Program-made: the position numbers and the translations under genes
Notes under the pieces: model-generated
Told to the model about the DNA's origin: nothing
Seen by the model: the letters and a program-made list of their open reading frames with translations, nothing else
The model's database searches: none
Part shown: in pieces, positions 1 to 49,808 of the stretch
Layout of the letters: each line of letters starts with the position of its first letter
How positions within the stretch are numbered: position 1 is the first letter of the stretch
Assembly (NCBI GenBank): GCA_021827145.1
Contig: JAKAXK010000007.1
Span: 1 to 49,808 of the forward strand
Direction: 5' to 3'
DNA: 49,808 bases
DNA from: Pseudomonadota bacterium
Lineage (GTDB): Bacteria > Pseudomonadota > Gammaproteobacteria > Acidiferrobacterales > Acidiferrobacteraceae

Positions 1-53
1 CGTGAAGTTGGCCTAAACCAAAAGGGATGGGTCAATCAAAGGGGCTGAAGTAG

Positions 54-341
54 GGCCGCTGCTGGCAGAAAGGAATCCTTGTCCTCATTGTAGGCCGAAC
101 GGCCTATCAGGGCGAGGAGGATGTCAAATTTACGACCCACGACACTTCGCTGCTGGACGCGCCCGATCTGTTCCGACGCGATCAAATATGGCTTGTTGAG
201 AAGGACCGTGATCAATCCTCGGCATTGGTCAGCCTGTCCGAATTTAGCCCGAGCAAGAACGAGGCGCTGGAGCGCGGCTACCTGATGGGGCGATATGGCG
301 GTGTGCCCTTTCTCAGCCACGCCCTGGGGCTGAAACACTAA
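54..341 (+). pseudogene. RloA-like AAA ATPase, C-terminal remnant
   Basis: The frame closed by the TAA at 339-341 is open only back to an in-frame TAG at 51-53. It reads FTTHDTSLLD, then RRDQIWLVEKD, and ends MGRYGGVPFL. This pattern (TTH + S/D-rich loop, then a RxDQIW.VEKD block) is typical of the C-terminus of RloA/AAA_21 ATPases that pair with RloB. The ATP-binding N-terminal parts (Walker A, signature) are absent, so only the last 80-95 codons survive. The stop overlaps the next ATG by one base (TAATG), as expected for an rloA-rloB operon. It could instead be the end of another OLD/AAA_21-type ATPase. The family is clear and inactivity is very likely, unless the gene begins outside the window in another frame. 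Confidence 0.6.
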
Positions 342-676
342 TGGCTCGCGATCACTCCCCGAAGGAGCGCCAGAAACACCAGCTGGCGCGTAAACAGGGA
401 CGGCGTGCAAGCTACGACCGCATCCTGATCGTTTCGGAAGGCAGAAAGACAGAGCCGAACTATTTTCGGGAGATTCGCGCGGCCTATCGTTTGCGCACGG
501 CCAATGTGGAAGTCCAGCCCAGCGATATGGGCACTGCGCCGATTCAGCTTGTGCGATACGCGCTGGCATTATTCGAGGACGGCGACCGTCACAAGAACAT
601 TCAGCGCCGCGCATTCGAGAAGGTCTACGCCGTTTTTGACCGAGATTACCATGGCAGGGAGGCAACCTCAGCGTAA
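341..676 (+). pseudogene. RloB-like protein, truncated
   Basis: The 111 residues begin with a basic N-terminus, followed by YDRILIVSEGRKTEPNYF and a block ending VYAVFDRDYH. This is the N-terminal Toprim-like half of RloB, an abortive-infection type protein that partners RloA. Family members are roughly twice this long (from memory). Here the frame stops at 674-676, soon after the DRD acidic motif, so the C-terminal half is gone. The start overlaps the RloA remnant stop by one base. With both partners incomplete the pair is probably a dead defence module. Sequence downstream to about 950 shows no continuation that I recognise. Confidence 0.65.
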
Positions 677-706
677 CGGAAGTGGTCGTCGGGGCGGTAC
701 ACGTCG

Positions 707-2383
707 TCAATAGTGGATGTCACGAAACCTTATTACCCGCCCTTCCGTAGCCCGTATCGTTGCCGACAGGTGGCCGGAAAACACGTGCCCGATACCAAGC
801 AGAAATGGCGCGAGCGGGCGCGCCCGGGGAGCGCAAGCTGTACGGCCCTTATGACAGTATCGAGGAATGGCGACCACCTTCGACAAGGGGCATCTGCGCG
901 TGGATATCCGCACCCTTCCATTGCTATCGTTTTGTGACTCGGCGGCGCCCATCCAATAGCACAAGAGCGGTGCCGGTACGCGCAGGATCAGCGGGCGCCA
1001 ACCATCATCACCTCCCGTTTCCCGAGGGAAGTCGTTTACCAGCCCAAAGTCGTCTGCGGACTTAGTCACGATATAGCCACGCGCGACGCGCGGATTCTTA
1101 AAAAACTCCGTCAAGCCTTTAAGGTCCCGCAAGCCCGTGTGCTGCTGCCGGTATTTCACCTCAAAGGGAACCACCTCACCTCCCGCCTCGGCGACCAAGC
1201 CGACCTCGTGGTCCCTCTTGCCCCGCCAATAGGAAAAGCGGACGTTCTGCGTGTAGTAGTGCGTGAAGAGATACTTAAAGACCGCGGTCTCGGTCGCCAC
1301 ACACAGAGCCGACGGGTCCTCGAGAATGGCCTTGCCCTTGAGCATAACGGCGGGCGCTATAGCTGCATCGGCGAGATAGACCTTGAACCGTCCGCGCAAG
1401 ACCTCCTTGCCATAACCATACGGGGGAAGCCGATAGATGAGATTCGTGGACTCCAAAAGCTCGATGAAGTGCTGGGCGGTCGGACGCTTGACCTGCAGGT
1501 TCGCGCAAAGGTCGGTCATGTCGAGCAGTCCATCGTCGTGCAGGCACAGGTAGAGAAACGTATGCTCAAGATCGAGCACGCGGCGCACCCCAAAGAGCGC
1601 GGTCATGTCGCACTTCAAGACCTTGTCGATGATGTCTTCGCGCAGCAGGCGTTGGATCTGGACAATGCTCTGCAGGGTCGCCGTCTGCGGAAAGCCACCC
1701 CGCACGAGATACTCATGAAAATGACCTGTGTAGGCCGCGCCAACCTCGGCCGTTCGGTAAAAATCGGCTGGTGACCAAGCAAACAACTCGCGCAGACTCC
1801 GTACTGGCGGCAGGGGCGGCAGGACCTGTTCAAGCCTTTTTATCTGGAGGTACTCGTAAAACGACAAGGTCGTAAGACGGATGGTGTGCCAGCGCCCGAC
1901 ACCCGATTCCTAACCGGCCTCCATAAGCGGTACGGCTGATCCCGTAAAGACGATCCGGCGATCCCGACGAAAGTCCACCTGATGTTTGATCCAGGTGCCC
2001 CAGTCGCGAATGAACTGTGCTTCGTCCAAGAACACGAACTCGGGAACCTCGGCCCTTGGTTCCCGCTCACGCCACGCCTCCAATAAAGTGTCGACACCGG
2101 CGAGCTTCAGGACGGGATGATCGAAGGTCGCATACAGTATGTTCGCGGCCGGCACGCCCCCATCGAGGAGGACCTGGATGGCTTGGAGCATGAGCGTGGT
2201 CTTGCCCACCTGACGGGCACCGCTGATCAATAAGGCGCGGGCCACCGGAGGGGCGTTCACCCACCGGTACACCTCTCGGAAGGCAGCCCGCCGCCACGTC
2301 GGCAGACTCGCCATGCCCTCACCATGCCACCAGGGATTGAACTGGCCGAGCACGGCGACGAGTTCTTCTTTTGCGACCATCAT
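707..2383 (-). pseudogene. AAA_14/DUF4143 family ATPase with internal amber stop
   Basis: The N-terminal part (2383 to 1910) carries a Walker A, GARQVGKTTL, a Walker B-like FVFLDEAQF and the sensor FTGSA. The C-terminal part (from about 1867 down to about 947) is a DUF4143 domain with ETAVFKYLFTH and a PFEVKYR nuclease-like patch, ending RVPAPLLCYWMG. Both halves are in the same frame, interrupted only by a TAG at 1910-1912 (read on the minus strand). Reading through gives the family-typical ESGVGRWHTIRL..LSFYEYLQIK. After about 947 the frame runs into unrelated sequence, so the original stop is also lost. These ATPases are widespread and often considered mobile or defence-linked; their function is poorly known. 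One nonsense change may reflect decay or suppression. Confidence 0.75.
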
Positions 2384-2795
2384 AGGGCGTAGTTTGCTTA
2401 TTCACGTCATATAATAAAAGTACACTTTAATACATAGCACCTATCGTAGGATTTGGGCCGTGCGCCATGGTGCCGACCCGCGGGGTGCCCTTACGGGCCA
2501 ATTCAATGTCGAGCCCCTGACGGGTGGCGGGTCTTGGATGGGGCCGATCTCTACCCCAAGGCTTGGGGCCCGAACATCTTTCCGCAATTGCCCTCTTGGA
2601 CGCCGCATCCGGCGCGTCCGTTCGCCATGGGCGGGAAGGAGAGCGCGCGCAGGGTTCGGGAAGAGCGCGGAGATCGATGGGCGTCGACTTCGATTCATTG
2701 GTCTTTACGACCATGGCAGGAGGTATCGACATGGTCCGCGCGCGAGAGCTGTTGCGGTGCCTACAAAAACCGTTCGGACCGAGGGTCGCCCGACC
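2384..2795. other. Intergenic stretch without a recognisable gene
   Basis: Open frames exist on both strands, but none shows a recognisable domain, a good ribosome binding site or family-like motifs. The part next to the ATPase (about 2395-2440) is distinctly AT-rich (ataataaaagtacacttta), which could be the ATPase promoter region. The remainder is GC-rich. I see no repeat or terminator here. Confidence 0.4.
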
Positions 2796-3902
2796 TTAGC
2801 CGCGAGACGCAGGCGACTCCGGCAGGCAGGCGCGACTGAAGCCACGTACGAGCTCGTGGATGAGCCCCGCGAAGGTGAGGCCCCAGGCGAGGAGCGCGAT
2901 CGCCAGCAGATAGGGTGTGACGGGCGCGAGCAGCGGTAGGTCGACGGCTTGGGAGAGGCGTGTCGTGCATGCCGTGTACATGCCGAGTGGGAACACCATG
3001 CCCCAGTATTGCGGGCTGTAGCGCAACGGGAAGCGCCGGTACAGATGGCGCCAGACGCCGAGGAGCAGGAGCAATGGGATCCACCAAGTGGCCGTCGCCC
3101 AGAAATACAGCGTGAGACCCTTCAGAAAGGGCAGGATGGCGGTAAGCAGTGGCGAGCGCCCGGCATTCAGGATCAGAGTGGCGCCGGCCAGCGTGGTGAT
3201 TGCCACCGCCCCCATGTTGATCCAGTAGGGCGGTGTGAGCTCGGCCGGTGTCAGCCGGAAAAAGGTGAAGCGATACAGGATCAACGGGATGATGGTGAGG
3301 TACATCATGCAACCCATGAGATACATGATGAGCGCAAAGGTCACGAGCGCCGTTTTATAGGCCCCGGCTGTGGGCAAGAGCAGGATGCTCAGGATGGTGA
3401 TCGATTGCGAACCGACGGTGGCGATGAGCCAGGCGCCGTTGATCCCGGTCTCGAGGCCGGGCTTGACCTCGCGCAGGGTCACGGCCGCGAAGAACGCATA
3501 TATGACCGCAAACCATAGGACCACACCCACGCCCCATAAGGCCCACGCTACGGGGCTGTCGTGTCCTATGACCACAAACTGCGTGCCGAGGACGCAGCTG
3601 CCGGCGATCGATGTGAAAAACCCCGGACCCCGGGCGTGGTCAGTGAGGTCGGCGAGCATGGGTCGTGGGTAGCGAATCAGACGCGCGACCATGAGCGCAG
3701 CGACGACCGCATAATTGACGACGTTGAGCAGAAACAGCGCCCGCGCCAGGACCGGCAAGCCGAGCAGGCCGCAGGCCAGCGATATGATCCCGGTGGCCAT
3801 GACCAAGGCGAAATATCCCGGGAACAGATCCCGCAGGCCCGCCAGTGTCATTTGCCGCAGACCGCCCCCGCGCCCCGCCTCATCGCCGCTACCCTGCCCC
3901 AT
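2796..3902 (-). CDS. TDT/SLAC1-family anion or C4-dicarboxylate transporter
   Basis: The protein has about 368 residues and around ten hydrophobic segments. It opens with LFPGYFALVMATGIISLA, the family hallmark of the tellurite-resistance/dicarboxylate transporter (TDT) family that includes TehA, Mae1 and plant SLAC1 anion channels. Later segments include FPLGMYTACT near the C-terminus, also typical. I place the start at ATG 3902 because GGAG lies about 8 bases upstream; a TTG at 3920 would instead overlap the moaA stop by four bases. It directly follows moaA, so it is probably the last gene of the nar operon. No NarK is present, so transport of nitrate, nitrite or an organic anion is possible. 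Substrate cannot be read from sequence. Confidence 0.85.
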   Translation of the reverse strand: MGQGSGDEAGRGGGLRQMTLAGLRDLFPGYFALVMATGIISLACGLLGLPVLARALFLLNVVNYAVVAALMVARLIRYPRPMLADLTDHARGPGFFTSIAGSCVLGTQFVVIGHDSPVAWALWGVGVVLWFAVIYAFFAAVTLREVKPGLETGINGAWLIATVGSQSITILSILLLPTAGAYKTALVTFALIMYLMGCMMYLTIIPLILYRFTFFRLTPAELTPPYWINMGAVAITTLAGATLILNAGRSPLLTAILPFLKGLTLYFWATATWWIPLLLLLGVWRHLYRRFPLRYSPQYWGMVFPLGMYTACTTRLSQAVDLPLLAPVTPYLLAIALLAWGLTFAGLIHELVRGFSRACLPESPASRG

Positions 3903-3916
3903 GGGGTTCGTCTCCG

Positions 3917-4960
3917 TCAACCGCCGATCGCCATCATCCGTACCGGCACCGCGTGCGTGCCTGACCCGAACTCATGCCCCTTCGGCTTGTCGCGCGTGAC
4001 CTGCCGACGGATGAGCGCCGTCAGGGACTCGTCGTCGAGCCCCTGGTCGAGTGCCGCGCGTAGATCCAAACCCTCCGTGTGCCCCAGGCAATAGACGAGA
4101 CGGCCGCGCGCCGTGAGCCGCAGCCGGTTGCAGCTGGCGCAGAACTCCTGGCTCAAGGGGCTTATGAAGCCGATTTCGATCCCGCTGCCGGCGACTGCGA
4201 AACGCCGCGCCGGACCACTGGCGGGGGCGGACGCGAGCGGTCGCAGTTGATATCGTTGCGCCAGTTGCGCCTGGATGGTCGCAGTGCCGATATAGCTCCG
4301 CGCGACCGCTGCGGCCCCCGCTTCCCCAAGCGGCATGGTCTCTATGAAGCGGATATCATACCCGTGGGTGATCGCGAAGGCGACGAGGTCGGGCCACTCG
4401 GAGAGATTGTGATCACGCAACAGCACGACGTTCAGTTTGACGCGCGCCAGGACCTGCCGGGCGGCGTCCAGGCCCGCGAGCACGCGCCTCAAGTCCCCGC
4501 CACCGGTCATGTGGGTGAAACGCGCGGGATCGAGGCTGTCTAGGCTCACGTTCACGTCGTGCAGGCCGGCGGCCGCCAACCCCGCGGCCTTGCGCGCGAG
4601 CAGATGGCCATTCGTGGTAAGACTCACGCGCGCATAGCCCAGAGCCCGAGCCTGCGCTATGCGACCGTTGAGGCCGGCGGAGAGAAGCGGCTCGCCACCC
4701 GTAAAGCGGACGTGGCGCGCTCCGAGACCCCGGAATACCGTGAGCAGACGGTCGAACTGCGTGGGCTGCAAGGTCTCGGTGTCCCTACCCTTGTCGCCCG
4801 CCAAGGTGCAGTACCCGCAGCGCAGATGGCAGCGTTCGGTCACGGACACCCGGAGATAACTGAATCGACGGCCGAAGCGGTCGATGAGCGGCTCGCCTCC
4901 GGTAGGCTTGCAATCGACTGCATCGATGTCGCCGGCACGAACGATTGCAGCGGCCCTCAT
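3917..4960 (-). CDS. moaA: GTP 3',8-cyclase MoaA (molybdenum cofactor biosynthesis)
   Basis: This radical-SAM enzyme of 347 residues converts GTP to 3',8-cyclo-GTP, the first step of molybdopterin synthesis. The N-terminal SAM [4Fe-4S] cluster motif CHLRCGYC has cysteines at about 44, 48 and 51. It is followed by FTGGEPLL. The C-terminal substrate cluster motif is CASCNRLRLTARGRLVYC, and the protein ends in the conserved GG needed for MoaA activity. The frame is open further upstream, but that part lies in narI. ATG 4960 gives a family-sized protein and overlaps the narI stop as ATGA. Its place inside the nitrate reductase operon fits supply of Mo-bisPGD to NarG. The first radical-SAM motif has CTLA rather than the more usual CMP after the last Cys region, a minor variation. 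Confidence 0.93.
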   Translation of the reverse strand: MRAAAIVRAGDIDAVDCKPTGGEPLIDRFGRRFSYLRVSVTERCHLRCGYCTLAGDKGRDTETLQPTQFDRLLTVFRGLGARHVRFTGGEPLLSAGLNGRIAQARALGYARVSLTTNGHLLARKAAGLAAAGLHDVNVSLDSLDPARFTHMTGGGDLRRVLAGLDAARQVLARVKLNVVLLRDHNLSEWPDLVAFAITHGYDIRFIETMPLGEAGAAAVARSYIGTATIQAQLAQRYQLRPLASAPASGPARRFAVAGSGIEIGFISPLSQEFCASCNRLRLTARGRLVYCLGHTEGLDLRAALDQGLDDESLTALIRRQVTRDKPKGHEFGSGTHAVPVRMMAIGG

Positions 4961-5649
4961 TCGCCCATCCCGGGCCGGGTGCGCACAAGCTGGTAGGCGC
5001 GCCACAGGTAATTCACCGGCACGGTCCAGATATGCACGAGCCGCGTGAACGGGAACACCAGGAACAACGTCATGCCAAACAGCAGATGCAGGCGATAGAT
5101 CCATGGGATATGCGCAAGGAGCCCCGGGTGCGGTTGCAGCGCCACGATGCCCTTCAAGTAGCGGCTCAGGATCTCCATGTCGGCCACATGGCCCGCGAGC
5201 AGATTCGGGACGGTCACGACCTGGGTGGCAAGCCCAAGCCCCAAGGTCGCGAGTAGCCATAGGAGGATGAAGAGGTCGCTGGGATGGCCCGCGGCGCGTA
5301 CGTGGCTGTTGCCCAGGCGCCGGCCGAGCAGTAGCAGGCCGCCGGCCAGCGCCAGCAGACCGAAGGTAACGCCGGCCGACGCCGCTATCCATTGGTGTGC
5401 CACCGGAGGGACACGCAGCCACTGAAAGGCCGGAGTAAGGAGACCTATGAAGTGCCCCGCGAAGATGAACAGCACGCCGACATGCCAGAGATTGCTGCCC
5501 CACGCAAGGCTCCGCCGTGAACCCAGGAGTTGAGTCGAGTAGCTCGTCCAGGTGTATTGCTCGCGGTCGTAGCGCACGAGCGAGCCCACGAGGAAGACTG
5601 CGCCGGCGATATAAGGGTACACCCCGAACAGCAACAGATTCAGATTCAT
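4957..5649 (-). CDS. narI: Respiratory nitrate reductase gamma subunit NarI
   Basis: This is a diheme cytochrome b membrane subunit of 230 residues that oxidises quinol and passes electrons to NarH. Five hydrophobic segments are visible. Candidate haem ligands are histidines in the second segment (SNLWHVGVLFIFAGHF) and in the last one (IYRLHLLFG and FTRLVHIW). The N-terminus MNLNLLLFGVYPYIAG is typical. It overlaps narJ upstream by four bases (ATGA, 5646-5649) and moaA downstream by four bases, indicating translational coupling. Length and motifs match the family; nothing appears broken. Confidence 0.95.
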   Translation of the reverse strand: MNLNLLLFGVYPYIAGAVFLVGSLVRYDREQYTWTSYSTQLLGSRRSLAWGSNLWHVGVLFIFAGHFIGLLTPAFQWLRVPPVAHQWIAASAGVTFGLLALAGGLLLLGRRLGNSHVRAAGHPSDLFILLWLLATLGLGLATQVVTVPNLLAGHVADMEILSRYLKGIVALQPHPGLLAHIPWIYRLHLLFGMTLFLVFPFTRLVHIWTVPVNYLWRAYQLVRTRPGMGE

Positions 5650-6203
5650 GACGGATTCTCCACAGGCCGTGCCAGCGGTTCGCCGGGCGCCCCGCGGCGC
5701 GCGATAAGCCGCAGGACCGGAAGGTAGGGGCTATCGATCTCCTCGAGGTGCGCGGTGATGGCAGCGAGCGCCTCGCGGGCGCCCGCCAGAAGGTCGCGCG
5801 CATCATCGTCGTCGAGGGTCGCCGCGAACTCAAGCACCACCGGCAAGTAATCGGGCAACTCGCGCGCGGCCAGCGCCCACCCGGTCTCCTCGAAATGGGT
5901 CGCGAGCCGAATCAGGTCGGGCCCGCGATTGCGGTCGCCATCGGCGCCCAAGTGCGACGTGAGGTGGAGGTCCGCCTTGGAATCCAGGTCAAAGGTGTGA
6001 ACGTAAAGCGCCTCCAGATCCAGGCCATCGGTATCCGCCATCCACGCCCCGACCCCTTCCAGAATGGTCCTCTCCTCGGGCGCGAAGTCCGCGGTGGCGA
6101 GGGCTTCGCGTAGTTCCGGCAGGTGTGACCGGAAGGTGGTATCCGGGTATTCGAGAAGGGCCGCCAGGGCGCGATAACTGGGGTTGCGCAGCGCGGGGTT
6201 CAT
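5646..6203 (-). CDS. narJ: Nitrate reductase assembly chaperone NarJ
   Basis: This is a 185-residue cytoplasmic chaperone of the TorD/DmsD/NarJ family, needed to insert the molybdenum cofactor into NarG and to hold NarGH before membrane attachment. Recognisable blocks are YRALAALLEYPD near the N-terminus, YVHTFDLDSKADLHLTSHL in the middle (the NarJ signature) and ELPDYLPVVLEF. It shares four bases with narH upstream and four with narI downstream. Size is slightly short of the E. coli protein but the core is complete. Confidence 0.94.
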   Translation of the reverse strand: MNPALRNPSYRALAALLEYPDTTFRSHLPELREALATADFAPEERTILEGVGAWMADTDGLDLEALYVHTFDLDSKADLHLTSHLGADGDRNRGPDLIRLATHFEETGWALAARELPDYLPVVLEFAATLDDDDARDLLAGAREALAAITAHLEEIDSPYLPVLRLIARRGAPGEPLARPVENPS

Positions 6204-7765
6204 GAGGATTTACCGGTCTTGCGTCGCGGCAGCCACGCGAGCGGAAATTCCGGTTCCGCACTGTGTGTGCGCCGCCGTGGAAACAGGTCGGGTGTGGGCG
6301 TCCCCTCGCCTGCGTCATTGCCGAAGTGCAGGCCGTTCATTCCCTGGAATCCGTGTGGGTCCTCGCGCGACATCTCCTGGTGACTTGTTGGGATCACGAA
6401 CCGGTCCTCGTAGTTGGCGATCGCGAGATATCGGTACATCTCTTCGGCCTGCGCGGCGTCGAGTCCGGCGGCCGCGAGGATCGCGGGATCCTGGGCCGCG
6501 CCGATATGCCGGGCGCGCTGCCACTGGCGCATGGCGATGAGCTTCTTCAGAGCCGCCTCGATCGGCGCCTCCTCGCCGGCGGCGAGCAGGTTGGCGAGGT
6601 AACGAAGCGGGATGCGTAGCGCCGAGACATCCGGGAAGAGGCCGTCGGCCCCCAACGGCAGGCGCCCTTGCTCCATGGCCGATTGCACGGGTGACAGCGG
6701 CGGCACATACCACACCATCGGCAAGGTCCGGAACTCGGCATGCATGGGAAACGCCACGCGCCAAGTGACCGCGAGCTTGTAGACTGGCGAGCGTTGCGCG
6801 GCGTCTATCCACGAGTCCGGCACGCCGTCCAGGCGTGCTTGCGCGATTACGGCGGGATCGTGGGGGTCCGGAAATAGATCGAGATGCGCCTGATACAGAT
6901 CCTTCTCTTGCGGCGCACTGGCGGCGCGCTCCACGGCATCGGCATCGTAGAGCATGATGCCGTTATAGCGGATACGTCCCACGCAGCTCTCGGAGCAGAC
7001 GGTGGGCAGGCCGGACTCGACACGCGGGTAGCAGCCGAGGCATTTCTCGGACTTGCCGGACTCCCAGTTGAAATACACCTTTTTGTACGGACAGGCACTG
7101 ACGCACATGCGCCACCCGCGGCAGCGGTCCTGGTCGACGAGCACGAGCCCATCCTCTTCTCGCTTATACAGGGCCCCGGATGGACAGGCGGCGACACACG
7201 CGGGGTTCAGGCAGTGGTTGCACATGCGCGGTAGGTAGAAATGGAAGGTGTGCGCGAAATCCGCATAGATCGAACGCTCGACATCCGCAAAGTTGGTGTC
7301 CTGCGAGCGGTCCGCGAAGGGTCCGGCGAGATCGTCCTCCCAGTTCGGACCCCACGTGACCTTGTCCATGGTCTGGCCATCGATCTGCGACAAGGGGCGC
7401 GCGGTGGGCGCGGCCTCCGAAAGCGGGGCGTTGACCAAGCGGTTATAGTCGAAGGTGAAGGGCTCGTAGTAATCGCCGATCTCGGGCATGCGCGGGTTCG
7501 CAAAGAGACTTGCGAGTTCCTTGACGCGCCCCCCTTGGCGCAAAGTCAGGCGTCCGTGATCGAGGGTCCATCCGCCCTGCCATTTATCCTGCCGCTCCCA
7601 CTCCTTGGGGTAGCCTATGCCGGGCTTGCTCTCGACATTGTTGAACCACGCGTACTCGACGCCCCGGCGGTTGCTCCACACGTTCTTGCAGGTGACCGAG
7701 CAGGTGTGGCAGCCGATGCACTTGTCGAGATTGAACACCAGGGCAAACTGCGCGCGAATCCTCAT
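6200..7765 (-). CDS. narH: Respiratory nitrate reductase beta subunit NarH
   Basis: This is a 521-residue electron-transfer subunit facing the cytoplasm, carrying one [3Fe-4S] and three [4Fe-4S] clusters between NarI and NarG. Cysteine groups appear in order: CIGCHTCSVTCKN at the N-terminus, CNHCLNPACVAACPSGAL, CRGWRMCVSACPYKK (where W replaces a cluster cysteine, marking the [3Fe-4S] site) and CLGCYPRVESGLPTVCSESC. The C-terminus reads PHGFQGMNGLHFG. It overlaps narG and narJ by four bases each. All expected motifs are intact. Confidence 0.96.
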   Translation of the reverse strand: MRIRAQFALVFNLDKCIGCHTCSVTCKNVWSNRRGVEYAWFNNVESKPGIGYPKEWERQDKWQGGWTLDHGRLTLRQGGRVKELASLFANPRMPEIGDYYEPFTFDYNRLVNAPLSEAAPTARPLSQIDGQTMDKVTWGPNWEDDLAGPFADRSQDTNFADVERSIYADFAHTFHFYLPRMCNHCLNPACVAACPSGALYKREEDGLVLVDQDRCRGWRMCVSACPYKKVYFNWESGKSEKCLGCYPRVESGLPTVCSESCVGRIRYNGIMLYDADAVERAASAPQEKDLYQAHLDLFPDPHDPAVIAQARLDGVPDSWIDAAQRSPVYKLAVTWRVAFPMHAEFRTLPMVWYVPPLSPVQSAMEQGRLPLGADGLFPDVSALRIPLRYLANLLAAGEEAPIEAALKKLIAMRQWQRARHIGAAQDPAILAAAGLDAAQAEEMYRYLAIANYEDRFVIPTSHQEMSREDPHGFQGMNGLHFGNDAGEGTPTPDLFPRRRTHSAEPEFPLAWLPRRKTGKSS

Positions 7766-10700
7766 GACTGCTCCTCCCCCAAAGCAAAGCGCTGCGGCGG
7801 GTCGAGAGCGGCCTCGCGCGCGTCGTCGAGCGGACGCTCCCGCCAGTCGATCTCCGCGTCACTGAGGCGCCGCACCAGTACGACCTCGTCGCGTTGGCTG
7901 CCGACCGGGCCGTAATAGTTGAAGCCCCAGGCGAGATGGGCATAGCCCCCAATCATGTGCGTGGGCTTCACGATGACCCTGGTAACGCTGTTCAAGATGC
8001 CTCCGCGCTTGGTGGTGGTGGGCGATCCCGGGACGTTCACGGTCTTTTCCTGGGCGTGGTACATGAGCGCCGCCCCGCGCGGGATGCGCTGGCTCACGAC
8101 CGCGCGCGCCACGGTTGCGCCGTTGGCGTTCACGGCCTCCACCCAGTCGTTGTCGGCAAGCCCGATGGAACGCGCGTCATCCTCGGATATCCATACCGTG
8201 GGGCCGCCACGGAACAGGTTCAGCATCCGCAGATTATCGTTGTAGGTGCTGTGGATGCCCCATTTGCTGTGCGGCGTGAGCCAACTCAGCACAAGATGGG
8301 GGGTGCCCTTGATCGCCGCTGGCACGCTCTCCAGGGCCCTCATGTCGAGCGGTGGGCGGTAGGCGCACAGCGCCTCCCCGAAATCCCGCATCCACTCGTG
8401 ATCCTGATAGAACTGCGCGCGCCCGGTGAGCGTCCGAAACGGGATGCGTTCATGAATATTGGTATAGGAGGCGGCGTAGCTCACGTGCTCCGACTCGATG
8501 CCGCTCCATGTCGGGGATGTGATGATCTTGCGCGGCTGCGCCTGGATGTCCCGGAAGCGAATCTTTTCATCGCGCCGCGCATCGGAAAGGTGGGTAAGCG
8601 CCAAGCCGGTCTTTTTCTCAAGGGCGCGCCAGGCGCGGAAGGCGATCTCGCCGTTGGTCTCCGGGGCCAGGGCGAGGATCGCCTCGCAGGCCCCGATGTC
8701 GCTTTCAAGAGAGGGCATGCCTTGCGATACACCGGGGAGCGCGACCTTATGGTTGATATCGCCCAGGGACTCACAGGCCTCATGCGTATCCCAAAAGATC
8801 CCCTTGGTGCCGTTGCCCTCCTGGACGAGCAACGGGCCCAGGGCGATGTATTTCTGGTAGATAGCGCCATAGTCGCGCTCCACCACGCGCAACTGCGGCA
8901 TGGTCTTGCCGGGCACCGGTTCGCATTCGCCGCGTTTCCAGTCACGCACGGTCAGCGGCTGGCCGAGCTCCGAGGGACTGTCGTGCAGAAGCGGGATCGC
9001 CAGCAAGTCCGCGCGCGTCCCCAGGTGTTGGGCCCCGAGTTTCGAGAAGGCCTGCGCGATGGCCTTGAAGATCTGCCAGTCGCTGCGGCTCTCCCATCCA
9101 GGTTCCACGGCCTCCGAGAGCGGGTGGATGAAGGGGTGCATATCGGTGGTGTTGAGGTCGTTCTTCTCATACCAAGTGGCGGTTGGCAGGATAATGTCGG
9201 CATAGGCGCCGGTGCTGTTCAAGCGGAAATTGATGTCCACCATGAGATCGAGTTTGCCGATGGGGGCCTCGTCCCGCCATGTGATCTCGCGATGTCCGCG
9301 CCCCTCGCCGTCGCGACCGAGTACGCCGTTTTGCGCGCCCAGCAGGTGTTTCAGGAAGTACTCATGACCCTTGGCGCTCGTTCCTATAAGGTTTGCGCGC
9401 CACACGAACAGGTTGCGCGGCCAGTTGGCCGGATCATCCGGGTCCTCGGAGGCGAAGTGGAGCGCGCCGCTTTTCAGTTCCGCGGCCACATGAGTGGCGA
9501 CCGCCGCCTCGCTCGCTGCACCCGCGTCCCGGGCGCGCGCGCAGACTGTCAGCGGGTTCTCGTTGAAGTGCGGCGCCGATGGCAACCATCCGAGACGCTC
9601 GGAGACGACTGCGTAATCGGCGAGCGAGTGGCCCCGATAGCGCCCCTCGGCGGTAGCGGCGAGCAGGCTGTCGGCGTCGACCTTCTCGTAGCGCCACTGG
9701 TCGGTATGCTGATAGAAAAAACTGGTTCCGGCCATCTGGCGCGCGGGACGTGCCCAGTCGAGCGCGAATGCCACCGGTGCCCAGCCGGCCTGCGGCCGCA
9801 GTTTCTCCTGACCCACATAGTGCGCCCAGCCGCCCCCCGATTGGCCGACGCAACCGCAGAGTTCAACCAGGCTTATGACAGACCGGTAGTTCATGTCGTT
9901 GTGGTACCAGTGATTGGTCCCAGCCCCCACGATCACCATCGACTTGCCGCGCGTGCTCGCGGCGTTGTCGGCGAACTCGCGGGCCACACGCAGGACATCG
10001 GCGCGCGCCACCCCGGTGATCCGCTCCTGCCAAGCCGGCGTATAGGGGTAGGTCGCATCGTCGTAGCGCACGGCGCGCGCCTCATCGTCGGCATCGCGTA
10101 CCACCCCATATTGGGCGGCCAGGAGATCGAAAACCGAGCACACCAGCGCCTCGCTGCCATCGGCGAGTTGGATGCGTCGGGCCGGCACTTGGCCCTCGAA
10201 GGTATCGGTCTCACCGGCTACGAAGTGCGGGAAGCGTACCTTGGCTGTTACCGTCTCATGTCCGGCGCATGACAGCTCCGCCTCGAGCGCGCGACCGTCA
10301 GCTGCATCTTCGACGCGCAGATTCCAGCGCCCGCCCTCGCCCCAACGGAACCCGATCGATCCGTTGGGACAGGCAAACGCTTGGGTGCGCGTATCATAGA
10401 TTACGGTCTTCCATTCGGCGTTATGGGATTGGCCCAAAGATGCGACCAGATCAGAAGCGCGCAGGAAGCGTCCGCCCGCATAGGAGCCATCAGGAAGTGC
10501 CCGCAGAAGGACTTGCATGGGCATATCTGTGAACTCGCGCGCATACTCCAGGAAATACGGCTCTTTGCGGGCGATGTAGTATTCGCTCAACACGACATGA
10601 TTCATGGCCATGAACAAGGCCGCATCGGTCCCGGCGCGCGCCGGCATCCAGAGATCGGCGAACTTCACGTACTCGGCGTAATCGGGCGCCACCGCCACGA

Positions 10701-11532
10701 CCTTCGCGCCCTTATAGCGCACCTCGGCATAGAAATGGGCGTCGGGTGTGCGCGTCATCGGCAGATTGGTGCCGGCGACGATGATGTAGGTGGCGTTGTA
10801 CCAGTCGGCGGCCTCCGGGACATCCGTCTGTTCCCCCCAGGTCTGGGGCGAGGACGGCGGCAGGTCGCAATACCAGTCATAGAAGCTGAGCGGCACACCA
10901 CCGATCAAGCTCAGATAGCGGCTGCCCGCAGCGTAGCTGATCATGGACATGGCTGGGATCGGCGAGAAACCAAAGACACGGTCCGGGCCATAGGTCTGTA
11001 TCGTATAGACGTTGGCTGCGGCGATGATCTCGGTGATCTCATCCCAGGGAGCGCGCACGAAACCGCCAAGCCCACGCACCGCCGTATACCGGCGACGCTT
11101 GTCAGGGTCCTTCTGGATCGCCGTCCACGCCGCCACCGGGTCCTTGCCAGACTCGCGCTCGGCACGATAGAGGGCGAGTAGTCGCCCGCGTATCATCGGG
11201 TACTTGATGCGATGCGGACTGTAGAGATACCACGAGTAGCTCGCCCCACGCTGGCAGCCACGCGGCTCGTGATTGGGGAGGTCGGGCCGCGTGCAGGGGT
11301 AATCCGTATATTGGGTCTCGAACGCGACCAGGCCGTTTTTGACATAGATCCGCCAGCTGCATCCGCCGGTACAATTGACCCCGTGGGTGGAGCGAGCGAT
11401 CTTGTCAAAGCGCCAGCGCCCACGGTAGCCATCCTCCCATTGGCGGCTGTCTGTGACGAGCACGCCGTGGCCAGCGGCGAACGGCGTGCGCTTTTTCGTG
11501 AAATAGGACAACCTATCTAGAAAATACCCCAT
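7762..11532 (-). CDS. narG: Respiratory nitrate reductase alpha subunit NarG
   Basis: This is the catalytic molybdopterin subunit (1256 residues) reducing nitrate to nitrite on the cytoplasmic side. The N-terminus MGYFLDRLSYF matches the family, and STHGVNCTGGCSW with the later EPRGCQRG supplies the His/Cys ligands of the FS0 cluster. YDWYCDLPPSSPQTWGEQTD contains the conserved Asp that ligates molybdenum. The open frame extends upstream to about 11979, but ATG 11532 has a strong AGGAGG five bases before it and gives the usual N-terminus, so the longer reading is rejected. It lacks a twin-arginine leader, as expected for cytoplasmic NarG. It is first gene of narGHJI-moaA-transporter and divergent from narX. 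Confidence 0.97.
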   Translation of the reverse strand: MGYFLDRLSYFTKKRTPFAAGHGVLVTDSRQWEDGYRGRWRFDKIARSTHGVNCTGGCSWRIYVKNGLVAFETQYTDYPCTRPDLPNHEPRGCQRGASYSWYLYSPHRIKYPMIRGRLLALYRAERESGKDPVAAWTAIQKDPDKRRRYTAVRGLGGFVRAPWDEITEIIAAANVYTIQTYGPDRVFGFSPIPAMSMISYAAGSRYLSLIGGVPLSFYDWYCDLPPSSPQTWGEQTDVPEAADWYNATYIIVAGTNLPMTRTPDAHFYAEVRYKGAKVVAVAPDYAEYVKFADLWMPARAGTDAALFMAMNHVVLSEYYIARKEPYFLEYAREFTDMPMQVLLRALPDGSYAGGRFLRASDLVASLGQSHNAEWKTVIYDTRTQAFACPNGSIGFRWGEGGRWNLRVEDAADGRALEAELSCAGHETVTAKVRFPHFVAGETDTFEGQVPARRIQLADGSEALVCSVFDLLAAQYGVVRDADDEARAVRYDDATYPYTPAWQERITGVARADVLRVAREFADNAASTRGKSMVIVGAGTNHWYHNDMNYRSVISLVELCGCVGQSGGGWAHYVGQEKLRPQAGWAPVAFALDWARPARQMAGTSFFYQHTDQWRYEKVDADSLLAATAEGRYRGHSLADYAVVSERLGWLPSAPHFNENPLTVCARARDAGAASEAAVATHVAAELKSGALHFASEDPDDPANWPRNLFVWRANLIGTSAKGHEYFLKHLLGAQNGVLGRDGEGRGHREITWRDEAPIGKLDLMVDINFRLNSTGAYADIILPTATWYEKNDLNTTDMHPFIHPLSEAVEPGWESRSDWQIFKAIAQAFSKLGAQHLGTRADLLAIPLLHDSPSELGQPLTVRDWKRGECEPVPGKTMPQLRVVERDYGAIYQKYIALGPLLVQEGNGTKGIFWDTHEACESLGDINHKVALPGVSQGMPSLESDIGACEAILALAPETNGEIAFRAWRALEKKTGLALTHLSDARRDEKIRFRDIQAQPRKIITSPTWSGIESEHVSYAASYTNIHERIPFRTLTGRAQFYQDHEWMRDFGEALCAYRPPLDMRALESVPAAIKGTPHLVLSWLTPHSKWGIHSTYNDNLRMLNLFRGGPTVWISEDDARSIGLADNDWVEAVNANGATVARAVVSQRIPRGAALMYHAQEKTVNVPGSPTTTKRGGILNSVTRVIVKPTHMIGGYAHLAWGFNYYGPVGSQRDEVVLVRRLSDAEIDWRERPLDDAREAALDPPQRFALGEEQS

Positions 11533-11634
11533 CCCGTCCTCCTGCGCGAATCGACGCCACGCCCCTTGTACCTTGCGCGCCGTTACGGGCGAAGATCCGT
11601 GGGCTATCTTGTTCTTACGATAGCACCGAAATCC

Positions 11635-11648
11635 TTGGTCGATATCGA
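11635..11648 (-). promoter_or_regulatory. Weak FNR-like site upstream of narG
   Basis: TTGGT-CGAT-ATCGA matches 7 of the 10 fixed bases of the FNR consensus TTGAT-N4-ATCAA. It lies about 103-116 bases upstream of the narG ATG. A modest -10-like AAGATA lies about 30 bases nearer the gene (11605-11610), which would place the site near -43. The match is imperfect; it is a plausible anaerobic activation site for the nar operon, not a certain one. Confidence 0.3.
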
Positions 11649-11685
11649 TGAGAACGGGACGTATCGACAGCTTGCTGTGGCTCAT

Positions 11686-11701
11686 TACCACCAAGGAGGT
11701 A
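11686..11701. promoter_or_regulatory. NarL-type 7-2-7 inverted heptamer site (narG/narX)
   Basis: TACCACC-AA-GGAGGTA is an inverted pair of heptamers with the 2-base spacing that NarL prefers. TACCTCC (minus strand) fits the TACYYMT heptamer except at the last base; TACCACC differs at two. Further heptamer-like elements lie at 11705-11711 and 11779-11785 (TACCACT on the minus strand). The site sits between the divergent narG and narX starts, where nitrate-dependent control by the adjacent NarX/NarL would act. Confidence 0.45.
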
Positions 11702-11827
11702 ATGGGCGGTAGGCGACAGCCTTGGTTTCCCGACACTTTTGTGGCTCGCGCCTGGGTTCGCGCAGGGCTATGATAAAAAGTGGTAGGCGGCTCCTTATGT
11801 GCGACGACCGCCCTCGAGGAGCACGCC

Positions 11828-13720
11828 ATGGCGAAAGAAGGATCGTTGCGGTTGTGGATAGGCGGATCTTTTGCGTTGATAGTTGCGGTTGCATTGGCAG
11901 AAATGGTGATGTCTCTGGCCATCACCGAGTTTGCGCAGGGCGAGGCGCGCGCGGTCAATATCGCAGGCACGGTGCGCATGCAGACCTATCGCCTAGTGGC
12001 GGCCATCCAGGGGCGGCCGCCGGGGCGCCGGGCGGCAGTGCGCAAAGACATCCAGGCGCTATCGGCCACGCTCCACGACACGCGCTTGCTGGCGGGCGTC
12101 AGACGCGCTATCGGCCCCGTTCCGGCGCGACGTTACGTGGCGCTCATGCAGGCATGGAATGTGACTTTGAAGCCGCGCCTGTGGGCCTATGGGCTCGGGC
12201 AGGGGGCGCCTCCCACGCGCCCCTGGCTTGCGCGGGAGGCTGCGGCCTTTGTCGGCCAGGCCAATGCCGTTGTGATGGCCTTGCAGAATGACAGCGGGCG
12301 CAAGATCGCCTGGCTGCGGACGAGCGAGGTCGTGGGCATCCTGGTCATTCTGGCGGCGCTTGCGGCCGTGGCTATGGCCATGCGCCGCGCGATCCTCGTG
12401 CCCCTGGACGATCTGTTGACGGCCGCCGCGCGCATGACGGACGGAGATTTCTCGTTCCGTGTGCCGACAGCCGGCGGTAACGAGTGGGCGCGACTTGGTG
12501 GCGCCATGAACCGCATGGCCGAGAGTCTGGCGCAAAGCTATGCGAGCATGGAGCGACGGATCGCGGAGCGTACTGGGGAACTGGCGCGCACCAACCGTTC
12601 GCTCACACTCCTTTATGATGTCAGCAGGCGCTTGGCGGACGCACCCGGCGAGATCACGACCTACCGCCATGTTCTGCGTGCGGCCGAAGAGGCCATGGGC
12701 GCGCGCGACGCGATCTTGTGTCTGACCCGCGAGGATCCGGAGGCGGCGGCGGTATTTGCCTCCGATGTTCGCGACAGTCGGTTTCTCCTGTGCCGGCACA
12801 ATACCTGCCGCGATTGCTTGAATGGGGGGCACATGCACGTGTGGGGCGCAACGGCGCGCACGGGATCGGAGGAGCCGGTGCTGTCGGTGCCGATCATGAT
12901 GGCCGAAGCCGGCGCCCAAGGCGCGTTGTCCCTGCGTCTCCCACCCGGTCGTCAGTGGGAGGCCTGGCAGCTCCGGACCGTGGAGACCGTCGCGCATCAT
13001 ATAGGGACGGCGCTCGGCGCCATGCGACGCACGGCCCGAGAGCGGCGTCTGGCTCTGCTCGAGGAGCGTCACGCCATGGCCCGCGATCTGCACGATTCGT
13101 TGGCGCAGTCGCTGTCTTACTTGAAGATTCAGGCAGCGCGCCTGCGCGTACGCGCCGTCGAGGGCGCCGATCCAGCCTTGTCGCCGATCGTGGGTGATAT
13201 CGACGAAGGCCTTACCGCGGCTTACCGGCAGTTGCGTGAGTTATTGACGACGTTTCGTCTACAGATTCCGGACCATGGGCTCGAAGGGGCGCTGAGCGCT
13301 ACCGCCGAGGAGTTCTCGCGGCGCGCGGGTGTCCCGGTGCAACTCGTCGATCATCTCTCCCACGCGCTCTTGAGCGCTAATGAAGAGATCGACATCCTGC
13401 ACATCACGCGCGAGGCGCTCGCGAACATCGAACACCACGCCAAGGCGCGCCGTATCTGGGTCCGGCTTTCGTTGCGGCGCGGTCGCTCGGCGGTCGTGCG
13501 CATCGAAGACAATGGGGTCGGTATCGCCGACCAGGATGTCGCTACCGGTCATTATGGGCTTGCTATCATGCGCGAGCGGGCTCGAAACATCCACGGCCGC
13601 CTGCATATCGGGCGGCGTCCCCGTGGCGGGACGCGCGTGGAGCTCACCTTCGTTCCAGTCGCCTACCAGACACGCCGCCCGCATACGCCGGGGGTGCCCC
13701 AGGTCGAGGCCCTGCCATGA
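11828..13720 (+). CDS. narX: Nitrate/nitrite sensor histidine kinase NarX
   Basis: The membrane sensor kinase has 630 residues. The first membrane segment (about 10-32) is followed by a periplasmic nitrate-binding region that starts with the P-box TVRMQTYRLVAAI. The second membrane segment is at about 158-177, then HAMP (REx..VPLDDL). A central GAF-like module holds a cysteine cluster CRHNTCRDC (near 322), typical of NarX. The HisKA_3 phosphoacceptor box ARDLHDSLAQSLSYL has His at about 422, and the HATPase_c domain carries IEDNGVGI. ATG 11828 is preferred because GAGGAGC precedes it and the frame upstream adds nothing conserved. It overlaps narL as ATGA. The DHp box is closer to NarX than NarQ. 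Confidence 0.92.
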   Translation: MAKEGSLRLWIGGSFALIVAVALAEMVMSLAITEFAQGEARAVNIAGTVRMQTYRLVAAIQGRPPGRRAAVRKDIQALSATLHDTRLLAGVRRAIGPVPARRYVALMQAWNVTLKPRLWAYGLGQGAPPTRPWLAREAAAFVGQANAVVMALQNDSGRKIAWLRTSEVVGILVILAALAAVAMAMRRAILVPLDDLLTAAARMTDGDFSFRVPTAGGNEWARLGGAMNRMAESLAQSYASMERRIAERTGELARTNRSLTLLYDVSRRLADAPGEITTYRHVLRAAEEAMGARDAILCLTREDPEAAAVFASDVRDSRFLLCRHNTCRDCLNGGHMHVWGATARTGSEEPVLSVPIMMAEAGAQGALSLRLPPGRQWEAWQLRTVETVAHHIGTALGAMRRTARERRLALLEERHAMARDLHDSLAQSLSYLKIQAARLRVRAVEGADPALSPIVGDIDEGLTAAYRQLRELLTTFRLQIPDHGLEGALSATAEEFSRRAGVPVQLVDHLSHALLSANEEIDILHITREALANIEHHAKARRIWVRLSLRRGRSAVVRIEDNGVGIADQDVATGHYGLAIMRERARNIHGRLHIGRRPRGGTRVELTFVPVAYQTRRPHTPGVPQVEALP

Positions 13721-14415
13721 CCGGCCACCAGGGTGTACTCGTGGTCGATGATCACCCGCTGGTGCGTAAGGGGATCGCCCAATTGCTGGCCATGGACCCG
13801 GCGCTGGCCCTCGTGGGCGAGGCCCGCGATCAGGCCGAGGCCCTGGCCGCCGTGGCGCGTCTAAAGCCCGCGCTCGTACTCCTGGATCTCAATCTCGCTG
13901 GGACTTCCGGCCTCGATACGCTGCGGGTATTCCGCGCCCGCTGGCCGCAAATCCCGGTCCTGGTCCTGACAGTGTCGGATGCCGAGGAGGATCTGGTGGC
14001 GGCACTCAAGGGGGGCGCCGCAGGTTATCTCCTGAAAGACATGGAGCCCGAGGATATCCTGCGGGACATACACCGTGCGCTGCATGGCGATGTGGTGCTA
14101 TCGCCGCGGCTCGCCCCGGTGCTCGCCCGCGCGTTTGGTCCCGGATCCCGCCGCGCTGAGGGCGATGGGATATCCATGTCCGACCGCGAACGCCAGATCG
14201 TGCGGCGGGTGGCGCAGGGCAAGAGCAACAAGCTCGTCGCCCGCGAGCTCGGTATCGCCGAAGGCACCGTCAAGGTTCACATCAAGCGGATACTCCGCAA
14301 GCTCACCCTTCATTCACGGGTGGACATCGCCGTATGGGCGATCGATCACGGCTATCGCGATACCCCCGCAGTGCCGTCCAGGAATCAGGGTGCCGATGAA
14401 GGGCCACCCGAATAA
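13717..14415 (+). CDS. narL: Two-component response regulator NarL
   Basis: This is a 232-residue DNA-binding regulator. The receiver domain (about 6-120) has the acidic pair DD at 11-12, the phosphoacceptor Asp57 in LVLLDLNLAG, Thr in VLTVSD and Lys in YLLKDMEP. The C-terminal LuxR/FixJ helix-turn-helix reads LSDRE-like SMSDRERQIVRRVAQG...GTVKVHIKRIL. The start overlaps the narX stop by four bases, so the kinase and regulator are co-translated. The likely targets are the nar operon and possibly the NO reductase on the other side. The last 20 residues (after DHGYRD) are a non-conserved tail. Confidence 0.93.
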   Translation: MTGHQGVLVVDDHPLVRKGIAQLLAMDPALALVGEARDQAEALAAVARLKPALVLLDLNLAGTSGLDTLRVFRARWPQIPVLVLTVSDAEEDLVAALKGGAAGYLLKDMEPEDILRDIHRALHGDVVLSPRLAPVLARAFGPGSRRAEGDGISMSDRERQIVRRVAQGKSNKLVARELGIAEGTVKVHIKRILRKLTLHSRVDIAVWAIDHGYRDTPAVPSRNQGADEGPPE

Positions 14416-14488
14416 GGCGCGACTCCTCGCCTACGACCGCGCGGTGTTTTTCGGATAGCGGGAAGGCGCCGCGCAATGCGTCACACCA

Positions 14489-14558
14489 TAAGGCGGCTCT
14501 GCACCCCACAACAAAAAGGGGCCCAGGGCCCCTTTTCGTACCACGCAGAGCCGCCTTA
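14489..14558. terminator. Bidirectional nested terminator between narL and the NO reductase operon
   Basis: The inner hairpin AAAAGGGGCCC / GGGCCCCTTTT (14514-14524 and 14526-14536) has A and T runs on either side, so it can terminate transcription from both strands. It is nested inside a second perfect 14-bp inverted repeat, TAAGGCGGCTCTGC at 14489-14502 and its complement at 14545-14558. The outer right arm contains the stop codon of the minus-strand gene. The two converging units, narXL and the NO reductase operon, end here. Confidence 0.85.
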
Positions 14559-14963
14559 GAGCAGCATGCCGGTCGCCCGATAATGACACGCCACGGGAAA
14601 GTCCATAGTCCCCGCGCCATGCCCGCCTCGTGCCCGACAATGGATCACACCGCCTTCCATAACTGCCGCGAGGCGTGCCCCCCTCACGACAGCGGGAATG
14701 CCGGGATCGGCGGGAATGGTCACATGGACCACGCACCGCCCACCCTGCGCCACGACCTGCGCGGTGAGCCCACCCGACGACGACGTCGAGCCCTGGCAGG
14801 AGTTACCGGCGCGGGTCAGCGCCGTACGCGCCAGCGCCCAGGCCGTGCTCGTCTCGGCACGCGCCGCGCGCGTATTCTGCGCCGGTATGACAATCGACAT
14901 GCCGATCGAAAGCGCGGTCACGACCGTCAATCCCGCAAGACCCAACCCCAGACTGATCTTCAT
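14556..14963 (-). CDS. Small membrane-anchored or secreted cysteine protein coupled to NO reductase
   Basis: I do not recognise this 135-residue protein. It starts MKIS and has one hydrophobic segment (about 4-27) followed by AQNTRAARAET. That fits a signal anchor or signal peptide, and loosely recalls prepilin-like leaders without a clear GFTLIE site. The rest would be extracytoplasmic and contains four cysteines (about 56, 77, 109, 126), enough for two disulfides or a metal site, plus a His-Cys pair in VIHCRARGGH. The ATG at 14963 has GGAGG seven bases upstream and overlaps the qNOR stop (14960-14962), so it is translationally coupled to the reductase. A role in NO detoxification is inferred from position only. 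Confidence 0.6.
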   Translation of the reverse strand: MKISLGLGLAGLTVVTALSIGMSIVIPAQNTRAARAETSTAWALARTALTRAGNSCQGSTSSSGGLTAQVVAQGGRCVVHVTIPADPGIPAVVRGARLAAVMEGGVIHCRARGGHGAGTMDFPVACHYRATGMLL

Positions 14964-17278
14964 AGAGGCCTCCTCGGTGCCGGGGTCAAGCGACCGCCAG
15001 CGGCTATGGATGATTTGCGGCCCCAAAGGACCCTCACCTTACGGACGATATCGACTGCGAGCAGCAGAGCGCCGGCCGAGAACACGATGTCGCCCGGCAT
15101 GCGCAGCCACTGGTAAGTGGTCGTGGTGTCATAGAAGCTCAGACTGCGCGCATAGGCGTAGCCATGCTCGTAGACGGCGGCGAGCTGCTTGAAGCCGATC
15201 GGCCAAAAGTTCAAGGTGAGCCACAAGGCCATGCCCGCATTGAAGAGCCAGAAAGCGGTCGCCCCCAGGCCTTCATCCCACTCACCCTCGCCGTTTATAT
15301 AGCGCAGAGAGAAGTACACGAGACCTATGGCGATCAGGCCGAAGGCCCCGAATAGGGCGGTATGCGCGTGACCCAGCGTCAAGAACGTTCCATGCTCGTA
15401 GTAATTGACGAGCGGGGCATTGATGAGCCCCCCGCCGAAGACGCCGGCGCCCAGGAAATTCCAGAAGGCCGAGCCCATGACGTACTTATAGGCAAGCGCA
15501 TGGGGAAAGTCCTTCTGGGCACGCACGAGGTCCCGTTGTTGGATCAGGGCCTCGATCACGAGCAACACCAAGGGCAAGACTTCGATATACGAGAAGAGAC
15601 TTCCCACCGACAACCACATCCCGGGGTCGCCCACCCAGTACAGATGGTGGCCCACACCGTCATCCCCTCCAAGGAACACCAGAATGGTCTCGAACAGGAC
15701 CGCGATCAGCGTGGTACGGCGTGAGACCAGCCCCAGGGCCATGAGGAAGTAGCCCGTCACCGCCACCACAAAGAGCTCGAAGGCCTGCTCGACCCACAGA
15801 TGCACGACCCACCAGCGCCAGAAGTCGGTGATGGTGAAAGAGCTCGCGATCGACGTGACCGGGATCATACCGAACACATAGAGGAGCGCGATGTTGACGG
15901 TGCTGTAGAACAGGATGTGCTCGACACTCAAGAAGCCCTTGCGCGCCTTCAGGGCCGGCCACATGGCCCGCCCCACGAGCACACTCCAGAAGCTGAGTCC
16001 CGCGAAGAGCCCCATCTGATAGGCGCGCCCGAGTTCAAGATAGGATAGGCCCTGATTGCCGAACCAAAACCAGGAACCGTGGGTGAACCAGCCCTTGATG
16101 CCGGCATAGTCGCCGAAGAGCCCACCCACGACGACGGCGACGGTCGCGACATACAGGAGATCCACGAGCCGCCCTTGTCCTTTAGGCTCTCCGCCACCTA
16201 TGAGCGGAGCAATGAAAAGTCCGGCCCCTATCCACGCCAGACCGATCCACAGGATGGGCAACTGGATGTGGGCGCTGCGCAGAAAGGCAAAGGGCAATAT
16301 CCCGTTGAGCGAGAGGCCATAGAAGCTCGCGCGCTCGGCATAATCGTGGGCCATGAGCGTACCGGCCGCAATCTGCGCGAGAAACAAAGCGGCGACCGTC
16401 ACGAAATACTTACCGGTCTTGCGCTGGCTCTCGGTGAGCGGCGGGAAGCCCGCGATCAGGACCTCACGCGGCGCATTGTCCTCGCGATGGATGTAGCGGT
16501 AGAAGAGATAGATGACGGCCTCGGTAGCGAACATCACCCACGCAAACGAGACCCAGGTCCAGATAAAGGTCGGGGTGGTCGGGGTATTACCCTCGGTCGG
16601 CGCATACGGCCAGTTGTTGGTATACGAGAAGGTGTGCCCAGGACGCCGCGCCACGGTGGTCATGGCGCTGTAGATCAAGAAGTCCGCCAGGCGTCCGGCC
16701 TTGGCGCGGTCGAAGCCGCCGGGGCGTGTCCAACCGTGGGCGAAGTGGTTATGTAAGAGCTCATTCACGGCACGAACGCGTACCTGCTGCGCGGCCTGGA
16801 CAAGCGCCGCCGGCAATGTCACCTGCGCATCGCGTAGAGCAATGCCTTGAAGCTCCTTGCGCATCGCCGCGCGCACGGTATAGCGCTGTCCCGGGGTGAG
16901 GGCACGCAGACTCTTGCCGTAGCGGGCCCGCGCGAGCGCCTGCTCGGTGTGCCGTCCCAGGGTATGCAGGAACTGCGCGGTATAGTCCTCCCCAAAATAC
17001 GACCCCATCCCATAGATGCTGCCGTAATCCATGAGATCGGCCTCCTGGAACGCGGCCTTACCGGCCACCACATCATGGCGCGTCATGAAGACCTGCCCCT
17101 GTGGGTCCAGGAAACGCCCCGGCAAGGGCGGTGTCTTACTGTAGGTAATGAAGGTCCCGTAGATCAGTATGCCGACCGTGACGACGAGCGTCAGCAGAAG
17201 GGCGATTTTGAGATTACGGATGACAACATCATGTGTCCCGTCATCTCCTGGGTCTGACAGCGTGCGCGAACTCCTCAT
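14960..17278 (-). CDS. norZ: Quinol-dependent nitric oxide reductase (qNOR)
   Basis: This 772-residue single-subunit enzyme reduces NO to N2O using quinol. An N-terminal membrane helix (about 23-45) and a roughly 200-residue periplasmic domain resembling NorC without a haem c motif are fused to the NorB-type core of about 12 helices. Metal-binding histidines of the haem-copper oxidase family are visible in VVHLWVEQAFELF, GHHLYWVG and GHAHTALFGAFG. The C-terminus continues through WLRMPGDIVF. ATG 17278 has GGAGG four bases upstream. There is a strong FNR/DNR-type promoter before it and a small coupled gene behind it. Divergence from narXL across a shared terminator makes this a separate NO-detoxifying or denitrification unit. 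Confidence 0.95.
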   Translation of the reverse strand: MRSSRTLSDPGDDGTHDVVIRNLKIALLLTLVVTVGILIYGTFITYSKTPPLPGRFLDPQGQVFMTRHDVVAGKAAFQEADLMDYGSIYGMGSYFGEDYTAQFLHTLGRHTEQALARARYGKSLRALTPGQRYTVRAAMRKELQGIALRDAQVTLPAALVQAAQQVRVRAVNELLHNHFAHGWTRPGGFDRAKAGRLADFLIYSAMTTVARRPGHTFSYTNNWPYAPTEGNTPTTPTFIWTWVSFAWVMFATEAVIYLFYRYIHREDNAPREVLIAGFPPLTESQRKTGKYFVTVAALFLAQIAAGTLMAHDYAERASFYGLSLNGILPFAFLRSAHIQLPILWIGLAWIGAGLFIAPLIGGGEPKGQGRLVDLLYVATVAVVVGGLFGDYAGIKGWFTHGSWFWFGNQGLSYLELGRAYQMGLFAGLSFWSVLVGRAMWPALKARKGFLSVEHILFYSTVNIALLYVFGMIPVTSIASSFTITDFWRWWVVHLWVEQAFELFVVAVTGYFLMALGLVSRRTTLIAVLFETILVFLGGDDGVGHHLYWVGDPGMWLSVGSLFSYIEVLPLVLLVIEALIQQRDLVRAQKDFPHALAYKYVMGSAFWNFLGAGVFGGGLINAPLVNYYEHGTFLTLGHAHTALFGAFGLIAIGLVYFSLRYINGEGEWDEGLGATAFWLFNAGMALWLTLNFWPIGFKQLAAVYEHGYAYARSLSFYDTTTTYQWLRMPGDIVFSAGALLLAVDIVRKVRVLWGRKSSIAAGGRLTPAPRRPL

Positions 17279-17338
17279 AGTGCCTCCTCAAATGGGACGT
17301 CTCGTGATCCCGGACAGGCGCATCGGGATACGGGAGGC

Positions 17339-17381
17339 ATTATGAGAAACCGCTAATATGATTTGACTTGACCGCAGTCAA
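17339..17381 (-). promoter_or_regulatory. FNR/DNR-type site and -10 box of the NO reductase operon
   Basis: TTGAC-CGCA-GTCAA at 17368-17381 is a perfect palindrome of the CRP/FNR superfamily pattern TTGAN6TCAA. On the minus strand a CATAAT -10 box lies at 17344-17339. If transcription starts near 17332, the palindrome centres at about -42, the classic class II activator position. The regulator itself (FNR, DNR or NnrR) is not in this window. Confidence 0.7.
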
Positions 17382-17793
17382 GAGTTGTTGATTTATTTAG
17401 TCAGGCTTTCACGGGGGTGAGGACACGGGTTTTTGGGGTTAGGTGCCCCCAAAACGCGCGAAAGTGGCGTTCCGGGCCCCAGATCGTGGGGCCAAGCCGC
17501 TCCCGGAAGCGCCGCTTGCCATCTCTCCACGTCATCGACTCGCCGCCACCCGGTGGCAAGCATGACAGAGCGGGATCGCCCGGCAGCACCTCGATCCTCT
17601 CCGCGCGCGCCTTCCACGATATCCGTCCATGCGCCACAAAAGCGGTCCCACAGAAGCCCTCAGGCTTTCGGCAGGATCTCCCTATATGGTTCGAGGCTCG
17701 GTGAGGACCAGGGTCTTGCGGGCAGGCAGCAAAGGCTTTCGCCCTAAGCCCTAAGCGGCGATCACCGTGCTCCCTTATGGTCATGCGCCAGGA
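17382..17793. other. Gap with an unrecognised open frame on the minus strand
   Basis: A minus-strand frame of 127 codons (17401-17784) is open, but I find no domain and no convincing ribosome binding site. Its product would be rich in Arg, Trp and Pro. A frameshifted alternative overlaps it. It may be the remnant of a lost gene or chance in GC-rich DNA. The AT-rich end near 17385-17400 belongs to the NO reductase promoter region. Confidence 0.35.
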
Positions 17794-18279
17794 TTAGTGG
17801 GCGAGCGTGAACTCCAGGACCCCAAAACCCGCGGACATGAGCACCACGATGAGGCCACCGAGCCGGACCATCAGACGCGTCTCCAGGCCGGCGATGCTGG
17901 CGGCCATGACCGACATCCGAACCTCGAACTTCGCCCGGAATTCCACCATTCCCTTCTGGAGCGCTGCCACATCCCGCTTAAGGCCGGCGACGTCCTGCTT
18001 AAGACCGATGACGTCCTGCTTAAGGCCGGTGACATCTTTCTGGAGAACTACGACGTCCTGCTTTAGGGTCGTGACGTCCCGCTTGACTCCCGATAAGGCC
18101 TCATCCGTTGCGAGGCCGCCCATTCGCCTTCCAAGGTTCTCGATGTCACCCTTGGTGGCAAACCCCCGCTCCGACATATCCAGGAACACCGACATATGGG
18201 CCTCGGCCTGCGCCTCGGGGACGCCGGCCTGGGTCAGACGCTTGACGAGTGTGTAGGTGTCCAGCATGTTTGCGCCCAT
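17794..18279 (-). CDS. DUF1640 coiled-coil membrane protein
   Basis: The protein has 161 residues. The N-terminal region LDTYTLVKRLTQAGVPEAQAEAH is the DUF1640 (CCDC90-like) signature. The middle is an almost perfect heptad coiled coil built from LKQDVxG-type units (about 65-110), and the C-terminus has one hydrophobic segment (about 138-157), so it is probably an inner-membrane anchored coiled-coil trimer. ATG 18279 is chosen because GGGGGAG lies about eight bases upstream and the frame before it lacks homology. Many bacterial members sit near toxin or mobile genes; function unknown. The heptads are encoded by a 21-bp DNA repeat. Confidence 0.8.
   Translation of the reverse strand: MGANMLDTYTLVKRLTQAGVPEAQAEAHMSVFLDMSERGFATKGDIENLGRRMGGLATDEALSGVKRDVTTLKQDVVVLQKDVTGLKQDVIGLKQDVAGLKRDVAALQKGMVEFRAKFEVRMSVMAASIAGLETRLMVRLGGLIVVLMSAGFGVLEFTLAH
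17959..18084. repeat. 21-bp tandem repeat encoding coiled-coil heptads
   Basis: Six consecutive 21-bp units of the form aagrccgrtgacgtcctgctt run through the DUF1640 gene. Each encodes one heptad of type LKQDVxG. Units at 17980-18000 and 18001-18021 differ at only three positions. Such repeats can change copy number by slippage and would lengthen or shorten the coiled coil by one heptad each. Confidence 0.8.
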
Positions 18280-18842
18280 GAACGACACTCCCCCCATTAT
18301 ACCACGACACTTTCGTGACACAGGGTCCGCACCGCGCGGACAAACCTCAGGCCCGCCATGCTACGAACAGGTCGCGACAGAAACAATCCGGAAAATCCCC
18401 GGTTCATCGCTCGCAACAATCGCTCGCGACCGTTTCGGCCTCGATCATGGCGCGAGGCTTTCCCGCAAGCCTATCCCGACAATCGAATCTTTGGAGGCTT
18501 TCGCATTCGAAGCGACGGGAAGTATGGCCGCAGGCAGGGCAGAACGATTACGGCAAGAGACAGACACGACGCGCGTCATGCCTGCGATGACACCCAACAA
18601 ACAGCGTGACTCCGGACAGGCAACACCAGCCCCTTACCCCGCCATGGGCGGCGGGACCAGTGCTTCTGAGGTTGGCCCGTACCATTCATGATCTTAATGA
18701 ATCATGAGCCGCCAACAGGACAGCCTGAGTCTTGGTACTCTGGCATCACGCCGTTTCCGGAAACCGCGAAGACATGCCCACACGCACGCCAGAGCGAAGC
18801 TCGGGCGTCCAAGTGCGCGTTCGGGAGGAGCGCTCCGGGCGT
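18280..18842. other. Long gap with a nested inverted repeat
   Basis: No gene is convincing in these 560 bases. A nested inverted repeat lies at 18671-18716: GTTGGC (18671-18676) pairs with GCCAAC (18711-18716), and inside it TCATGAT (18686-18692) pairs with ATCATGA (18701-18707). There is no T-run, so an operator or structured RNA element is as likely as a terminator for the pilin gene whose stop is at 18843. Confidence 0.4.
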
Positions 18843-19538
18843 CTAGGGCGTAACGGCCCCGTTGGAGCCCACTTCGGCATAACAGGCCGCCACCCCCGAC
18901 AGGCAGGCGCTCACGGTATGCCCAGAGCTGTCGGTTATAGGAAGGGGGGCGCTCGACCCGTTAGCGATGATCGCGTTGATGATGTCCTGGCCCAGGCCCT
19001 TGTCGGCCCCGCAGGTGCTGCCCACCCCGACACTGAGATAAACGGAGCGCGTGATGCCCGGGTTGATCCAAGCGCCCGTAGTCGTCGCCGGCGCCTTGGG
19101 CCCTTCGGCTATGATGTCCACTTCCCCGCAGTAGGACGGCACGGTAAACGTCGTGCCGCTCGCCCCGATATAGACAAAATTAACCGGAGAGGCCCCGCCG
19201 GTCGTGGCGAAGGCCGCAGGATCCGTCGAGTGGTCGCTCAGGACAGGGGTCTCGGACCCCGAGGTCGGGGCGGCCGGCGGTACACCCTGCGTATTCGCCA
19301 GGGCAATCAAGGTGGATTGCCCAGCCTGCGCGCCCGATATAGCATCCGCGACCGCGCTGATCGCCGCATGGAAATCCTCGGCCACGTCCTGGGCCTGGGC
19401 CACCGCCACGTAGCGCTCATAAACCGGGATGGCAATGGCCGCCAGGACACTGATGATCGCGATCACGACCATCACCTCAATCAAGGTAAAGCCCGCGCCC
19501 CGCGCACCCGCCCGCTGGTTCCCGCCCTTCATGGCCAT
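18843..19538 (-). CDS. Type IV major-pilin-like protein (paralogue 1)
   Basis: The prepilin has a short basic leader ending in RGAG, cleaved before FTLIEVMVVIAIISVLAAIA, with the conserved Glu at mature position 5. The mature body has four cysteines including the YCGEVDI block and a C-terminal pair (ACLSGVAACY) that likely forms the disulfide-bonded D-region. It ends GSNGAVTP. The protein would be exported by the type IV pilus machinery, which is not in this window. Start at 19538 (MAMKGG) or 19532 is uncertain; the frame is open to 19589. It is a clear paralogue of the pilin at 25716-26411: both share [22 protein letters not shown] and the NGxVTP end. Confidence 0.85.
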   Translation of the reverse strand: MAMKGGNQRAGARGAGFTLIEVMVVIAIISVLAAIAIPVYERYVAVAQAQDVAEDFHAAISAVADAISGAQAGQSTLIALANTQGVPPAAPTSGSETPVLSDHSTDPAAFATTGGASPVNFVYIGASGTTFTVPSYCGEVDIIAEGPKAPATTTGAWINPGITRSVYLSVGVGSTCGADKGLGQDIINAIIANGSSAPLPITDSSGHTVSACLSGVAACYAEVGSNGAVTP

Positions 19539-19594
19539 CGATGCCCTGCCCCCAGCACGCCGGTTCGGTATGACCGGCTTTATGGCCATGACCT

Positions 19595-19610
19595 TGCAGG
19601 ATTCATGCTA
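19595..19610 (-). promoter_or_regulatory. Weak sigma-54-like promoter before pilin 1
   Basis: On the minus strand TAGCATGAATCCTGCA fits TGGCACG-N4-TTGCA with the right spacing but lacks the second base of the -24 GG pair. It lies about 57 bases upstream of the likely start, close to the distance seen for the better site before the paralogue. It may be a degenerated form of the same promoter. Confidence 0.3.
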
Positions 19611-20011
19611 GACCGCGAAGTATGGCCATAAAAATAGGTAATATCCTTACAAGACAAGGAGATGCGGACGATCAGCGGGATCCGCCAGCACCATGCGCGG
19701 CACTCCCTCACCGCCCGAATGGCTGATTTGTGACAGCTTTAGGCCGGGCGCGTGACGAAGGGGGTCCAGCGTGCCCCCTACTCGTGTTCCGGGCATCGTC
19801 AACGCTTCGGGACATCTTCCTGAATGGGCCACCCCACTGCTCTCGCGTGACATGGAGCGGGGCGCGAATTTGCCGCAAAGATAAGAGAGGCCGAACCGTG
19901 GCGCGCCACCGCAAAAAACGCACGCCCATGGATAAGTCAGCGCGCCCTTGCCGCGAAGCTCCTATGGACCTCGCGGCACGGTGTTTTCCAGACGCGAAGG
20001 AAGGCCTGGGT
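19611..20011. other. Gap without a recognisable gene
   Basis: No open frame here has a recognisable domain or a credible start. An AT-rich patch at about 19620-19660 (ataaaaataggtaatatcc) could belong to the promoter region of pilin 1. The DNA then leads into the decayed rrf2 fragment. Confidence 0.35.
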
Positions 20012-20112
20012 GAGAGACACAGATCAAGACCACGTAGGCGGCGAAGGCCTTGGCCTGGTTGACGCGGGAGGTCGCCCGCAAGGTCCCGAAACGCAAGGAG
20101 CAGGCGAATAAG
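20012..20112 (+). pseudogene. Decayed 3' end of an rrf2 gene
   Basis: These about 100 bases closely match the end of the intact rrf2 gene at about 23061-23161. Read in the matching frame they give QIKTT, a TAG where the intact gene has TTG, then AKALAWLTREVARKVPK, compared with AKTLAWLAREVDRKVPK. No helix-turn-helix part is present upstream. It is a fragment of a second copy or the scar of a rearrangement, and lies directly before hipB. Confidence 0.65.
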
Positions 20113-20174
20113 GTCGATAAGGCCGTGCCTGCACGGAAACAGACGCGTTGTTATCGTGCGGATTCGAGATCCCG

Positions 20175-20486
20175 ATGGAGGTCACCGAGCGTGTCGCCCG
20201 GCTCGGTCAGCGCATCCGGGTGGCGCGGATTCGGCGCGGCTGGTCGGTCGCCGATCTTGCCGACAAGGCTGGCATCAACCGCAACACGCTTACCGCGCTG
20301 GAACAGGGCAAGCTGGGCACGGGAGTCGGCGTGTGCTTCACCGTCCTGTGGGTGCTCGGGATCGACAAGTCCCTGGAAGCCATCGCCGATCCCGATACCG
20401 ACCTGCACGGCAAGGCGCTCGAAGCGTCTCGTCGCCCGACACGTGCTGGCAAGTCGAGGAAGGCGAGCGACGACTATGACTTCTGA
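20175..20486 (+). CDS. HipB-like XRE-family antitoxin
   Basis: The product is a 103-residue helix-turn-helix protein. The XRE domain spans about 7-65: RLGQRIRVARIRRGWSVADL, then AGINRNTLTALEQGK. The basic tail ends SRKASDDYDF. Its stop overlaps the start of the following hipA-like frame by 11 bases, the standard hipBA arrangement in which HipB represses the operon and neutralises the kinase. ATG 20175 has only a weak purine-rich site before it. As hipA is broken, this antitoxin gene probably persists as a solo repressor. Confidence 0.7.
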   Translation: MEVTERVARLGQRIRVARIRRGWSVADLADKAGINRNTLTALEQGKLGTGVGVCFTVLWVLGIDKSLEAIADPDTDLHGKALEASRRPTRAGKSRKASDDYDF

Positions 20487-20827
20487 GCGCGAAGCCTATG
20501 TCTACATCCAGCTTCCCGGCACCCTGGAGACGGTGCTAGCGGCGCTGCTCAGGGTGCAGACGCTGCCCGACGGCACGCAGATCGGGCGCTTTCGCTACGG
20601 CGACCGCTACCTTCAACGGCAAGAAGCGGCCGCACTCGACCCGTTCCAGTTACACCCCTGGACAAGACTGTCTACGAGTTTACCCAGCTCAAGGGCATCC
20701 CCGGGGCGGTGCGGGACGCCGGCCCGGATGCCTGGGGTCGGCGCGTAATCGAACACAAACTCGAACGCAGCGCCGCCGACCTCCAGGAGATCGATTACCT
20801 GCTGCACGGCCCGCAGGACGGGGCGGG
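20476..20827 (+). pseudogene. HipA-like kinase, N-terminal part, frameshifted
   Basis: The frame from ATG 20476 encodes the HipA N-terminal subdomain (EAYVYIQLPGTLETV and GRFRYGDRYLQR), then loses frame near 20650. A one-base shift restores the family sequence TVYEFTQLKGIPGAVRDA and PDAWGRRVIEHKL, reaching LLHGPQDGAGYL at about 20827. There the homology ends abruptly and a foreign helix-turn-helix sequence follows. The C-terminal part of a HipA reappears at about 21842. The catalytic core is missing, so no active kinase can be made. Confidence 0.75.
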
Positions 20828-21055
20828 CTATCTAAGGATGATGTGGCGGCGCGGCTTGGGGTCTGCCGGCGAACGGTTGAAAAGCTTTTGGCCGAGGGCC
20901 GCCTGCCCCCGCCCGCGCGGTTTGGTCGGGCGCGCCGCTGGGGAGAGGGTCAGATCGAAACCGTCATTCAGGCCGAGATTGAAAGGGCTGAGGCCGGAGG
21001 GCGGGCCCAACGGGCGCGCCGTGGCCGTGAGCAGCCGCGTAATGAATCATTGAGC
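20825..21055 (+). pseudogene. AlpA/HTH_17-type DNA-binding fragment inside hipA
   Basis: In frame with 20837 the sequence reads LSKDDVAARLGVCRRTVEKLL, then GRLPPPARFG and ARRWGEGQIETVI. This is the helix-turn-helix and wing of an HTH_17/excisionase-type protein. It has no start codon of its own with a ribosome site and begins exactly where HipA homology stops. Its end runs into the higA gene. It may be the 3' part of an excisionase brought in with a mobile element, or a small gene starting at GTG 20843. Confidence 0.5.
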
Positions 21056-21059
21056 ATGC

Positions 21060-21359
21060 TTACGGCGCAGCCTGAGACGTCCTCCTGGCCATGAGGTCGA
21101 TACCCAACGCCTTCATGACCGCCAGCGTAGTCTTGAGTGTGGGGTTCCCATGCTCACTAAAGGACCGGTAGAGTTGTTCGCGCGACAATCCGGTCTCGCG
21201 GGCGATTTGCGTCATGCCCTTGGCACGCGCCACGATGCCCAACGCATGCGCGATGAAGCCAGCATCGCCCGTCGCAAACGCCTCGGCCATGAACGCCGCC
21301 ACCGCCTCATCAGAACTTAGATCCTCGGCAGGATCGTAAATTGTCAGCTTCTCACTCAT
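21060..21359 (-). CDS. higA: HigA-type antitoxin with Cro/C1 fold
   Basis: The antitoxin has 99 residues. The helix-turn-helix region includes MTQIARETGLSREQLYRSFS and the end reads VMKALGIDLMARR, typical of antitoxins paired with Gp49/HigB killer proteins. Start ATG 21359 has GGAGGG six bases before it; the in-frame ATG at 21365 sits too close to it. The start overlaps the toxin stop by eight bases, giving the usual toxin-first order. A decayed copy lies at 25091-25270. The module looks intact and sits inside the interrupted hipA. Confidence 0.85.
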   Translation of the reverse strand: MSEKLTIYDPAEDLSSDEAVAAFMAEAFATGDAGFIAHALGIVARAKGMTQIARETGLSREQLYRSFSEHGNPTLKTTLAVMKALGIDLMARRTSQAAP

Positions 21360-21657
21360 CTTCATCCCTCCAGTCCTTCGCCAGGCGCTTGGCGGTCTCG
21401 ATGTCCTTGACCTGCGTACCCTTGTCCCCGCCGCACAGTAAGACGATGAGGGCCGCGCCCCGCCTCTGGAAATAGACACGATAACCGGGGCCATAATGGG
21501 TACGAAGTTCGCTCACCCCTTCACCAACCGGTTGCGTGTCACCGGCATGACCGTAAGCCAGTCGCGTCAACCGGGCAGCAATGATGGCGCGCGCCCGGTC
21601 GTCCTTGAGCTTTTTTCGCCACCGCTGGAAAGTTGCGGTCTGCTTAACCTCGGTCAT
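21352..21657 (-). CDS. higB: HigB/RelE-family toxin (Gp49-like killer protein)
   Basis: This is a 101-residue mRNA interferase-like toxin of the ParE/RelE superfamily. The motifs TATFQRWRKKLKDDRAR, GVSELRTHYGPGYRVYFQ and LLCGGDKGTQVKDI match the phage-derived Gp49 group, including the aromatic and basic residues of the active cleft. A good promoter lies immediately upstream, so close that the message may start within about three bases of the ATG. It overlaps higA downstream. Appears complete and probably active. Confidence 0.87.
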   Translation of the reverse strand: MTEVKQTATFQRWRKKLKDDRARAIIAARLTRLAYGHAGDTQPVGEGVSELRTHYGPGYRVYFQRRGAALIVLLCGGDKGTQVKDIETAKRLAKDWRDEDE

Positions 21658-21666
21658 GTCGAGAAA

Positions 21667-21695
21667 AGTGTAGTTTTTATATCACGTCTTGTCAA
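21667..21695 (-). promoter_or_regulatory. Promoter of higBA, possibly leaderless
   Basis: Minus strand: TTGACA (21695-21690), 17 bases, TACACT (21672-21667). Transcription would start near 21660, while the higB ATG is at 21657. No ribosome binding site fits between, so a leaderless mRNA is likely. Confidence 0.55.
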
Positions 21696-21841
21696 TCGCA
21701 TCTTTGTTTTGGGTCGCGGCCCAGTCGGCCGCACTCCGGATGACCAAGCTGATGATGCCCTCATCCCCGCCTCCACATCGCCACCGCTGACAGGTCAATA
21801 ATCGCCGACCGCAACGACTGAGACGGATCGCGCCGCACATG

Positions 21842-22273
21842 GCGCGCCGCTGGTCCGACAGGCCGGAAACCGACTGTGCCGAAATGTTCAGGCGCATGGT
21901 CTTCAACGCCGCCGTGACCAACAACGACGATCACCCGCGTAACCACGCCCTGCTGCGCAGGCAAAAGGGATGGCGGCTGTCGCCGGCCTACGACCTGGTG
22001 CCAGCACCCATGGTCAGCCTGGAGCGCCGTGACCTCGCGTTGACCGTCGGCAGCTACGGTCGCACGGCCAGCATCTACAAGCTGCTGTCGCAGGCGGGCC
22101 GTTTTGGCTTATCGCCAGAAGGAGCGCGCGCGGAAATCGATCGGCTCGTCGCGGTGCTGCGCCAGTGGCGCGAGACATTCTTCGCCTGCGGGGTGTCGCC
22201 CCGAGATGTGGCCACCATCGCCCCGGCCATCCTGCCCGAATGCTTCTTCTTCGAAAGACCTCCAGGCGAGTGA
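21842..22273 (+). pseudogene. HipA-like kinase, C-terminal remnant
   Basis: The sequence encodes AEMFRRMVFNAAVTNNDDHPRNHALL, then WRLSPAYDLVP. These are the catalytic NxDDHxRNH loop and the Mg-binding SPAYD block of HipA kinases. It continues to the family end at 22271. It lacks the N-terminal and central parts and has no proper start. With the piece at 20476-20827 it formed one gene, since interrupted by about one kilobase carrying the HTH_17 fragment and higBA. Confidence 0.75.
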
Positions 22274-22414
22274 GGCGCGGTATCCGGTGCAGGGTGCGCG
22301 CCCATTGAAGCGCAACGCAGCGAGACCCTCGAAGACAAGAGGCAGCGCTATCGTGCCATCGAATAACGGGGCGACATCAACCAGGGACGGTTTTGCTGAA
22401 GAGAGTTTGCATCG

Positions 22415-22675
22415 ATGAGTAATAAATCGCCAAAATCACGCGGCACCAAGGCAAGCAAGCCCGCAAAAGAACAACCGGACGATCTGGCGGATCATCCCTG
22501 CTCGTCGCCGCCTGAACCTCACACCGTTTCACCAATCGCGGGTGCGCTTAGCGGGCATGCGCCCCGCGGATATCGCGGGCCGGACCGCGTGCCCGTTATT
22601 GAACAAATGATCGACAAACGATTCTGGGGGCGCTTGGCCGCAATACCGCTTTACCGTATCCGAATTGTCTGCTAA
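22415..22675 (+). CDS. Hypothetical small protein
   Basis: This 86-codon frame starts MSNKSPKSRG, is rich in Lys, Pro and Ser at the N-terminus and shows no recognised domain. No strong ribosome binding site precedes the ATG. It ends just before rrf2. It may be a real small gene, a fragment of a lost one, or noise. I keep it at low confidence because the stretch holds nothing else. Confidence 0.25.
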   Translation: MSNKSPKSRGTKASKPAKEQPDDLADHPCSSPPEPHTVSPIAGALSGHAPRGYRGPDRVPVIEQMIDKRFWGRLAAIPLYRIRIVC

Positions 22676-22684
22676 TGTCCGTGC

Positions 22685-23194
22685 ATGGCCGTTTTGGGAA
22701 AAGGCGTCGAGTACGCCCTGCATTGTCTGCTCTATCTCAGCAACCCGCCCGACACCCACAGTCTGGCCGTGGGTGACATCGCCCGTTTCCAGGGGGTTTC
22801 GGAGACCTACCTTGCCAAGGTGTTCACCCGACTGAAAAAGGCGGGATTGGTGCGCTCCGCGCTCGGCGCCAAGGGGGGTTATGAACTAGCCAGACCTCCC
22901 GAGCAAATCACATTCTGGGACGTGGCGGTCGCCGTAGAAGGCGAGGTCCGCCTGTTCGAATGCTGGAATATTCGCGAGAAGAGCGCGCTCGGCCGAGGGA
23001 AACCTCGGGCGGAGTGGGCCCGGCGCGGGCCCTGCGCAATCCACCAAGTCATGATGGATGCAGAGGCGCAGATTAAGACCACATTGGCGGCGAAGACCTT
23101 GGCCTGGTTGGCGCGCGAGGTCGACCGCAAGGTCCCGAAACACCAAGAGCAGGCGGCACGATGGTTTCGGGAGATCATGGCGCCCGAGTCGTAA
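22685..23194 (+). CDS. Rrf2-family transcriptional regulator
   Basis: The product has 169 residues. The winged helix-turn-helix (about 6-65) includes GVEYALHCLLYL, SETYLAKVFTRLKKAGLVRS and GAKGGYELAR, all Rrf2/IscR hallmarks. IscR-like members bind an Fe-S cluster through three cysteines; here only Cys93 and Cys117 stand in that region, with an extra loop between them. Cluster binding is therefore uncertain and redox sensing by two thiols is possible. It precedes an NDH-2-like flavoprotein on the same strand, a likely target. No clear ribosome site precedes the ATG. Confidence 0.88.
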   Translation: MAVLGKGVEYALHCLLYLSNPPDTHSLAVGDIARFQGVSETYLAKVFTRLKKAGLVRSALGAKGGYELARPPEQITFWDVAVAVEGEVRLFECWNIREKSALGRGKPRAEWARRGPCAIHQVMMDAEAQIKTTLAAKTLAWLAREVDRKVPKHQEQAARWFREIMAPES

Positions 23195-23256
23195 AGAGTT
23201 TTCGCTTTAATACGGACAACACAGATCGCCATTAACGTCATTAAAAGGAGATGACG

Positions 23257-24465
23257 ATGACGAAAGTGATGAAGCACTTGCTGATCGCGGGCGGCGGATT
23301 CGCCGGATTCTGGAGCGCCATGAGCGCCGCGAGACAGGCCAGGGAGCTGGGCGTGCGCGGCCAACTGAAAATCACCCTCATCAACCGCGACGAATACCTC
23401 GGCCTTCGGCCACGCTTCTACGAAGCCGACCTCACCGGGGCGCGGATACCGCTCAGGAAATGGCTAGTGCCGCTTGGCATCGACCTCGTCGTGGGCGAGA
23501 TCGCACGCATCATTCCGGCATCCCGGCACATCCAGTTCGTGAAGGGGCCCACGGCCGTCCCCGACATCGCCTATGATCAGCTGATTCTCGCGACCGGCAG
23601 CCGCCAGGCCTATCCTGACTTTGTCGAACGAGGCCGCGTATTCAGCGTGGACACCTTCGCGGAGGCCACGACCCTGGACCGGCACCTGCGGGCGCTCGCC
23701 GCGACAGGCTTCCCGACACCCGCCTCTCGAACCTTCGTGGTGGTCGGGGGCAGCTTTACCGGGCTCGAAATCGTGACGGCGCTACCCTCAAAGCTTGAAC
23801 ATCTTGCGCGGTCGACCCCGCGAATCACGTTCCATCTCATCGAACAGGCCCCGGAGATCGGGCTTGGTTACCCCCCTGACGCGCGCCTGTACATCATGGA
23901 GCGCCTCCGGCACCTCGGCATCACCGTACACACCACCCAAAAGGGGCTCCGCCACGAGCAGGGCTGCCTTATCCTGGCGGACAAGCAACAGCTACCGACC
24001 GAAACCGTAATCGTGGCAACCGGCTTCACGGCAAGTTCCTTGGCCGCCGCATTCGACGGGCCCAGGGATCGCCTGGGGCGGCTCACGGTGGACACCTTCC
24101 TGCGTCTGCCAGCGCACCCAGAGGTGCTGGCCGCGGGCGATATATCCCTGGCCAAAACCGATCCCGATCACTATGCGGTCATGTCCTGCCAGCACGCCAT
24201 GCCGCAAGGCCGGACCGCCGGTCACAACGCCGTGAGTCTCCTGTTCAACGGGAGCCCGCTACCCTACTCCCAGCCGCGCTACAGAACCTGCCTGGATCTG
24301 GGTCCCGGAGATGCGCTCGTGACGGCCGGTTGGGAGCGCCACATCATAACAACCGGACTCGAAGCCAAGGTCATCAAGACCGAAGAGATCCTGAACCAAG
24401 CGATTTCCCCACCCATGGACATAACGGACACACTGGCGATGGCATCCCCTGTGACCGCCCTCTAA
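23257..24465 (+). CDS. NDH-2-like NAD(P)/FAD-dependent oxidoreductase
   Basis: The 402-residue pyridine nucleotide-disulfide oxidoreductase-type flavoprotein has an N-terminal FAD-binding LLIAGGGFAGFWSA, a second dinucleotide motif FVVVGGSFTGLEIV (near 165) and a C-terminal FAD motif PEVLAAGDISL. This resembles type II NADH dehydrogenases and sulfide:quinone oxidoreductase relatives; the SQR cysteine pair is not evident, so NDH-2-like is preferred. It lacks an obvious membrane-anchoring C-terminal helix. ATG 23257 is chosen over ATG 23251 because AAGGAG directly abuts the first. It follows rrf2 by 62 bases and may be controlled by it. Confidence 0.82.
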   Translation: MTKVMKHLLIAGGGFAGFWSAMSAARQARELGVRGQLKITLINRDEYLGLRPRFYEADLTGARIPLRKWLVPLGIDLVVGEIARIIPASRHIQFVKGPTAVPDIAYDQLILATGSRQAYPDFVERGRVFSVDTFAEATTLDRHLRALAATGFPTPASRTFVVVGGSFTGLEIVTALPSKLEHLARSTPRITFHLIEQAPEIGLGYPPDARLYIMERLRHLGITVHTTQKGLRHEQGCLILADKQQLPTETVIVATGFTASSLAAAFDGPRDRLGRLTVDTFLRLPAHPEVLAAGDISLAKTDPDHYAVMSCQHAMPQGRTAGHNAVSLLFNGSPLPYSQPRYRTCLDLGPGDALVTAGWERHIITTGLEAKVIKTEEILNQAISPPMDITDTLAMASPVTAL

Positions 24466-24613
24466 CACCGCGTGACCGAGCCGTTCGGGCGCCGTCGGGC
24501 GAGCGCTCGAGGCCGCCGTTGGTGGCTTGACGCTATGGAATCAGGCGATTACGTTAGGCAGGTAATCGATCACCATCATGGTCAGGATATAGGGCCACGA
24601 TGTCTTGATCGGG

Positions 24614-24906
24614 ATGCGGAACGATACAGCGACAGGACGTGGATACGTGACCTCATATGTCATCACCAATCACGCCAAGGATGAGATGGCCCTCCGAGGC
24701 ATAGCAGAATGGGCACTCGATGCTGTCATGCGGAACCCTGGGCAAATCGTTCCCGTGAAAAATGACTTGGTCGCCTACCAATCCATAGTCTCTACCGATT
24801 CAGGGCCGGATATGCTAATTCGAGTCATTGTGACTCAAGGAGATCTCCACTGCGGGTGGTGACCGTCTATCGAACAAGGAAGGTCACGAAGCACTGGAGG
24901 ACATGA
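24614..24906 (+). pseudogene. DUF4258-type toxin with frameshift near its end
   Basis: The frame encodes YVITNHAKDEMALRGI, AVMRNPGQIV and DMLIRVIV, the core of small DUF4258 proteins, then departs at about 24835 into a short wrong tail. A one-base shift recovers VVTVYRTRKVTKHW, the usual C-terminus, ending at TGA 24904-24906. That true stop overlaps the antitoxin ATG, as in intact pairs. So the gene carries one indel; it could also be a sequencing error. The exact start is unsure. Confidence 0.6.
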
Positions 24907-25088
24907 TGAAAGTGCGCTATGACCCTGAAACCGACACACTCACCCTACGGCTCAGCGACCACCCCGTGAGCGAAAGCGATGAAGCCAAGCCTGGGGTAAT
25001 ACTCGACTTCGACAAAGCTAGTAATATCGTTGGCATAGAGATACTGAATGCTTCCATGGCGGGCGCCATGCCGCAGTCTATTGAATAG
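24906..25088 (+). CDS. DUF2283-family putative antitoxin
   Basis: This is a 60-residue DUF2283 protein. MKVRYDPETDTLTLRL and SDEAKPGVILDFD with GIEILNAS are the complete family pattern. Members usually follow a DUF4258 gene and are thought to be its antitoxin. Here the partner is frameshifted but its stop overlaps this start. GGAGG precedes the ATG at 24906 or 24903. It looks intact. Confidence 0.82.
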   Translation: MKVRYDPETDTLTLRLSDHPVSESDEAKPGVILDFDKASNIVGIEILNASMAGAMPQSIE

Positions 25089-25090
25089 GC

Positions 25091-25270
25091 TTACGGCGCA
25101 GCCTGAGACGTCGTCCTGACCGTGAGGCCGATACCCAAACGCCTTCATGGCTGTCGGGGTCGGCTTATGCCCTTGGCACACGCCACAGTACCCAACGCAT
25201 GCGGGAGGCCGCCGGCATCGCCGATCGCGAACGCCTCGGCCATGAACGCCGCCACCGAATCATGCGAGGC
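25091..25270 (-). pseudogene. Decayed second copy of higA
   Basis: The DNA from the stop TAA (25091-25093) onward matches the intact higA closely: gcttacggcgcagcctgag is identical in both, and further matches cover gcccttggcac and aacgcctcggccatgaacg. About 60 bases of the middle, including the helix-turn-helix, are deleted and small indels break the frame. No toxin gene follows. It lies just behind the DUF2283 gene. Confidence 0.75.
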
Positions 25271-25655
25271 TATCGGCGGGAAGGGCGCGGAATAGGGACC
25301 GCCGCCAAATTTCAGACAACCTCCCCGCATAACCACGCAGGCCCCGGCCATGCGCCCTGTCGCCACCGGGTATTCGTCGCGAGGGCGCCGGTCCGACGAC
25401 CACGGTAGCGCGCCGCTCCGCTTGCGCGCCTGGCGACCCATCGCCGAGCCGCGACCATTTCCGCGGGCCGACGGAATGGCGACCGTACGCAAACGGGGCC
25501 CAAAGCGCCACCCGTGCGGATGTCGAAAGGCACGACGAGGCCCTCGACCTCATGGCCTGTGTCGAATGACAGATAATCACGCTCTTCGGGAATTCTGGCT
25601 TGCGAAAACGGCACTCAAGTACCAGCGCCGTAAAACTACGAGGGGACCGTGGAAC
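25271..25655. other. Gap without a recognisable gene
   Basis: Several frames are open by chance of GC content; none shows motifs. A minus-strand frame around 25312-25614 begins with MPFSQARIPEERDYLSFD but I cannot assign it. The stretch separates the decayed TA genes from the pilin terminator. Confidence 0.3.
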
Positions 25656-25689
25656 CGAAAAGAAAAAGAGGGCGCCCATGGCGCCCTCT
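25656..25689 (-). terminator. Rho-independent terminator of pilin 2
   Basis: Perfect 10-bp stem AGAGGGCGCC / GGCGCCCTCT (25667-25676 and 25680-25689) with a 3-base loop. On the minus strand it is followed by TTTTTCTTTT. It lies 27 bases beyond the pilin stop. Confidence 0.9.
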
Positions 25690-25715
25690 AAGAACTACCC
25701 GAAACAATGTCAACC

Positions 25716-26411
25716 TTACGGCGTGACCGAACCGTTCGGACCAACGTTGGTCTGACAGAGGCTGACACCTGCCAGACAAGCTGGGACGCTATTGCCTGCG
25801 TTGTCTTTTTGTGCCACAGCCGAAGTCGAACCGTCGCCGACCACGGCGTTAATAATATCCTGCCCCAATGTCTTATTGGCCGTACAAAGCGCGCCCGCGC
25901 CAATGGTGATAAAAACTGGCTGCGCAATACCTGCCTGAACCCACGCGCCCGCTTGGGTCTGGGCTCCACCAGGCGGCGCCTGCGCCGCCACGTCCACCTC
26001 CCCGCAGTACGTAGGTGTCGCTGGCGTAGTAGCGGTCGAGCCGATGTAGGCGAAGTTAATGCTCGACGCACCCGTGGTCCCACTTGCCGCCGGGTCACCC
26101 GCCGTATAGCTTAACACCGGGGTGCCCGCGCCAGCCTTCGGCGGGGTTGCCGCCGCTCCTTGCGCGTTCGACATCGCAATCAAGGTGCTCTGTCCCGCCT
26201 GGGCCGCCGAGACTGCGGCGGTCGCCGCCGTGATGGCCGAATGGAAGTTCTGCGCCACATCCGTGGCCTTCGTGGTGACGATGTACTTCTCGTACTGGGG
26301 AATGGCGATGGCCGCCAAGATACCGATGATCGCGATCACGACCATCAACTCGATCAAGGTAAAGCCGGCCTGAATGCCAGCCACTACCGGGTTCTTTTTA
26401 CGCATGGCCAT
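25716..26411 (-). CDS. pilA: Type IV major-pilin-like protein (paralogue 2)
   Basis: The prepilin has about 231 residues. The leader ends in IQAG and is cut before [20 protein letters not shown], with Glu5 present. The body has the YCGEVDV block, [10 protein letters not shown], and a final cysteine pair in [10 protein letters not shown], ending NGSVTP. Start is ATG 26411 or ATG 26405; AGGAG sits two or eight bases before them, so 26405 may be the real one. A strong terminator follows and a good sigma-54 site precedes, both signs of an active, monocistronic major pilin. No assembly genes are in the window. Confidence 0.9.
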
Positions 26412-26470
26412 AACTCCTCTCACCTCAATAGCACCGGTTCACTATGAACGGTGTACGCAGTAGAGAATAG

Positions 26471-26486
26471 TGCATGATCCGTACCA
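26471..26486 (-). promoter_or_regulatory. Sigma-54 promoter of pilin 2
   Basis: Minus strand: TGGTACG-GATC-ATGCA, which matches the consensus TGGCACG-N4-TTGCA at all but two positions and keeps the GG (-24) and GC (-12) pairs at the exact spacing. It lies about 60 bases before the ATG. Pilin genes are known sigma-54/PilR targets in several proteobacteria. Confidence 0.65.
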
Positions 26487-26809
26487 GTCACGGCCGCTCG
26501 TCAGGCGCGTGTTGGCACGAATCCTGTAAGTCCTTGAAGACACGAAGGCGTGATGGAGGCCCTCGGAATGAGGTGTAGTGTTGGGCCGATAGGCGGTACT
26601 TAAGGGATTCCTGATAGGGGGAGGTCAGGGGGTGACGAAAAACGTCACCTTCCTGGTTGTGGCTGACGCATACAGGCACTATGCCGCTTTCCGTCAGGGT
26701 CGCCAGGGCGTCATGGGGCCCCTCGAGACCCATGGCCCAAGCAACGCTGTCTCTCTTCTTGAAGGGCGTGAAGGGGTAACAGTGACCGCAGGCGGCGGGA
26801 AGGTGAACC
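26487..26809. other. Gap with a short hairpin
   Basis: No credible gene. GGTGACG (26631-26637) and CGTCACC (26643-26649) form a hairpin with an A5 loop, without a T-run. A second sigma-54-like TGGCACG-N4-CTGTA at 26513-26528 points away from the pilin but lacks the GC pair. Confidence 0.4.
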
Positions 26810-27604
26810 CTAGAACCGCAGGCGCGGAGGGGCGAGACGGTCTTCCGCCACATCGAAGGCCGCCTCCATAGCGCTTCGGCCGATAAACCGCATGAGCCCC
26901 CGGGCGCGCCTGGGCTCGATCACGACAGGCTGGGCGCGCTTGCCACCGATGTCGCGCACCAGCGAATCGACACTCGCGAACCCATCTATGAGACCCAGGG
27001 TCTTGCCCTTGCTGCCCAGCATATAGGAGCCGTCGAAGACCTCGGGCTCGGGGCCTAAGCGGCCCTCCCGACGGCTGCGCACCCAATCCTTGAACTCGGT
27101 ATGCATGTCGGTGAGGAGTTCTTTGGTAAAGAGGATGTCGTCGGCCTGCTCCGGACGGAACGGATCCAGGCGCGACTTGTGCTCGCCCGCGGTATAGACG
27201 CGCCGCTCGATGCCATGGCGGGCAATGAATTCCGCAAACCCAAAGCCGCCGCCGATCACACCGATCGAACCCACGATACTCATCCGGTTGGCATAGATCT
27301 CATCAGCCGCGCAGGCGATCCAGTAACCGCCGGAAGCGCCGACATCGCCGATCACCGCCAGCACCTTGATGTCGTGCTCCTGCGCGCGTTCGCGGATGAA
27401 GCTTGCCACGAGGTCCGACTGCACCGGCGACCCACCCGGGCTCTCGATCGAAAGGATAAGGCGCTTGCGGGACCGCGCCAGGGCGACCGCCCGCTCGATC
27501 GGTTCGCGATAGGCGGCAAGACTGATGGCGTAGGGCTTGGCCGCGATAATGCCGCGCAGCGACAAGACCGGGATGCGGGGCGCTCGCCAGAATAAGAGAT
27601 TCAT
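26810..27604 (-). CDS. S49-family serine peptidase (SppA/SohB type)
   Basis: This is a 264-residue short-form signal peptide peptidase-like enzyme. The nucleophile Ser is in DVGASGGYW (about Ser91) and the general base Lys in AGEHKSRLDPF (about Lys143). SIVGSIGVIGG between them is also family-typical. The N-terminus MNLLFWRAPRIPVLSLRG lacks a strong membrane helix, unlike many SppA proteins, so it may be cytoplasmic or only loosely membrane-bound. It stands alone, opposite to psiE. The role is turnover of membrane or signal peptides, inferred from family. Confidence 0.9.
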   Translation of the reverse strand: MNLLFWRAPRIPVLSLRGIIAAKPYAISLAAYREPIERAVALARSRKRLILSIESPGGSPVQSDLVASFIRERAQEHDIKVLAVIGDVGASGGYWIACAADEIYANRMSIVGSIGVIGGGFGFAEFIARHGIERRVYTAGEHKSRLDPFRPEQADDILFTKELLTDMHTEFKDWVRSRREGRLGPEPEVFDGSYMLGSKGKTLGLIDGFASVDSLVRDIGGKRAQPVVIEPRRARGLMRFIGRSAMEAAFDVAEDRLAPPRLRF

Positions 27605-27996
27605 GGGGACGAGTGTAGCCGATCCCTACCGCCGCCAGAAGGGCCGCGATCACGCTGACAGCGGCAGGCGGGCGGTGACGTCTGCGCCTCCCCTGCGCGC
27701 GATACCCCGGGATCACGGCGACGGGCGGCCGCCCACGTCAAGAGACCGGTGCAGGAAGGCGGGCAAGGACTACAATGCGCTCGGGGGGCGGCGCGATCTC
27801 ATCCCGAACAGGACCTTTGCTGCAACCAGGCATGGCGTGCCGGGATCCCCCTGTTGAGTAGGTGGGTCAGTGCGCACGGCACCGTCCAGGAACATGCTAG
27901 ACTCTTCTCAAAGGGCCGCGGGCGTCACGATAGTCCCCAAAGGCGAGACGTGGTGGAACAAAAAATAGAACCGGAACCGCGGGTATACGACCAGTC
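27605..27996. other. Divergent spacer between the S49 peptidase and psiE
   Basis: Nothing gene-like is visible; overlapping frames on both strands lack motifs. It must hold the promoters of the two divergent genes. No convincing -35/-10 pair or operator stood out. Confidence 0.35.
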
Positions 27997-28518
27997 ATGA
28001 CGGAAGACCGCAAATCCACGGACGTCGCTCACAGCGCCCCGCCCCCACCCATGGGGCTGCGGCTCATACGCGCCCAGGGAAAGGTCCTGGACGGGATGGT
28101 CATGACCCTGATCTTCATCATGTTGGCCACCCTGCTTGGCGCCATCGGCGGTCTCATCTTCGACTACATGACCGCCATCAAGCTCCTGTCCGAATCCGTC
28201 GGCAGCATGAGCACGGTCGCCGCCCACGATCTCATTAAGGTGACGGGCCAACATCTCGTATCGGACGTGCTGTCGGTCTTCATTCTCATAGAGCTCTTTC
28301 GCAGCTTCTCGGATTATCTGGAGTTCCATCGCATCCGCCTCCATGTGCTCGCCGAGGTGGGCTTCGTGTTCGTGCTACGCGAGGTCTTCGTTGGACTCTA
28401 CGCCAACCAATTGAATTGGCAGGACCTCCTGTCCTTGGGCGGCCTGCTGGCGGTGCTCGCCGCCACACGCGTTCTCGCGACCCGCTTTCCGCCGCGCCCC
28501 CACTCCTCGCACCAGTGA
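27997..28518 (+). CDS. PsiE-family membrane protein
   Basis: The inner-membrane protein has 173 residues and four hydrophobic segments (about 34-56, 88-106, 115-137, 146-164). The FILIELFRSFSDYLEF block followed by AEVGFVFVLREVFV is the phosphate-starvation-inducible PsiE family signature. The function of the family is unknown; the E. coli member responds to phosphate limitation. It is not obviously part of an operon. The acidic/proline N-terminus (about 1-20) is variable. Confidence 0.85.
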   Translation: MTEDRKSTDVAHSAPPPPMGLRLIRAQGKVLDGMVMTLIFIMLATLLGAIGGLIFDYMTAIKLLSESVGSMSTVAAHDLIKVTGQHLVSDVLSVFILIELFRSFSDYLEFHRIRLHVLAEVGFVFVLREVFVGLYANQLNWQDLLSLGGLLAVLAATRVLATRFPPRPHSSHQ

Positions 28519-28757
28519 CGCACCACGCCCTCCGGGGCACGGTTAGGGCCCGCAAGCCCGCGAGACATCGTCGTTCGCGCGGCGTCCATCTCTGGGCATA
28601 GACACAGGTCCCCAACGCACGCGCCCGCGAAGATCTCCCGCCTCAAACCGGGGGCGGCGCCGTTGCGCGCAGGCGGAGCGCCGTTACGATCAGCCTTCCG
28701 ATAAGCCGGACGCAAGGCCACGGGATTCTTCCCGGGGACGATAGCGGATACACGGTG

Positions 28758-30485
28758 TCATAGGGCGGCCTCCTCTTTCCTGGGCGGACGTGAGGGAGGA
28801 TCGGGCGCGAGCAAATGACCGGCTCGGATCACGAAGTCGCCGAAGCGTTCGGAAGGCTCGCGGTGGACGGCATAGTCGGCGAGCAGCGGTGTCAAGGCCG
28901 CGATCACCTCGTCGAGCGTGACATTGTCGCGATAGCTCGTGTTCAGGCGTTCACCGGCGAATCCCCCGCCCAGGTAGAGGACATAGCGGCCGGGGCTCTT
29001 GCCAACGAGCCCGATCTCGGCCAGCCGTGGGCGCGCGCAACCATTCGGGCAACCGGATAGGCGCACAGAGATCGCCGCGCCGGAGAGGCCCAAGGTATGA
29101 AGGACCCCCTCCAAGCGCTCGAGAAAGCCTGGCAGGGCCCGCTCGGCCTCGGCCATCGCCAAGCCGCAGGTCGGGAACGAAACGCAGGCGATGGCATGCC
29201 GTCGTACACCCTCCTCCGGCTCCATGGGCATGGGGACGCCATGGCGCGCGAGCACCGCCTCGATGACCGCTTTGCGGTCCGGCCGCACGCCCGAGATCGT
29301 GAGATTTTGATTGGGGGTCAGACGAAAGTCGCCATCATGAAGGCGCGCCACCTCGGCGAGCGCCGTGAGTCTGCGGCATGCGGCTTCGTCTTGCAGGCGT
29401 CCGGCCAGCACGCGCAAGGTGAGATGCCAGCGGCCTTCGTCATCCGCGATCCAGCCGAAACGATCACTGCGACTCTCGAAGCGGTGGTCGCGGACGGGCC
29501 CGAGCGTGAACCCGAGACGGTCCTCGAGCTCGGCCTTGAACCACGCGATCCCACGATCATCGAGCGTGTACTTGAGACGCGCATGGCGCCGGTTCGTGCG
29601 ATCGCCATGATCGCGCTGAATGCGCATCACCTGCTCGGCGACCGCCAAAACCTGGCCCGGGGCGCAGAATCCGATCAGGTCGGCCAGCCGCGGATAGGTC
29701 GCGCCATCGCCGTGACTCGCCCCCATGCCACCACCTACGGCGACGTTGAAACCCAGCAGGCGGTCCTCCTCGATAATGGCGATGAAGCCCAAATCCTGGG
29801 CCAGGACGTCGACGTCGTTTAGGGGCGGCACGGCGATACCGATCTTGAACTTGCGCGGCAGATAGGTCGGGCCATAGAGAGGCTCCTCCTCCGCCCCGGC
29901 CTCCTCGGCCGCGGGTTCATCCCACCACGTCTCCCGGTAGGCCGCATTGCACGGCAGCAGGGCGGCGCTCAAGTCCGCGGCAAGCGCACGGACCTCGCGC
30001 ACTACGGGCGAGGTGGCCGGATGATTGTGGCAGATGACATTGCGGTTTACGTCGCCGCAGGCGGCGATGCTGTCGAGACCCAGGGCGCCGAGTTCGGCCA
30101 TCAAGGGCTTGAGGTCGGCCTTCAAGATCCCATGCAGCTGAAAGGTCTGGCGCGTCGTGATGCGCAGCGTGCCATTACCACGCTCGCGCGCCAGGCCCGT
30201 GAGGCCCTGCCATTGGGCGGGCGTACAGACCCCACCCGGCATGCGCACGCGCACCATGAATGCATAGGCCGGCTCCAGTCTCTGCCCCTGGCGCTCGAGG
30301 CGCAGATCGCGGTCGTCCTGTTGATAGGCACCATGAAATTTGAGCAGCTTGCTGTCCGCCTCCGACAGCGCCCCGGTCACGAGGTCTTTGAGTCCTTCGG
30401 CGATGGTGCCGCGCAGGCGCCGGCTTTGCGCCTTGACGGTCTCCTCCTCCGCGAGCGGACGCCTATGTTCGCGAGACTTTGGCAT
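28758..30485 (-). CDS. cysI: Assimilatory sulfite reductase hemoprotein CysI
   Basis: This 575-residue siroheme [4Fe-4S] subunit reduces sulfite to sulfide with six electrons from CysJ. Two ferredoxin-like half-repeats are visible: TRQTFQLHGI and NQNLTISG. The cluster ligands lie in CVSFPTCGLAMAEAER and SGCPNGCARP near the C-terminus, all four cysteines present. AGAEEEPLYGPTYLPRKFKI is the typical middle. AGAGGGAAG precedes the ATG. It is the last gene of the cys operon, 25 bases after cysJ. Confidence 0.95.
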   Translation of the reverse strand: MPKSREHRRPLAEEETVKAQSRRLRGTIAEGLKDLVTGALSEADSKLLKFHGAYQQDDRDLRLERQGQRLEPAYAFMVRVRMPGGVCTPAQWQGLTGLARERGNGTLRITTRQTFQLHGILKADLKPLMAELGALGLDSIAACGDVNRNVICHNHPATSPVVREVRALAADLSAALLPCNAAYRETWWDEPAAEEAGAEEEPLYGPTYLPRKFKIGIAVPPLNDVDVLAQDLGFIAIIEEDRLLGFNVAVGGGMGASHGDGATYPRLADLIGFCAPGQVLAVAEQVMRIQRDHGDRTNRRHARLKYTLDDRGIAWFKAELEDRLGFTLGPVRDHRFESRSDRFGWIADDEGRWHLTLRVLAGRLQDEAACRRLTALAEVARLHDGDFRLTPNQNLTISGVRPDRKAVIEAVLARHGVPMPMEPEEGVRRHAIACVSFPTCGLAMAEAERALPGFLERLEGVLHTLGLSGAAISVRLSGCPNGCARPRLAEIGLVGKSPGRYVLYLGGGFAGERLNTSYRDNVTLDEVIAALTPLLADYAVHREPSERFGDFVIRAGHLLAPDPPSRPPRKEEAAL

Positions 30486-30510
30486 GGGTCTTCCCTCTGG
30501 GCGTTTTCTG

Positions 30511-32283
30511 TCAATAAATGTCGCGCTGGTAACGGCCTGCGGCCATCAGGACGTGCAGGTAATCCCTGGCCTCTTCCTGCGACACCGATCGCTCGCGCGC
30601 TACGATCTCGATCAAGGCCGCGTGCACGTCGGGCGCCATGGTGGCCGCATCGCCGCACACATACAGATGGCCGCCCTCGGCAAGCCACGCGTAGACTGCG
30701 CGCGATGCCGCCAGCAGGCGGTGCTGCACATAGGTCTTCACGCCCCCATCGCGCGAGAACGCCGCGTCGAGCCGCTGCAAGACCCCCTTGCGGCGATAGT
30801 CCAGCCACTCGCGCTGATAGAGGAAATCCTCACGAAACTGCCGATCACCCACGACCAGCCAATGGGCGCCGGTGGCGCCCAGGAGGGCGCGCTCCTCCAG
30901 GAATGCCCGAAACGGCGCAACCCCGGTGCCCGCGCCCACCATGAGGAGAGGCGTCGCCGGATCCTCGGGGAGCCGGAAGCGCTCGTTCACGTGCACATAG
31001 ACCGGCAGCTCCGCGCCGCTTTCCACGCGCTCGGCAAGCCAGGTCGAGGCCACACCCCGATGCTGGCGGCCCTGGTGCTCGTAACGCACCACGCCCACGG
31101 TCAGATGGATATGGTCCGGATCGGCCTTGGCGCTCGAGGCGATCGAGTACAGACGCGGGGCAAGCGGCCGCAAGGCGGCCACAAGCTCGCACGCCGCAAG
31201 CCCCTCCACGGGGAAGGCGCGCATCACATCCGTGAGATCACGACCGCTGACATAGGCCTTGAGTTCATCGGCGCCCCCGGGCTCCAACATCGCCTCAAGC
31301 GCCGGGGCCCCAGTCCACCGGGCCCAGTGCGCAAGAAACGGTCGTGAAATCGCGCGGATCTCAAAGCGGGAGGCGAGCGCTTGCGCAAGATCCCTCTCGT
31401 CTTCAGGGCCCTCGGCGAGCCTTTCGCTGCCTTGCAACCGCGCGGCCTCGAGGAACATCTCGACGAGCACGGGGTCGTTGCGCGGCACTACGCCTAAGGC
31501 ATCGCCTGGCGCGAAGGCAAGGGGCACGGTTGGGGCGAGCACCATGTGCCACACGTCCTTGCTCGAGCCGCGCCCCGTGATGCGCGTGTTCTCGACGAGC
31601 GCAGCGGCACAGGGGTGCTCGCGATCGGAGACTGGCCCCGAGCTTACAAGGCGCAAGGCCGGTGGCGCAGTCGGGGCGCCCTCGGCCGCCAGGGCCTTCA
31701 CCACCTGCTCTGTCCAGCTGCGTGCCGCCTCCTCGTATTCGAGATCGCACTCACCCCGCGGATGGAGCCGCGCGGCACCCAGGGCCTCGAGACGCGCGTC
31801 GATAGCGCGTCCCGTCTGGCAAAAGTGCTCATAGCCCCTATCACCCAAGGCCAGGACCGCAAACTTCATAGGCTCGAGACGCGGCGCGCGCTCGCCCATC
31901 AGGAAGGCATAGAAGGCCTGCGCGGTATCCGGGGGTTCCCCCTCCCCATAGGTGCTCGTGACAAGCAACAGGACGCGCTCGCGCTTTAAACGCGCCGTCG
32001 GATAAGTCCCCAGGCTATCGAGGCGCGCAGCAAACCCGCGCGCCATGAGGTCGGCATGCAAGGCGCGCGCGACGCGTTCGGCATTGCCTGTCTGGGAGCC
32101 ATGGAGCACGGTGACCTCCGGGCGCGATGCGACATGGTCGGCCTGCGCTACCGAAAACGGCTCGGCGCCCAGGCCCGCGAGATAGCCGCTCACCCACGCG
32201 ACCTGCTCGTGTGACAGGCCCTCGAGCAGCGAGGACAAAGCACCAGCCTTCTCCCGGCTCAGGGGAGTCTTCAGGGCAGACAT
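30511..32283 (-). CDS. cysJ: Sulfite reductase flavoprotein alpha subunit CysJ
   Basis: This 590-residue NADPH-dependent diflavin reductase has a flavodoxin domain (about 60-200) with LHGSQTGNAERVARAL and TSTYGEGEPPDTA, an FAD-binding connecting region with PRLYSIASS, and a C-terminal NADPH domain with VGAGTGVAPFRAFLEE and YVCGDAATMAPDV. It ends AAGRYQRDIY, the conserved aromatic end. It passes electrons to CysI. The start lies 14 bases behind the short SUMT-like gene; the ribosome site is weak, suggesting coupling. Confidence 0.95.
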   Translation of the reverse strand: MSALKTPLSREKAGALSSLLEGLSHEQVAWVSGYLAGLGAEPFSVAQADHVASRPEVTVLHGSQTGNAERVARALHADLMARGFAARLDSLGTYPTARLKRERVLLLVTSTYGEGEPPDTAQAFYAFLMGERAPRLEPMKFAVLALGDRGYEHFCQTGRAIDARLEALGAARLHPRGECDLEYEEAARSWTEQVVKALAAEGAPTAPPALRLVSSGPVSDREHPCAAALVENTRITGRGSSKDVWHMVLAPTVPLAFAPGDALGVVPRNDPVLVEMFLEAARLQGSERLAEGPEDERDLAQALASRFEIRAISRPFLAHWARWTGAPALEAMLEPGGADELKAYVSGRDLTDVMRAFPVEGLAACELVAALRPLAPRLYSIASSAKADPDHIHLTVGVVRYEHQGRQHRGVASTWLAERVESGAELPVYVHVNERFRLPEDPATPLLMVGAGTGVAPFRAFLEERALLGATGAHWLVVGDRQFREDFLYQREWLDYRRKGVLQRLDAAFSRDGGVKTYVQHRLLAASRAVYAWLAEGGHLYVCGDAATMAPDVHAALIEIVARERSVSQEEARDYLHVLMAAGRYQRDIY

Positions 32284-32297
32284 TTTCAGGGCTCGGT

Positions 32298-32618
32298 TCA
32301 GCGAAACCAGGAGCGGCCGTAGGTCGTAAACGCGTCTTCCCCGTCCACATCCTTATCGTCTTGGGCATCGCGCGGCGCATCGTGCGCCCCCGGGGTCTCG
32401 CCTACGAGCACGAGCGCGGGACCCTCCGCGCCCGCGGCCATGACGCGGCTTAGGCCCCCGAGCGTGGTCTTGGTCCGCAAGGCCTGGGCGATGACCGCCC
32501 ACTCGAGCAATGCCACCGGGGTATCGGCCTCGAGACCTCCGGCCAGCAGCGCGGAGGCAACGGTCTCGGTTCGAGGCACCCCGTCGGCGGCCGCCTTCAC
32601 GAAATAGACCGCACTCAT
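32298..32618 (-). CDS. Stand-alone C-terminal fragment of a SUMT-like tetrapyrrole methylase
   Basis: The 106 residues resemble the C-terminal lobe of uroporphyrinogen-III C-methyltransferase (SUMT/CobA/CysG-A): VASALLAGGLEADTPVALLEW, a block in place of the EQ(R)VVxGTL segment, then GPALVLVGE. The N-terminal lobe with the substrate pocket and SAM loop is absent, so catalysis alone is not expected. It overlaps the cysN stop by four bases and precedes cysJ, so it is translated within the siroheme-dependent sulfite reduction operon. It could be a decayed cysG kept for coupling, a regulator, or part of a split enzyme. Fold assignment is by eye. Confidence 0.6.
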   Translation of the reverse strand: MSAVYFVKAAADGVPRTETVASALLAGGLEADTPVALLEWAVIAQALRTKTTLGGLSRVMAAGAEGPALVLVGETPGAHDAPRDAQDDKDVDGEDAFTTYGRSWFR

Positions 32619-33958
32619 GACGCTACGACCCCGGCATCCGACACCGGCCCCTCGATCATGCCCGCGGCCACTGTATCGTTCGTCAACGCGTCAATCACGA
32701 TGAAGGCGCCGGTGGCGCGATTCACGGCATACGGATCCCACGGTAGCGCATCCTGCATCCGCACGGTGACGCGTCCGATATCGTTCAAGACGAGCGTCGC
32801 CGCTTCGGTGTCGCGCGCCAGCGTGGTGATGTCCAGACGATAGCTCGGTCGCGAGAGGACCGCCGCCACCGTCTTGGTACCGTGCTTTATCAGATAGCGC
32901 CGCCGCCGCAAGCTCATGGGTTCGGAGCCCAACCAGCAGATAGTGGCCTCAAGGGCGTTCACAAGCGTCGGGCGTTGCGTCGTCGCCACGATCATGTCGC
33001 CACGCGCCACATCCACATCATCCTCGAAATGGAGGGTCACCGACTGCGGCGCATGCGCGCGGGCGAGCACACCGTCATAGGTGTCGATCTCCTCGACATG
33101 CGTAACGCGTCCCGACGGCAGGATCACCACCTCGTCGCCGGCCGCCACGCTCCCCGATACGATGCGCCCCATGTAGCCGCGTCGTCCGGCGCGGCCGGGG
33201 CCTCCGGGACGGCTCACCCACTGCACGGGGAAGCGCAGGGGCGCCTGGTCCGATCCATAGGCCGCACTGGGGACCTCGGCCTCTTCCAAGGCCTCTAGCA
33301 GCGTGGGGCCCTCGTACCAGGGGAGATTCGCGCCACGGTCCACGATCATGTCGCCCTGCAAGGCCGAGATCGGGATAAACACCACGCGCTCGAAATGGAG
33401 ACGCGCGGCGAAGTCCAGAAACTCATCGCGTATGTGCTCGAACGCCGCCTGGCAATAGCCGATCAGATCCATCTTGTTGACCGCCACGATCAGATGACGG
33501 ATGCCCACGGTATCGGCGACGCAGGCGTGGCGCCGCGACTGTGGCAACCAGTACTTGCAGGCATCCACCAGGATCACGGCGACATCCGCGTTCGTGGCGC
33601 CCGTCACCATATTGCGAGTGTACTGTTCGTGCCCCGGGGTATCAGCGATGATGAAGCGGCGACGCGCGGTTTCGAACGAACGGTAGGCGACATCGATGGT
33701 GATGCCCTGCTCGCGCTCGCCCTGCAGGCCGTCCGTGACATACGAAAGATCCAGCCCCTCTTGGCCGCGCCGGCGGGACGCCCGCGCCAGCGCGTCGATC
33801 TGGTCTTCCATGAGGGCCTGGGCGTCGTGCAGCAAGCGACCGATCAAAGTGCTCTTGCCGTCGTCGACGCTACCAGCTGTGATGAAGCGCAACAGATCCT
33901 TGGATAAGGCGGGGGCCTCACTGTCGACATCGTCTATCAACATGTCCGTGGTAGCCAT
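32615..33958 (-). CDS. cysN: Sulfate adenylyltransferase subunit 1 CysN (GTPase)
   Basis: This 447-residue EF-Tu-like GTPase drives APS synthesis together with CysD. It shows the P-loop GSVDDGKSTLIGRLLHD (about 32-48), the switch DVAYRSFET, DTPGHEQYTRNM and NKMDL. No CysC (APS kinase) domain is fused at the C-terminus, fitting direct use of APS by CysH. Start ATG overlaps the cysD stop (ATGA), and the stop overlaps the next start. Confidence 0.95.
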   Translation of the reverse strand: MATTDMLIDDVDSEAPALSKDLLRFITAGSVDDGKSTLIGRLLHDAQALMEDQIDALARASRRRGQEGLDLSYVTDGLQGEREQGITIDVAYRSFETARRRFIIADTPGHEQYTRNMVTGATNADVAVILVDACKYWLPQSRRHACVADTVGIRHLIVAVNKMDLIGYCQAAFEHIRDEFLDFAARLHFERVVFIPISALQGDMIVDRGANLPWYEGPTLLEALEEAEVPSAAYGSDQAPLRFPVQWVSRPGGPGRAGRRGYMGRIVSGSVAAGDEVVILPSGRVTHVEEIDTYDGVLARAHAPQSVTLHFEDDVDVARGDMIVATTQRPTLVNALEATICWLGSEPMSLRRRRYLIKHGTKTVAAVLSRPSYRLDITTLARDTEAATLVLNDIGRVTVRMQDALPWDPYAVNRATGAFIVIDALTNDTVAAGMIEGPVSDAGVVAS

Positions 33959-34971
33959 CAGAAATACCCCTCTCGCTTGCGAAGTTCCATGGAGGCCTCG
34001 GAGGCCTGGTCGTCAAGGCGCGTGGCGCCCCGCTCGGAGATACGCGCAACGGCGGTCTCGGCGATGATCTCGCCCACAGTCGTAGCGCGCGAGGCCACGG
34101 GGCAGGTGCAGCTCATATCCCCCACGGTTCGGAAGCGCACGGACAGACTTTCGCTGGCCTCGCCGTGCGCCGGCCGTATGAGATCCGACACCGGGGCGAG
34201 CACCGGCCCCCGGCGCACGATCTCGCGCTCATGCGCGAAATAAAGCGAGGGGACCGCCAATTCCTCGCGTGCGATATAACGCCACACATCGAGCTCGGTC
34301 CAATTGCTCAAGGGGAACACGCGCATATGCTGTCCGTCGTGGACGCGCGCGTTATAGAGGTTCCAGAGCTCGGGCCGCTGATTGCGCGGGTCCCATTCGC
34401 CGAACAGATCGCGGAACGAGAACACCCGCTCCTTGGCCCGCGCCTTTTCCTCATCGCGCCGGGCGCCACCTATGCAGGCATCTATGCCAAGCTCGGCGAT
34501 GGTATCGAGCAAGGTCACGGACTGAGAGGCATTGCGGCTTTCGATGGGGCTCTTCAACACCACCCGCCCTCCGCGGATCGAGTCCTCGACCGAGCGGACG
34601 ATAAGCCGCTCGCCCAGACCCGCCACGAAGCGGTCGCGAAATGCGATCACCTCGGGAAAATTGTGGCCGGTATCGATGTGCAGAAGCGCAAACGGGAAGC
34701 GCCCGGGCCGAAAGGCCTTCTCGGCCAGACGCGTCAGAACCACCGAGTCCTTGCCCCCGGAAAAGAGCAGAACCGGGTTTCGGAACTCGCCTGCGACCTC
34801 GCGCAGAACGTGAATCGCCTCGCTCTCGAGCGCCTCCAGGGTCCCCCACGCGGCGACATCGGGCACGGTCAGGCGCTTGCGCCGGAAGCCTGGCGCCGGC
34901 TGCGGCCGGCGACTCACATCGCACACCGCGACGGTCTTCTCTTCGGCTTTTCTTACGGTATTGTCTTTCAC
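33958..34971 (-). CDS. cysD: Sulfate adenylyltransferase subunit 2 CysD
   Basis: The catalytic subunit has 337 residues and makes APS from ATP and sulfate. The PP-loop SGGKDSVVLTRL is at about 71-82, followed by HIDTGHNFPEV and GARRDEEKARAKERVFS. It ends ASMELRKREGYF as in the family. The frame is open upstream into cysH, but GTG 34971, with GGAGGT about six bases before it, overlaps the cysH stop (GTGA) and gives a family-like N-terminus with a variable extension of about 35 residues. Coupled with cysN downstream. Confidence 0.93.
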   Translation of the reverse strand: MKDNTVRKAEEKTVAVCDVSRRPQPAPGFRRKRLTVPDVAAWGTLEALESEAIHVLREVAGEFRNPVLLFSGGKDSVVLTRLAEKAFRPGRFPFALLHIDTGHNFPEVIAFRDRFVAGLGERLIVRSVEDSIRGGRVVLKSPIESRNASQSVTLLDTIAELGIDACIGGARRDEEKARAKERVFSFRDLFGEWDPRNQRPELWNLYNARVHDGQHMRVFPLSNWTELDVWRYIAREELAVPSLYFAHEREIVRRGPVLAPVSDLIRPAHGEASESLSVRFRTVGDMSCTCPVASRATTVGEIIAETAVARISERGATRLDDQASEASMELRKREGYF

Positions 34972-35678
34972 GTTCCTACCTCCTTGAGATCGGCTTCCTC
35001 CGTGGACCCATGGCAACCACACTCCTTGGCCCGCGCATCCTCCCACCACCAGCGCCCAGCGCGGACATCCTCGCCCGGCGCTATGGCGCGGGTACACGGG
35101 GCGCATCCTATGCTGGGATAGCCGCGATCATGGAGTTCGTTATAAGGGATATCGAAATGGCGTATGTATCCCCAGACGTCGTCTTCGGTCCAATCGGCAA
35201 GCGGATTGAACTTGTGGAGCCCGTGGTCCGGATCGATCTGCGAAAACGGCACGTCCGTGCGCGTAACAGCCTGGCCGCGGCGCAGGCCCGTGATCCACGC
35301 CTTCTTGGCGGATAGCGCCCGCGCAAGCGGCTCGACCTTGCGGACCTGGCAGCACTGGCGGCGCAAGGCGTGGCTTTCGTAGAAGGGGTTCAGGCCGTGC
35401 TGGCGCGTGAAGTCCTGTATGGCGGCCGTGGCGGGAAAATACACCGCCATGCGGACGCCATAACGGTCCGCGACCCGATCCATGAGCCGATAGGTCTCCT
35501 CGGGCAATCGCCCGGTATCGAGCGTGAACAGGCCGATTTTCGGGAAGCGGCTTGCAATGAGGTCGGTCAGCACCATGTCCTCGATACCCAGGCTATTGGC
35601 GAACACCACCGGGGTGTAATCGCGCTCTATAGCCGCAAGCCGCGCCGCCACCGCCTCCGCCTTATGTTCCCAACCCAT
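34968..35678 (-). CDS. cysH: APS reductase CysH (4Fe-4S type)
   Basis: The 236-residue enzyme contains the paired cysteines RRQCCQVRKVEPL (about 109-110) and GCAPCTRAI (about 192 and 195), which bind a [4Fe-4S] cluster and mark adenylylsulfate (APS) rather than PAPS reductases. The catalytic thiol is in ECGCH near 220. It reduces APS to sulfite. This agrees with the lack of CysC. It is the first gene of cysHDN-x-JI, divergent from cysB. GGAGG precedes its ATG. Confidence 0.94.
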   Translation of the reverse strand: MGWEHKAEAVAARLAAIERDYTPVVFANSLGIEDMVLTDLIASRFPKIGLFTLDTGRLPEETYRLMDRVADRYGVRMAVYFPATAAIQDFTRQHGLNPFYESHALRRQCCQVRKVEPLARALSAKKAWITGLRRGQAVTRTDVPFSQIDPDHGLHKFNPLADWTEDDVWGYIRHFDIPYNELHDRGYPSIGCAPCTRAIAPGEDVRAGRWWWEDARAKECGCHGSTEEADLKEVGT

Positions 35679-35820
35679 CCCATCCTCCTACTAAGCCCCG
35701 AAGGGGCTCGCGAATACATACCGTCTACAGCGATGGGCGACACGTTAACGAAAATGGCTTATATTGACAAAGAATATCGTGTTAGTTACTTATATCTGCT
35801 TGTTATATGTAGGCGGCCTC
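35679..35820. promoter_or_regulatory. Divergent promoter region of cysH and cysB
   Basis: The 142-base spacer is clearly AT-richer than its flanks between 35740 and 35810. A TTGACA lies at 35764-35769 pointing at cysB, with the weak TACTTA 17 bases on. The minus strand carries TTGTCA at the same place pointing at cysH. CysB binding is expected here but the CysB site is too loose to call. Confidence 0.4.
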
Positions 35821-36747
35821 ATGAAACTTCAGCAACTTCGATACCTCTGCGAAGTCGTGCGTCAGGGTCTGCGCATCTCGGCAGCCGCCGAGGCCCTGCA
35901 CACCTCCCAACCGGGGGTCAGCAAACAGCTGCGGCTTCTCGAGGAAGAGCTTGGTGTCGACATACTGGTGCGCAATGGCAAACGCGTTGTCGCCCTGACG
36001 GAACCGGGCAAGGCGCTCGTTGTGATCGCCGAGCGTATGTTGCGTGACGCCGAAAACCTGAAACGCATGGGCGAGGATTTTCGCAATGAGGCGCACGGGC
36101 GACTGACCATAGCCGTGACGCATACACAGGCCCGCTATGCCCTGCCGGAGACCGTACGGCGATTCAGCCATCTCTACCCTGACGTACGACTCTCGCTCCA
36201 TCAAGGCAACCCCCGGCAGATCGCGGAACAGGTCATCTCCGGCGAGGCGGACTTCGGCATCGCCACCGAGGCGCTGACCCTCTATGACGACCTCATTACC
36301 CTGCCCTGCTACGAGTGGAACCACTGCGTGATCTGTCCGCCTCGCCACCCCCTCTTGAAGGCTCGCCACATATCCCTGGAGATCCTGGCCCGCTACCCCA
36401 TCGTCACCTACGACATCGCCTTCTCCGGTCGCGCCAAGATCAGCGAGGCCTTTGAGCAGGAGGGGCTCGAGCCAAACGTGGTCCTGACCGCGATCGATGC
36501 CGACGTCATAAAGACCTATGTCGAACTGGGGCTTGGCATCGGTATCGTCGCCCACATGGCCTTTGATCCCAAACGCGACCGGAACCTGCGCGCGATCGAT
36601 CTGGGCCACCTGTTCCCGCCCAACGTCTCGCGCATCGGAATCCGGCGCGGCGCCTATCTGCGGCGGTATATGTACGACTTCATCGAGATTTTCGTGCCAC
36701 ACCTGACCCGCAAGGACATTGATGCCGCGCTCGACACGGACGCCTGA
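35821..36747 (+). CDS. cysB: LysR-family regulator CysB
   Basis: The 308-residue LysR-type activator of cysteine biosynthesis opens with MKLQQLRYLCEVVRQGLRIS and the helix-turn-helix AAEALHTSQPGVSKQLRLLE, nearly diagnostic for CysB/Cbl. It is followed by the inducer-binding domain with THTQARYALPE, the CysB pattern that contacts acetylserine or sulfate, and TAIDADVIKTYVELGLGIGI. The start is ATG 35821, since this N-terminus is canonical; the open frame upstream (to 35764) covers the promoter. Divergent from the operon it most likely controls. Confidence 0.92.
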   Translation: MKLQQLRYLCEVVRQGLRISAAAEALHTSQPGVSKQLRLLEEELGVDILVRNGKRVVALTEPGKALVVIAERMLRDAENLKRMGEDFRNEAHGRLTIAVTHTQARYALPETVRRFSHLYPDVRLSLHQGNPRQIAEQVISGEADFGIATEALTLYDDLITLPCYEWNHCVICPPRHPLLKARHISLEILARYPIVTYDIAFSGRAKISEAFEQEGLEPNVVLTAIDADVIKTYVELGLGIGIVAHMAFDPKRDRNLRAIDLGHLFPPNVSRIGIRRGAYLRRYMYDFIEIFVPHLTRKDIDAALDTDA

Positions 36748-37232
36748 CGGCGGAATCGGGAAACCGCGGAACGGCCTTCCTTAGGTCTGCGAATCTTGGA
36801 ACGGGAGCCTAGGGCAAACGGTTGCGTGGCCCATCATGCGCATGTTTTTTGAGCAGCGCGGTATGGCGTGTCTGACTCGCCTGGATTTCCACGGCCCGGC
36901 TTTCGCCTAAGGAGGGTGAGCATGGTGAACGCGTCGCCTCCCTCGATTGCAGGGGCTGGCCGGGCATGGGAACGATGCCCCGGGCAGACGGCACGGGTCC
37001 TTTCTGGCCGAAAGGCCATGCGGGGGCGCGGAGCGTGCTACCCCTCCACCGTCAGGGTGCAAACCGCGGTTTGCAGGGTTTGCGGTTTGCACCTGAAGAC
37101 CGCGGTCCGCCCTGAAGGCGAACAGGGCAAGCCGCGCTCCGAATGGGGCAAAGATCGCTTTACTTACCCTATTCCCGCCAGCCCGACCCAGACAGCCCAC
37201 AGTATAATTTGTAGAAACTCCGTTCCTTTGAA
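36748..37232. other. Left flank of the restriction island with an inverted repeat
   Basis: No gene is convincing. At 37056-37067 and 37082-37093 lies a perfect 12-bp inverted repeat (GGTGCAAACCGC / GCGGTTTGCACC) with a 14-base loop. The left arm continues into a 16-bp self-palindrome GCAAACCGCGGTTTGC. It may be a terminator-like structure, a protein-binding site or a recombination site. The island promoter follows. Confidence 0.45.
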
Positions 37233-37269
37233 TTGACAAACGCAATCTGGGCACCTAAGATGGTGCCCA
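37233..37269 (+). promoter_or_regulatory. Promoter of the hsd island with operator-like palindrome over -10
   Basis: TTGACA (37233-37238), 17 bases, TAAGAT (37256-37261). The -10 box is exactly the six-base spacer of a perfect inverted repeat TGGGCACC / GGTGCCCA (37248-37255 and 37262-37269). A bound repressor would block RNA polymerase. The start of transcription falls near 37268, 30 or so bases before the hsdS ATG. Confidence 0.65.
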
Positions 37270-37300
37270 TGATTTTTGTCGTAAAGGCGTTATTGCATTC

Positions 37301-37870
37301 ATGAACCTTGGCGAGCTGACTGAAGTACAGATGGGCTATCCCTTCCGGTCGCGCCTTGAGCACGACCCACAGGGCAATGTCACCGTGATCCAGATGAAGG
37401 ACATCGACGAAACGAACCTGCTACGCGTCGGAGAGGCGATCCGGATAGCGCTGCCCAAGGGCAAGACGCGCCACCTGCTGCGCGCGGGCGATCTGCTGTT
37501 CCGCTCGCGTGGCCGCAGCAATGGCGCGGCGCTGGTAGCGGAAGGTGTCAGCCCAGCGGTGCTGGCGGCACCCATGCTGCTGATTCGCCCCCACGGCGTG
37601 CTGCCCGACTACCTGTGCTGGTACATCAATGCGCCGGCCACCCAGGCCCAACTGGCGGCGCTGGCCGAGGGCACTTCGGTGCAGATGATCAGCGCCGAGA
37701 CCCTGAAGGCGCTGGAGGTTCCGCTGCCTTCGCGGGCCACGCAGCAACGCATCGTGCAGGCCGCGGCCCTGGCCGAACAAGAACAAACACTGCTGGCCCG
37801 CATCGCCACCCTGCGCCAGCGCGTCACCTATCACCTTTTGATGAAGTCCGCCCACGAGACTAACCCATGA
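37301..37870 (+). CDS. hsdS: Half-size type I restriction specificity subunit (single TRD)
   Basis: The 189 residues hold one target recognition domain and one conserved helical spacer. MNLGELTEVQMGYPFRS, LLRAGDLLFRSRGRSN and the typical ending ALEVPLPSRATQQRIVQAA with the coiled coil QEQTLLARIATL are Methylase_S features. Usual HsdS proteins have two such units (the second hsdS here does). Half subunits can act as dimers recognising a palindromic-type bipartite site. It is first in the operon and overlaps hsdM as ATGA. Only a weak AAAGGCG precedes the ATG. Confidence 0.82.
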   Translation: MNLGELTEVQMGYPFRSRLEHDPQGNVTVIQMKDIDETNLLRVGEAIRIALPKGKTRHLLRAGDLLFRSRGRSNGAALVAEGVSPAVLAAPMLLIRPHGVLPDYLCWYINAPATQAQLAALAEGTSVQMISAETLKALEVPLPSRATQQRIVQAAALAEQEQTLLARIATLRQRVTYHLLMKSAHETNP

Positions 37871-39426
37871 CCAACCCGCTCACCCAACAAGACGTCAACA
37901 ACACTGCCTGGGCCGCCTGCGACACCTTTCGCGGCGTCGTCGATCCGGCGCAGTACAAGGACTACATCCTGGTGATGCTGTTCCTGAAGTACATCAGCGA
38001 CCAGTGGGCCGACCACTACGCCGAGTACAAGAAGGAATTCGGCGACAACGAAGAGCGCATCCGCCGCAAGCTGAAGCGCGAGCGCTTCATCCTGCCTTAC
38101 GTCGAGTTCAAGGACGAGAGGACCGGCAACGTGACTGACCGCTTCCTCGCCGACTTCCACGCTCTTTACGAGCGGCGCAAGGCGGCCAACCTTGGCGAGC
38201 TCATCAACATCGTGCTCGACCACATCGAGGAGGCCAACAAGGCCAAGCTCGAAGGCGTGTTCCGCAACATCGATTTCAACTCCGAGGCCAATCTCGGCAA
38301 GACCAAGGACCGCAACCGCCGCCTGGAAAACCTGCTGGGCGACTTCGCCAAGCTCGACCTGCGTCCCTCGCGCGTCTCCGAGGACGTAATCGGCGACACC
38401 TATATCTACCTGATCGAGCGCTTCGCCTCCGACGCCGGCAAGAAGGCCGGCGAGTTCTACACCCCCAAGCAGGTATCGAAGCTGCTGGCGCAGCTGGCCG
38501 CCCCCAAACCCGGCGACCGCATCTGCGACCCCACCTGCGGCGCCGGTGGCCTGCTGATCGAAGCAGCCACGCTGGTCGAGCAGCAGGGCAGCCGCAATTT
38601 CGCGCTGTTCGGCCAGGAGGTCAACGGCAGCACCTGGGCGCTGGCGTGCATGAACATGTTCCTGCACGGCAAGGACGCCGCCCGCATCGAATGGGGCGAC
38701 ACCCTCAACAGCCCGGCGCTGGTGGAAGCCGACCGCCTGATGCGCTTCAACGTGGTGGTCGCCAACCCGCCCTTCAGCCTCGACAAATGGGGCGGCCAAG
38801 AGGTCGAGGCCGACCGCTACAGCCGATTCTGGCGCGGCCTGCCGCCCAAGTCCAAGGGCGACTACGCCTTCATCACCCACATGATCGAGACCGCGCTGCC
38901 GCAGGAAGGCCGCGTGGCGGTGGTGGTGCCGCACGGCGTGCTGTTCCGCGGCGGTGCCGAGGGCCGCATCCGCCGCGCCATGATCGAGGAGAACCTGCTC
39001 GATGCCGTGATCGGCCTGCCAGGCAACCTGTTCCCCACCACCTCGATCCCGGTCGCCATCCTGGTGTTCGACCGCGCCCGCGAAAAAGGCGGTGCCCGCG
39101 AGGACTGTCAGGACGTGCTATTCATCGACGCCAGCCGTGACTACCAGTCCGGCAAGAATCAGAACTCCCTGCGCGACGAGCACATGACTCGCATCCTGGC
39201 GACCTTTCGCGCTCGCCAGCCGGTGGACAAGTATGCCCATGTCGCCAGCCTGCAGGAGATCGCCGACAATGACTTCAATCTCAACATCCCGCGCTACGTG
39301 GATACCTTCGAGGAAGAGGAAGAGATCGACGTCACCGCCGTCGAGCAGGAGATCGAGCGGCTGGAGGGCGAACTGGCCGAGGTGCGCACGCGCATGAAAC
39401 AGTACCTCCGGGAACTGGGTGTATGA
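37867..39426 (+). CDS. hsdM: Type I restriction-modification methyltransferase HsdM
   Basis: The N6-adenine methyltransferase has 519 residues. An N-terminal HsdM helical domain with LKYISDQWADHY is followed by the methylase domain: GEFYTPKQVSKLL, motif I DPTCGAGGLL (SAM binding, about 218-227) and motif IV ANPPFSL. A glutamate-rich C-terminal coiled coil ends MKQYLRELGV. It methylates host DNA at the HsdS site and is needed with HsdR for cleavage. Overlaps the half hsdS and dinD by four bases each. Intact. Confidence 0.95.
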   Translation: MTNPLTQQDVNNTAWAACDTFRGVVDPAQYKDYILVMLFLKYISDQWADHYAEYKKEFGDNEERIRRKLKRERFILPYVEFKDERTGNVTDRFLADFHALYERRKAANLGELINIVLDHIEEANKAKLEGVFRNIDFNSEANLGKTKDRNRRLENLLGDFAKLDLRPSRVSEDVIGDTYIYLIERFASDAGKKAGEFYTPKQVSKLLAQLAAPKPGDRICDPTCGAGGLLIEAATLVEQQGSRNFALFGQEVNGSTWALACMNMFLHGKDAARIEWGDTLNSPALVEADRLMRFNVVVANPPFSLDKWGGQEVEADRYSRFWRGLPPKSKGDYAFITHMIETALPQEGRVAVVVPHGVLFRGGAEGRIRRAMIEENLLDAVIGLPGNLFPTTSIPVAILVFDRAREKGGAREDCQDVLFIDASRDYQSGKNQNSLRDEHMTRILATFRARQPVDKYAHVASLQEIADNDFNLNIPRYVDTFEEEEEIDVTAVEQEIERLEGELAEVRTRMKQYLRELGV

Positions 39427-40274
39427 AAAAGACCGACAAACCCACCGTCGACCAGCACCACCAGACCTTCGAAGGCATCCGCCAGATCGATGCCGACGGT
39501 AACGAACACTGGATGGGACGCCAGCTCGCCCGCGTGCTGGAGTACTCGGAATACCGCCACTTCCTGCCTGTGATCGAGCGGGCCAAGGAAGCCTGCCGCA
39601 ATAGCGGCCACCCCGAGGCTGACCATTTCGAGGATATCCTCGATATGGTCGAAATCGGCTCGGGTGCCAAGCGCCAAGTGGCCGACATCCGCCTGTCACG
39701 CTACGCCTGCTACCTGATCGTACAGAACGGCGACCCGGCCAAGCCGGTCATCGCCAACGGCCAAACCTACTTCGCGCTGCAAACCCGTCGCCAGGAGCTG
39801 CGGGACGACGAGACCTTCGCCCGTCTCAGCGAGGACGACAAGCGCCTGGCCATCCGTAACGAGCTGGCCATCCACAACAAACATCTGGCGGCCGCCGCCA
39901 AGGATGCCGGCGTCGAAACCCCGCTGGACTACGCCATCTTCCAGGACCACGGCTACAAGGGCCTGTACGGCGGGCGCAGTGCCAAGGACATCCACACCGC
40001 CAAGGGCCTGAAAAAGAGCCAAAAGATCCTCGACCACATGGGCAGCACCGAGCTGGCCGCCAACCTGTTCCGCGCTACCCAGACCGAAGAGAAGTTGCGG
40101 CGCGAACGGGTGCGCGGCAAGCAGAAGGCCAATCAGACCCACTTCGAGGTCGGCAAGAAGGTGCGCCAGACCATCGCCGACCTGGGCGGCACCATGCCCG
40201 AAGCCCTGCCCACGCCAAAGGCCGGCATCCAGCAGCTCGAAAAGGGCAAGAAAAAACTGGAGAAGAAGAAATGA
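39423..40274 (+). CDS. dinD: DinD-like (DNA-damage-inducible protein D) accessory gene
   Basis: The 283-residue protein matches DinD: TFEGIRQIDADGNEHWMGRQL, ARVLEYSEYRHF (Bro-N/KilA-N-like), IRLSRYACYLIVQNGD and HMGSTELAANLFRATQTEEKL, with a Lys-rich end. In E. coli DinD is an SOS-induced inhibitor of RecA filament activity. Its start overlaps hsdM as ATGA, so it is made with the methyltransferase; I see no LexA box. Its role in restriction islands is unknown. Right behind it a tiny overlapping frame begins ATGAGCGGCGGCGGACTG, nearly identical to the start of the second rhuM. Confidence 0.88.
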   Translation: MKKTDKPTVDQHHQTFEGIRQIDADGNEHWMGRQLARVLEYSEYRHFLPVIERAKEACRNSGHPEADHFEDILDMVEIGSGAKRQVADIRLSRYACYLIVQNGDPAKPVIANGQTYFALQTRRQELRDDETFARLSEDDKRLAIRNELAIHNKHLAAAAKDAGVETPLDYAIFQDHGYKGLYGGRSAKDIHTAKGLKKSQKILDHMGSTELAANLFRATQTEEKLRRERVRGKQKANQTHFEVGKKVRQTIADLGGTMPEALPTPKAGIQQLEKGKKKLEKKK

Positions 40275-40329
40275 GCGGCGGCGGACTGGCCCGGCAAGCT
40301 CGGTGCGAATCGCGGCGAAGGGGACATTG

Positions 40330-40797
40330 ATGAAGAAGAAGCAGGAGACATCCCTTGTCCGTTCATCGGCGGCGGAATACCTGACCTTTGTCGCCGCCAG
40401 CGGCCAGAGTGGCGTGGAGGCAGTTTATGCGGATGAAAGCATCTGGCTGACTCAGAAGATGCTGGCCCAGCTGTACGACGTGGATGTCCGAACCATCAAC
40501 TACCACCTGAAAAAAGTGTTTTCCGACAGCGAACTGGAGGCCGAATCAGTTATCCGAAATTTTCGGATAACTGCCACTGACGGCAAAAGCTACAACACCC
40601 AGCACTACAAGCTGCCCGCCATCATTGCGGTGGGCTACAAGGTCAACTCCGAGCGTGCGGTGCAGTTCCGCAAGTGGGCCACCGGCATCGTCGAGGAGTT
40701 CACCATCAAGGCCTGCGTGATGGATGACGAGCGCATCAAGAGCGGCGGTTCCGTCCTCACCGAGATGAAGCAGTGCCCCAAGGAGCTAGGCGTATGA
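40330..40797 (+). CDS. Truncated RhuM-family protein with HsdM-like tail
   Basis: The 155-residue frame starts MKKKQETSL and carries the RhuM N-terminal domain (VRTINYHLKKVFSDSELE, TDGKSYNTQHYKLPAIIAVGY, QFRKWATGIVEEF) to DDERIKSGGSVLTE. Full family members continue for another ~180 residues, as the next gene does. Instead it ends MKQCPKELGV, which resembles the HsdM end MKQYLRELGV at both protein and DNA level. It therefore looks like a RhuM gene cut and joined to a former hsdM 3' end. It overlaps the next rhuM as ATGA and could still be expressed. Function unknown. Confidence 0.75.
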   Translation: MKKKQETSLVRSSAAEYLTFVAASGQSGVEAVYADESIWLTQKMLAQLYDVDVRTINYHLKKVFSDSELEAESVIRNFRITATDGKSYNTQHYKLPAIIAVGYKVNSERAVQFRKWATGIVEEFTIKACVMDDERIKSGGSVLTEMKQCPKELGV

Positions 40798-41804
40798 GCG
40801 GCGGCGAACTGATCCTCTACACCGCCGAGGACGGCAGCGCCGCCATCCAGCTGCGCGCCGAAGGCGGCACGGTATGGCTCACTCAGCTCGAAATGGCCAC
40901 CCTGTTCGACACGTCCAAACAGAACATCAGCCTGCACATCAAGAACATTCTCGCCGAAGGCGAGCTGTCACTGGTAGTCGTCAAGGAATACTTGACAACT
41001 GCCAGTGACGGGAAGACCTACAAAACAAAGACTTACAACCTCGACATGATCCTGGCCGTCGGCTACCGGGTGCGCTCCCCACGCGGCACCCAGTTCCGCC
41101 AGTGGGCCACTACCCACCTGCGCGAATACCTGGTCAAGGGCTTCGTGCTGGACGACACCCGCCTCAAGGAGCCCGGCGGCTGGGATTACTTCGACGAGTT
41201 GCTGGCGCGCATCCGCGATATTCGCGCCTCAGAGAAGCGCTTCTACCAAAAGATCCGCGACATCTATACCACCGCCGTGGACTACGACAGCAAATCCGAG
41301 GCCGCCCAGCTGTTCTTCAAGAAGGTGCAGAACAAGATGCTCTGGGCCGTCACCGGCCACACCGCGCCCGAACTCATCGCCGGCCGCGCCGACCCCGCCC
41401 TGCCCAATATGGGCCTGACTACCTGGGCCGGCGGCCGGGTGCGCAAGCAGGATGTTACGGTGGCCAAGAACTACCTGAATCACGAGGAGATCGCGGCGCT
41501 GGACCGCATCGTGGTCATGTACCTCGACTACGCCGAGGACCAGGCCCAGCGCCGACGCACCCTGACCATGCACGACTGGGAAGACAGGCTCGACGCCTTC
41601 CTGCAGTTCAACGAGCGCGAAGTGCTGACCCATGCCGGTAAGCTGCGCGCCGATGTCGCGGAAAAGCTGGCGCTGGAACGCTACGAGAACTTTGACGCCG
41701 TCCGACGCGAAGCGGCGCGTCTAGCGGCGGATTCCGAGGATATGGCGGCGCTGGAACAGACCGAGCGGCAGTTGGAAGGCAAGGGGCGGAGGGGAAAGAA
41801 GTGA
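40794..41804 (+). CDS. RhuM-family protein (full length)
   Basis: This is a 336-residue RhuM (virulence RhuM family) protein. WLTQLEMATLFDTSKQNIS, SDGKTYKTKTYNLDMILAVGY and FRQWATTHLREYL form the KilA-N/DNA-binding-like half. ASEKRFYQKIRDIYTTAVDY and NKMLWAVTGHTAPELI define the C-terminal half found in many members within type I restriction loci. Exact role unknown; phage antirepressor-like DNA-binding is inferred. ATG 40794 lies 8 bases behind AAGGAG, which is itself inside the preceding tail. Overlaps hsdS by four bases. Confidence 0.87.
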   Translation: MSGGELILYTAEDGSAAIQLRAEGGTVWLTQLEMATLFDTSKQNISLHIKNILAEGELSLVVVKEYLTTASDGKTYKTKTYNLDMILAVGYRVRSPRGTQFRQWATTHLREYLVKGFVLDDTRLKEPGGWDYFDELLARIRDIRASEKRFYQKIRDIYTTAVDYDSKSEAAQLFFKKVQNKMLWAVTGHTAPELIAGRADPALPNMGLTTWAGGRVRKQDVTVAKNYLNHEEIAALDRIVVMYLDYAEDQAQRRRTLTMHDWEDRLDAFLQFNEREVLTHAGKLRADVAEKLALERYENFDAVRREAARLAADSEDMAALEQTERQLEGKGRRGKK

Positions 41805-42997
41805 AACGCAGGAAATTCGACATCGTGCCGCTTGGTGAGCTTCTGGAAGGAACACCTCGCAATGGCTTTTCACCGGTCTGCCCGGGGTTACCGACCGGAA
41901 AGTGGGTACTCGGCTTGTCAGCACTTGACGGTCGCGGCCTTGACTTGTCCGAAGCTAAACCCGTGCCCGCGAATGACCCGCTCGTCGACAAGTTCATGTT
42001 GCGACCCGGTGATTTCCTAATCAGTCGTTCGAACACGCTCGACAAGGTTGGCCGTGTCGGTGTCTTCAGAGGCGAACTTGAGAACTGCTCATATCCAGAT
42101 TTGATGATGAGGTTTCGTTCGGACCGCGAAAAAGTGCACCCGCTTTACTTGGAGACGTATCTCAAGGGTGATAAGGCAATCAAATTCATTCGACAGCACG
42201 CCACAGGCACAAGTGGCAGCATGAAAACAATTAACCAATCAACGGTTGAGTCGATCCCCATAGTTGTTCCGTCGATATCTGAGCAGGAATCAATTGCCAC
42301 GATACTTCTGAGTTGGTACGAATCCATCCAGAAAACCGAGAAACTGACCGCGGCGAAGGAGCGGCACTACACCCACGAACTGTCGCGCCTGATCAGCCGG
42401 GGCCAGCACCCGCACGCCCATGTCAGCACCTTTGCCGAGGAAGTCTCTGCCCGCAATCGCGGCGGTAACGAGGCCCGAGTCCTGAGTGTGACGAACTCCC
42501 GCGGCTTCGTGCTGCCGGAAGACCAGTTCGAGCGCCGCGTCGCCAGCGCCGATCTGTCCAACTACAAGGTCGTGCGCCGTTGGCAGTACGCCTACAACCC
42601 ATCGCGAATCAACGTCGGTTCCATTGCCCGCCTCGAAGGCTGGGACGATGGTGTACTCAGCCCGATGTATGTCGTGTTCCGGATCAACGAGGAAAAGGTC
42701 CGCTCGGATTATTTCCTACACTGGCTGAACTCCCACGAAGCGCGTCAGCGCATCAAGAACAGCGCCCAGGGCAGCGTCCGCGAAACGGTGTCCTTCTCCG
42801 AATTCGCCGCCATCACGATTCCGCTCCCGGAGATTCACACCCAAACCGCTATCGCCTCCTACCTCAACGCCCTGCGCGAGGAGATCGACCTGCTTGGTCA
42901 GTCGATCGCCGCACTGAAGACCCAGAAGCGCGGCCTGATGCAGAAGCTGCTCACCGGCGAGTGGCGCTTGCCAATCAACGACAGAGCCTCCGAATGA
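41801..42997 (+). CDS. hsdS: Type I restriction specificity subunit HsdS (two TRDs)
   Basis: The specificity subunit has 398 residues. TRD 1 (about 1-150) includes FMLRPGDFLISRSNTLDKVG and ends in TINQSTVESIPIVVP. It is followed by the conserved spacer helix QTEKLTAAKERHY-type, TRD 2 (about 205-345) and the second spacer ending QKRGLMQKLLTGEWRLP, the classical HsdS C-terminus. TRD 1 looks visibly richer in A+T than TRD 2 and than hsdM, suggesting separate origins by domain exchange. It overlaps rhuM and the HAD gene by four bases each. Confidence 0.92.
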   Translation: MKRRKFDIVPLGELLEGTPRNGFSPVCPGLPTGKWVLGLSALDGRGLDLSEAKPVPANDPLVDKFMLRPGDFLISRSNTLDKVGRVGVFRGELENCSYPDLMMRFRSDREKVHPLYLETYLKGDKAIKFIRQHATGTSGSMKTINQSTVESIPIVVPSISEQESIATILLSWYESIQKTEKLTAAKERHYTHELSRLISRGQHPHAHVSTFAEEVSARNRGGNEARVLSVTNSRGFVLPEDQFERRVASADLSNYKVVRRWQYAYNPSRINVGSIARLEGWDDGVLSPMYVVFRINEEKVRSDYFLHWLNSHEARQRIKNSAQGSVRETVSFSEFAAITIPLPEIHTQTAIASYLNALREEIDLLGQSIAALKTQKRGLMQKLLTGEWRLPINDRASE

Positions 42998-43920
42998 TCA
43001 AAAAAAAGGTAACCATGGCCATCGCTTACGACTTCGATGGCACATTGGCTCCAGGGAACATGCAGGAACACCAGTTTCTGCCTGAAATCGGCATCAAACC
43101 CGCAACTTTCTGGAAAGAGGTGAATGACACGGCGAAGAAACATCAAGCTGACGAGGTGCTTGTCTACATGAACCTGATGTTGCGCAAGGCTGCGGAGCAC
43201 AACGCGCCCGTTGGCAAGGAACACTTCAAGCAGCGCGGTAACAATATTCAGCTCTTTAAGGGCGTGGCGGACTGGTTCTCGCGGATCAACGACTACGCCA
43301 AAAGCAAGAACGTCGATCTAAAGCACTATCTCATTTCTTCCGGGAACGAGGAGATATTCACCGGTACGAAAATCAAAAAATACTTCGAAGCTGTTTACGC
43401 ATCCAAGTATCTGTTTGATGCGAACGGAGTCGCTCAATGGCCGGCCCTGGCCATCAACTATACGACCAAGACCCAGTATCTATTTCGAATCAACAAGGGC
43501 GTCAAAGACATCAGCGACAACGCGTCGGTCAATCGATACGTTGAGCCAGAGCACCGCCCGGTTCCCTTCAAGAATATGGTTTTTATTGGTGATGGGGCCA
43601 CGGACATTCCGTGCTTTCGCTTGGTGAAGGAGCAAGGGGGGCTGTCAGTTGCCGTATACACGCCTCACAAGAAGGGCAAGAGTGGCAAAACAGCGGCCCT
43701 CAAGTACCGCGATGAAGGGCGCGTCCATGCTGTCGTGCCGGCGAACTATGCGGAAGGTTCCGAGCTGGACAAGATCATCAAGGGCCGGATTGATGAGGTT
43801 GCGGCCAGGCACGCACTCGGTTGCCTATTGAAGGACGCCCCTAATAAAAGAAAAACAGCTCCGGAGAAAGTCAAGAGCCGCCTTACTGACCGGGGAAAGC
43901 CCAATCCATGCAACGAATGA
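42994..43920 (+). CDS. HAD-superfamily hydrolase in the restriction island
   Basis: The 308-residue protein has HAD motif I AYDFDGTLAPGN (both Asp present, about 12-14), motif II YLISSGNEE and motif IV VFIGDGATDIPCF, so it is a likely phosphatase or phosphotransferase. The helical cap lies between motifs I and II (about 30-120). ATG 42994 overlaps the hsdS stop; the longer open frame upstream is hsdS out of frame. The base composition is more AT-rich than hsdM/hsdR. Homologues near restriction systems have no known function that I can name. A basic tail (RKTAPEKVKSRL) ends it. Confidence 0.85.
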   Translation: MIKKKVTMAIAYDFDGTLAPGNMQEHQFLPEIGIKPATFWKEVNDTAKKHQADEVLVYMNLMLRKAAEHNAPVGKEHFKQRGNNIQLFKGVADWFSRINDYAKSKNVDLKHYLISSGNEEIFTGTKIKKYFEAVYASKYLFDANGVAQWPALAINYTTKTQYLFRINKGVKDISDNASVNRYVEPEHRPVPFKNMVFIGDGATDIPCFRLVKEQGGLSVAVYTPHKKGKSGKTAALKYRDEGRVHAVVPANYAEGSELDKIIKGRIDEVAARHALGCLLKDAPNKRKTAPEKVKSRLTDRGKPNPCNE

Positions 43921-44013
43921 ATGAATGACCTGGCCATCTATCCGGGCAGTGGCCCGAAAGAGCCCCCTGGGCACTTGTCACCGGCGAGAAACCTTTGAGC
44001 GGGAGGGTAGCGC

Positions 44014-47000
44014 ATGACAGATCTGGAACATAACATCGAGCCCAGCTTCCGCTTCGACGAAAAATATCTATCCCAGATTCCAGCCCTGCAGGTGCTCGTC
44101 AATCTGGGCTACCAGTACCTCACTCCCGCCGAAGCGCTGGCCGCGCGCGGCGGCAAGGCCGGCAACGTACTGCTGGAGGGGATCCTGCGCGAGCAGTTGA
44201 AGAAGCTGAACCACATCCAGCACAAAGGCGGCAGCTATCTCTTCAGCGAGGAGAACATCCAGAGCGCCATCCAGCGGCTGAAGAACGTCAAGTACGACGG
44301 CCTGTTCAAGACCAACGAGGCGGTGTACGACCTGCTAACGCTGGGCGTGGCGCTGGAGCAGTCCATCGAGGGGGATCTGAAGAGCTTTACGCTCAACTAT
44401 GTGGACTGGCGCCATCCACAGAACAACGTCTACCACGTAGCCGCCGAGTTCGCGGTGGAGCGCACCCGCAGCGTCGAGACCTGCCGGCCGGACCTCGTGC
44501 TGTTCGTCAACGGCATTCCGTTCGCAGCAATCGAGTGCAAGTCCGCCACGGTCGAGGTGGGCCAAGCCATTTCGCAGACCATCCGCAACCAGCGCGACGA
44601 GTACATTCCGCGCCTGTTCACCTACGTGCAGACGGTGCTGGCGGTGAACAAGAACGAGGCCCGCTACGCCACCACCGGCACACCGGCCAAGTTCTGGTCG
44701 AAGTGGAAGGAGGACGTGGCGGACGCGGAGTTGGCGCCGCTCTTGGAGCGCCCGCTGCCGGAATCGGTGAAAGCCTCGCTGTTCGATCTGGCCTTTGCCG
44801 AGCTGGGCGTGCGCGAGGAAGTGGCCCCCTATCTGGTCGGCCGGCAGGTGACCGAGCAGGACCGCGTGCTCTACGCGCTGTGCCGCCCTGCGCGCGTGCT
44901 GGAGATGGCCTGGGCCTTCACGGTGTTTGACGGCGGCGTGCGCAAGATCGCGCGCTACCAGCAGGTGTTCGCCATTCGCGAGGTGCTCGCCCGCGTCAAG
45001 CAAACGGACGATGCTGGCCGCCGCCGCGGCGGCATCGTCTGGCATACGCAGGGCTCGGGCAAGTCGCTGACCATGGTGATGCTGGCCCGCGCGCTGGCAC
45101 TGGATCCGGCCATCCGCAATCCGCGCATCGTGCTGGTGACCGACCGGGTGGACCTGGACAAGCAACTAGGCAACACCTTCGCTGCCTGCGGACTCTCGCC
45201 CGACCGGGCCGAGAGCGGCCGCCATCTGGTGGAGCTGGTGTCCGACGGCAAGGCGCACATCGTCACCACGCTGGTGCACAAGTTCGACAAGGCGCTAGCC
45301 TACAAGAAGTTCAGCGACGCCTCGCCCGACATCTTCGTGCTGGTGGACGAAACCCAGCGTACCCAGCTGGGCGCTTACTCGGCTCGTATGCGGCAGATGT
45401 TCCCGAACGCCTGCTACATCGGGTTCACCGGCACGCCGCTCTTGACCCGCGAGAAGAGCGACGTGACCAAGTTCGGCGGCGTGATCCACACCTATGCCAT
45501 CGACCAGGCGGTGGCCGATGGCGCCATCGTGCCGCTCCTCTACGAAGGGCGCATGGTGGAGCTGGAACAGAACCAGGCCGCCATCGATATCTGGTTCGAG
45601 CGCCACACCCAGTGGCTGACCGAGCAGCAGAAGACCGACCTGAAGAAGAAATACGCCCGCGCCGAGATGCTGAACAAGGCCGAGCAGGTGATCTACATGC
45701 GCGCCTTCGATATCAGCGAGCATTACCGCCAGAACTGGCAGGGCACCGGCTTCAAGGCGCAGCTGGTGGCGCCCAACAAGGCGGCGGCGCTGCGCTACAA
45801 AGCGTTTCTGGACGAGCTGCGCGCGGTCACCAGCGAGGTGATCATCTCGCCGCCCGACGAACGCGAGGGCTTCGACGAGATCGACGCCGAGGAATCCACC
45901 GATGCGGTAGTGGCCTTCTGGCAGCGCATGATGAAGCGCTACGGTTCGGAGGACGACTACAACAAGCAGATCGTCAACGCCTTCAAGTTCGGCGACGAGC
46001 CGGAAATCCTGATCGTGGTGGACAAGCTGCTGACCGGCTTTGACGCGCCGCGCAACACGGTGCTCTACCTGACCCGGCGGCTCAAGGACCATTCCCTGCT
46101 ACAGGCCATCGCCCGGGTGAATCGCCTGTACGAAGACGAGTCCGGCAGCCGTGCCAAGGAGTTCGGCTACGTCATCGACTATGTGGGTGTGCTGGGCGAA
46201 CTGGACCAGGCGCTGACCACCTACAGCGCCCTGGAAGGGTTCGAGGCGACGGATCTCGAAGGTGCGCTGGCCTCGATTCATGAGGAAACCAAGGCGCTGC
46301 CGCAGCGCCACGCCGAGCTGTGGGACCTGTTCAAGACGGTGAAGAACCGCCAGGACGAAGAAGCCTTCGAACAATTGCTGGCCGACGAGAAACTGCGTGC
46401 CGGGTTCTACGAACGGCTGTCGGCCTACGCCAAGACCCTTGCCATTGCGCTGTCCAGCGAACGCTTCATCACCGAGACGCCTGAACAGAAGCTGCGCGCC
46501 TACAAGAACGACCTCAAGCGCTTCGTCAATCTGAAGGCGGCGGTGAAGCTGCGCTATGCGGAATCGGTGGACTACCGCGATTTCGAGCCGCGCATCCAGA
46601 AGCTGCTGGACATCCACATCTCGGCCTCCGATGTGGTGCAGTTGAACGCGCCGGTGAACATCTTCGACGAGGCCGCTTTCCAGAAGGTGGTCGAGGCGCA
46701 AGGTGCGGGCGGCGAGAAGAACCTGGGCGCCAAGGCCGACATGATCGCTCACGCCACCAAGCGCGCCATCCACGAACGGCTGGAGCAGGACCCGGCCTTC
46801 TACGAGAAGTTCTCCAAACTGATCCAACAGGCCATCGATGACTACCGCGCCCGGCGCCTGTCCGATCTGGAGTACCTGCAGCGCGTCACCGAGATCAAGG
46901 ACGCCGTGGTTTCGCGAAAGGGCGATGACCTGCCATTGCTGCTTCACGGCGACGCCGACGCGGCCGCCGTCTATGGCCTGCTGCGCCCCTTCGTGGCGAA

Positions 47001-47253
47001 CCACCTCGGCAACGCCGAACAGGCTCAGAACACCGCCGCCGAGGCGGCGATGGCGGTGTGGGGCATATTCCGCCGCAACCGCAAGGTGGGCTACTGGGAT
47101 GATCTCGACGCCCAGCGCCGGACCATGAACGAGATCGACGACTACCTCTACGACGAAGTCAAGGGTGCGCGAGGCATCGCGCTGTCCACTGATGAGATGG
47201 ATGAGATCCTTGAAAAGACGATGCAACTCGCCCGCCACCGGATGGCGGGGTGA
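44014..47253 (+). CDS. hsdR: Type I restriction endonuclease subunit HsdR
   Basis: This 1079-residue motor-nuclease has an N-terminal PD-(D/E)xK nuclease, RPDLVLFVNG...AAIECKSA (about 157-175), and two RecA-like helicase domains. The Walker A is HTQGSGKSL (about 342-350). Motif II reads LVDETQRTQ (about 443-451) where most relatives have DEAHRTQ. Motif III is GFTGTPL, and motif VI-like QAIARVNRLY follows. The C-terminal helical region docks to the methylase. It cleaves unmodified DNA after translocation. Separated from the HAD gene by 93 bases with GGGAGGG before the ATG. Confidence 0.95.
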   Translation: MTDLEHNIEPSFRFDEKYLSQIPALQVLVNLGYQYLTPAEALAARGGKAGNVLLEGILREQLKKLNHIQHKGGSYLFSEENIQSAIQRLKNVKYDGLFKTNEAVYDLLTLGVALEQSIEGDLKSFTLNYVDWRHPQNNVYHVAAEFAVERTRSVETCRPDLVLFVNGIPFAAIECKSATVEVGQAISQTIRNQRDEYIPRLFTYVQTVLAVNKNEARYATTGTPAKFWSKWKEDVADAELAPLLERPLPESVKASLFDLAFAELGVREEVAPYLVGRQVTEQDRVLYALCRPARVLEMAWAFTVFDGGVRKIARYQQVFAIREVLARVKQTDDAGRRRGGIVWHTQGSGKSLTMVMLARALALDPAIRNPRIVLVTDRVDLDKQLGNTFAACGLSPDRAESGRHLVELVSDGKAHIVTTLVHKFDKALAYKKFSDASPDIFVLVDETQRTQLGAYSARMRQMFPNACYIGFTGTPLLTREKSDVTKFGGVIHTYAIDQAVADGAIVPLLYEGRMVELEQNQAAIDIWFERHTQWLTEQQKTDLKKKYARAEMLNKAEQVIYMRAFDISEHYRQNWQGTGFKAQLVAPNKAAALRYKAFLDELRAVTSEVIISPPDEREGFDEIDAEESTDAVVAFWQRMMKRYGSEDDYNKQIVNAFKFGDEPEILIVVDKLLTGFDAPRNTVLYLTRRLKDHSLLQAIARVNRLYEDESGSRAKEFGYVIDYVGVLGELDQALTTYSALEGFEATDLEGALASIHEETKALPQRHAELWDLFKTVKNRQDEEAFEQLLADEKLRAGFYERLSAYAKTLAIALSSERFITETPEQKLRAYKNDLKRFVNLKAAVKLRYAESVDYRDFEPRIQKLLDIHISASDVVQLNAPVNIFDEAAFQKVVEAQGAGGEKNLGAKADMIAHATKRAIHERLEQDPAFYEKFSKLIQQAIDDYRARRLSDLEYLQRVTEIKDAVVSRKGDDLPLLLHGDADAAAVYGLLRPFVANHLGNAEQAQNTAAEAAMAVWGIFRRNRKVGYWDDLDAQRRTMNEIDDYLYDEVKGARGIALSTDEMDEILEKTMQLARHRMAG

Positions 47254-47960
47254 AGACGATGACCGGAACGCTGACCTACGGCACCGACACCATCCGCTAC
47301 GAGGTGCGCTTTCTGGCATCGCGACGGACCCTGGCCATCGAGGTCCACCCCGACAGCCGCGTGCTGGTGCGCGCGCCGCTCGGCTGCCCAGAGGCCTTGA
47401 TCGCGGAGCGCATACAGAGGCGCGCCGGCTGGATCAGCCGGCAACTGGCCGAATTCGAGCGCTATCGCCCCCGCACCCCGCCGCGCCAGTACGTCAACGG
47501 CGAATCGCACCTGTACCTTGGCCGGCAATACCGGCTGAAGCTGGTATCGGGCGATGCGGCCAGCGTGAAACGCGCGCGCGGCCAACTGCTCGTCAGCCTG
47601 CCCGGCGAACCTGGCCCTGAACGCGTGAAGATGCTGCTGCACCGCTGGTATCTCGACCGGGCACGAACCGTATTCACTGAGGTCCTGGACGCCAGCTTGC
47701 TCCAGTTCAAAAACGTCCGGCATCCGCGTCTGATCGTGCGCGCCATGCAATCCCGCTGGGGTAGCCTGTCGCGCGCTGGCACGATGACCTTGAACGTCAA
47801 CCTAGTGCGCGCCCCCCGCCCCTGCATCGAATATGTAGTGGTTCACGAACTTTGCCACACCAAACACCGCGACCACGATGCACGGTTCTTCAAGCTGCTC
47901 GGACAAGTGATGCCGGACTGGGAACAACGCAAGCAACGGCTGGAAGTAGCGCTGCTGTGA
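47250..47960 (+). CDS. YgjP/SprT-like zinc metalloprotease
   Basis: The 236-residue protein has the M48-related YgjP (DUF45, WLM-type) zinc site VVHELCHTKHRDHDARFF, with HExxH plus a downstream His/acid ligand. The preceding MQSRWGSLS..TMTLNVNL pattern is the family signature. It often accompanies type I hsdR genes, overlapping as here (GTGA, start GTG 47250; ATG 47259 also possible). The biological role in restriction is unknown; SprT-like proteases digest DNA-protein crosslinks, so relief of stalled complexes is an idea only. Confidence 0.9.
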   Translation: MKTMTGTLTYGTDTIRYEVRFLASRRTLAIEVHPDSRVLVRAPLGCPEALIAERIQRRAGWISRQLAEFERYRPRTPPRQYVNGESHLYLGRQYRLKLVSGDAASVKRARGQLLVSLPGEPGPERVKMLLHRWYLDRARTVFTEVLDASLLQFKNVRHPRLIVRAMQSRWGSLSRAGTMTLNVNLVRAPRPCIEYVVVHELCHTKHRDHDARFFKLLGQVMPDWEQRKQRLEVALL

Positions 47961-47973
47961 GGGGACACAAGGA

Positions 47974-48021
47974 GAGCGCATAGCCAAAAGAACCCCAGAG
48001 CGCATAGCCAAAAGAACCCCA
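47974..48021. repeat. Two perfect 24-bp tandem repeats
   Basis: GAGCGCATAGCCAAAAGAACCCCA occurs twice in direct succession (47974-47997 and 47998-48021), 14 bases after the last island gene. No third copy follows. It could mark an insertion boundary or be a slippage product. Confidence 0.9.
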
Positions 48022-48476
48022 ATGACCGCCGCCGGACTTTCTGCGCTGGGTTCAACCGCAAAAACGCTGCTACAAATCGCCACGAACCCCGACCGTGCGT
48101 CTCCGCGGCATGTCGCGTGGACGGTTGAACAGCGGGACTTTCTTGAGTTTCCGCGCGCCGAAAGCCGAAGTACGGAAATCGCCGATGGGCTGACTCAAGG
48201 CGGTGACAGCCACTTAGGAAACAACATCATCAGGCGCGGGCGCCTAGACGTAGCGGCACGGATTCGCTGGCACCGAGGTCGAGAAAACTTCACATGGGCC
48301 AGCTTCAATCGTAACCGCGAGCCTAGCATCATTCTGAGCAAGCTCGCCTTGACCGCCAACGCCTACGGGATTGGTCGGCGACGCGGTCATACAGAGAGGA
48401 GTGGCACCAAAGATAGCCTCGACCAGCACCAGTACCACCACCTTGATAAAGACAACACATCTGTTATGGTTTGCCC
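48022..48476. other. Gap with a doubtful open frame
   Basis: A plus-strand frame of 152 codons from ATG 48022 runs into the hicA start at 48477. It begins MTAAGLSALGS, has no ribosome site and no recognised motif, and sits partly in repeat-adjacent DNA. I do not call it a gene. Confidence 0.3.
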
Positions 48477-48652
48477 GTGAACTCTAAGCAGATGAAGAAA
48501 TGGCTAGAGCAGCAGGGGGCGATATTCCAGCCCGGCAGAGGCTCGCATCTGAAAGTATTTTTGAATGGCAAGCAATCCACCCTATGCACGGAACCACCGA
48601 GCTTGGCAAGGGACTAGAAGCCGCGATCAAGCGACAGCTTGGTTTGAAGTAA
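48477..48652 (+). pseudogene. HicA-type toxin, frameshifted
   Basis: From GTG 48477 the frame gives MKKWLEQQGAIFQPGRGSHLK and FLNGKQSTL, the HicA double-stranded RNA-binding fold with its catalytic GSHxK His. It then shifts at about 48580 so that the in-frame stop comes at 48615-48617. A one-base shift gives MHGTTELGKGL..IKRQLGLK, the normal end, stopping at 48650-48652, eleven bases before hicB. The catalytic part precedes the shift, but the product loses its final helices. Possible sequencing error. Confidence 0.7.
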
Positions 48653-48663
48653 AGGAGAGAACC

Positions 48664-49080
48664 ATGTTTGACTATCCCGTGACCTTGACCCCTAATGACG
48701 GCACCGTGTTGGTCACTTTTGCCGGTGTGCCCGAGGCAATCACCTTCGGCGCCGATGAGGATGAAGCCCTGCTGAACGCCATAGACGCGCTGGAAACCGG
48801 CCTGTCGTTCTATGTGGAGGCCCGCAAACCTCTACCCGTCGCAAGCCGGCCCGCGGCCGGACAAAAGACCGTGCAGCCATCGGCGCTGGAATGCGCCAAG
48901 CTGGGCGTATACCAGGCCATGACCGATCAAGGAATCAAAAAGGCGGAACTCGCCCGGCGTCTGGGATGGCATATGCCGCAAATCGATCGTCTATTCGATC
49001 TGCGCCACGCCTCAAGGCTCGACCAGATCGAAGCGGCCGCGCACGCGCTCGGCAAGCACATTCATGTGCGGGTTGCCTGA
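48664..49080 (+). CDS. hicB: HicB-type antitoxin
   Basis: The 138-residue antitoxin has an N-terminal partial RNase H-like domain (FDYPVTLTPNDGTVLVTFAGVPEAITFG, here in two parts), followed by a C-terminal helix-turn-helix (AELARRLGWHMPQIDRLFD) ending HIHVRVA. This is the HTH-bearing type of HicB that represses its operon. AAAGGAGAGAACC gives a strong ribosome site before ATG 48664. It follows the frameshifted hicA. Confidence 0.85.
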   Translation: MFDYPVTLTPNDGTVLVTFAGVPEAITFGADEDEALLNAIDALETGLSFYVEARKPLPVASRPAAGQKTVQPSALECAKLGVYQAMTDQGIKKAELARRLGWHMPQIDRLFDLRHASRLDQIEAAAHALGKHIHVRVA

Positions 49081-49545
49081 CGGTACCACCCCACCCCAAC
49101 ATCCCCACCCGATCCTCGGCCCGTAAAGGCGTATACCGCTTGAGCACGGGCCCGCAATGTCTGCAAGACCTTGTGCCCTGTGATGGCGGCGGCTTCCCTG
49201 GGGGTTCAATCCCTTCCCAAAAAAACGCTACCGCCTTCGCCAACATGTGGTGGAACTCCTCTTCGGGCAGATCAAAAACGCCCGGCGCTTCCGACCGCCC
49301 CACTCCTGTTCCGGAGACGACAGGAGGTGCGTGGGCGAGTTTCTGGCGCACGACGGGCAAGATATGGAAAGGATCGCCGCGCCCATACCCTCAGAAGGCC
49401 TTACGGCTCAGCAACCCCGCCAGCTAAGATCTGCTCAGCGCGGCGAAGCGTGTCTCTCATAAAAAGTGATGTGACAGGGGGCCCACCCGAGACACAAAGG
49501 GTCGCGCGGGCTGCGGGCTTGCGGAGATCGTCGGCAGGAATGCAG
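49081..49545. other. Gap without a certain gene
   Basis: A minus-strand frame in about 49083-49360 reads EEEFHHMLAKAVAFFWEGIE and RSCRHCGPVLKRY, which faintly recalls the end of a Cas4/YqaJ-type protein, but the cysteine set and flanks do not fit. A GTTCAATCC-like T-arm at about 49198-49216 is not accompanied by an acceptor stem. I leave the stretch unassigned. Confidence 0.3.
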
Positions 49546-49584
49546 AAAAAAGAGCGCCGGCACGCCTAGGGGACATACCGGCGC
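49546..49584 (-). terminator. Terminator behind petC
   Basis: GCGCCGG (49554-49560) and CCGGCGC (49578-49584) form the stem, loop 17 bases. On the minus strand the stem is followed by TCTTTTTTCT. It lies 11 bases beyond the petC stop. Confidence 0.75.
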
Positions 49585-49594
49585 ACAAACCCCG

Positions 49595-49808
49595 CTAGCA
49601 ATCTTTCACGGTTTCAGCCGCCGTCTTTGCGGGGGAGGCGGCCATGGGACTACTCTTGGGACGACGTGCCCGATTACCCCACACCTCCCGCCAATAATCC
49701 TTCTTCAGGAGGTAGGCCAGGATCGACAGGATGATGAAGGCGCCGATCACATAGCGACCGATGGCGCGACGCTCGAAGATCGAGGGGTCGCTGGCGTAGC
49801 GCAGGAAG
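49595..49808 (-). CDS. petC: Cytochrome c1 (PetC), C-terminal part, runs off the window
   Basis: About 70 residues are visible. FLRYASDPSIFERRAIGRYV, then a hydrophobic segment FIILSILAYLL and KKDYWREVW form the C-terminal membrane anchor of cytochrome c1, the haem c subunit of the bc1 complex; the haem motif lies beyond the window. A tail of about 25 residues rich in Ala, Lys and Pro follows, longer than usual. A terminator ends the transcript, so petC is the last gene of its operon. The visible part is short, hence the moderate confidence. Confidence 0.7.
   Translation of the reverse strand, partial: FLRYASDPSIFERRAIGRYVIGAFIILSILAYLLKKDYWREVWGNRARRPKSSPMAASPAKTAAETVKDC

Follow-up and report, generated by a model that had tools for sequence, protein, structure and literature searches.

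A half-HsdS-led type I restriction-modification operon as a candidate autoregulated carrier of defence genes

It has long been asked how a type I restriction-modification (RM) system can enter a naive cell without cutting the host chromosome. In the case of EcoKI, a host protease is known to degrade HsdR (PMC12255303). The RRDM island of enteropathogenic Escherichia coli, described in the same paper, combines RptR, a type I RMS, DarTG2 and an M48 peptidase, and protects from phage (PMC12255303). Engineered half-HsdS proteins dimerise and yield active methyltransferases (PMC6158711, in part). The operon considered here lies in a window of 49,808 nucleotides from an Acidiferrobacteraceae genome (contig JAKAXK010000007.1) and appears, from comparison with its relatives, to belong to a widespread type I RM subfamily that is led by a half-HsdS and built as a carrier.

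The window encodes, on the + strand between 37301 and 47960, half-hsdS, hsdM, dinD, a rhuM 5' fragment, rhuM, hsdS, a HAD phosphatase gene, hsdR and ygjP (Table 1). This order and these identities, already claimed by the initial annotation, are borne out by Pfam, PADLOC and NCBIfam, which place hsdR, hsdM and hsdS in one locus as in type I RM systems. The annotation was also right in seeing here a type I RM operon that includes additional genes in one apparent transcription unit. Six of the eight gene junctions are 4-nt ATGA or GTGA overlaps, which makes its statement of overlaps at nearly all junctions a fair one; its phrase "all translationally chained" was too strong, since the junctions between dinD and the rhuM fragment and between HAD and hsdR are gaps of 55 nt and 93 nt. 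The promoter and two palindromes fall just 5' of 37301, outside the coordinates it had given.

Table 1. Features of the operon and its promoter region (window coordinates)
Feature	Position	Strand	Evidence or remark
Operator-like palindrome, upstream copy, just 5' of -35	37210-37230		PWM score 14.2
Sigma-70-like promoter, TTGACA, 17-nt spacer, TAAGAT	37233-37261	+	Read from sequence
Operator-like palindrome, downstream copy, 3 nt 5' of half-hsdS start	37277-37297		PWM score 22.1
half-hsdS, one TRD and one long helix, proposed fixed-specificity autoregulator	37301-37870	+	PF01420; AF2; PDB matches; conserved position
hsdM, predicted N6-adenine methyltransferase subunit	37867-39426	+	TIGR00497, 281 bits
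dinD, bay 1 cargo	39423-40274	+	NF008573, 445 bits; PADLOC PDC-S13
rhuM 5' fragment (second rhuM lineage, to 40764) and last hsdM codons (from 40765)	40330-40797	+	Recombination scar, from alignments with relatives
rhuM, bay 1 cargo	40794-41804	+	PF13310, 374 bits; PADLOC PDC-S05
Full hsdS, swapping specificity subunit	41801-42997	+	PF01420, two stretches
HAD-family phosphatase, bay 2 cargo, GC 0.521	42994-43920	+	Pfam; PADLOC PDC-S34
hsdR, restriction/translocation subunit	44014-47253	+	TIGR00348, 471 bits
ygjP, SprT/WLM-like zinc metallopeptidase, core gene	47250-47960	+	PF01863, 200 bits

A survey of related loci allows for a comparison of the constant and variable parts of the operon. We kept 80 loci from an HsdM scan (58-94% identical). 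In 72 of the 78 testable loci a half-hsdS lies 5' of hsdM at a distance of at most 659 nt, and in 53 within 100 nt; the distance limit was 400 nt at first, giving 65/78, and 1200 nt thereafter. One locus scored as lacking the gene, L137, does have it according to tblastn. A 4-nt overlap joins the two genes in 17 of these 72 loci, as it does in the window. At the other end, ygjP comes after hsdR in 51 of the 52 loci that could be tested; the initial annotation had described YgjP-type proteases as standing behind hsdR in many genomes. The constancy of these positions identifies half-hsdS and ygjP as core genes. The backbone order recurs in genome loci of many phyla and, judged by record annotation, in 12 of the 14 plasmid loci fetched, and such recurrence across phyla and plasmids speaks against chance. 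Carriers include Acidithiobacillus ferrivorans DSM 22755 (L139) and Gluconobacter oxydans 621H with pGOX1 (L266). Among other type I loci taken as a control, in which the upstream room per locus may vary, a recognised S gene of <260 aa stood directly 5' of hsdM in 0 of 44.

The remaining genes behave differently: DinD, RhuM and HAD are interchangeable cargo in two bays around hsdS, not one set. Bay 1, between hsdM and hsdS, was resolved in 72 of the 80 loci and is empty in 25, holds rhuM alone in 14 and dinD alone in 11, with one other gene (11) or combinations (11) in the remainder. Bay 2, between hsdS and hsdR, harbors CBASS, Shedu or PDC-M07 genes in relatives, and close backbones bear differing cargo; the DNA homology of hsdR with most close relatives picks up again at about codon 10-11. 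The initial annotation had proposed to check its idea of a composite system by the co-occurrence of these genes at hsdM. In the 80 loci, RhuM (23) and DinD (18) are not rare companions, and neither is YgjP (51/52), whereas HAD is (3; L144, L150 and L173); rhuM and dinD share a locus twice (L162, L173), and all three occur together only in L173, so that the exact set, like HAD, is a rare companion of hsdM. The view of five accessory genes as a dedicated second layer is thus not supported, half-hsdS and ygjP being core and the rest exchangeable.

The "truncated rhuM" does contain a rhuM 5' end, with 87% identity between window positions 40330-40764 and the 5' end of rhuM in L139. The adjoining stretch (40765-41804) aligns with the hsdM tail and rhuM of L135, L137, L121 and L148. 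On these alignments the gene is a recombination scar with its fusion between 40764 and 40765. All three cargo genes of the window match PADLOC phage-defence candidates, namely PDC-S05 (RhuM), PDC-S13 (DinD) and PDC-S34 (HAD), names that reportedly stem from a 2024 preprint of Payne et al. on embedded defences. The fold model of RhuM (pTM 0.50) returned only weak PDB matches (DdrC, E 3e-3) and was set aside; a sequence search of the PDB yielded nothing at E 0.1, and a literature search that left out bioRxiv found nothing joining RhuM, restriction-modification and hsdS. Within the class, 20 of 185 genomes have a HAD match. In 18 fetched regions outside the subfamily (own genome and weakest match, G182, omitted), no hsd genes were recognised beside HAD with the subfamily profiles, which distant hsd genes could escape; in L106, hsdR and hsdM lie about 4.4 kb from HAD. 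No HAD relatives were found in viral_contigs.

The two S-type proteins of the operon differ in conservation. The AF2 model of half-HsdS is confident (pLDDT 95.3) and matches Esub1 and S subunits in the PDB. Across nine locus pairs with an HsdM identity of at least 0.9, half-S has a median identity of 0.70 (0.61-0.93) and full S one of 0.29 (0.23-0.60), with medians of 0.93 for HsdR and 0.82 for YgjP. Over 66 close pairs, the TRD region of half-S (0.62-0.81) is conserved equally to or more than its C-terminal helix (0.61-0.64); for full S, TRD windows reach 0.12-0.28 and helix windows 0.33-0.73. Half-HsdS therefore does not swap the way full HsdS does, while the TRDs of the latter swap between relatives, as in type I systems; the first part of full hsdS (41801-42330) has a GC content of 0.519. 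We also considered half-hsdS as a recombination donor for the full gene and rejected it, the best half-to-full identity being 37.5% over at least 100 residues; the operon has no near-identical half-S and full-S segments of the kind that mark phase-variable type I systems with hsdS recombination. Half-S gave no match in the phage collection.

In the window, two copies of a 21-bp palindrome flank the promoter; TGYNGNAANNNNNTTNYTGCA matches the own genome (2.8 Mb) at two places, one of which is the downstream copy. Of 75 loci, 46 have the palindrome 5' of half-hsdS, where shuffles lead one to expect 4.4; pairs are common, not universal, since two main-class sites occur in only 33 of the 75. The PWM behind the count of 46 was trained on the same sequences, and re-trained shuffles are the fair control: 45 of the 75 loci reach a score of at least 10, compared with 16-19 in such shuffles. 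An unseeded palindromic search reached an objective of 618, compared with 214-227 in three re-trained shuffles. TTGA[CA] lies between the sites in 28 of 30 two-site loci (3.5 expected), and the density of sites 5' of half-hsdS is 146 times that in the rest of the same loci. In L161, where two further ORFs separate half-hsdS from hsdM, both sites stand at the half-hsdS ORF start (7287) and not at hsdM (10004). Control type I loci show an operator score of at least 8 in 4 of 44 and of at least 10 in 2 of 44 (raw counts without shuffle, stretches up to 960 bp). Type I targets are usually shorter than this motif. Another inverted repeat at the window promoter, GGGCACC-N6-GGTGCCC, is absent from the close relatives listed and was dropped.

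Sharing of the operator between loci follows half-S beyond HsdM, with a partial Mantel correlation given HsdM of 0.24-0.25 that 0 of 499 permutations reached. The correlation with HsdM given half-S is 0.002-0.035, a value reached by 72-220 of 499 permutations. Given HsdM, operator sharing also correlates with HsdR (0.13, 0/499) and YgjP (0.09, 1/499), and at HsdM identities of 0.60-0.70 the half-S identity shows no difference by operator status. Co-inheritance by linkage could yield the same correlation with half-S, since the palindromes adjoin half-hsdS.

The main operator is absent in 29 of the 75 loci. Among 43 loci without it, 14 plasmid loci included, only 15 have a strong odd palindrome, and some of these loci are related. 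Of the 15 odd palindromes, 12 have an A at position -4 together with a T at +4, where AT-matched controls have 31% A (tail 1e-4); among strong even palindromes the figure is lower, 9 of 17. The -4/+4 spacing corresponds to a methyl interval of 7, which falls in the range (6-9) given for type I enzymes (PMC3874165, in part). Palindrome pairs occur in 22 of the 43 loci, compared with 12.9 in shuffles; within a pair, the sites resemble each other more than sites across loci do (p 0.017), a weak effect that is not clearly above shuffles (p 0.10).

These features can be best explained, at a probability of roughly 0.6, by a type I defence carrier that is autoregulated by half-HsdS, perhaps together with HsdM. 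Its fixed backbone would run from a promoter with operators through half-hsdS, hsdM, bay 1, hsdS, bay 2 and hsdR to ygjP. The freely swapped full HsdS would set the target, and the bays would admit extra genes under the shared promoter, here DinD and RhuM followed by the HAD phosphatase, for which we infer a function in defence. Two copies of half-HsdS, each with one TRD and a helix, would pair into a symmetric, S-like unit. By recognising the two palindromes around the promoter, probably together with HsdM, this dimer would limit restriction and cargo expression or set its timing. Co-produced with HsdR, YgjP probably clears HsdR or stalled complexes and would provide built-in restriction alleviation. 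A more specific version is possible, though we hold it only tentatively: half-HsdS may guide the HsdM of the operon to the two palindromes, where one adenine per arm would be methylated, with the promoter reading its own methylation, none on arrival in a new cell and present once HsdM is abundant. If true, the mobile defence carrier would have a switch that senses methylation and times restriction and all cargo.

Half-HsdS might instead act as a second specificity subunit of the ordinary kind, with a pair of copies joining HsdM (and HsdR) in a symmetric RM enzyme that restricts foreign DNA at a palindromic target, the promoter palindromes being incidental. Such a role would agree with the active enzymes obtained from engineered half-HsdS (PMC6158711, in part), with NgoAV, whose truncated S has a symmetric target (PMC3874165, in part), and with the confident model containing a full TRD and helix. 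However, half-HsdS departs from full HsdS in its swapping, and the palindromes concentrate at the half-hsdS promoter, one form of the pattern occurring just twice in the own genome, so that we consider this role unlikely. It is similarly doubtful that another regulator, a host factor or unlinked repressor, binds the palindromes while half-HsdS is structural, for instance aiding HsdM before full HsdS is made. The first position of half-hsdS and its overlap with hsdM in part of the loci would suit a structural partner, and in the RRDM island control lies with a distinct repressor, encoded by the first gene, that has short palindromes (PMC12255303, in part); yet motif and half-S co-vary beyond HsdM, the motif persists while bay 1 proteins vary or go missing, and of the constant genes (half-hsdS, hsdM, hsdR, ygjP) only half-hsdS encodes a TRD.

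The initial annotation had seen DinD, a RhuM pair, HAD and YgjP as one composite layer that senses restriction damage. The single operon with mostly overlapping genes and the joint recurrence of dinD, rhuM and HAD in L173 could be read this way, but the interchangeable set, with different cargo on close backbones, and a truncated rhuM that is a recombination scar render it very improbable. Compared with that annotation, the strongest new feature is the half-HsdS with its candidate operator.

With regulation by half-HsdS as the favoured reading, the subfamily, which occurs in many phyla and also on plasmids, seems to bring its own answer to the problem of entry, in the form of an S-derived autoregulator with conserved operators and of a peptidase encoded alongside. 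This reading yields a sharp prediction, namely that particular adenines in known promoters are bound or methylated, and the two bays around hsdS offer a defined vehicle for finding new defence genes.

Several elements are common to the window operon and the RRDM island (PMC12255303, in part): a first-gene regulator acting on its own promoter via palindromes (proposed for the window), defence cargo between hsdS and hsdR, and a zinc metallopeptidase gene downstream. The regulators differ, RptR being a 9-kDa helical repressor with TAGCTA sites (PMC12255303, in part) and the first gene of the window operon encoding a half-HsdS. No TAGCTA occurs in 37150-37310. The palindromes of the window subfamily, unlike those of RRDM, are about 17-22 bp long and often paired around the promoter, and the subfamily has a second bay, between hsdM and hsdS. 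The best structural match of half-HsdS is Esub1, a stand-alone S-like protein of about 200 residues co-crystallised with Prx (PDB 8vsq, 8vsr; TM about 0.75), with 18% sequence identity. Prx is presumably the phage-encoded streptococcal protein paratox; our literature search, with bioRxiv outside it, found no relevant paper on Esub1. M.NgoAV (PMC3874165), engineered half-HsdS (PMC6158711) and EcoR124I_NT (PMC3320862), each source available in part, share with the window half-HsdS a single TRD and helix, and their dimers give symmetric targets. In M.NgoAV and the engineered enzymes, however, the half-S replaces full S, whereas the window half-HsdS sits beside a full HsdS without swapping like it. 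Finally, ClpXP-dependent restriction alleviation of EcoKI provides, as protease control of HsdR, the model for the proposed role of YgjP (PMC4231737, in part); ClpXP is a host protease, whereas YgjP is a small zinc peptidase encoded by the operon itself.

The initial annotation's gene order holds: half-hsdS (one target-recognition domain, TRD, and one helix), hsdM, dinD, a 5' fragment of rhuM, rhuM, full hsdS, a HAD phosphatase, hsdR and ygjP; every gene is on the + strand. Its claim that all genes are chained applies to six of the eight junctions, which are 4-nt overlaps; the other two are gaps, of 55 nt (dinD/rhuM fragment) and 93 nt (HAD/hsdR). Read by eye in the translations, the catalytic motifs seem intact (HsdM NPPF, HsdR Walker A and PD-ExK, YgjP HExxH, HAD DxDGT). 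GC content is 0.521 in HAD and 0.519 in the first part of hsdS, against 0.635-0.653 in the backbone genes. DinD is hit over positions 5-270 by PADLOC's PDLC03083, a type I specificity model of 717 positions, a hint that DinD-HsdS fusions exist in nature. Homology to two relatives, L136 and L137, runs into the flanks, so a larger unit than the operon may be exchanged.

Features and their positions in the window (or on own-genome contig C85)
Feature	Position	Strand	Remark
Operon, half-hsdS to ygjP	37301-47960	+	
Homology to L136 and L137	36912-37300		starts ~390 bp before half-hsdS, at 36912-36913
Homology to L137	47960-48161		extends through 48161
Perfect palindrome TGCAAACCGCGGTTTGCA	37058-37075		~240 bp upstream of half-hsdS; similar one in L136
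DinD	39423-40274		matched by PDLC03083
Segment before join	40330-40764		87% identity to 5' end of full rhuM in L139
Base-exact join	40764/40765		
Segment after join	40765-41804		aligns to hsdM tail and rhuM in L135, L137, L121, L148
HicAB-like toxin-antitoxin pair	48480-49080		after island; hicA-like frame apparently interrupted (read by eye)
Second operator-pattern match	C85:47433-47453		locus L255; less palindromic

An HsdM alignment searched once against the genome collection confirmed at least 554 candidates, of which the best 80 (58-94% identical) were kept; going by record titles, their hosts span many phyla. Of the 78 loci that allow the test (two others end at contig ends), 72 have half-hsdS upstream of hsdM, within 100 nt in 53, at 101-399 nt in 12 and at 407-659 nt in seven. 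L137, scored as lacking the gene, has it by tblastn, and in L161 two ORFs separate it from hsdM. That ygjP follows hsdR, as initially annotated, is borne out in 51 of the 52 loci where it could be checked, with L161 the exception; a further 28 are cut or lack hsdR. Among 44 control type I loci (HsdM 24-43% identical; 38 hand-picked for contig room, some from the own genome, plus six more), no half-hsdS was recognised directly upstream of hsdM, and ygjP follows hsdR in six (L215, L216, L230, L233, L236, L117). Independently, the half-HsdS protein matched 53 plasmid records; 12 of 14 fetched, hand-chosen across genera, read S, M, (cargo), S, (cargo), R, SprT metalloprotease in their own annotation, while L270 lacks hsdR in an incomplete feature table and L267 holds S and M only. 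The locus is firmly supported as a type I restriction-modification carrier with two cargo bays, hsdM-hsdS (bay 1) and hsdS-hsdR (bay 2). The window's own genome holds four further hsdM loci (L235-L238, on C193, C84, C130 and C220), where an upstream half-hsdS was not seen, and two additional rhuM matches (L239, L240, on C94 and C113).

Bay 1, resolved in 72 of the 80 loci and counted ignoring unknown ORFs below 130 aa, is empty in 25 and holds rhuM in 14, dinD in 11, another single gene in 11 and combinations in 11. Ten bay 1 proteins matched the Pfam families Schlafen AlbA_2 (2), SoFic (2), KilA-N (2), DUF4357, YhcG nuclease, TIR and DEAD helicase, the last with an additional weak RecQ zinc-binding match. 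Bay 2, resolved in 62 of 80, is filled in 48 and empty in 14. Twenty of its proteins were scanned with Pfam (no match for four) and ten with PADLOC; contents include CBASS phospholipase, cyclase and E2 (L155), an AAA/OLD-like protein with DUF3800 (L120), kinase, Fic, DUF6119, DUF4917, Schlafen and others. Bay 2 shows six states among seven close relatives whose HsdM is 89-94% identical to that of the window: PDC-M07A/B (L115), CBASS cyclase and 2TM effector (L135), Shedu (L137), SMODS with an unknown protein (L138), two small ORFs (L139) and empty (L121, L141). None has the window's HAD, and DNA homology to them spans half-hsdS-hsdM and hsdR-ygjP, interrupted at the bays. On a Methylocystis plasmid the order is half-S, M, RhuM, S, Shedu, HAD, R, SprT, and the HAD there is 65% identical to the window's. 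Among 185 genomes of the class, HAD occurs in 20, RhuM in 55, DinD in 8 and HsdM_N in 99. The cargo genes are already known candidates. Away from type I loci (L098, L099, L109-L113), a same-strand ORF of ~550-690 aa often lies near or adjoins a PDC-S34 HAD.

The supposed truncated rhuM gene proves to be a scar, where two aligned segments meet. L136 shares the dinD-side spacer with the window and continues into rhuM of the L139-type lineage. Most simply, two locus versions, hsdM-dinD-rhuM(B) and hsdM-rhuM(A), would have fused, the second hsdM being lost except for its tail.

Half-HsdS appears to be no normal specificity gene. In nine locus pairs with HsdM identity of at least 0.9, from 43 loci having all five genes, median identity is 0.70 for half-S, 0.29 for full S, 0.93 for HsdR and 0.82 for YgjP. 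Across 66 close pairs, its TRD is conserved about as well as the helix or better; full S displays the opposite. At greater distance (HsdM 0.6-0.7) half-S diverges faster than YgjP (0.27 versus 0.40), and with a minimum of 0.28 at HsdM 0.8-0.9 it may occasionally be replaced. The structural model (62 sequences; pLDDT 95.3) comprises one TRD and one 42-residue helix, with Esub1 and type I S subunits as top PDB matches.

Upstream of half-hsdS lies an operator-like palindrome, spotted by eye and then modelled from a seed. An unseeded palindromic search of 75 upstream regions recovered the same motif, TGCAGtAAcg.cgTTaCTGCA (objective 618 versus 214-227 in three identically trained shuffles; score at least 10 in 45 of 75 loci versus 16-19). 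The seeded model places a site (score at least 8) in 46 of 75 loci, where shuffles expect 4.4. Two sites occur in 33 loci, 50-80 bp apart in 30; between these, TTGA[CA] is found in 28 of 30 (3.5 expected), with promoter-like spacing to a -10 in 25. Upstream of half-hsdS, sites scoring at least 12 have a density of 2.77 per kb, against 0.019 per kb in the rest of these loci; of the 26 sites in that remainder, four make up the promoter pairs of L137 and L161. In the own genome the pattern matches twice, once at the operon's promoter.

Bay 1 proteins are unlikely to be the general binder, because the motif persists across loci with different bay 1 contents and across those with none. In partial Mantel tests of operator sharing given HsdM, half-S scores highest (0.24-0.25; 0/499 permutations), followed by HsdR (0.13; 0/499), YgjP (0.09; 1/499) and full S (0.03; 76/499), whereas HsdM given half-S is almost nil (0.002-0.035). 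At HsdM identity 0.75-0.85, median half-S identity is 0.49 in operator-sharing pairs (n=242) versus 0.31 where only one has it (n=73); at 0.70-0.75 it is 0.42 versus 0.34, and at 0.60-0.70 it is the same either way. Physical linkage between adjacent stretches of DNA could also produce this co-variation. PMC6158711 likens half-HsdS dimers to homodimeric transcription factors. The best reading, to which we assign a probability of roughly 0.6, is that half-HsdS autoregulates the operon, with operator binding predicted from sequence.

Other palindromes, such as GTATGAG-N5-CTCATAC, CTGTAG-N5/6-CTACAG and GCATCA-N7-TGATGC, occur in the 43 loci lacking the main operator (29 of the 75, with the 14 plasmid loci added). 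Fifteen of these loci carry a strong odd palindrome, their effective number being lower through kinship; 12 of the 15 have A at -4 and T at +4, other offsets being less constant, compared with 31% A in AT-matched controls (350 windows) and A/T at -4/+4 in 9 of 17 even palindromes. Such odd sites have a methyl interval of 7, inside the type I enzyme range given in PMC3874165. The boldest reading, that half-HsdS with HsdM might methylate the operator, is conceivable but somewhat doubtful. The closest studied system to this half-HsdS-led type I operon, whose preferred reading remains autoregulation, is RRDM, the RptR-led E. coli island combining type I RMS, DarTG2 and an M48 peptidase.
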